From Actinomycetota bacterium (GTDB taxonomy: Bacteria; Actinomycetota; Actinomycetes; S36-B12): a stretch of 41,436 bases of DNA. The position numbers and the translations under genes are program-made. This document shows positions 1-41,436 of the stretch, in pieces. The stretch spans positions 1 to 41,436 of the forward strand of contig WLOE01000004.1 in the NCBI GenBank assembly GCA_009699465.1, written 5' to 3'. The notes under the pieces were generated by a model. It made no database searches, was not told the origin of the DNA, and was given only the letters and a program-made list of their open reading frames with translations. The first letter of the stretch is position 1; every line of letters begins with the position of its first letter.

Positions 1-690
1 CAGTTGGCATCCATGGGTTACCGCGTAGGCGTGGTCGATACGGATATTCAAAGCCCTGGCATTCACGTGCTCTTCGGATTCTCTGACGATCTTGAGAACA
101 CCCTGAACGATTACTTGTGGGGCAAGATGCCGATTAAGGATGCCGCGCATGACGTGACTTCGGTCATCGCTGCGAGTGCTCCGGTTGCTGAAGGTGGCGC
201 ATTGTTCCTCGTGCCATCCAGCATGAAGGCCGGAGATATTGCTCGCGTGCTTCGCGAAGGTTATGACGTTGGCACATTGAATGATGGTTTCCGCGATCTA
301 GCTAAAGATCTTCAGCTTGATTACTTGCTGATTGACACTCACCCAGGCTTGAACGAAGAGACGTTGCTCTCGATCACCATTAGTGACATCTTGCTGCTGA
401 TTCTGCGCCCAGATCGCCAAGACTTCCAAGGCACCGCCGTCACGGTTGACGTCGCCCGGAAACTGGGAGTGCCTGCCCTTTACCTCGTGGTGAACAAGGT
501 TCCTCGCGGTGTTGATACTGCAGATTTGCGTGAGCAAATGACAGCTGCCTATGCATCCGAAACTGCTGCGATCCTTCCATTGGCCGAAGAGGTCGTTCAA
601 AACGCATCTGCTGGCTTGTTCTCGCTGACAAGCCCAGATCACGATTGGTCAGAGCAGATTCGCACGATCGCTCAGCGAGTAACTCAGTAA
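1..690 (+). CDS. MinD/ParA-like P-loop ATPase, 5' truncated by window edge
   Basis: Frame is open to the window edge; 'GYRVGVVDTDIQSPGIHVLFG' and 'DYLLIDTHPGLNEETLLSITISDILLLILRPDRQDFQGT' match the MinD/ParA deviant-Walker fold. The P-loop itself would lie upstream of the window. Confidence 0.85.
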   Translation, partial: QLASMGYRVGVVDTDIQSPGIHVLFGFSDDLENTLNDYLWGKMPIKDAAHDVTSVIAASAPVAEGGALFLVPSSMKAGDIARVLREGYDVGTLNDGFRDLAKDLQLDYLLIDTHPGLNEETLLSITISDILLLILRPDRQDFQGTAVTVDVARKLGVPALYLVVNKVPRGVDTADLREQMTAAYASETAAILPLAEEVVQNASAGLFSLTSPDHDWSEQIRTIAQRVTQ

Positions 691-695
691 TACCA

Positions 696-2231
696 ATGAG
701 TGAATCCGAGTGGGCGGAGGATGCTTGGGATTTTCTACCCAAGCGTCAATCATTGAGTCAAGGTCCACCAGTAGCTGGCTCTGCTCCCGCGCCCGAAACC
801 AATGCTGATTCAGTTGATGATGCTTGGGGCTTCCTTTCCGCGCGAAAAGCTGAGGTTCTCGCGCGTATCGATCAACGGGGTGTCCCCGAAGCTGTTGTTG
901 AGCATCGAGAACGCGGGGAATTCAGGGCGGATATGGGTGGCGTCTCACTGAAACGCCGGGCTGTTCCAATGGCACGTGTTCTCCTCCTTGTCTCTGTCGC
1001 AGGATTTTTGACAGAAGCGGTTGCTGCAACGCAGATCATTTCCTTAGGTGGACCAAGAGCACTGCTCATCGTTTACCCGATCGGCGGCATCGGACTTCTT
1101 CTTGTCGCCCTGCTGCAGTTCCGCTTTGTGGATCAAGCAGGGCGCCTCAAGGTATTGCGTATTGCTGGATTGGGGTACGCGAGCGCATTTGTGGTGGCGC
1201 TACTGATGTTAGGCGCATCAGTCGTTCCTGTGGTCGCGGTTGCAATCATCTATCTACTCGGCGATCAATTAAATTTCCTAGTGCCGTTGCTTGTGTGGAG
1301 TTTGGCGGGAGATGAGTTCAATGTCGCTGAGGGTCGCAAGGTTTTTGGGTGGATTGTTGCGTGGACATATGCAGGCCAAGTTCTCGGTTTAGTGTTCGCT
1401 GCGACAAGTCCGTTACTCCTGAATCAGCTGGATGTCCCACTCACTATTGTTTTGGTGGTTGATCCCATCGTTTGCTTAGTAGTTGCCTTCTGGCTTCCAC
1501 ACAAACTCAAAGGAACCTTTGCTGCTGCCGGTTTAGCTCGACCTGAATCCCTGAAGGCATCTATCGGTAGTGCGCGCGATTTCATCAATGGCGTCCCGGT
1601 TTGGCGACTCTTCTTTATCTCGTCAATGATCACGTTCGTTGGTGGCATGACGCTATTCATCGGCTTCATGTCAAGCGAAGAGCAGATTATTGGTGACGAT
1701 GCGACAAAACTTCAGATCTATTTCGGATCCGTGATGCTGGCATCGCTGGTGATTTGCCTCATTCTTCAAAAGTTCTTCGCTGAACGAATGCTGGAAAAAC
1801 TAGGCATCCCAGGTGTTCTGATGATTTTACCCTTGGCCACAGTTTTCGGCGGAATTCTGGTTTCTGTAGGGATTTTGACTAGCAACCTGGCTTGGCTCGC
1901 TGTTGGTCTTGCTGCTTGGTTCATTCCGCGGTGGAGTATTGATGAAAATGCGCGTCGGGCTGCACTTGCATTGGTACCAGATGAGCGCAGAACCCGAGTG
2001 TCGTTCCTTGTTGATTTACTGCCTGTTTCAGTAGGTCTGATCGCTGCCGGTCCTGTTGCAGCGCTTGGGTTATTAACCGATCAGTTATGGGCAGTGCCAT
2101 TAGCGGCCGCAATCGTTGCTGGCGTTGCCGTTCCCTTTGCCATCAAAGTGCGTCGTGGCTGGGCAGACAGTTTGTTGAATTGGCGTTTGCGGCGGCGCAA
2201 ACAAAACCGCAGTTCCATCCTAGGAGAGTAG
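696..2231 (+). CDS. Polytopic MFS-type transporter, resembling Npt1/Npt2 nucleotide-transporter-like proteins, with cytoplasmic N-terminal tail
   Basis: ATG at 696 (MSESEWAEDAWDFLPKRQ...) just after the MinD stop; about 12 hydrophobic segments; 'LLVWSLAGDEFNVAEGRKVFGWIVAWTYAGQVLG' resembles the Npt/TLC-like MFS core. Confidence 0.7.
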   Translation: MSESEWAEDAWDFLPKRQSLSQGPPVAGSAPAPETNADSVDDAWGFLSARKAEVLARIDQRGVPEAVVEHRERGEFRADMGGVSLKRRAVPMARVLLLVSVAGFLTEAVAATQIISLGGPRALLIVYPIGGIGLLLVALLQFRFVDQAGRLKVLRIAGLGYASAFVVALLMLGASVVPVVAVAIIYLLGDQLNFLVPLLVWSLAGDEFNVAEGRKVFGWIVAWTYAGQVLGLVFAATSPLLLNQLDVPLTIVLVVDPIVCLVVAFWLPHKLKGTFAAAGLARPESLKASIGSARDFINGVPVWRLFFISSMITFVGGMTLFIGFMSSEEQIIGDDATKLQIYFGSVMLASLVICLILQKFFAERMLEKLGIPGVLMILPLATVFGGILVSVGILTSNLAWLAVGLAAWFIPRWSIDENARRAALALVPDERRTRVSFLVDLLPVSVGLIAAGPVAALGLLTDQLWAVPLAAAIVAGVAVPFAIKVRRGWADSLLNWRLRRRKQNRSSILGE

Positions 2232-2236
2232 GCATC

Positions 2237-3301
2237 ATGACCGACGTACAGGCAACTGAGCACGAGCCAGCTTTGAAGCACATTCTGCGCGTGGCAATGC
2301 GCTGGAAACTACTTGCCGCTTTCGCCGGCGTCTTCACCATTATTTTCGTATTCATTGCAGTTTACGTTGTGCAGTTCAGTGCGAACAATGCGCAGAAGCG
2401 TTTGGTCGATGAGCTTTCAACAACCGCGATCGGAGGGTCATCAACTATTGATGCGAGTCAATTCGTTGATCTGATTACGACTGTTCCAGCGGTGCCTGAC
2501 TCGAAAAACGAATTTGGTTTCGGTTACCCCGCGAGTCAGTTATATAAGGACCAGGCCAAGGCCTTGGTCAATATCAATCGAATCTCTGGTGAAGCGCTGA
2601 CTTACACGTACTTTAAGGACCCTAAAGACGGCAAGCTCTATGCAGCGGCGTCATCTGGTTACTACCTGAAGCCTCAGATTGGATACACCTACAAGGTTCC
2701 TATCTATAAAACCAGCTCCGAAGAAACAAACCGGTTAATGCTTGCCGGGCTGACCACCTCAACCGAGCAGCCTGCGTACTCAGATGGATACGGGTCTTGG
2801 ATTTCGCGATATGTTCCCATCGTCGATGCAAACGGAAAATCTGTGGGAGGTTTCGGAGTCGACTATCCGCTGACCTATGTTGACCAAGTTCGATCAGATG
2901 TGCAGAAGAGTTTGTACCCGGTGTTGATCGTCACATATCTGGTGCTCCTTGGCCTCGTACTTCTGGTGTCCACCTCGTTAGTGCGTCCACTGAAGCGATT
3001 AACTGCAGCGACAAAGCGTGTTGCTGATGGCGAATACGATCTCGATGTCCGAGGTATTGTGCGCACGCGATTTCCTGATGAGATGTTCGAGCTCGCGGAT
3101 TCGTTCGCGCTGATGGCCAAGAAGGTTGGCGCACGTGAGCGTTCCCTGACACAAGAAGTCCAGCGATTGAAAGTTGAAATTGACCAAAGTCGTCGCGAAG
3201 AAGCGGTCAGCCAAATTACCGATAACGATGATTTCGCTGCGCTAGCGGTCAAGGCTCAGGAAATGCGTAAAAGGATGCGTGAGGGCCTTGGTAAAGAATG
3301 A
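2237..3301 (+). CDS. Membrane sensor: TM - extracytoplasmic Cache/PDC-like domain - TM - HAMP - charged tail, no recognisable output domain
   Basis: ATG at 2237 (MTDVQATEHEPALKH). Two TM helices flank an ~190-aa region with 'GSWISRYVPIVDANGKSVGGFGVDYPL' (Cache-like), followed by HAMP-like 'SLVRPLKRLTAATKRVADGEYDLDV'. Confidence 0.75.
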   Translation: MTDVQATEHEPALKHILRVAMRWKLLAAFAGVFTIIFVFIAVYVVQFSANNAQKRLVDELSTTAIGGSSTIDASQFVDLITTVPAVPDSKNEFGFGYPASQLYKDQAKALVNINRISGEALTYTYFKDPKDGKLYAAASSGYYLKPQIGYTYKVPIYKTSSEETNRLMLAGLTTSTEQPAYSDGYGSWISRYVPIVDANGKSVGGFGVDYPLTYVDQVRSDVQKSLYPVLIVTYLVLLGLVLLVSTSLVRPLKRLTAATKRVADGEYDLDVRGIVRTRFPDEMFELADSFALMAKKVGARERSLTQEVQRLKVEIDQSRREEAVSQITDNDDFAALAVKAQEMRKRMREGLGKE

Positions 3302-4007
3302 AAATGAATCGCTGATCTCAGGTTTGCCTGGGTTTTCTGTACTCGATCTCTTTCATCCAGACATTACTGAGCAAACGCGCGAAGAACTTTTCACGCTAGC
3401 GTGCGAATTCCATGTTCGGTACTTTCCCGAATCTCCACATGCCATTGATGAATGGCGTGCGCATATCCAAACGGGGGAGTCCCCAACGCGCGAACGTGTA
3501 CATGTTTGGCTGATCTTTAAAGACACCAAGCCCGTGGGCATGTGGGCGGTTAACGTCAACATTGAGTCAGGTGTCGCTCTGATGTTGTTCGGTGCTGTTG
3601 ATAAGGAAGCGCGTTCCAATCTGCCCCATACTTGGTTGCGATCTTTCCTTGATGCGCTCATTGAGCTCTGTGTCACAGAGTGTGAAGTTTTAGGTCGAAA
3701 GGTTGATCTTGTGGCATTGGAAAGTGAAATGGGGCTGAAGAATCGGTGGGAATCGGCCGGATTTGCTCTGATCAATGTGCCGTATTTCGAGCCCACACTT
3801 GGAATGCATTGGGCTAATGCTCCAGAGGTGACCTTCTATGAGAACAACCATCTCTTTGTGCGATCTCTTGATCCCAATACAAGATCTGACTCAACTGATT
3901 CAGCACAGCGTGCGCTTCAAGCATTCGTCGTGGCCCACTACCAACTTGATGTAACTATTCCTCAAGTTGCAACAATGCTGAGTCAAGAACATGAGCGCAA
4001 CGCCTAA
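3279..4007 (+). CDS. GNAT-like acetyltransferase-fold protein (tentative)
   Basis: 242-aa ORF with GTG start overlapping the upstream gene; 'KPVGMWAVNVNIESGVALMLFGAV...VALESEMGLKNRWESAGF' resembles the GNAT core and C-terminal motif. Confidence 0.5.
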   Translation: MRALVKNENESLISGLPGFSVLDLFHPDITEQTREELFTLACEFHVRYFPESPHAIDEWRAHIQTGESPTRERVHVWLIFKDTKPVGMWAVNVNIESGVALMLFGAVDKEARSNLPHTWLRSFLDALIELCVTECEVLGRKVDLVALESEMGLKNRWESAGFALINVPYFEPTLGMHWANAPEVTFYENNHLFVRSLDPNTRSDSTDSAQRALQAFVVAHYQLDVTIPQVATMLSQEHERNA

Positions 4008-6232
4008 TCAAAGGTGAGTTTGTCGAGAAGTGCTCGACTACCAGCCTTCACTGCGCGTTTTTGTAGAACTGAGTATTTACCATCAGCGATTCGCAACGCA
4101 CCATCACTGATCAGAAGGTCAATCGCAGTAGTTAAGTCAGATGGTTCAAATTCGGTCAAGCGCGCCGATAATTCTTCGAACGTCGAGCTTCCTTCGCGCA
4201 GGATCGATGACACAATTCTGCGCTCAGCTGGCGTACGGTCGAGCAAGCCCATCATCCCGGCTGAAATGGCCTCGCGTGAAAGTGATCGAGTGACTGTCGT
4301 TTCCACGGCTATTGCATTTTCGCTGCGCTCTTCGCCAACAGTAAGTCGCAGATCACCGCAATGATTGCCTGGGCCAAGTATCGCAACTCTTCGAGTATCG
4401 CCGGTTGCTGTATCTGTTGCGATTTCCACCTTGCCAGAGATGATGAAAACAACTCGATCAGCTGCTGCGCCTTGGCGGTAAATGAAGTCACCTGTTTCAA
4501 ATCGCTCAGTGAGTAGGCGGGTCATCAGGGTTTCGGTTTGTCCTGCCGGTATTCCTATGCTCGACAAATCAACATCTGTGGTGTTTAACCGGGAGGACCA
4601 AATTTCTGCATACGAAGGTGTGGAAACAAGTAGCTCTTCATGTGTTCCTGATGTGTGCGACGCCTTCGAGCAGTAAAGAACCGAGTCAACTGCATGTGCC
4701 CATGACGGATTCTTCATAGTGATGATTACCTGAGGAACGTGATGCTTGCGCACCCCATTCAGCAGTGGCATCGCGGTGTCGCTATCTGAGAATGCTATTA
4801 GCGGACCAATGAGCAGTACTCGCGGTTGAGCAGCTAAACCCAATGCCAGCATCAGTCGCTGACGCTCATTAGGTGACAGTCTTGCTGCACCAGGCCCAAG
4901 CGGCCGATCAAGTGCCTTATCGCCGGTCGCTAGTTCGCCTAGACCAACGTCTGAAAGCAAGGATGCAATGGTGTTGTCACTGAGATCTTCACGCACTGCA
5001 AGAAATTGTTCGCGAAGCGAAGCATTAAAACCAGTTGCGTCTTCCGAAACTAAGTACACGTCTGGGTTCACCCCTGGCTTGCGGATGAAATACCCGTCGT
5101 AGGTTTCGCGCCAGTTCTTGTCCTCTGTGCCAGTCGCCAAAATCGACAAGACCGTGTTCGGTTCAAGGTCGGCGTCGGTCACGAGACCGATGAGAGCTCC
5201 CAATGGAAAATCTAAGGCGGCAAGGGTAAGGGATACATCAATGTCTTTTACGAATGCGCGCAAGTTCTCTTCTTCTTGAGTGGAGTCAAGAAGAACTTGA
5301 TCAACTCGAATTCGAGAAACCAAGGCAAGTTGAATAGAACGAATCCAAGGCGGCAACGCTTCGAGACCTCGCACCACCACTTCGACGTACAACAATGCTG
5401 CTGCGACGGCAGCGAGCATTTCTTGTCCGGATGTCAGTGCGAACATCACAACAAAGAGCAAACCCGCAAGACCAGCAGCATGTGCTGCTGTGAAGAGGCG
5501 AGCAATCGAAATGCCCTGGCGATGTGAGGCGTCAGTCAGGCGGATGGACCGCGCCTCAAACCGTGTAGTTGCCCAGCCGAACATTTGTATTCCGGCGATA
5601 TTGCGAGAAGACGTTAATGCTTCATCTACGGATTCGCCGACTTGGCTACCAGCATCAAGTTTTGCGCGATCGAGGACAATGAGGTTTTTGCCAATTGCAT
5701 TGCGAATGATTAAGAAAACACAGGTGGCGATGATCATCGCGATACCCGCACGCCACTCGATGTAAGTCAACAAACTTAAGCTGATCAGGATGCGGAATAC
5801 ACCGGGCATGCCTGAGGTGAACGTTTCTTCGAAGGCATTGCTGAGGTGATCCACGTCGGTGGTATGGCGGCTGACGATTGACGATCGAACGAGTTCCTCT
5901 CCGTTCATCGTGCGATTGGCAAGGGTCGCCGAAAATATTTGATTGCGAAGTCGATTTGCGGAATGAACGGCGAGCCTATGCCCCGCGATGTGTGCAAAAT
6001 AACCAACCACCAGTTGAGCGATGATCAATCCGATGAGAATGTAGACCCAGAAATCCCAATGTCCATGGTGCAGCAATGACTCCAACACCAGTGGGATTAC
6101 TGCTTGGCAAGCCAGCATGATGATCGTGAGCATCACGCCCACAACAAACACGGCACCAGAGCCCTTGAGGTAAGGCCGATACCACCGAATCAAACTACGA
6201 AATGCTGTGCGCTCGTCATTGGTTTTTGCCAC
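4004..6232 (-). CDS. ABC-exporter-fold protein (TMD plus degenerate NBD) with cyclic-nucleotide-binding domain and C-terminal winged-helix-like region
   Basis: 742 aa, GTG start. Exporter TMD signature 'SRHTTDVDHLSNAFEETFTSG'; NBD-like scaffold 'LSPNERQRLMLALGLAAQPRVLLIGPLIAFSD'; cNMP domain 'FETGDFIYRQGAAADRVVFIISGKVEIAT...ILGPGNHCGDLRLTVGEERSENAIAV'. Confidence 0.85.
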   Translation of the reverse strand: MAKTNDERTAFRSLIRWYRPYLKGSGAVFVVGVMLTIIMLACQAVIPLVLESLLHHGHWDFWVYILIGLIIAQLVVGYFAHIAGHRLAVHSANRLRNQIFSATLANRTMNGEELVRSSIVSRHTTDVDHLSNAFEETFTSGMPGVFRILISLSLLTYIEWRAGIAMIIATCVFLIIRNAIGKNLIVLDRAKLDAGSQVGESVDEALTSSRNIAGIQMFGWATTRFEARSIRLTDASHRQGISIARLFTAAHAAGLAGLLFVVMFALTSGQEMLAAVAAALLYVEVVVRGLEALPPWIRSIQLALVSRIRVDQVLLDSTQEEENLRAFVKDIDVSLTLAALDFPLGALIGLVTDADLEPNTVLSILATGTEDKNWRETYDGYFIRKPGVNPDVYLVSEDATGFNASLREQFLAVREDLSDNTIASLLSDVGLGELATGDKALDRPLGPGAARLSPNERQRLMLALGLAAQPRVLLIGPLIAFSDSDTAMPLLNGVRKHHVPQVIITMKNPSWAHAVDSVLYCSKASHTSGTHEELLVSTPSYAEIWSSRLNTTDVDLSSIGIPAGQTETLMTRLLTERFETGDFIYRQGAAADRVVFIISGKVEIATDTATGDTRRVAILGPGNHCGDLRLTVGEERSENAIAVETTVTRSLSREAISAGMMGLLDRTPAERRIVSSILREGSSTFEELSARLTEFEPSDLTTAIDLLISDGALRIADGKYSVLQKRAVKAGSRALLDKLTFD

Positions 6233-6280
6233 AGCTGCATCTTGCCGTATGAAGGTTTCGGCACAATTTCCTCCCTGCCC

Positions 6281-7270
6281 TTACAAGGTATTGAGGAGCG
6301 CAGCAATTTTCGGCGTGGTCTTCGCTCCTTGCGTATGCAGATTGATCCGCCAGCGTGGTTCTCCACCGAGTCCACCGATTCCTCCAGCTAACTCTTGAAT
6401 GAATCCGCGGTCCCCGAGCCAATTGATGCGTGACAGAGCCTCCGACTCAGAAATTTCAAGGTGCCCAGCAATTTCTTGCAACGTCATAGGACCCCGCCGA
6501 AGGAGTGCGCGTTGAGTAGCGCGAATCATGGGGGGAGTTTCGAGAAGATCCATCATTGACTTATCTGGGAGGTGCATAACCACGTCTCGAGAGACACCGA
6601 CACTGAGCTTGGCGTCACGCACATGTAGTTCATAGTTGTGTCCGCCAGTGGTGCGAAGGTTATCTAAGCCATGGAGGTGTAATCCAGCGATGGCAACACC
6701 TGGCTCAAGTTCTGGAAATCGAAATCCAACAAAGACTCCGTAAAAAGGAATGTGTTCCCAACGCACCTCATCAGATGCGCACACTTCTGCATACGTGCGA
6801 TACGGAGGATCTTGTGGTTTCACACTTCGCACGAGTACGCGGCTAAATGATCCTTCAAGGCGTACTGACGCAATAGCGCCTGCGTCGTCAACAAGTTCTT
6901 CAACAATAATTTTTAGTTGGTCGAGATCAACATCCTGAAGTCGTCGGGTGATTGGTGAATCCAATGTCGAAACAATTGCAAAAGGTGTTCGAGTATCTGG
7001 CGTCATGAGTTCTGCAGTGCCATGCCAATCAACGCGCCAAGGTTCGCCGTCGACCACGACAAGTTCACCATCGAGACGGTCAACGGTGCCAAGACCGTGG
7101 TCGCCGCCAGCGAGTGCTTCAGCCAGTGTTGCGACTCCATCGAATCCACCATCAAGCAGCACGTGCGCCAATTGCAGCTGATGCACAGCATCATCGGCAG
7201 AACATGCACGCGGGTCCAGGCCTGCTCGCCTAATGGTTGCTGCTGCTACCAACGCTGCATCGAACGTCAT
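6281..7270 (-). CDS. Alpha-acetolactate decarboxylase-like domain fused to C-terminal winged helix-turn-helix
   Basis: 'GDHGLGTVDRLDGELVVVDGEPWRVD', 'RLEGSFSRVLVRSVKPQDPPY', 'YGVFVGFRFPE', 'GLHLHGLDNLRTTGGHNYEL' match the ALDC family; then 'ATQRALLRRGPMTLQEIAGHLEISESEALSRINWLGDRGFIQE' matches wHTH. Confidence 0.85.
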   Translation of the reverse strand: MTFDAALVAAATIRRAGLDPRACSADDAVHQLQLAHVLLDGGFDGVATLAEALAGGDHGLGTVDRLDGELVVVDGEPWRVDWHGTAELMTPDTRTPFAIVSTLDSPITRRLQDVDLDQLKIIVEELVDDAGAIASVRLEGSFSRVLVRSVKPQDPPYRTYAEVCASDEVRWEHIPFYGVFVGFRFPELEPGVAIAGLHLHGLDNLRTTGGHNYELHVRDAKLSVGVSRDVVMHLPDKSMMDLLETPPMIRATQRALLRRGPMTLQEIAGHLEISESEALSRINWLGDRGFIQELAGGIGGLGGEPRWRINLHTQGAKTTPKIAALLNTL

Positions 7271-7294
7271 GACACCCTCGTATATCTAGGAAAC

Positions 7295-7318
7295 TCGCGA
7301 ACGATTGTTGCTTCGCGA
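7295..7318. promoter_or_regulatory. Dyad-symmetric operator candidate TCGCGAA-N10-TTCGCGA
   Basis: Perfect 7-bp inverted repeat in the 85-bp divergent intergenic region between the ALDC-wHTH gene and the DUF4190 gene. Confidence 0.5.
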
Positions 7319-7355
7319 TGGTGCGTGAAGCGTACGGCTCACTTAGAGTGTTGCC

Positions 7356-7751
7356 ATGACCACCAATGGTGAATTTGCCGAACCGATCACTTCGGAAGAT
7401 CCGGTCGCACCTGCGCCACTCTGGCAACCCACACCGCAGGCTGGTGCTGCTCTACCGAGTGCTCCCGTGACAAAGACCTCAAGCGATGCAGTCGTCGCTT
7501 TTGTTCTCTCGCTGGTCTCGTGGGCCATCTGCCCGGTTATTTTTGCTGTCGTAGCCCTGATTTTTGCTGCAAAAGCCTCAAAAGCCATTGATGTCAGTAG
7601 TGGCCAGCTCACTGGTGGGGGACTCAATCTCGCCGCAAAGATTATTGCCTGGGTCAATATCGGCTTTTGGGCGGCGATTTTCATCGTGGCAGCCTTCGTG
7701 GGACTCGTGCTGGCGTTGGCCGGAGCAGGTTCTCAGCCCGCTCTTCCATGA
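7356..7751 (+). CDS. DUF4190-like small membrane protein
   Basis: Pro-rich N-terminus followed by 'AVVAFVLSLVSWAICPVIFAVVALIFAAKASKAIDVSSGQLTGGGLNLAAKIIAWVNIGFWA', typical of the DUF4190 layout. Confidence 0.7.
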   Translation: MTTNGEFAEPITSEDPVAPAPLWQPTPQAGAALPSAPVTKTSSDAVVAFVLSLVSWAICPVIFAVVALIFAAKASKAIDVSSGQLTGGGLNLAAKIIAWVNIGFWAAIFIVAAFVGLVLALAGAGSQPALP

Positions 7752-7789
7752 GGGAAATTGCCCGAATTGGTCGGCTAGCGGACCCCGTT

Positions 7790-7819
7790 TTGACTCTTGG
7801 CAGCATTGCCGGGTAATCT
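7790..7819 (+). promoter_or_regulatory. Candidate sigma-A promoter for the str operon: TTGACT-N18-TAATCT
   Basis: -35 at 7790-7795, -10 at 7814-7819, 18-bp spacer, in the 266-bp region upstream of rpsL. Confidence 0.5.
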
Positions 7820-8017
7820 TCCCCTTCGTGTCTGACCCCTCAGGCACATCCCGCTGTGCGAACTTCCCCCGAAGCACGCATCGACGCGAATCTCGCGTCT
7901 GGGATCCATTCACGAAGTTGGTGATTGTTGCTGCCGCAAGGCGGGCGACACACCCGACCGCGTGGGTCGGAGACTGAGGGCAAGAAACAGCAAGGTCAAC
8001 AACGAGAAAGGCAACAC

Positions 8018-8392
8018 GTGCCAACGATCCAGCAGCTGGTCCGCAAGGGCCGGCAGGACAAGGTCTCCAAGACCAAGGCCCCTGCGCTTAAAGGCAGCCC
8101 ACAGCGTCGTGGCGTGTGTACCCGCGTGTACACCACCACCCCTAAGAAGCCGAACTCAGCGCTTCGCAAGGTGGCTCGTGTGCGTCTGACCTCTGGCATC
8201 GAAATCACTGCCTACATCCCAGGCGTGGGCCACAACCTGCAGGAGCACTCAATCGTGCTCGTTCGCGGTGGTCGTGTGCGCGATCTGCCTGGTGTTCGTT
8301 ACAAGGTCATCCGCGGCGCACTTGACACCCAGGGTGTCAAGAACCGCAAGCAGGCCCGTAGTAAGTACGGCGCGAAGAAGGAGAAGGCCTAA
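8018..8392 (+). CDS. rpsL: 30S ribosomal protein S12
   Basis: GTG start [15 protein letters not shown]...; '[19 protein letters not shown]', '[26 protein letters not shown]'; 124 aa. Confidence 0.98.
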
Positions 8393-8862
8393 TGCCTCGT
8401 AAAGGTCCTGCCCCCAAGCGGCCGATCATCATTGATCCGGTCTACCAGGCACCCATCGTTACTCAGCTGATCAACAAGGTTCTCCTTGATGGCAAGCGTT
8501 CAACAGCTGAAAAGATCGTCTATGGCGCCCTCGAAGGTTGCGAAGCTAAGACCGGCACCGATCCTGTGCAGACGCTTAAGCGCGCACTGGACAACATTCG
8601 TCCAACCTTGGAAGTTCGCTCACGCCGTGTTGGTGGCGCGACCTACCAGGTTCCAGTTGAAGTGAAGGCTGGTCGTTCAACCACGCTCGCACTTCGTTGG
8701 TTGATTACGTACTCACGTCAGCGTCGGGAAAAGACCATGACCGAGCGCCTGATGAACGAACTGCTGGATGCTTCAAACGGTCTTGGCGCAAGCGTCAAGA
8801 AGCGCGAAGACACCCACAAGATGGCGGAGTCCAACAAGGCCTTCGCGCATTACCGCTGGTAA
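8392..8862 (+). CDS. rpsG: 30S ribosomal protein S7
   Basis: [47 protein letters not shown]; 156 aa; start overlaps rpsL stop (TAATG). Confidence 0.98.
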
Positions 8863-8907
8863 CCACTCAACTTTTCTTTCATCAGCCTCAAGTAACGGAG
8901 TTCACTC

Positions 8908-11007
8908 GTGTCAACGCAGACCAGTCTCGATCTGGCCAAGGTGCGCAACATCGGCATCATGGCTCACATCGACGCGGGCAAGACCACGACCACTGAGCGC
9001 ATCCTGTTCTACACCGGTGTTAACTACAAGATCGGTGAAGTCCACGACGGCGGCGCAACGATGGACTGGATGGAGCAGGAGCAAGAACGTGGCATCACGA
9101 TCACGTCAGCTGCTACCACCTGTGAGTGGAAAGACCACACCATCAACATCATTGACACTCCAGGTCACGTCGACTTCACAGTTGAAGTAGAGCGTTCACT
9201 GCGTGTGCTTGATGGTGCTGTCACTGTGTTCGATGGCGTTGCTGGTGTTGAGCCGCAGTCAGAAACTGTATGGCGTCAGGCGGATAAATACTCAGTTCCA
9301 CGTATCTGCTTCGTCAACAAGCTTGACCGCACTGGTGCGGACTTCTTCCGTTGTGTTGACATGATCGTTGAGCGCCTTGGTGCAACTCCACTTGTGCTTC
9401 AGATTCCTATCGGAGCTGAAGGCGACTTCCTGGGTGTAGTTGATCTCATCGCAATGAAGGCTCTCACTTGGCGTGGCGAAACCCAAAAGGGCGAAGACTA
9501 CGTAATCGAAGAGATTCCAGCAGAGCTTGCAGATCAGGCAGCTGAATACCGCGAAAAAATGCTCGAAACTCTTTCAGAGGCTGACGACGCAATCATGGAG
9601 AAGTTCCTTGAAGGCGAAGACTTGAGCGTTGAAGAAATTCAGGCAGCAATTCGCCGCGCAACTCTTGCGTACAAGTTGACCCCAATCCTCACCGGTTCTG
9701 CTTTCAAGAACAAGGGTGTTCAGCCAATGCTCGACGCAGTGGTTGCTTACCTTCCTTGCCCACTTGACGTGACTGCAGTTGAAGGTCACAAGATGGGTGA
9801 TGAAGAAGTCATCATCGAGCGCAAGCCAAGTGATGCAGAGCCATTCGCTGCACTCGCATTCAAAATCATGACCGACCCACACTTGGGCAAGCTCACCTAC
9901 GTGCGCGTCTACTCAGGCCGTTTGAACACTGGTACTGCAGTGCTCAACAGCGTGAAGGATCGCAAGGAGCGCATCGGCAAGATTTACCGAATGCATGCGA
10001 ACAAGCGTGAAGAAATTGATTCAGTGGGCGCTGGCGACATCGTTGCTGTGATGGGTCTTAAGGACACCACTACTGGCGAAACTTTGTGCGATATCAGCAA
10101 CCCAGTGGTTCTTGAGTCAATGACGTTCCCAGCTCCCGTCATTCACATTGCAATTGAGCCAAAGTCAAAGGGTGACCAAGACAAGCTCGGCATTGCAATT
10201 CAGCGTTTGTCTGATGAAGACCCAACGTTCCACGTGCGTTCAGATGAAGAAACCGGCCAGACCATCATCGGTGGCATGGGCGAACTTCACCTTGAAGTGC
10301 TCGTTGACCGCATGAAGCGCGAATTCAACGTTGAAGCCAACGTTGGAAAGCCTCAGGTTGCGTACCGCGAGACCATCACCAAGAAGGTCGAAAAGGTTGA
10401 CTACACCCACAAGAAGCAGTCTGGTGGTTCAGGTCAGTTCGGTCGCGTCATCATCGACCTTGAGCCAAACACCGACGAGGGTGGTGGCTACGCGTTCGTG
10501 AACAAGGTGACCGGTGGTCGCATTCCTCGCGAATACATTCCTTCAGTTGACGCTGGTTGCCAAGACTCACTTGAAAACGGTGTGCTTGCTGGTTATCCAA
10601 TGGTTGACGTCAAGGTCACGCTGCAAGACGGCGCGTACCACGATGTTGACTCGTCAGAACTCGCATTCAAAATCGCCGGCACCATGGCGTTCCGCGAAGC
10701 TGCCCGCATGGCTGGCGCAGTAATCCTGGAACCAATGATGGCTGTTGAAGTGACGACCCCAGAAGACTTCATGGGCGACGTCATCGGCGACCTCAACTCA
10801 CGACGCGGCCAGATTCAGGCCATGGAAGAGCGTTCCGGCGCTCGTGTTGTGAAAGCAGTTGTACCGCTGTCCGAAATGTTTGGTTACGTAGGCGATCTAC
10901 GCAGCCGCACACAAGGGCGTGCGTCGTACAGCATGCAATTTGACTCCTATGCACAGGTTCCTTCAAATGTGCAGGTGGAGATCATCGCTAAGGCTCGCGG
11001 CGAATAG
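8908..11007 (+). CDS. fusA: Elongation factor G
   Basis: GTG start; '[24 protein letters not shown]', 699 aa. Confidence 0.98.
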
Positions 11008-11095
11008 TCGCGGATCAAAAAGAATACAAATATCCAAAGAAACCAAACCCGATCCGCGATAACGCCGGACGGCTACACAACAAGGGAGAACTCAA

Positions 11096-12292
<1,197 letters not shown>

Positions 12293-12300
12293 TAGCTGAT

Positions 12301-12328
12301 TGTTGGGGGCGGGCAACCGCCCCCAACA
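12301..12328 (+). other. Stable hairpin downstream of tuf: 12-bp perfect stem with GCAA (GNRA) tetraloop
   Basis: TGTTGGGGGCGG-GCAA-CCGCCCCCAACA, 8 nt after the tuf stop; no U-tract follows. Confidence 0.8.
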
Positions 12329-12400
12329 TCAACTCGCAAGACCAGCACTACCTCGCAACATCACAGCATTGGCACACGAGAAGTAAGGACACCAGCCACC

Positions 12401-12709
12401 ATGGCGGGACAAAAGATCCGAATCCGGCTTAAGGCCTATGACCACGAGGTCATCGATTCATCGGCGCGCAAAATTGTCGAGACGGTGATCCGTACTGGTG
12501 CATCGGTTGCTGGCCCAGTGCCATTGCCAACTGAGAAGAACGTGTACTGCGTGATTCGCTCACCTCATAAGTACAAGGACAGCCGTGAGCACTTCGAGAT
12601 GCGCACGCACAAGCGCCTCATTGACATTCTTGACCCCACGCCAAAGACCGTTGATTCGCTAATGCGTCTCGACCTTCCGGCTGGTGTCGACATCGAGATC
12701 AAGCTGTAG
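12401..12709 (+). CDS. rpsJ: 30S ribosomal protein S10
   Basis: [29 protein letters not shown]..., 102 aa. Confidence 0.98.
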
Positions 12710-12723
12710 GGACGACGAAAAAA

Positions 12724-13368
12724 ATGGGCACCAACGTTAAGGGTGTACTGGGCACCAAGCTCGGCATGACACAGGTCTGGGATGAGAACAACAAAGTTGT
12801 TCCTGTCACCGTTGTGCAAGCCGGTCCTTGTGTTGTCACGCAGGTACGCACTCCAGAGAACGACGGTTACTCAGCCGTCCAAATCGCCTTCGGCGCGATC
12901 GATCCACGCAAAGTCAACAAGCCTGCTGCAGGTCACTTCGAAAAGGCTGGCGTGACACCTCGCCGCCACCTCGTTGAGATCCGCACTGCAGACGCTTCGG
13001 AATACACGTTGGGCCAAGAGCTCACCGCGGAAACCTTTGAAGATGGCCAGCGCATCGACGTCGTAGCAACGACCAAGGGCAAGGGTTTTGCCGGCGGTAT
13101 GAAGCGCCATGGTTTCCATGGTCTTCGCGCATCGCACGGTGTAACCCGTAAGCACCGTTCACCAGGTTCCATCGGTGGCTGTTCAACACCAGGTCGCGTG
13201 TTCAAGGGCATGAAGATGGCTGGCCGTATGGGCGGCGATCGTCAGACCACGTTGAACCTCATTGTTCAAAAGGTTGACGCTACAAATGGCCTGCTCCTGA
13301 TCAAGGGTGCAGTTCCAGGACCTAAGGGCGCACTCGTATTCGTCCGTACCGCAGTGAAGGAGGCGTAA
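12724..13368 (+). CDS. rplC: 50S ribosomal protein L3
   Basis: '[25 protein letters not shown]', '[13 protein letters not shown]...HRSPGSIG'. Confidence 0.97.
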
Positions 13369-13370
13369 CG

Positions 13371-14045
13371 ATGACTTCTGTTGACGTTCGCACCCCAGCT
13401 GGCAAAGCTGCCGGCAAGGCCGATCTTCCTGCTGAGATCTTCGACGTGCAGGTCAACGTTCCGTTGATCCACCAGGTTGTTGTTGCGCAGCTTGCTGCAG
13501 CACGCCAAGGCACACACGACACCAAGCGTCGTGGCGAAGTTCGCGGTGGTGGCCGTAAGCCTTACAAGCAAAAGGGCACCGGCCGTGCACGCCAGGGTTC
13601 GATTCGCGCACCTCATTACGCAGGTGGCGGTGTTGCACATGGGCCACACCCACGCGATTACTCACAGCGCACACCGAAGAAGATGAAGGCTGCAGCTCTT
13701 CGCGGCGCATTGTCTGATCGTGCTCGCGACAGCAAGGTGCATGTGGTCTCTGAACTCGTGACTGGCGCAACGCCGTCCACGAAACAGGCCATTGCATTGT
13801 TCAAGGCCCTTGGCATTGACGGTCGCGTCCTTGTTGCGATCACTCGCACTGACGACATCTCAGCATTGAGCTTGCGCAACGTTCCAACGGTGCACGTGCT
13901 CTACATCGATCAGCTCAACACCTACGACGTGTTGGTCAACGATCATGTGCTCTTCACCGAAGATGCACTCGAAGCTTTCATCGCTGGAAGCCCAGCCGGT
14001 AAGAGCGCGAAAGCTGTTGCAACTGAGGGTGAGGTTTCAGCATGA
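13371..14045 (+). CDS. rplD: 50S ribosomal protein L4
   Basis: '[34 protein letters not shown]' L4 signature. Confidence 0.97.
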
Positions 14046-14341
14046 AAATCGCAGATCCACGCGACATTCTGATTGCACCAGTGGTGTCAGAGAAGAGCTA
14101 CGCACTTCTTGACGAGAACAAGTACACGTTCATCGTGTCAACGACTGCTAACAAGACGCAGATCAAGATTGCAGTCGAAGAAGTTTTCGGTGTGAAGGTT
14201 CTTGCCGTCAACACCATGAACCGTGAAGGCAAGCGCCTTCGCACGAAGACTGGTTTTGGAAAGCGTGCCGATACCAAGCGCGCAATCGTCTCAGTAGCCG
14301 CCGGCGACCGCATCGACATCTTCGGAGGCCCGGTCTCCTGA
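14042..14341 (+). CDS. rplW: 50S ribosomal protein L23
   Basis: '[25 protein letters not shown]', 99 aa, 4-bp overlap with rplD. Confidence 0.96.
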
Positions 14342-14369
14342 CCGGCCATCGATCACCAGAGGAACAGAC

Positions 14370-15206
14370 ATGGGAATCCGTAAGTACAAGCCGACTACGC
14401 CGGGCCTTCGCGGCTCGTCAGTAGCCGACTTCGTCGAGATCACGCGCTCCACACCGGAGAAGTCACTCGTTCGTCCATTGCCAAAAAAGGGTGGACGTAA
14501 CAACAGTGGTCGCATCACGACTCGTCACCAAGGTGGCGGTCACAAGCGTGCGTACCGCATTATCGACTTCAAGCGTTCAGACAAAGATGGTGTGCCAGCC
14601 AAGGTTGCGCACATTGAATACGATCCAAACCGCACCGCACGTATTGCATTGCTGCACTACGCGGACGGCGAGAAGCGTTACATCATTGCGCCGAACAAAC
14701 TCAAGCAAGGCGACCTCATTGAGACTGGCCCAGGTGCCGACATCAAGCCAGGTAACAGCCTGCCAATGCGCAATATCCCCGTCGGTACGGTGATCCACGC
14801 TGTGGAACTCAAGCCAGGCGGCGGAGCAAAGATTGCTCGCTCAGCTGGTACCAGCATTCAGTTGGTAGCAAAGGACGGCCCATTCGCGCAGTTGCGTATG
14901 CCATCCGGTGAAATCCGCAACGTTGATCTGCGCTGCCGCGCAACCATCGGCGAAGTTGGTAACGCTGAGCAGTCAAACATCAACTGGGGCAAGGCTGGCC
15001 GTATGCGTTGGAAGGGCAAGCGCCCAACCGTTCGTGGTGTGGCAATGAACCCGGTCGACCATCCACATGGTGGTGGTGAAGGTAAGACTTCCGGTGGACG
15101 TCACCCAGTGAATCCAAACGGTAAGCCAGAAGGCCGTACGCGTAAGCGCAATAAGGCCAGCGATCAGTTCATCGTCCGACGCCGCAAGACCGGCAAGAAG
15201 CGCTAA
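14370..15206 (+). CDS. rplB: 50S ribosomal protein L2
   Basis: '[21 protein letters not shown]', '[25 protein letters not shown]'. Confidence 0.98.
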
Positions 15207-15214
15207 GGGAAGAC

Positions 15215-15496
15215 ATGCCACGTAGCCTCAAGAAAGGCCCGTTTGTCGACGGCCATCTACTCAAGAAGGTCGACGCACAAAATGAGTCTGGATCAAAGAA
15301 CGTGATCAAGACCTGGTCACGCCGCTCAATGATCGTTCCTGCAATGTTGGGTCACACCCTGGCAGTGCATGACGGCCGTAAGCATGTGCCAGTTTTCGTC
15401 AGCGAAAACATGGTCGGCCACAAGCTTGGTGAGTTCGCTCCTACACGTACCTTCAAGGGTCACGTCAAGGACGACCGCAAGGCTAAGCGTCGCTAA
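15215..15496 (+). CDS. rpsS: 30S ribosomal protein S19
   Basis: [20 protein letters not shown]..., 93 aa. Confidence 0.98.
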
Positions 15497-15557
15497 GCGC
15501 GAACGCTCACTCAACATCATTAATTACTGAATTACACGACGAAGCAAGGGGAAAGCG

Positions 15558-15899
15558 ATGGAAGCCAGGGCCCAGGCGCGGTACGTCCGCGTCACGCCCA
15601 TGAAGGCGCGCCGCGTGATTGACCTCATTCGAGGCATGAACGCAAGCGACGCCCAGGCGGTGTTGGCATTTGCACCACAGGCAGCAAGTGAGCCAATCGG
15701 CAAGGTTCTTGCCAGTGCAATTGCGAACGCAACAAACAACCATGCGATGGACGCCCGTTCGCTCGTCGTGAGCGCGGCATACGTGGACGAAGGTCCAACG
15801 ATGAAGCGAATCCGTCCACGTGCACAGGGTCGGGCATACCGCATCCGCAAGCGCAGCAGCCACATCACCGTGGTTGTTTCAGACCAGAAGGAAGGGTGA
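15558..15899 (+). CDS. rplV: 50S ribosomal protein L22
   Basis: '[21 protein letters not shown]', '[20 protein letters not shown]'. Confidence 0.97.
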
Positions 15900-15906
15900 T
15901 TAGGCC

Positions 15907-16725
15907 ATGGGTCAAAAAGTAAATCCACATGGTTTCCGCCTCGGAATCACCACGGACTTCAAGTCTCGCTGGTTTGCTGATTCGCAGAAGCCAGGACAGC
16001 GCTACCGCGACTACGTCCAAGAAGACGTCAAGATCCGCAAGGTCTTGTCTGAAGGCATGGAACGTGCTGGCATTGCCAAGGTTGAAATCGAGCGCACCCG
16101 TGATCGCGTCCGCATTGACATTCACACTGCCCGTCCAGGCATCGTGATTGGTCGCCGTGGCGCAGAAGCTGATCGCATTCGTGGCGATTTGGAAAAGCTC
16201 ACTGGCAAGCAGGTTCAGCTGAACATCCTCGAGGTTAAGAACCCAGAGCTTGATTCACAGTTGGTGGCGCAAGGCATCGCTGAGCAGTTGAACTCACGCG
16301 TGTCATTCCGACGCGCAATGCGTAAGGGCATGCAGAGCACCATGAAGAGTGGCGCTAAGGGCATTCGTGTTCAGGTGTCTGGTCGTCTTGGCGGTGCTGA
16401 AATGTCACGTACCGAGTTCTACCGTGAAGGTCGCGTGCCATTGCACACCCTTCGCGCAGACATCGACTACGGCTTCTACGAAGCACGCACTACTTTCGGT
16501 CGCATTGGTGTGAAGGTCTGGATCTACAAGGGCGATGCACTTGCTACCCGCTCAGAGCGTGAAGCAGCAGCAGCTGCTGCGCGCTTGGGCAAGGGCCCAA
16601 CTGCTGCAGGTCGACCACGTCGTCCACGAGCAGAAGATGCAGGCGCCGTTGAAGCTGTTGCTGTTGAAGCAACCGAAGCTGCACCAGTTGCAGTCGAGGC
16701 TGCTGCAGTCGGAACGGAAGGCTAA
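15907..16725 (+). CDS. rpsC: 30S ribosomal protein S3
   Basis: '[25 protein letters not shown]', KH-domain '[26 protein letters not shown]'; Ala/Val/Glu-rich C-terminal tail. Confidence 0.98.
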
Positions 16726-16727
16726 TC

Positions 16728-17150
16728 ATGTTGATTCCACGTCGCGTGAAGCACCGTAAGCAGCATCACCCAAGCCGCACTGGTGTGGCAAAGGGTGGCA
16801 CCGAGGTGACCTTCGGTACCTACGGTCTCCAAGCTCTTGAGCATGGTTACATCACGAACCGTCAGATTGAATCGGCTCGTATTGCTATCACTCGTCACAT
16901 TCGTCGTGGTGGCAAGGTCTGGATCAACATTTACCCAGACCGTCCATTGACTAAGAAGCCAGCAGAAACTCGCATGGGTTCCGGTAAGGGTTCACCTGAA
17001 TGGTGGGTCGCCAACGTGAAGCCAGGCCGGGTCATGTTTGAGCTCGACTACCCAGATGCGAAGATTGCGCATGAAGCACTCACCCGTGCCATGCACAAGC
17101 TTCCAATGAAGTGCCGAATCGTTCGGCGCGACGAAGCAGGTGAGAACTAA
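16728..17150 (+). CDS. rplP: 50S ribosomal protein L16
   Basis: '[37 protein letters not shown]', 140 aa. Confidence 0.98.
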
Positions 17151-17380
17151 TGGCAGCAGGTACACAGGCCGGCGAGTTGCGTAATCTTGATGACGCAGAA
17201 CTCACCGCAAAGCTTCGTGAAGCAAAGGAAGAACTGTTCAACCTTCGCTTCCAAGGTGCAACCGGACAACTTGAGAACCACGGTCGACTTCGCGCAGTGC
17301 GCAAAGACATCGCACGGATCTACACGATCTTGCGTGAGCGTGAACTAGGCATCACCCCAGTTCAGGGTGGAGCAGCATGA
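17150..17380 (+). CDS. rpmC: 50S ribosomal protein L29
   Basis: '[49 protein letters not shown]'. Confidence 0.97.
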
Positions 17381-17661
17381 GTGCGAAAGAGGCAAGTGTG
17401 AGTGACGTCAAGCGCGGATACCGCAAGACCCGTGAGGGTCTTGTCGTCAGCGACAAGATGGACAAGACAGTGGTTGTTGCGGTTGAAGATCGTTTCAAGC
17501 ACCCGCTTTACGGCAAGGTCGTGCGACGCACGAGCAAGCTCAAAGCACATGACGAGGCAAACGCCGCCGGTATCGGTGACCGCGTGCTTCTGATGGAGAC
17601 CCGCCCGTTGTCAGCGACAAAGCGCTGGCGCGTTGTGGAAATCCTCGAAAAGGCCAAGTAA
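17377..17661 (+). CDS. rpsQ: 30S ribosomal protein S17
   Basis: '[38 protein letters not shown]'. Confidence 0.97.
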
Positions 17662-17714
17662 GTCAGTTCCGCCAGGCTCGGTAATGAGAACCGGCAGACG
17701 ATCAGGAGAATGAA

Positions 17715-18083
17715 GTGATTCAGCAAGAGTCGCGACTACGTGTCGCCGACAACACGGGTGCCAAGGAGCTCTTGTGCATTCGTGTACTCGGTGGCTCAGG
17801 GCGCCGATACGCCGGCATTGGTGACATCATCGTCGCCACTGTTAAAGACGCCATTCCAGGTGGAGGCGTAAAGAAAGGTGACGTTGTTAAGGCTGTCATC
17901 GTTCGCACGAAGAAAGAACGCCGCCGTCCGGATGGTTCATACATCCGTTTCGACGAGAACGCTGCTGTCATCCTCAAGGCTGACGGAGAGCCTCGCGGCA
18001 CTCGCATCTTCGGACCTGTTGGTCGCGAACTGCGCGACAAGAAGTACATGAAGATCATTTCGTTGGCTCCGGAGGTGCTGTAA
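17715..18083 (+). CDS. rplN: 50S ribosomal protein L14
   Basis: '[37 protein letters not shown]', 122 aa. Confidence 0.98.
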
Positions 18084-18085
18084 CC

Positions 18086-18448
18086 ATGTCACAGCTCAAT
18101 ATCCGTAAGGGCGATCTCGTCCAGGTAATTTCTGGTAAGGATCGCGGCGTCAAAGGTAAGGTCATCGACGTCTTTCCTGAAGCCCAACGTGTAATCGTCG
18201 AAGGCGTTAACCGCGTCAAGAAGCACACCAAGGTTGGTCAGAACGCCGGTGGCGCTCAGACTGGTGGCATCGTCACGGTTGAAGCTCCCATTCATGCCTC
18301 GAACGTCATGATCATCGATCCCGAAGACGGCCGCCCAACTCGCATTGGCTTCCGCAAGGAAACCGTTGAGAAGCGTCGTCCAGATGGCTCAACGTACGAA
18401 GCACAGCGCAGCATCCGTGTTTCGCGCCGCACAGGTAAGGACATCTGA
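18086..18448 (+). CDS. rplX: 50S ribosomal protein L24
   Basis: KOW motif '[37 protein letters not shown]'. Confidence 0.97.
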
Positions 18449-18450
18449 GC

Positions 18451-19008
18451 ATGACTACTGCAACTTCACCTCGCTTGAAGGCTAAGTACCGCGCAGAAAT
18501 CGTTCCTGCATTGAAGAGCGAATTCGAGTTCGCAAACATCATGCAGGTCCCAGGGTTGGTCAAGATCGTGGTCAACATGGGTGTCGGCGAAGCTGCTCGC
18601 GACTCAAAGCTCATCGAAGGCGCTATCCGTGACCTCACCGAGATCACCGGCCAAAAGCCACAGGTCACCAAGGCACGTAAGTCCATCGCACAGTTCAAGT
18701 TGCGCGAAGGCCAGCCAATTGGTGCACACGTGACTCTTCGCGGCGATCGCATGTGGGAATTCCTGGATCGCTTGCTTTCGCTCGCGCTGCCTCGCATCCG
18801 TGACTTCCGCGGCCTGTCACCAAAGCATTTTGACGGCAACGGTAACTACACCTTCGGTCTCACCGAGCAGTCAATGTTCCATGAGATTGACCAAGACAAG
18901 ATCGATCGCACCCGTGGCATGGACATCACCCTTGTCACCACCGCGAAGACCGATGATGAAGGCCGCGCCTTGCTTCGCCTTCTCGGATTCCCTTTCAAGG
19001 AGGCCTGA
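18451..19008 (+). CDS. rplE: 50S ribosomal protein L5
   Basis: '[26 protein letters not shown]', '[23 protein letters not shown]'. Confidence 0.97.
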
Positions 19009-19011
19009 GCC

Positions 19012-19197
19012 ATGGCGAAGAAAGCACTCATCAATAAGCAGCAAGGAAAGCCGAAGTTCAAAGTTCGCGCTTACACCCGTTGCAACAAGTGCGGCCGTCC
19101 GCATTCTGTCTATCGCAAATTCGGCTTGTGCCGTATTTGTCTCCGTGAAATGGCACACGCTGGCGAACTGCCTGGTGTGACAAAGAGCAGCTGGTAA
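19012..19197 (+). CDS. rpsN: 30S ribosomal protein S14, zinc-binding (type Z)
   Basis: 61 aa with two CxxC motifs: '[38 protein letters not shown]'. Confidence 0.97.
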
Positions 19198-19255
19198 ACC
19201 ACGACGCTGAAGGTCCTAACGGAAACCGCAGCGAGGAAGGCCTTAGGCCAATAAC

Positions 19256-19654
19256 ATGACAATGACTGACCCGATTGCAGACATGCTTGCGCGCTTGCGC
19301 AACGCAAACTCTGCCTATCACGACTCTGTGTCGATGCCTCACAGCAAGATCAAGCTGCACATTGCAGAAATCTTGAAGCGCGAGGGATACATCGCCGACT
19401 TCAGCGAAACCGACGAAACTGTTGGCAAAACGTTGACTCTCAATCTCAAGTACGGCCCTAGCCGTGAGCGTTCAATCGCTGGATTGCGTCGCGTTTCAAA
19501 GCCAGGTCTGCGCGTATACGCAAAGAGCACCGCATTGCCTCGCGTCCTTGGTGGCCTTGGCATTGCAATCCTGTCCACTTCTGGCGGTTTGCTTACCGAC
19601 CGTCAGGCTCAAAAGAAAGGCGTAGGTGGGGAAGTCCTCGCCTACGTCTGGTAG
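19256..19654 (+). CDS. rpsH: 30S ribosomal protein S8
   Basis: '[33 protein letters not shown]', 132 aa. Confidence 0.97.
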
Positions 19655-19664
19655 GGGGTATCTG

Positions 19665-20204
19665 ATGTCACGCATCGGTCGTCTCCCAATCACCGTTCCT
19701 GCAGGTGTAACTATCGACATCGCTGGTCAACACGTCACGGTCAAGGGTCCTAAGGGATCGTTGAGCATCGTTGTTGCAGAGCCAATCGTTGCCACTCTCT
19801 CTGATGGTGTGCTCACGGTTACTCGTCCAAATGACGAGCGTCGTTCACGTGCATTGCACGGCCTGAGCCGCACGTTGATCTCCAATATGGTGATTGGTGT
19901 AACCACAGGATTTGAAAAGTCACTTGAACTCGTTGGCACCGGTTACCGCGTGGCAGCAAAAGGCACTGACCTTGAGTTCCAGCTTGGCTTTAGCCACCCA
20001 GTAGTGGTTCCAGCACCTGAAGGCATTGCTTTCGTGGTGGAAAGCCCAGTGAAGTTGAAAATCGCGGGCATCGACAAGCAAAAGGTGGGCGAAGTTGCCG
20101 CCAACATCCGCAAGATTCGTCCACCAGAGCCTTACAAGGGCAAGGGTGTGCGGTACGAGGGTGAAGTCATCCGCCGCAAGGCTGGAAAGGCTGGTAAGAA
20201 GTGA
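19665..20204 (+). CDS. rplF: 50S ribosomal protein L6
   Basis: ATG at 19665 ([19 protein letters not shown]); '[28 protein letters not shown]'. Confidence 0.97.
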
Positions 20205-20584
20205 GCAAGTACGGTGTCAAGCTTGGCAAGGGCAACAAAAATGTCATTGGCCGCAAGCGTCGCCACATCCGCGTACGCAAGAAGGTTTCAGGTACGGCCG
20301 AGCGTCCACGCTTGGTTGTCACCCGATCAGCACGCCACCTGGTGGCTCAGGTTGTCGACGACACCCAGGGTCTGACGTTGGCATCAGCCTCAACGATGGA
20401 AGCCGACCTTCGTGTCGACGCCGTCGACAAGAGCGCAAAGGCACGCAAGGTTGGCCAGCTGGTCGCCGATCGCGCCAAGAAGGCCGGAATCGAAGCGGTT
20501 GTGTTTGACCGCGGCGGTAACAAGTACCACGGTCGCGTGGCCGCTCTCGCTGAGGGCGCCCGCGAAGGTGGCCTGGACTTCTAA
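20201..20584 (+). CDS. rplR: 50S ribosomal protein L18
   Basis: GTG start; '[31 protein letters not shown]'. Confidence 0.96.
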
Positions 20585-20618
20585 GACGTATTCGGACAAG
20601 TAGGGAAGAGGAAACACC

Positions 20619-21212
20619 ATGGCAGCAAACCAGCGACGCGAAGGCGGAGCAGGCGAGCGCAAGGATCGCAAGGAGCGCACTCCTCGCGAAGAGAAGTCCG
20701 CATTCGTCGAGCGTGTGGTCGCGATTAATCGCGTGGCCAAGGTCGTAAAGGGCGGTCGTCGCTTTAGCTTTACCGCACTTGTGGTTGTCGGAGACGGCAA
20801 CGGCATGGTTGGCGTGGGCTACGGCAAGGCGAAGGAAGTTCCCGCAGCGATTGCAAAGGGAGTTGAAGAAGCAAAGAAGCATTTCTTCAAGGTTCCTCGC
20901 ATTCAAGGCACGATTCCTCACCCAATCACAGGTGAAGCAGCCGCAGGCGTAGTCATGCTGCGCCCAGCTGCTCCTGGTACCGGTGTTATTGCTGGTGGCC
21001 CAGTTCGCGCCGTGTTGGAATGCGCAGGAGTGCACGACATCCTGAGCAAGTCAATGGGATCAGACAACGCCATCAACATTGTGCATGCCACGATCGCAGC
21101 ATTGAAGGGCTTGGAATCTCCGGCTCAGGTTGCTGCTCGTCGCGGTTTGCCACTCGAAGATGTCGCACCAGCTCGTTTGCTGCGTGCAATGGCTGCAGGG
21201 ACGGAAAGCTAA
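20619..21212 (+). CDS. rpsE: 30S ribosomal protein S5
   Basis: '[50 protein letters not shown]'. Confidence 0.97.
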
Positions 21213-21394
21213 TGGCACGGTTAAAGGTGACTCAGAAGAAGTCAGAAATTGGTGGCACTTCAACCCAGCGCAACACGTTGCGGTCCTTGGGTTTGAAGCG
21301 CATCAATGACACTGTGGTCAAGGAAGACCGCCCAGAAATTCGCGGCATGGTGAACACCGTGCAGCATCTCGTCGTTGTTGAAGAGGTTGAGTAA
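21212..21394 (+). CDS. rpmD: 50S ribosomal protein L30
   Basis: ATG at 21212 overlapping the rpsE stop; 60 aa '[54 protein letters not shown]'. Confidence 0.95.
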
Positions 21395-21396
21395 TC

Positions 21397-21837
21397 ATGG
21401 CACTCAAAGTCCATCACTTACGTCCAGCTCCGGGCGCTAAGACCGAGCGCACCCGCAAGGGTCGCGGTGAAGCCTCAAAGGGTAAAACCGCTGGTCGTGG
21501 CACCAAGGGCACCAAGGCCCGTTACCAGGTTCCTGCTCGCTTCGAAGGCGGCCAGATGCCATTGCATATGCGCCTTCCAAAGCTCAAGGGCTTCAAGAAC
21601 CCCAACAAGGTTGAGTTCCAGGTTGTCAACATTGCGATGTTGGTAAAGCTGTTCCCTGCCGGTGGAGATGTCACAGTTGACGACCTGGTAGCCAAGGGTG
21701 CAGTCCGCAAGGGCCATCCGGTTAAGGTTCTGGGACAAGGCGATATTGCAGTAGCCATCAAGGTCAGCGCAGATGCGTTTTCCTCCGTTGCGCGCGACAA
21801 GATCGTCGCCGCAGGTGGGACCGTCACCGAAAGCTAA
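21397..21837 (+). CDS. rplO: 50S ribosomal protein L15
   Basis: '[35 protein letters not shown]'. Confidence 0.97.
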
Positions 21838-21849
21838 GCAGGAGGCACA

Positions 21850-23148
21850 GTGCACATCAGTGCGTTCGGGGCTGCCCTGCGTACACCGGATCTTCGAGCG
21901 AAGATCCTGTTCACCCTTGGTCTTCTCGCGATCTATCGTCTTGGCTCGGTTGTACCGACGCCCGGCGTTGATTACTCGGCTGTTCAGCGTTGTATTGACG
22001 TCGTTCAGGGGAACTCGGTTTACGCACTGATTAACCTTTTCAGTGGTGGCGCGTTGCTGCAACTGTCTATTTTTGCGCTCGGCATCATGCCGTACATCAC
22101 CGCAAGCATCATTGTTCAGTTGATGACCGTAGTGATTCCGCGTCTTGAATCCTTGAAAAAAGAGGGTCAAGCGGGTCAAGCAAAGATCACGCAGTACACG
22201 CGCTATCTGACGATTGCTCTTGCTGTGTTGCAGTCAACTGCGATCCTTTCGTTGGCTCGCACGCCTGGAGCGCTTTTTAGTGGCTGCAATGAAAACATTG
22301 TTCCCAATCAAGGCATTTGGATCATCTTGGTCATGGTGCTTGCAATGACTGCTGGCACCGCAGTGATCATGTGGTTCGGAGAACTCATTACCGAACGAGG
22401 AATCGGCAACGGAATGTCGATTTTGATTTTCACCTCGATCATCGCCACTGTGCCTTCCCAGTTCGCTTCCGTATGGGGTGCGAAGGGTGCGTTTACCTTC
22501 GCAATCACCTTGGGCATCGGTGTCCTGGTGATGGCGCTCGTGGTATTCGTCGAGCAAGCTCAGCGAAGAATTCCAGTGCAGTATGCAAAGCGCATGGTTG
22601 GCCGAAAGATGTATGGAGGAACCTCGACCTATATTCCGTTGAAGGTCAACATGGCTGGTGTTATTCCGGTTATTTTCGCCTCGTCACTGCTCTTTATTCC
22701 AACGCTCTTTGTTCAGCTCACCGGTAGCACCGCAGGTTGGGCGCAGTGGGTTCAACAGAATTTTGGTAGCGGTAGCGGCTCGATTTATTTGCTGACCTAC
22801 TTCTTGCTCATCGTTTTCTTCTGCTACTTCTACGTTTCCATCACCTTCAACCCTGTTGAAGTTGCTGACGACATGAAGAGGTACGGCGGCTTCATTCCAG
22901 GCATTCGCGCCGGCAAGCCAACAGCTGACTATTTGGATTACGTGTTGACTCGCCTGACCGCGCCAGGATCTATGTACCTGGGCATCATCGCGGTGCTTCC
23001 AGTGTTCGCCTTTGGTTATCTGGGTGTCTCCAGCCAGTTCATCTTCGGCGGTACCAGCCTGCTGATCATGGTGGGTGTTGGTTTGGACACGGTGAAGCAG
23101 ATCGAGGCTCAGCTTCAGCAACGTAATTACGAAGGTTTCCTTCGCTAG
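21850..23148 (+). CDS. secY: Preprotein translocase subunit SecY
   Basis: GTG start; 'GALLQLSIFALGIMPYITASIIVQLMTVVIPRLESLKKEGQ', 432 aa. Confidence 0.98.
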   Translation: MHISAFGAALRTPDLRAKILFTLGLLAIYRLGSVVPTPGVDYSAVQRCIDVVQGNSVYALINLFSGGALLQLSIFALGIMPYITASIIVQLMTVVIPRLESLKKEGQAGQAKITQYTRYLTIALAVLQSTAILSLARTPGALFSGCNENIVPNQGIWIILVMVLAMTAGTAVIMWFGELITERGIGNGMSILIFTSIIATVPSQFASVWGAKGAFTFAITLGIGVLVMALVVFVEQAQRRIPVQYAKRMVGRKMYGGTSTYIPLKVNMAGVIPVIFASSLLFIPTLFVQLTGSTAGWAQWVQQNFGSGSGSIYLLTYFLLIVFFCYFYVSITFNPVEVADDMKRYGGFIPGIRAGKPTADYLDYVLTRLTAPGSMYLGIIAVLPVFAFGYLGVSSQFIFGGTSLLIMVGVGLDTVKQIEAQLQQRNYEGFLR

Positions 23149-23160
23149 GAGTTATGCAAA

Positions 23161-23724
23161 ATGCGTTTAGTGATCATGGGCCCACCAGGGGCTGGTAAAG
23201 GAACTCAAGCAGATGGGCTTGCAACTCGCCTTGGGATCCCACACATTTCTACCGGCGATATTTTTCGTGCCAATGTCACGCAAGGCACGCCGCTGGGCAT
23301 CGAAGCCAAGCGTTACATGGATGCCGGCGAATACGTTCCTGATGGTGTCACCAATGCAATGGTGCGCGACCGCCTTAGTCAAGATGATTGCCGTCCAGGG
23401 TTTCTTCTTGATGGGTATCCACGCACCCTTGAGCAGGTTGGCGAACTCGATGAAATGTTGAAATCCGATGGCCTTGCGGTTGATCGTGCAGTTGAACTCA
23501 CCGTTGTTGTCGACGAAGTCGTAACTCGATTATTGAAGCGTGCCCAAGAGCAAGGTCGTGCCGATGACACTGAAGACGTCATCCGTCGCCGACTTGAGGT
23601 GTACGCAGAGCAAACCGCGCCTCTGACTGCTGTGTATGAATCTCGCGGCATCTTGGTACGCGTTGATGGCATGGGTACCGTCGACGAAGTTACTGCTCGC
23701 CTTCTTATTGCACTTGGCGCATAA
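23161..23724 (+). CDS. adk: Adenylate kinase
   Basis: 'MRLVIMGPPGAGKGTQADGLATRLGIPHISTGDIFR'. Confidence 0.97.
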   Translation: MRLVIMGPPGAGKGTQADGLATRLGIPHISTGDIFRANVTQGTPLGIEAKRYMDAGEYVPDGVTNAMVRDRLSQDDCRPGFLLDGYPRTLEQVGELDEMLKSDGLAVDRAVELTVVVDEVVTRLLKRAQEQGRADDTEDVIRRRLEVYAEQTAPLTAVYESRGILVRVDGMGTVDEVTARLLIALGA

Positions 23725-23729
23725 CGCTC

Positions 23730-24515
23730 GTGGTGTTTCACAAGAAGGAAAAAATCCAGCTCAAAACTCCTGAGCAGATTTTGCTGATGCGTGTTGCAGG
23801 TCTTGTGGTGGCCAATGCGTTGCAGGCCGTTGAAGCAGCGGTTGCACCTGGCGTTACGACGAAAGAACTTGACGCGATTGCGCATGAGGTGATCCGTTCA
23901 TCAAATGCCACGCCTTCGTTCTTGGGCTACCACGGTTACCCCGCGGCTATTTGCTCCTCAATAAATGAAGAAGTAGTGCATGGCATTCCAAGTGATCGTC
24001 AACTCCTTGACGGAGACATTATTTCCATTGACTGTGGCGCAATTGTGAATGGTTGGCATGGCGATGCGGCGATCAGTGTGATGGCCGGCAATGCAAAAGC
24101 AGATGTGCTGAAACTGTCAAAAGTTACTGAGCAGTCTTTGTGGGCAGGTCTTGGTCAGGCACGCGCCGGAAACCGCCTGTCTGACATTGGTCATGCCGTA
24201 GAAACAACAGTGAGAGCTGCTGGTTCGTATGGCATTCTCGAAGATTACGTCGGACACGGCATCGGCACTTCCATGCACATGCAGCCGCCAATTCCTAACT
24301 ACGGCACCGCAGGTCGTGGTCCAGTGCTCAAGGTTGGCATGGTGTTAGCTATTGAACCAATGGTCACCATTGGTTCCCCAGAGGTTGAAGTGCTCAAGGA
24401 TGGCTGGACAGTCGTTACCGAAGATCGTTCATGGGCATCCCATTGGGAACACACCGTTGCAATCACCGAAGAAGGTCCGTGGGTGCTCACCGCACTTGAT
24501 GAAATTCGTCTCTAG
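23730..24515 (+). CDS. map: Methionine aminopeptidase type I
   Basis: GTG start; 'GYPAAICSSINEEVVHGIPSD', 'GHGIGTSMHMQPPIPNYG'. Confidence 0.96.
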   Translation: MVFHKKEKIQLKTPEQILLMRVAGLVVANALQAVEAAVAPGVTTKELDAIAHEVIRSSNATPSFLGYHGYPAAICSSINEEVVHGIPSDRQLLDGDIISIDCGAIVNGWHGDAAISVMAGNAKADVLKLSKVTEQSLWAGLGQARAGNRLSDIGHAVETTVRAAGSYGILEDYVGHGIGTSMHMQPPIPNYGTAGRGPVLKVGMVLAIEPMVTIGSPEVEVLKDGWTVVTEDRSWASHWEHTVAITEEGPWVLTALDEIRL

Positions 24516-24532
24516 AAAGGTCTGGTCAATCC

Positions 24533-25027
24533 ATGAAGAAAGTTCTCGCATCAGTCTTAACTGTGTTCGCAGTTGTTGTTGCTGCACCAGCACAGGCCGC
24601 ACCCGCCGCTCAAGAGGTTGTGCTCGTTACAACACTGACAAGTGTTGGCACCAGCCTGAACACCATCGGCAACGTGAAGTACGGATGGAATGACCTTAAG
24701 GGTGTTGCCAATTGGGGTAAAGAATCAGTATCTATTCGGCTCCAAGGTGATGTCGCGTACAAGAATGACAGTGGGCCGTTCAATGGTTACTTCACCATCA
24801 CGAAGGCCGATGAAACACAACTTGCCTTCCACGTAGATGGTCAGGCATTACCAGTGCCAGTGAGTGGTGGAATCAGGACCAATTTCCGCGGAGTGATGAA
24901 CTTCTTGCAGGGTTCAGGTGCCTATTCGAATGCGCAATCAACCGGGACGATGATTGGTGCGCGCGAAGCTGCAATTGGCAGCCCAGTGAAAATGACGTTG
25001 CGCTTCACGGTTGTACCGCGCGTATAA
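24533..25027 (+). CDS. Secreted protein, possibly AOC-barrel/dirigent-like fold
   Basis: Signal peptide 'MKKVLASVLTVFAVVVAAPAQAA'; beta-rich 164-aa protein ending 'GVMNFLQGSGAYSNAQSTGTMIGA...MTLRFTVVPR', a gGaYanA-type pattern. Confidence 0.6.
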   Translation: MKKVLASVLTVFAVVVAAPAQAAPAAQEVVLVTTLTSVGTSLNTIGNVKYGWNDLKGVANWGKESVSIRLQGDVAYKNDSGPFNGYFTITKADETQLAFHVDGQALPVPVSGGIRTNFRGVMNFLQGSGAYSNAQSTGTMIGAREAAIGSPVKMTLRFTVVPRV

Positions 25028-25044
25028 TTAGGTCATTCATTTAT

Positions 25045-25090
25045 TGATCCCTAGGTGGTCACAAGTTGAACACCTAGGGATCACTTTTTA
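25045..25090 (+). terminator. Rho-independent terminator (13-bp perfect stem plus T-run)
   Basis: TGATCCCTAGGTG (25045-25057) / CACCTAGGGATCA (25071-25083), then CTTTTTA. Confidence 0.9.
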
Positions 25091-25109
25091 TCTTCAACTG
25101 TTTAGCAAC

Positions 25110-25155
25110 AAGGATGGCGGGGCTGGAAATATCCAGCCCCGTCATCCTTCTTTTC
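25110..25155 (+). terminator. Second tandem terminator hairpin (18-bp stem with one G-U, 4-nt loop)
   Basis: AAGGATGGCGGGGCTGGA (25110-25127) - AATA - TCCAGCCCCGTCATCCTT (25132-25149), then CTTTTC. Confidence 0.85.
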
Positions 25156-25316
25156 GGGCAAGAAGGTTGGCCCCTAGAGACCAGTTCGTTACTTCGAGAG
25201 TGAACCAAGCCAAACGGTGTCCTGGCTTGTCAGCCCCGATGCCTGGATAAACCAAGGGGACCGAAGATTAAAGTAAAAGACCGACAGTTCACTTTAATTC
25301 GGACAAATCACCCCGA

Positions 25317-25346
25317 TTGGACGTTGAGAACTTCGCCCCCTAGACT
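25317..25346 (+). promoter_or_regulatory. Candidate sigma-A promoter for the infA/alpha operon: TTGGAC-N18-TAGACT
   Basis: -35 at 25317-25322, -10 at 25341-25346, ~110 nt upstream of the infA ATG. Confidence 0.55.
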
Positions 25347-25457
25347 TTGCAGGCTGTCGTTGGCTTCCCCAACTACCTGCCACCAATTATTGGTGGACGA
25401 CGTATGTCCGGGGTAGGCAATGAAAGCACCCACCACAACGAAGGACGATGCACAAGC

Positions 25458-25679
25458 ATGGGTAAAAAAGACGGAGCGATCGAGCTTGAGGGCACGATCA
25501 TGGAGTCTTTGCCTAATGCCATGTTTCGCGTGGAGTTGGACAACGGTCACAAAGTTCTTGCGCATATCAGCGGCAAGATGCGAATGCACTACATCCGCAT
25601 CCTGCCTGATGACCGCGTAGTTGTTGAACTTTCTCCGTATGACCTCACCCGCGGCCGCATCGTCTATCGCTACAAATAA
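25458..25679 (+). CDS. infA: Translation initiation factor IF-1
   Basis: ATG at 25458; 73 aa '[73 protein letters not shown]'. Confidence 0.98.
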
Positions 25680-25703
25680 CCACACGAGGACTGGCAAAAC
25701 ATC

Positions 25704-25817
25704 ATGAAGGTGAACCCAAGCGTCAAGCCGATCTGCGATAAGTGCAAGGTCATTCGTCGCCATGGCCGCGTCATGGTGATCTGCGAGAACACTCGCCACA
25801 AGCAGCGTCAGGGCTAA
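25704..25817 (+). CDS. rpmJ: 50S ribosomal protein L36 (zinc-binding form), absent from supplied ORF track
   Basis: 37 aa read directly: [37 protein letters not shown]. Confidence 0.98.
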
Positions 25818-25989
25818 TACCTGACGAGGGTCAATGCGGGGAGAAATCCCGTACGACCTCAACTGTGAAGTACCCGACCCCCAGGTAACTGGGACGACAC
25901 CTTGAGCCACGGGGCTCAAGACCTGATCTGACGGTCAGGGCTGGTACTTCAATCGAAACCCCGTGCATGAGAAGAAGAGAGAACGTCAC
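25818..25989 (+). ncRNA. Putative structured cis-regulatory leader upstream of rpsM
   Basis: Nested perfect inverted repeats: GAAGTACC/GGTACTTC enclosing CCCAG-GTAA-CTGGG, CTTGAGCC-ACGG-GGCTCAAG and CCTGA/TCAGG; a 5' GAGGGTC/GACCTC hairpin containing GGGA-GAAA-TCCC; alternative long-range CACGGGG/CCCCGTG. Confidence 0.7.
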
Positions 25990-26367
25990 ATGGCACGTCT
26001 TGTTGGTGTCGATCTGCCGCGCGAAAAGCGCATGGCAATCGCACTCACCTATATCTATGGCATCGGCCGCTCACAGGCTTCCGCCGCCCTCACCGCCACG
26101 GGCATTGATCCAGAAATGAAGTCCAAGGACCTCACCGACGATCAGACACTTGCTCTGCGCGATTGGATCGATCAAAACCTCAAGGTAGAAGGCGATCTTC
26201 GCCGTGAGGTTGCAGCTGATATTCGCCGCAAGGTGGAAATCGGTTGCTATCAGGGTCTTCGCCACCGTAAGGGCCTTCCGGTCCGCGGTCAGCGCACCCA
26301 TACCAACGCGCGTACTCGTAAGGGTCCTCGTAAGACCGTCGCTGGCAAGAAGAAGGCCGCGAAGTAA
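25990..26367 (+). CDS. rpsM: 30S ribosomal protein S13
   Basis: ATG at 25990; '[30 protein letters not shown]', '[24 protein letters not shown]'. Confidence 0.97.
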
Positions 26368-26406
26368 TTCGCTGGTCTCAACCGGACTTCTAGGAGATAC
26401 ATACAC

Positions 26407-26814
26407 ATGGCACCCAAGGCAGGACAGAAGGGCGCGGCGAAGAAAATTCGCCGCAAGGAGAAGAAGAACGTGGCCCACGGCCACGCTCACATTAAGAGCA
26501 CGTTCAACAACACGATCGTCTCTATCACTGACCCAACAGGCGCAGTCATTGCATGGTCAAGCGCTGGCCAAGTTGGTTTCAAGGGTTCACGTAAGAGCAC
26601 CCCATTCGCCGCACAGCTCGCAGCAGAATCTGCAGCGCGTCGCGCAATGGAACACGGTATGCGCAAGGTTGACGTGTTCGTGAAGGGTCCAGGCTCAGGT
26701 CGCGAAACTGCTATCCGTTCGTTGCAGGCAACTGGTCTTGAAGTTGGTTCAATCGCCGACGTCACTCCAGCGCCTCATAACGGCACCCGTCCACCAAAGC
26801 GTCGTCGCGTCTAA
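26407..26814 (+). CDS. rpsK: 30S ribosomal protein S11
   Basis: '[50 protein letters not shown]'. Confidence 0.98.
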
Positions 26815-26845
26815 TCGCGCGTAAGAAAATAGGAGAACACAAACT

Positions 26846-27472
26846 ATGGCGCGTTATACAGCTGCCGATTGCAAGCGGTGCCGTCGCGAGAAGATGAAGT
26901 TGTTCCTCAAGGGAGCAAAGTGCGAGTCACCAGCATGCCCATTCGAAAAGCGTCCTTACCCACCAGGCCAGCACGGCCGTGGTCGCTCAAAGGATTCCGA
27001 ATACTTGCTCCAGTTGCGCGAAAAGCAGAAGGCAACCCGTATGTACGGTGTGCTGGAGAAGCAGTTCTCGAACTACTTCGTTGAAGCTGCTCGCCAGTCA
27101 GGTAAGACCGGTGAAAACCTGCTCGTCATTCTCGAGACTCGCCTTGACAACGTGGTGTTCCGCGCTGGCTTTGCCAAGTCCCGTGACATGGCACGTCAGT
27201 TGGTCACCCACGGTCATTTCCTCGTCAACGGCAAGAAGGTCAATATTCCTTCCTTCCGTGTCAGTGCTGCTGACATCGTCGAGGTTGCACCTAGCTCACG
27301 CGAACTGACTCCATTTGTGATTGCACATGCAGAGATCGGTGATCGCCCAGTGCCAGCATGGCTCGAAGTGATCCCATCTAAGATGCGCATCCTCGTGCAC
27401 GCACTCCCATCGCGCGCAATCATCGACACCCCTGTCACCGAACAGCTGATCGTCGAGCTCTACTCCAAGTAA
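26846..27472 (+). CDS. rpsD: 30S ribosomal protein S4 (Cys-containing form)
   Basis: 'MARYTAADCKRCRREKMKLFLKGAKCESPACPFEKRPYPPGQHG'; S4 RNA-binding 'RLDNVVFRAGFAKSRDMARQLVTHGHFLVNGKKV'. Confidence 0.97.
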   Translation: MARYTAADCKRCRREKMKLFLKGAKCESPACPFEKRPYPPGQHGRGRSKDSEYLLQLREKQKATRMYGVLEKQFSNYFVEAARQSGKTGENLLVILETRLDNVVFRAGFAKSRDMARQLVTHGHFLVNGKKVNIPSFRVSAADIVEVAPSSRELTPFVIAHAEIGDRPVPAWLEVIPSKMRILVHALPSRAIIDTPVTEQLIVELYSK

Positions 27473-27549
27473 TCCCTAGTAGTTGGAACGCCCTAACTAC
27501 TCGACAAAATCGCGATTTCAAATAATGGTCGTCGCGGGAAGGAAGACAC

Positions 27550-28575
27550 GTGCTCATTAGTCAACGCCCAGTGCTCACCGAAGAGCCAATTAGCGAGTTC
27601 CGCTCGCGTTTTGTGCTGGAACCACTCGAGCCAGGATTCGGTTACACCCTTGGTAACTCACTTCGCCGCACTCTGCTCTCATCAATCCCGGGTGCTGCAG
27701 TAACCAGCATCCGTGTTGATGGTGTGTTGCACGAGTTCACCACGATCCCAGGTGTCAAAGAAGACGTGACCGAGTTGATCTTGAACATCAAGCAGCTCGT
27801 TGTTTCATCAGAACACGATGAGCCAGTTGTTATGTATTTGCGCAAGCAAGGTCCAGGTGCAGTGACTGCAGCTGACATTCAGCCACCAGCAGGTGTTGAA
27901 GTACATAACCCAGGTCTGCACATTGCAGAGCTCAACGACAAGGGCAAGCTTGAAATTGAACTCGTTGTCGAGCGTGGCCGCGGCTACGTATCAGCAACGT
28001 TGAACAAGCAAGCTGGTCAGGAGATCGGTCGCATCCCTGTTGACTCCATCTACTCACCAGTACTCAAGGTCACCTACAAGGTTGAAGCGACTCGTGTTGA
28101 GCAGCGCACCGACTTTGACAAGCTCGTGATCGATGTTGAAACCAAGCATTCAATTCGTCCAGCAGATGCAGTCGCATCAGCAGGAAAGACCTTGGTTGAA
28201 CTCTTCGGTTTGGCTCGTGAACTTAACGTTGATGCAGAAGGCATCGACATTGGTCCATCACCAACTGACACGTTTGTTGCTGAGCAGCTCTCGACTCCAA
28301 TTGAGCAGCTCGATATGACCGTGCGTTCATACAACTGCTTGAAGCGCGAAGGCATCCACACGGTTGGTGAACTCATCACCCGTAGCGAAGCTGACCTGCT
28401 CGACATTCGCAACTTTGGCGCAAAGTCAATTGACGAAGTCAAGGTAAAGCTCGTGAGCTTGGGCTTGGCACTCAAGGACAGCCCTCCAGGGTTCGATCCA
28501 TCAGCATTTGCTAACTACGACGACGATGAAGATCTTGATGACGACTTGGCATTTGCCGAGGACGAGCAGCTCTAA
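27550..28575 (+). CDS. rpoA: DNA-directed RNA polymerase subunit alpha
   Basis: GTG start; '[43 protein letters not shown]', 341 aa. Confidence 0.98.
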
Positions 28576-28615
28576 ATCGCACTACTGATTTTTCGAAACT
28601 GACAGGAGAAAGACG

Positions 28616-29149
28616 ATGCCTACCCCAACCAAGGGTCCCCGCCTCGGCGGAGGTCCAGCTCATGAACGGTTGATCTTGGCGAACCTTGCCACGTCGCTGT
28701 TTGCGAACGGACGCATCACTACGACCGAAGCCAAGGCCAAGCGCCTTCGCCCGCTGGCGGAGCGTTTGATCACAAAGGCCAAGCGTGGCGACATCCACAA
28801 CCGTCGCCAGGTGTTGCAGGTTGTGCGCGACAAGTCAGTCGTGCACACGCTGTTTACCGAGATTGCACCGATGTACGTCGGTCGTCCAGGTGGATACACC
28901 CGCATCACCAAGATTGGTAACCGCAAGGGCGACAACGCACCTATGGCAATCATTGAGCTCTGCGAGCCAATGCTTGAGCAGGTCGTTGCTGAAGCTACTG
29001 GCGCAACCAAGCGTGCAGCAAAGGAAGCTGCTGCTCCTGTAGTTGAGACCAAGGTTGAAGAGACCGTAGTCGTTGAAGAGACTCCAGAAGTAGTTGAAGA
29101 AGTGGTTGCTGAAGTAGAAGTCACGCAAGAAGCAACTGACAAGGAATAG
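28616..29149 (+). CDS. rplQ: 50S ribosomal protein L17 with acidic C-terminal extension
   Basis: '[53 protein letters not shown]'; tail '[36 protein letters not shown]'. Confidence 0.97.
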
Positions 29150-29169
29150 TCCTGTCAACGCAGATCATT

Positions 29170-29208
29170 GATCAGCCCGTCCCCGATCTACCGGGGGACG
29201 GGCTGATC
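29170..29208 (+). other. 15-bp perfect inverted repeat between rplQ and truA (terminator/attenuator-like hairpin)
   Basis: GATCAGCCCGTCCCC (29170-29184) / GGGGACGGGCTGATC (29194-29208), 9-nt loop; only TTT follows. Confidence 0.75.
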
Positions 29209-29211
29209 CGT

Positions 29212-30006
29212 TTGCGCATTGATTTTTCCTATGACGGTGCAGGGTTTTTTGGTTATGGAGTGCAAAAGGATTTGCGCACCGTTCAAGGTGAAATCCTGCG
29301 GGTCTTTAATTACCTGACGCATTCAAAGGTGGACATCTTTGTTGCGGGCCGTACCGATGCTGGAGTCCATGCGCGTGGTCAAGTGATCCACGTTGATTTA
29401 ACTCCAGAACATGTTGCAAGGCTTGAAGATCCAGCCCGGCTTAATCGTGCATTGCCTGAAGATATTCGCATTCATTCAATTCAAGAAGCGCCATATGGGT
29501 TCGATGCACGTTTTTCTGCATTGTGGCGTAGGTACTCCTATCGAGTATGCGATGTATCTGACCAGATGAATCCTTTAACCCGTCATCAAACACTGTTTCA
29601 TTACAAGCGCCTTGACATCGATGCAATGAACCAAGCAGCGCGAGGACTTATGGGTCTGCAGGATTTCGCTGCGTACTGCCGACCACGTGATGCCTCAACA
29701 TCTATGCGCGAGGTGGAGAAGCTCGAGTGGCATCGTGAGGGGGCTCTGTGCATCATGACTGTGCAGGCCGATGCGTTTTGCCACTCAATGGTGCGCAGTC
29801 TGGTGGGAGCCATGATCCCAGTGGGGGACGGGCGCCGATCTGTGGATTGGCCAGGAATGATCCTGGAGTCCAAAGATCGCACCTTGAGCCCTGAAGTCAT
29901 GCCAGCCCACCCCTTGGTTTTGGAGGAGGTCGGCTACCCAGAAGCCGATCAAATGCTGGCTCGGCAGTTCATCACCCGAACGAAACGCAGCCCAGACCAT
30001 GGGTAG
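29212..30006 (+). CDS. truA: tRNA pseudouridine(38-40) synthase TruA; start uncertain
   Basis: 'RIDFSYDGAGFFGYGVQKDLRTVQGEI', 'VAGRTDAGVHARGQVIHVDL'; TTG start at 29212, frame is open further upstream. Confidence 0.92.
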   Translation: MRIDFSYDGAGFFGYGVQKDLRTVQGEILRVFNYLTHSKVDIFVAGRTDAGVHARGQVIHVDLTPEHVARLEDPARLNRALPEDIRIHSIQEAPYGFDARFSALWRRYSYRVCDVSDQMNPLTRHQTLFHYKRLDIDAMNQAARGLMGLQDFAAYCRPRDASTSMREVEKLEWHREGALCIMTVQADAFCHSMVRSLVGAMIPVGDGRRSVDWPGMILESKDRTLSPEVMPAHPLVLEEVGYPEADQMLARQFITRTKRSPDHG

Positions 30007-30039
30007 GGGCCAGACCCTATGAGGAATGGATACCCCAAT

Positions 30040-30069
30040 TTGGCGTAAAGCGCCCTTACTGGGTACTCT
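30040..30069 (+). promoter_or_regulatory. Candidate promoter for rplM-rpsI: TTGGCG-N18-TACTCT
   Basis: -35 at 30040-30045, -10 at 30064-30069, 18-bp spacer, ~78 nt upstream of the rplM start. Confidence 0.4.
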
Positions 30070-30147
30070 TTGGGGTCGCTTCAGTGCTTCCCCGAATGCC
30101 CTGAAGTCATAATCAGCAGTCCGAATCAACTATGAAGGTGGCGTCCC

Positions 30148-30591
30148 GTGCGCACGTACAGCCCAAAGGCCGGTGAGGTAACTCGCACCTGGCACGTTAT
30201 TGACGCTTCCGATGTTGTTCTCGGACGCCTTGCAACGCATGCAGCAGACTTGCTGCGCGGCAAGCACAAGACCACATATGCACCGCACATGGACCAAGGT
30301 GACTTCGTCATCATCATCAACGCTGACAAGGTCGCGTTGACAGGTCAAAAGCGTGAGCAGAAGAAGGCGTACCACCACTCCGGTTACCCAGGCGGCATGA
30401 AGTCGACCACGTACACCGAATTGCTTGCTAACGATTCACGCAAGGCTGTTGAAAAGGCTGTGAAGGGCATGATTCCTCACAACAAGATCGGCAAGCAGCA
30501 GCTTACGAAGCTCAAGGTGTACGGCGGACCCGACCACCCACATGCTGCACAGGCTCCACAGCCATTTGTGATCACCCAGATCGCTCAGTAG
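30148..30591 (+). CDS. rplM: 50S ribosomal protein L13
   Basis: GTG start; '[61 protein letters not shown]'. Confidence 0.97.
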
Positions 30592-30623
30592 TCATCCCCA
30601 AGCCGGAACTTAACGAAGAGGAA

Positions 30624-31127
30624 ATGGCAGTGTCAGAGGCCACGATCGAAGACGTCGATATCGACATCGAAGAAGAGATTCCATCTGAGTACACCTCAGA
30701 GACCCCAGCGCGCGCTGTTGTTACTCGCGACATCGTTGTTGCACCCGCAGGTGCAACCGGCCGTCGTAAGCAAGCAATTGCTCGCGTGCGCATCGTGCCT
30801 GGTACCGGCAAGTGGACCATCAATGGTCGCGAACTTGACGATTACTTCCCGAACAAGGTTCACCAACAGGAAGTGAATGATCCATTCACAACCACTGGTG
30901 GCGAAGGCAAGTTCGACGTGATTGCACGGATCAACGGTGGTGGCGTTTCCGGTCAGGCCGGCGCACTTCGCCTCGGAGTTGCTCGTGCCCTCAACGAAAT
31001 TGATCGCGACGGCAACCGTCCTTCATTGAAGAAGGCTGGCTTCCTTACTCGTGATCCACGTGCCAAGGAACGTAAGAAGTACGGTCTGAAGAAGGCCCGT
31101 AAGGCTTCCCAGTACAGCAAGCGCTAG
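30624..31127 (+). CDS. rpsI: 30S ribosomal protein S9 with acidic N-terminal extension
   Basis: '[33 protein letters not shown] ... [24 protein letters not shown]'. Confidence 0.97.
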
Positions 31128-31131
31128 TCCA

Positions 31132-32481
31132 TTGGGTCGGCTCTTCGGCACTGATGGCGTTCGCGGGCTCGCTAATCGCGATCTCACCGCTGAACTCGCA
31201 TTGGATCTTGCTGTTGCAGCTGCCCATGTACTTGGTGATGTTGGTGCTTTCGCTGGCCATCGTCCCCGCGCTGTCGTCGGTCGCGATTCCCGTATCAGCG
31301 GTGAATTTCTGGAATCGGCAGTAGTAGCTGGTTTAGCAAGCGCCGGTGTTGATGTCATTCTCTTGGGAGTGGCACCGACACCGGCTGTTGCATTTTTAAC
31401 TGACAAACTTGAATGCGATTTGGGCGTGATGCTTTCTGCATCGCATAACCCAATGCCTGATAACGGCATCAAATTCTTTGCACGTGGCGGCCACAAACTC
31501 GACGATGTCATCGAAGACGCAATCGAAGCACGCATGGGTGAAGATTGGGATCGCCCACTAGGAGCCGATGTCGGTCGCGTCATTGTTGAAGTGGATGCAG
31601 CAGTTCTTTACGAAGAAATGTTGCTCGCTTCTACTCCCCATCGTCTTGATGGCATCAAAGTTGTAGTTGATTGCGCCAATGGTGCAGCCTCGTTCATCGC
31701 ACCTGATGTGTACGAGCGCGCAGGTGCCCATGTCATTGCAATCCATGCACAGCCAGATGGTGTAAACATCAATGAGAATTGCGGCAGTACGCATTTGGGA
31801 GATCTTCAAGTAGCTGTGCGTGAACATAAGGCTGATCTGGGTATTGCTCACGATGGTGACGCTGATCGTTGCTTAGCAGTTGACGCCAGCGGAAATGTCA
31901 TTGATGGCGATCACATTCTGGCGATTCTTGCGATTGCCATGCGCGATGCAGGAACACTCACGAACGACACTGTTGTTGCAACAGTGATGGCCAATCTTGG
32001 TTTCAAAATCGCCATGCAAGCGCACAACATCACCGTGATCGAGACAGGTGTTGGGGATCGTTACGTACTTGAAGCAATGAAAACAGGCGGACTGGCTCTA
32101 GGTGGCGAACAAAGCGGCCATGTGGTGATGCTTGACCACGCAACCACGGGTGACGGCTTACTGACTGCCTTGCATTTGATGGCTCGCATGGCTCAAACCA
32201 AAGAGACTCTGGCTCAACTGGCTTCGCGTATCGAAAAGTTGCCGCAGGTATTAGTGAATGTTCCCGGGGTCGATAAGGCTGCTTTGGACACCAATGCAAG
32301 CGTTGCTGCTGCGGTCGCTGCTGCGGAAAGTGAATTGGGTGCAACCGGACGAGTCTTGTTGCGGTCATCAGGAACTGAGCCAGTTATTCGCGTCATGGTG
32401 GAAGCGCAAAGTGAAGAGCTTGCACAAAGAATTACTGATCAGCTCGCTGCAGTGGTGCTGGCCGAACTTTCCCTAACGTAG
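31132..32481 (+). CDS. glmM: Phosphoglucosamine mutase
   Basis: TTG start; '[23 protein letters not shown]', catalytic '[19 protein letters not shown]'. Confidence 0.97.
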
Positions 32482-33463
32482 TTCGAGTCCAAATTCGTTG
32501 CTGTAGTAGCAGCGTCAGCCACCCTGCTATTGCCATGCCAGCAATATTCACGACCAGTTGTGCCCCACTTCCAAGCACTTGGCTCCAGATGCCATAAGCC
32601 AGCCCAAGGGCAATATTTCCTGAAGCAGGGATCGTGGTGACTGAGATAAAGACTCCGATGAGACCGCTGCCCTTTGCGGACGTGAGCGATAACACGCCAG
32701 CTGCACCGGCGATCAGTGCAACAGCAAGTGACCACCAGTTCACGTTATAGATGAAACTTGTTCCAGGGCGGGCGGAGTTTAATTCACTGAAATCGACAAC
32801 ATTGGTCAGGTTAAGAATCAGGGCCAAAGTTGTGGTGAAGGCAATTGAAATCGCAAACCCAAGAATCAGTGTGCGCAGGGCCTGGCGGAACAACATTGGT
32901 CGTTTGCGCACCATCGCAAGCCCAAGTGCGGCAATCGGTACAAACTCTGGTCCAAGGACCATTGCGCCAATTAACACGATGGTGGAATCAGTGAGGATTG
33001 CGATCGAGGCTAAGAGCGTGGCTAACACCATGAAGCTCAAGTAGGTCCAATTGAAATGGCTATCGTCATATGCACGTTCGGTGACCTCGGCCCACACAAC
33101 CGCGTCATCACCCTGACCAGGGGCGTCTTCCTCGGCCGTGAGGCCTGGTCGGGAAATCCAGGTCTCAACGGGATTGAGAGCGATGGTGCCCTCTTGGTGG
33201 ACTCCTAAGCGGCGTAGTTCATCCACAAGTTGATTGGCCCGCTCCCGGGGGATATCGGCGATGAATACATCCCCAAGAGGTTGCAGGCTCGCCCCGCGCA
33301 GCACTGTCAGGCTGCTGATGTGTGGTTCTGCGGTGAGCAGTCCTTCCACGGCAGGACTGAGTTGGGCAGTTGTACTCACGCGCAGGCTCAGCATGAGCCC
33401 ATCCAACACCGTGAGCCCCGTAGGCTGGGGCCTATGTGCGGGATCGTGGGATATGTCGGGCAA
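32432..33463 (-). CDS. DUF389 family membrane protein
   Basis: '[52 protein letters not shown]' typical of DUF389; start ambiguous (33463, 33409 GTG or 33394 ATG). Confidence 0.85.
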
Positions 33464-35275
33464 AAGCAGGCTCTAGAAATCGTGGTGGCTGGCCTTCGTC
33501 GGCTGGAATACCGCGGTTATGACTCTGCTGGCGTAGCAGTGCTTGCCGACGGTGCCTTGGATACCCGCAAAAAAGCCGGCAAGTTGGTCAACCTTGAGAC
33601 ACTGCTCGGCGAAAACCCACTTCCAGACTCCACCACCGGAATCGGTCATACCCGTTGGGCAACCCACGGTGGTCCAACCGACCGCAATGCCCACCCGCAT
33701 GTGAGTGAGGACGGCTCAGTAGCGATCATCCACAACGGCATTATCGAGAATTTCACCGAACTTCGTGAAGAGCTCACACAAGCTGGAGTCAAGCTCACCT
33801 CTGACACGGACTCTGAGGTCGTTGCGCACCTACTTGCACGCGTGCTGCCAACAGTTGGCGATCTGACGGTTGCAATGCGTGAAGTCTGCAAAGAGCTTGA
33901 AGGCGCATTTACCTTGGTTGCCGTGTCACCGCTCTACCCAGATGTGGTGGTCGGAGCTCGTCGCAATTCCCCATTGGTAGTTGGCGTTGGTGATGGAGAG
34001 AATTTCCTGGCCTCGGACGTTGCAGCGTTCGTTGACCACACTCGCAATGCACTGGAACTTGGCCAAGATCAAATCGTTACATTGACGCCAGAAGGTGTGA
34101 CGGTCACTGACTTCTTTGGCGAGATTGCACCTGTTCGTCCATTTACTGTTGATTGGGATGCATCTGCTGCCGAAAAGGGCGGCTATGACCTCTTTATGTT
34201 GAAGGAAATTGCGGAGCAACCAAAGGCCGTTGCAGATTCCCTTCGCGGTCGCATGACCAAAGAGGGTCGTTTGCAACTTGACGAAATGAGTCTTTCCGAC
34301 GACGACCTTCGTGGCGTTGACAAGGTAGTGGTTGTTGCATGTGGCACGGCGTATCACGCAGGTTTGGTTGCGAAGTATGCAGTTGAGCATTGGACGCGCA
34401 TTCCGGTCGAGGTAGAAGTTGCTAGTGAATTCCGCTACCGCGATCCGATCGTTGGTCCTGGAACACTCGTGATTGCTATCTCGCAATCGGGTGAAACGAT
34501 GGACACACTTATGGCTTTGCGTCACGCAGCAGAGCAAGGTGCCCGTACCCTTGCAATTTGTAACACCGTAGGTTCAACAATTCCTCGCGAATGCGATGGT
34601 GTTCTGTATACCTATGCAGGCCCCGAAATCGCGGTGGCATCCACAAAAGCATTTCTCACTCAGATCATCGCTGCCTATCTGATCGGCTTGTACTTGGCGC
34701 AAGTTCGTGGCGCAATGACCAGTGATGAGATCCGAGCAATCCTTGATGAACTCGACAATATGCCTCAGGCCGTTGACCTTGTTCTCGACACTGTTGAACC
34801 GGTTCGTGCAATTGCGCGTGAACTTGCCGACGCAAAATCAGTGCTCTTCATTGGCCGCCATGTGGGTTTCCCTGTTGCCCTTGAAGGCGCATTAAAGCTG
34901 AAGGAACTCGCCTACATGCATGCAGAAGGTTTTGCAGCAGGTGAGTTGAAGCACGGGCCGATCGCCTTAATAGAAGAAGGCGTGCCGGTTGTAGTCATCG
35001 TTCCTTCGCCAAGTCACTTCTTGCACGACAAGGTGATTTCGGCTATCCAAGAAGTGCGTGCTCGTGGTGCACATATCGTGGCTATTGCAGAAGAGGGTGA
35101 TGAAAAGATCGTGGCCTTTAGTGATCACATCATTCGGGTTCCCGTTGTACCGCCCCTCATGCAGCCATTGGTTTCCACTGTGCCACTTCAAGTATTCGCC
35201 TGTGAAATGGCAACAGCTAAGGGTCATGACGTTGACCAGCCACGTAACTTGGCTAAGTCCGTCACAGTGGAATAG
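33434..35275 (+). CDS. glmS: Glutamine-fructose-6-phosphate aminotransferase (isomerizing)
   Basis: ATG at 33434: '[36 protein letters not shown]'; 613 aa ending 'PRNLAKSVTVE'. Confidence 0.98.
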   Translation: MCGIVGYVGQKQALEIVVAGLRRLEYRGYDSAGVAVLADGALDTRKKAGKLVNLETLLGENPLPDSTTGIGHTRWATHGGPTDRNAHPHVSEDGSVAIIHNGIIENFTELREELTQAGVKLTSDTDSEVVAHLLARVLPTVGDLTVAMREVCKELEGAFTLVAVSPLYPDVVVGARRNSPLVVGVGDGENFLASDVAAFVDHTRNALELGQDQIVTLTPEGVTVTDFFGEIAPVRPFTVDWDASAAEKGGYDLFMLKEIAEQPKAVADSLRGRMTKEGRLQLDEMSLSDDDLRGVDKVVVVACGTAYHAGLVAKYAVEHWTRIPVEVEVASEFRYRDPIVGPGTLVIAISQSGETMDTLMALRHAAEQGARTLAICNTVGSTIPRECDGVLYTYAGPEIAVASTKAFLTQIIAAYLIGLYLAQVRGAMTSDEIRAILDELDNMPQAVDLVLDTVEPVRAIARELADAKSVLFIGRHVGFPVALEGALKLKELAYMHAEGFAAGELKHGPIALIEEGVPVVVIVPSPSHFLHDKVISAIQEVRARGAHIVAIAEEGDEKIVAFSDHIIRVPVVPPLMQPLVSTVPLQVFACEMATAKGHDVDQPRNLAKSVTVE

Positions 35276-35277
35276 CC

Positions 35278-36792
35278 ATGATTACGCTGCACGATGTCGC
35301 GGCAATCCGAGCGGCAGAACATGCACACTCGGATGAGCTCAATAGTGGTGTGCTCATGGACCGTGCGGCACATGGAGTCTCAGCAGCAGTCATTGATTTA
35401 TTGCAACAGGTCTTTGGACGTGTTGTTGGCTCACGCGTGGTGCTGCTCGTAGGGTCAGGAAACAATGGAGGCGACGCCCTTTTCGCTGGTGCAAAACTCT
35501 TGCGCCGTGGTGTTCGGGCCAGTGCTATTACATCTTCGTCAAGATTTCACCCAGGAGGAGCTGAAGCCTTCACCTCGGCCGGTGGACTGCTCATGCCTTG
35601 GAGCGCGGAAGCCCTTGCCGATCTCCAAGCCGCGGATTTGATAATCGACGGATTGCTCGGCATCGGCGCTGTGGGTGATCTACGCGCACCGATGGATGAA
35701 ATCGTGGCGGCGACAAGAAGCGTACGTGGACTCATCGTTTCCGTTGATGTGCCTACCGGAGTCGATGCGGATACGGGAGCGATTGCAAATGAAGTCGTTG
35801 ATGCAGATCAAACAGTCACCTTTGGTGGAGTGAAACCCGGACTACTTGTGAACCCCGGCAAAGAGTTCTGCGGGGGAGTTCGGCTCGTTGATATCGGCAT
35901 CACTGATGCACTGGATGTGTGTGGTGGTTGTCTGGATGCCAATGACGTTGCACTGTGGATCCCTGAGGCAGATGCAAGTGACTACAAATATCGTCGTGGT
36001 GTTGTTGGGTTGCTTGCAGGAAGTGAGCGGTACCCAGGAGCGGCGTTTCTCACAACTGCCGCAGCATTGTGTGCGGATATCGGGATGGTCGAATATTTCG
36101 ATCGAGGTGATGGGCTTGCCCGGGACGTTGTGATGGCACATCCACCAATCGTGACAACCTTTGCTGATCCAGCATCAAACTCTCGTGTTCGCGCGTGGGT
36201 GGCAGGTCCTGGTTTCAGCGGCACGGCACATGATGCTGAAGCCGTTCATGCGGTGTTGCGATGTTCGGTACCTGTCGTGCTTGATGCCGGAGCATTAACT
36301 GTGATTGCGGCTGATGAGTCATTACGCGCAGCAGTGATTGCACGAGAATTCCCAACGATTATCACGCCACATGAGGGTGAGTTTGCTCGGCTCAGTGATG
36401 CAGATCTTGCTTCGAATCGACTCGGGGCGGCTTTTGAGTGTGCACGAGCGCTGAACGTGATTGTGGTGTTGAAGGGCTCGGGCACAATCGTCGTGAGCCC
36501 TGAAGGAATCCTGTTCATCGATGTTTTGGGCACGCCTGCACTAGCGACAGCCGGTAGTGGAGATGTGTTGAGTGGCCTCATGGGGGCACTCCTTGCCGGG
36601 GCAGTAGCGCGATCCGGTGTTGACATTGATGACACCACAGCGACAGAAGTGGCTGCTGCAGCAGTATGGCTACACAGTGAAGCTGGGCGAATCGCGTCAC
36701 AGGGAGGTCTGCCCGTCACGGCTCACCAAATTGTGCAAGCACTACCCGCAGCAGTAGCCGCCGTTCGCCGACCGGGAAGAATGGGCTCATGA
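35278..36792 (+). CDS. nnr: Bifunctional NAD(P)HX epimerase/dehydratase
   Basis: YjeF-N 'VVLLVGSGNNGGDALFAGAKLLRRG' and carbohydrate-kinase-like 'TPALATAGSGDVLSGLMGALLA'. Confidence 0.93.
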   Translation: MITLHDVAAIRAAEHAHSDELNSGVLMDRAAHGVSAAVIDLLQQVFGRVVGSRVVLLVGSGNNGGDALFAGAKLLRRGVRASAITSSSRFHPGGAEAFTSAGGLLMPWSAEALADLQAADLIIDGLLGIGAVGDLRAPMDEIVAATRSVRGLIVSVDVPTGVDADTGAIANEVVDADQTVTFGGVKPGLLVNPGKEFCGGVRLVDIGITDALDVCGGCLDANDVALWIPEADASDYKYRRGVVGLLAGSERYPGAAFLTTAAALCADIGMVEYFDRGDGLARDVVMAHPPIVTTFADPASNSRVRAWVAGPGFSGTAHDAEAVHAVLRCSVPVVLDAGALTVIAADESLRAAVIAREFPTIITPHEGEFARLSDADLASNRLGAAFECARALNVIVVLKGSGTIVVSPEGILFIDVLGTPALATAGSGDVLSGLMGALLAGAVARSGVDIDDTTATEVAAAAVWLHSEAGRIASQGGLPVTAHQIVQALPAAVAAVRRPGRMGS

Positions 36793-37919
36793 CCAGGGCG
36801 CGTGCAGTCATCGACCTCAATGCAGTGGGTCATAACCTGGCACTTATTCGAGCTGCGGCCCCAAATTCCCAGGTTTTGGCAGTAGTGAAAGCCGATGCCT
36901 ACGGACACGGACTCGTGCAAATTGCGAAGGCGGCTCGCGCAGCGCACGCTGATTACCTTGGTGTTGCACTTCTGAATGAAGCTGTGGAGCTACGTGAGGC
37001 CGGTGATGACGGTCCACTACTTGCTTGGCTATGGACCCCAGGTGATCCGGATCTTCTGGAATGTCTTAAGCGCAATGTGCAGATTTCTGTTTCATCAATG
37101 TGGTCACTCATCGAGGTGACGCAGGCCGCTGCGCAAGCGGGCACTGTTGCCCGTATCCATGTGAAGTTAGATACCGGCCTATCGCGCAACGGTGCAGACG
37201 AAGAAGAGTGGGATGAGTTGTTTGCTGCGGCCAAGGCTCTGCAGTCTCGTGGTCGCATCGAAGTCGTTGGCATCTGGTCGCACTTAGCTAATGCAAGCCT
37301 GGAAAATGACTCTTCAATTGCACGACAGCGGGCGCGATTCCTTGACGGTGTTGCGAGAGCGAAAGCTGCAGGAATTGAGCCACAGTTGCTGCACTTAGCA
37401 AATAGTGGTGGAGCGCTTGCCTATCCAGACACTCAATTCGACATGGTGCGTATTGGCATTGCGATGTATGGCGTATCTCCCTTGGATCCACACAGTGCCC
37501 AACGCTTCGATCTCAGAGCGGTAATGTCATTGCACGCGAAGTTGGCGCACGTGAAAACCATTCGCGCGGGTCAGTCTGTGTCTTATGGAGGAACCTGGAC
37601 AGCCAGCGAACCGACTCGCATTGGTCTTGTACCTATCGGATACGCCGATGGAATTCCTCGGGCAGCTCAGGATGCGCATGTCATGGTCAATGGCGTGCAA
37701 TGTGAGGTGCTCGGACGCGTGGCGATGGATCAGTTCGTCATTTCACTGCCTGACGCAGTAGGTGAAGTAGCTGCGGGTGACGACGTCGTCATTTTTGGAG
37801 ACTCAAGTGACGGAACACCTTCGGCAGATTCTTGGGGAAGTGCCAGCAACACCATCGGATATGAAATTGTCACTCGCATCGGATCAAGAATCCCACGCGA
37901 GTATCAAGGTCAATCATGA
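36789..37919 (+). CDS. alr: Alanine racemase
   Basis: 'VLAVVKADAYGHGLVQIAKAA' (PLP Lys motif), 'VKLDTGLSRNG', 'IGYADGIPRA'. Confidence 0.96.
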   Translation: MTRARAVIDLNAVGHNLALIRAAAPNSQVLAVVKADAYGHGLVQIAKAARAAHADYLGVALLNEAVELREAGDDGPLLAWLWTPGDPDLLECLKRNVQISVSSMWSLIEVTQAAAQAGTVARIHVKLDTGLSRNGADEEEWDELFAAAKALQSRGRIEVVGIWSHLANASLENDSSIARQRARFLDGVARAKAAGIEPQLLHLANSGGALAYPDTQFDMVRIGIAMYGVSPLDPHSAQRFDLRAVMSLHAKLAHVKTIRAGQSVSYGGTWTASEPTRIGLVPIGYADGIPRAAQDAHVMVNGVQCEVLGRVAMDQFVISLPDAVGEVAAGDDVVIFGDSSDGTPSADSWGSASNTIGYEIVTRIGSRIPREYQGQS

Positions 37920-39010
37920 GTCCAAGCGTTCCCGGCGCTTTAAAAATCGCCGGTGGAAGTTTGATTGCGGTGGGAACCGTAGCGGCAGGTGCAGCGATTG
38001 GCCTTGCCGTGCAGCGCCGAGTCGTAGCCCGCACAATGCAATCAGATGGTGATTGGAAACTCCCAACATTTACGCCACAGGTACATGAATTTGAGACATC
38101 CGATGGAACCGCACTTCATGTTGAGATTGATGAATATGTCGGATCGGGAACGCCCATCACTGTGATTTTGTGCCATGGGTATGCCTTGAGTTCAGCTTCG
38201 CTCCTTTTCCAGCGGGCCGTGCTCGAGGATCGCGCTCGCGTGATTTCCTATGACCAGCGCAGCCATGGGAAATCGGCTCAGTCCAATGAGAAGTTCGAAA
38301 CAGTTGACCAACTCGGTCATGACCTGAGTGAACTTATTGATGTCTTTGCACCTAGTGGGCCGTTGATGCTTCTCGGTCATTCCATGGGTGGCATGACCAT
38401 CATGGCCTTGGCTGAGCAGCGTCCAGAATTATTCCGTGATCGAGTTAAGGCAATTTCATTTATTTCCACGACTGCTGGTGGTCTGAGAGAAGTGACGTTT
38501 GGTATGCCGGTAGTGATGCGGGCAATCGTGCATCGAGCAGCCCCGGCAATGGCATCTGTGCTTGCAAAAACAAAAGGCATCGTAGAAGTAGGGCGCAGGG
38601 CTAGTAGCGATTTATCAGAAATGATCTTCCGCTCGTATTCATTTGGTGCGCACCCCTCGAAGGAGGCAAGTGCCTTTGTTGCTGAAATGATCGATTCAAC
38701 TCCTATTGATGTACTGGCAGAGTTCTTGCCGGCCTTACAGGAGCACGATAAATATGATGTGCTGCCAACATTGGCGCATTGCGATGTTGTCGTGATTGTT
38801 GGTGATTCTGATCGCCTGACACCTGTGGTGTTGAGCGAGCGCCTGGCTGCGGGAATTCTAGGTTCGAAACTGGCTGTCATTCACGACAGTGGCCACATGG
38901 TTGGCATCGAGCATCATGACGAAGTCAACCAATTACTTCTCGAACAATTCGAACGTGTCGAAACTGGGCTCGGTAAGAAGTCCAGAAAGGCTGCATCGCT
39001 GTGGTCGTAG
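37916..39010 (+). CDS. Alpha/beta hydrolase with N-terminal membrane anchor
   Basis: 'PITVILCHGYALSSASLLFQRAVLEDRARVISYDQRSHGKS', nucleophile elbow 'LLGHSMGGMT'. Confidence 0.9.
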   Translation: MSPSVPGALKIAGGSLIAVGTVAAGAAIGLAVQRRVVARTMQSDGDWKLPTFTPQVHEFETSDGTALHVEIDEYVGSGTPITVILCHGYALSSASLLFQRAVLEDRARVISYDQRSHGKSAQSNEKFETVDQLGHDLSELIDVFAPSGPLMLLGHSMGGMTIMALAEQRPELFRDRVKAISFISTTAGGLREVTFGMPVVMRAIVHRAAPAMASVLAKTKGIVEVGRRASSDLSEMIFRSYSFGAHPSKEASAFVAEMIDSTPIDVLAEFLPALQEHDKYDVLPTLAHCDVVVIVGDSDRLTPVVLSERLAAGILGSKLAVIHDSGHMVGIEHHDEVNQLLLEQFERVETGLGKKSRKAASLWS

Positions 39011-39465
39011 TTGAATCAAGGGACCGCATGCATGAACTTGGCATGCACGTCGCGCGTGTCCTGCACCCTGGGGATCTTGTTGTTCTCGTTGGTGAACTTG
39101 GGGCAGGCAAAACAACCTTCACCCAAGGAATAGGCAAAGGCCTAGGGATTAGTGAGCCAGTGACAAGCCCGACGTTTGTTATTGCTCGTGCGCATGTGGA
39201 CGGTATACATCCTTTAGTGCACGTTGATGCGTACCGGTTAGGTTCAACAATCGAACTTGATGAGCTGGATCTTGATACTGACGTAAGTTCCAGTATCACA
39301 GTTGTTGAATGGGGCGAGGGTAAAGTCGAACAGCTTGCAGATGATCGACTGATCATTGCAATTATGCGATCTGATGAAGACGATGACACTCGAACGGTTG
39401 AATTCACAGGTGTAGGCACTCGCTGGAATGAATCAGTGTTACGTGATTTGAGTTCACCATGGTGA
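39001..39465 (+). CDS. tsaE: tRNA threonylcarbamoyladenosine biosynthesis ATPase TsaE
   Basis: GTG start; 'LVVLVGELGAGKTTFTQGIGKGLGISEPVTSPTFVI', 'HVDAYRLGS'. Confidence 0.95.
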   Translation: MVVVESRDRMHELGMHVARVLHPGDLVVLVGELGAGKTTFTQGIGKGLGISEPVTSPTFVIARAHVDGIHPLVHVDAYRLGSTIELDELDLDTDVSSSITVVEWGEGKVEQLADDRLIIAIMRSDEDDDTRTVEFTGVGTRWNESVLRDLSSPW

Positions 39466-40175
39466 TGCTTGCCATGGACACTTCCTCGCCGGCAAGTTCG
39501 GTGGCAGTTCTTGATGGCGATGTGCTGTTGGCACATGAAGTGCATGTGGATCCACGCAATCACGCTGAAGTTCTTGCAGTGCTGGTGCAGAAGGCCCTGG
39601 CGACTGCGGGCTCCCCACGTGTCACGGGAGTTGCCGTGGGCGTTGGACCCGGCGCGTACACAGGCCTTCGCGTTGGAGTGAGTTCGGCTAAGGCCTATGG
39701 GCTGGTCTGGGATGTGCCCGTCATTGGCGTGTGTTCATTGGATGCGATGGCGCTTGCGGTGTCAGATGCGGTAGATCAGCCTTTTGTTTGTGCGATTGAC
39801 GCGCGACGCAAGGAGGTCTACTGGGCGCAATATGACGCTGATGGCCAGCGAGCGTCTGGTCCGCATGTGCAGCGACCAAGTGAGATTGCCGCGCAAGTGC
39901 GAATGCTGCCCTGGTTTGGTGACATAGCGATGGCGTACATGGAGCAGTTACAAGCGCAGATTGCTGACACTGTCGCGTATCCGGATGCGCGAGATGTCGC
40001 CCGTTTTGCTCTTCACCATCTGCAGTCTGGCTATGTGATCAATGATTCCCGAGCCGAATTGTCAACCCATGGGCATGACGATGGCGCGACTGCGTTGGCG
40101 TTATCGGGTCAGCGACTTTTGGCTCCGTATCCGTTGTATGTCAGGCGACCTGATGCGGTGGAGCCAACCAAATGA
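39459..40175 (+). CDS. tsaB: tRNA threonylcarbamoyladenosine biosynthesis protein TsaB
   Basis: 'MLAMDTSSPASSVAVLDGDVLLAHE', 'VAVGVGPGAYTGLRVGVSSAKAYG'. Confidence 0.95.
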   Translation: MVMLAMDTSSPASSVAVLDGDVLLAHEVHVDPRNHAEVLAVLVQKALATAGSPRVTGVAVGVGPGAYTGLRVGVSSAKAYGLVWDVPVIGVCSLDAMALAVSDAVDQPFVCAIDARRKEVYWAQYDADGQRASGPHVQRPSEIAAQVRMLPWFGDIAMAYMEQLQAQIADTVAYPDARDVARFALHHLQSGYVINDSRAELSTHGHDDGATALALSGQRLLAPYPLYVRRPDAVEPTK

Positions 40176-40627
40176 AACTTGAACCCATGCGGTGGTGGCA
40201 TATTGATCAAGTCCACGAACTCGAGCAGCAACTTTTTCCGGTTGATGCGTGGAGTAAAGAACAGTTCTGGTCGGAGTTGGCGCAGCCAACCCGCAGGTAT
40301 GTGGTTGCGATCGAAGGCGGTTCAGTTCTGGGGTATTACGGTCTGTTTGCTCTGGCACCACAATCCGATGTTCAAACCATCGCAGTGAGCCCAGAGGCGC
40401 AAGGTCGTGGGCTTGGAGCTCAACTCTTGAATTCACTTATTGAAGAAGCGCTTGCGCAAGGGTGTGAACAAGTCATGCTTGAAGTGCGATCGGATAACGC
40501 TGCAGCACTTGCGCTCTACGCTCGTTTTGAATTTGAAGCATTGAATGTTCGAGCTGACTATTACGCCCACGGTGTTGATGCAGTAGTAATGCGCCAGAAA
40601 CCACTCAAGATGGTCGTGGCATCATGA
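40172..40627 (+). CDS. rimI: Ribosomal-protein-alanine N-acetyltransferase
   Basis: '[21 protein letters not shown]', '[23 protein letters not shown]', '[20 protein letters not shown]'. Confidence 0.93.
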
Positions 40628-41436
40628 ATGAACCTTTGGTTTTGGGTATTGAAACCAGTTGCGATGAAACTGGTGTCGGCATTGTTCGGGGTTCGATGTT
40701 GCTTGCCGATGCGGTGGCCTCAAGCGTAGAAGAGCACGCAAGGTTTGGTGGTGTTGTTCCCGAAGTTGCATCGCGCGCGCATGTCGAAGCAATGATTCCC
40801 ACGATTGAGCTTGCCTGTAGTAATGCAGGAGTGGGTCTCAGAGATCTGGATGCAATCGCAGTTACTGGTGGCCCTGGATTAGCTGGTGCGCTACTGATTG
40901 GCACGGCGACTGCGAAAGCTTTGGCGAGTTCACTAGATATTCCGTTATACGCGGTCAATCACTTAGCCGGGCACGTTGTTGTGGATGAGTTAGAGCACGG
41001 CCCACTTCCGGAAACCGCGATTGGCATGCTTGTCTCAGGTGGACATTCATCGTTATTGCTTGTCCGTGATGATGCTGAAGATGTCACATCACTTGGCGCC
41101 ACAATTGATGATGCCGCGGGTGAAGCCTTCGACAAGATTGCCAGGATTCTTGGCCTACCTTTTCCTGGCGGTCCGTGGATCGATCGGTCGGCCAAGGATG
41201 GTGACCCCAATGCGATCGCTTTCCCCCGTGGGCTCACTGCAAGTAAGGATCTAATCGAGCACCAGTACGACTTTTCATTTAGCGGTCTAAAAACAGCGGT
41301 GGCTCGGTGGATTGCTCAACAACAAAAGTTGGGTAATGAGATATCCGTTCCCGATGTTGCTGCTTCTTTTCAAGAGGCAGTGGTCGACGTGTTAACCAAG
41401 AAGGCCATTGCAGCCTGCAAGGAATATGGAGTCGAG
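40624..41436 (+). CDS. tsaD: tRNA N6-adenosine threonylcarbamoyltransferase TsaD, truncated by right edge; absent from supplied ORF track
   Basis: Read directly: '[24 protein letters not shown]', '[21 protein letters not shown]', '[14 protein letters not shown]'; no stop before the window end. Confidence 0.97.

Follow-up and report, generated by a model that had tools for sequence, protein, structure and literature searches.

Several RNA leaders have been described ahead of operons that contain rpsM (S13) or rpsD (S4). The S4 leader of the E. coli alpha operon (Alpha_RBS; RF00140) lies before rpsM and carries a pseudoknot near its ribosome-binding site, and the S4 leaders of Clostridia, Fusobacteriales, Bacteroidia and Flavobacteria (PMC7247131), like the rpsD leader of Firmicutes, also precede rpsM- or rpsD-containing operons and have S4 as their predicted ligand. 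Little is known of how ribosomal-protein synthesis is balanced in Actinobacteria (PMC8470358), and no rpsM leader is entered for them in the table of a 2020 leader survey (PMC7247131). Within Actinobacteria, the ribosomal-protein leader of mycobacterial rpsO (S15) depends for repression on a pseudoknot upstream of the initiation site (PMC8470358), and the L17-Actino-Proteobacteria leader (RF03132) belongs to the same gene cluster as rpsM, where it was found at rplQ in two Streptomyces loci. In the passages searched of Arnvig et al. (2011; PMC3207917), the rpsM 5′ UTR of M. tuberculosis is given as 216 nt long and highly expressed, the rpsM mRNA is among the most abundant, and the UTR is aligned with that of rpoA, coordinate regulation being suspected; the same passages, figure S2 aside, describe no fold or pseudoknot for it.

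The window analyzed here, the whole 41,436-nt stretch of DNA, has a 172-nt spacer between the rpmJ stop codon (25817) and the rpsM ATG (25990). An earlier note had described a highly structured leader in this spacer, and its paired arms were found to be placed correctly to the base when checked against the sequence. A scan of the window against Rfam 15, at gathering score and at E<=10, returned nothing relevant at rpsM. A scan of eight loci of the class also returned nothing there, RF03132 at rplQ being the sole match and serving as a positive control, so that the possibility of a known family, raised in the earlier note, was not borne out. The Alpha_RBS model had no match in the window and none above cut-off in 12 relatives, whose sub-threshold matches lie elsewhere and never at the rpsM leader; it exceeded the cut-off in one control genome. 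Failure of this model at the leader agrees with the earlier view that the architecture is unlike that of the E. coli element. The leader described here shares with Alpha_RBS its position before rpsM, a pseudoknot close to the ribosome-binding site and, probably, control of translation. In contrast to Alpha_RBS, it has its pseudoknot upstream of the Shine-Dalgarno region, builds it on a four-way junction and often precedes operons without rpsD. It differs from the other S4 leaders in having no Rfam match, from the rpsO leader, which it resembles by description, in gene and in ligand, and from RF03132, which lies downstream before rplQ and not at rpsM, in both position and fold. The existence of the UTR was already known, but no description of the rpsM leader fold was found in the literature searched, and the fold is missing from Rfam. 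Judging from family-level matches nested with Rhodococcus and Nocardia, the rpsM 5′ UTR of M. tuberculosis is very probably this leader at the corresponding position.

The core of the fold spans positions 25867-25965, where P1 encloses P2, P3 and P4 to give a four-way-junction RNA (Table 1). Of 200 dinucleotide shuffles of the spacer, 199 folded less well than the native sequence (z -2.6); this score alone is modest evidence in GC-rich DNA, and the comparative evidence is decisive. The 5′ accessory hairpin does not belong to the conserved core. In most of the 24 members of the window's family its GGGAGAnAACC core is nearly constant and the flanking stems vary, and no such hairpin was seen in other families, in both cases as judged from single-sequence folds. 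Just 5′ of P1, 110-160 nt before rpsM, an ACAACTGAAYA segment recurs across several families, at 20 of 208 scored loci (including L239, L262, L266-L268 and L282-L285), and is possibly a promoter or transcript start.

Table 1. Leader and operon features at the rpsM locus of the window.
Feature	Position	Strand	Description
5′ accessory hairpin	25826-25860	+	GGGGAGAAATCCC core and flanking stem GAGGGTC (25826-25832)/GACCTC (25855-25860)
P1, 5′ strand	25867-25874	+	GAAGTACC; closing stem of the four-way junction; partner 25943-25950
P2 arm	25875-25896	+	outer CG/CG (25875-25876/25895-25896); asymmetric loop ACC/A
P2 inner hairpin	25880-25893	+	CCCAG-GTAA-CTGGG; from sequence
P3 hairpin	25901-25920	+	CTTGAG (25901-25906), 8-nt loop CCACGGGG, CTCAAG (25915-25920); stem 1 of the pseudoknot
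Pseudoknot, 5′ strand	25908-25914	+	CACGGGG; last 7 nt of the 8-nt P3 loop; adjoins the P3 3′ strand
P4 hairpin	25922-25939	+	CCTGATC/GGTCAGG; arms 25922-25928/25933-25939
P1, 3′ strand	25943-25950	+	GGTACTTC; partner 25867-25874; comparative pairing
Pseudoknot, 3′ strand	25959-25965	+	CCCCGTG; 3′ end 24 nt upstream of the ATG at 25990
Putative rpsM Shine-Dalgarno region	25970-25983	+	purine-rich; from sequence and position
rpsM (S13)	25990-26367	+	first regulated gene (proposed)
rpsK (S11)	26407-26814	+	second gene of the operon
rpsD (S4)	26846-27472	+	four-cysteine form; gone from the operon in several related lineages

Comparative sets of 36 order-level and 93 class-level leaders were used to examine the helices. 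Among the 36 order-level relatives, standard pairs filled 93.7% of pair cells, compared with 76.8% after shuffling and at most 45% when partner columns were slid by one to three positions, and two-sided changes were observed in 28 of the 35 pairs. These included seven of the eight pairs of P1, five of the six of P4 and six of the seven of the pseudoknot. In the class-level alignment, which was fitted to the model and hence leans towards the structure, 95.8% of cells were paired (73.3% shuffled), P1 and P4 had two-sided changes at every pair (8/8 and 6/6), and P3 was paired in 99.6% of cells. The corresponding value for P3 in the smaller set was 98.1%. Five of the six P3 pairs had two-sided changes, and P4 was paired in 96.8-96.9% of cells over the two sets. 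Judged from these alignments, every helix, the pseudoknot included, is backed by compensatory change in relatives; the covariation of the arms that the earlier note had asked for is present in both sets, and its description of a highly structured leader near the S13 start holds. The P2 cap in the order is a GNRA-like loop or CGUGC, the latter replacing the tetraloop in many Nanopelagicales families (L011, L018, L024, L034, L045 and others), and P2 as a whole is highly variable over the class.

As established by sequence comparison, the P3 loop and the downstream strand form an H-type pseudoknot that is stacked on P3 with a 0-nt linker. The strand pairs found in relatives include CACGGGG/CCCCGTG, CACGAGG/CCTCGTG, GAAGATG/CATCTTC and GTAAAGG/CCTTTAC. 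In an alignment-independent test over distinct loops, 264 summed pairs were counted when each loop was matched with its own tail, compared with 186 +/- 7 when tails were swapped. This result, together with the two-sided changes, upholds the pairing that had been proposed between the two strands ahead of the rpsM ATG. In nearly every relative the 5′ strand of the pseudoknot abuts the 3′ side of P3 without a linker, and across the class its 3′ strand ends 18-29 nt upstream of the start codon (mean distance of 23.1 nt where rpsD is in the operon and 21.0 nt where it is not). The earlier note had left the choice between a pseudoknot and a switch, having drawn P3 as CTTGAGCC-ACGG-GGCTCAAG (25901-25920). 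Competition between P3 and the loop-tail pairing in the window amounts to only 2 bp, a CC/GG extension of P3 that is not general among relatives; in most of them P3 has 6 bp, and the loop is most often 8 nt long, so that both pairings can coexist. The element is therefore read as a conserved pseudoknot, and the idea of a switch between mutually exclusive folds was dropped.

Searches with the rpsM protein reached 55 of 59 order-level genomes and also 80 named loci. The nearest named relative is a Candidatus Nanopelagicales bacterium, and the window is therefore probably from that order. Covariance model R1 matched 115 of 131 genomes of the order. In the class (GTDB Actinomycetes), model R2 matched 221 of 297 genomes, with one copy in each, and it matched none of 262 genomes sampled from other classes of the phylum. 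The figure of 221/297 is a lower bound, since the rpsM locus is missing from several unmatched assemblies and most of the non-matches inspected at rpsM keep the P3-pseudoknot core. Two apparent second copies were rejected: that in genome G059 sits at a contig edge behind infA-rpmJ, and that in G097 is weak (28 bits) with no operon gene nearby. The leader lies at the rpsM start in every locus examined, and its restriction to one lineage and one operon is that of ribosomal-protein leaders in general. The short rpmJ-rpsM spacer of Acidimicrobiia and Coriobacteriia leaves no room for it, and Geodermatophilaceae keep the operon with a short spacer from which the leader has been lost. Taken as a whole, the matches place the leader across nearly the entire class that holds Streptomyces and mycobacteria, ahead of a highly expressed operon.

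A second hairpin, CGCGA-TTTCAAATAATGGTCG-TCGCG, was observed in the same operon just 5′ of the rpoA Shine-Dalgarno region (27511-27536). Its loop motif, TCAWATARYGG, was present in 157 of 184 scored loci, nearly all misses lying outside the class, and its stem covaries, 93% of core cells being paired (70% shuffled). By these counts the rpoA hairpin is class-wide; it had no Rfam match.

These results suggest that the rpsM leader is probably a cis-acting ribosomal-protein leader of the rpsM operon and a candidate repressor of rpsM translation. We infer that a small-subunit protein in excess of free rRNA would bind the junction and pseudoknot and stabilize the fold beside the Shine-Dalgarno region, so that the initiating ribosome would be blocked or trapped. 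Translation of rpsM would then be lowered and that of rpsK would follow by coupling. A ribosomal-protein leader is supported by the single copy per genome, the covariation and the narrow 18-29 nt spacing noted above, and operons of this kind are translationally controlled in other phyla (PMC10931766; PMC7247131). The pseudoknot upstream of mycobacterial rpsO and the high expression of the M. tuberculosis rpsM 5′ UTR also fit. Loss of the leader from the retained operon of Geodermatophilaceae counts against it. Translational control is favored because no terminator-like site was found in 25600-26050; a promoter scan was likewise empty. Model R2 scored at most 6 bits on two 16S loci and thus gave no sign of rRNA mimicry, a point against a ribosomal-protein leader, although many leaders lack such mimicry, some S4 leaders among them (PMC7247131).

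As to the ligand, rpsD lies two genes downstream of rpsM in the window, as had been noted, and most of the class likewise keeps it within the operon. Streptomycetaceae, a Micrococcales/Actinomycetales-like clade and two further families do not. Of 139 scored loci, 37 have no rpsD in the operon (one of them, L111, outside the class), and its presence changes state six times on a tree of S13, S11 and RpoA. S4 is then encoded elsewhere by a paralog of about 45% identity. At least 29 of these 37 loci passed the strict pseudoknot test, and most of the others show variants by eye. Since the leader persists without rpsD in the operon, S4 autogeny alone does not explain its conservation, and S4 is not an obvious ligand. 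The link to S4 hinted at earlier is weakened by these lineages. In one of them, Streptomyces zagrosensis, a broken four-cysteine-type rpsD remnant was seen between rpsK and rpoA (L120 ~1858-2201; G144:C25); the genome also carries an intact, divergent rpsD at another site. The stand-alone rpsD genes (L168-L179) have their own conserved-looking upstream sequence (GGAGCGTCGCGCACCG... in the Streptomyces-like and CCTGGGGTCTYAGCC... in the Micrococcales-like loci), which is unlike the rpsM leader.

Where the Streptomyces operon lacks rpsD, rplQ is preceded by a leader of its own and rpoA by its hairpin. The rpsM leader would then act chiefly on rpsM-rpsK, and the remaining candidates are S13, S11 and an S4 acting in trans; L17 is an unlikely ligand there because rplQ is already served by RF03132. 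S13 and S11 are serious candidates on this ground, and a leader with the product of rpsM or rpsK as its repressor is possible, if rather unlikely. To our knowledge, neither protein is an autogenous repressor in bacteria or a primary 16S binder, which weighs against them. A broader reading, a class-wide leader family with S13 or S11 rather than S4 as ligand alongside a separate conserved hairpin that would control rpoA, is tentatively entertained. That the element is an S4 leader proper, with S4 binding the RNA and repressing the operon as in E. coli, in trans where rpsD has moved, is doubtful. In gamma-proteobacteria and Firmicutes the equivalent operon or gene is indeed under S4 control, and S4 has been predicted as the ligand for four other lineages (PMC10931766, PMC7247131); the usual place of rpsD in the operon fits as well. 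The six changes of state with the leader persisting beside a divergent S4 paralog argue against it, as does the search for a leader before the relocated rpsD, in which, with filters off, none was found and the best near-match (19 bits) lay far upstream. Were the ligand a ribosomal protein, S4 would be the tentative first choice, S13 a less probable one and S11 less probable again, with any other protein improbable. Comparing lineages that keep rpsD in the operon with those that do not could separate S4 from S13 and S11, and the pseudoknot strands can be broken and restored, making the leader a ready test system.

It is improbable that the leader has no ligand and serves instead to fix the rate of initiation, to shield rpsM from transcripts reading through from upstream or to direct cleavage by RNases. 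The great abundance of rpsM mRNA in M. tuberculosis, as given in the passages searched of PMC3207917, and the direct action of RNase J on many ribosomal-protein transcripts of Streptomyces venezuelae (PMC12096830) would suit such a role, but a four-way junction and pseudoknot kept constant over a class would seem to exceed its needs. Transcription attenuation or a small-molecule riboswitch, suggested by the complex aptamer-like fold, is very improbable given the lack of a terminator-like site in 25600-26050, the fixed distance from pseudoknot to start codon and the confinement to a ribosomal operon.

Upstream of the leader, between map and infA within the ribosomal gene cluster, the window also contains a predicted ORF of 164 aa (24533-25027) that begins with a signal-peptide-like sequence.
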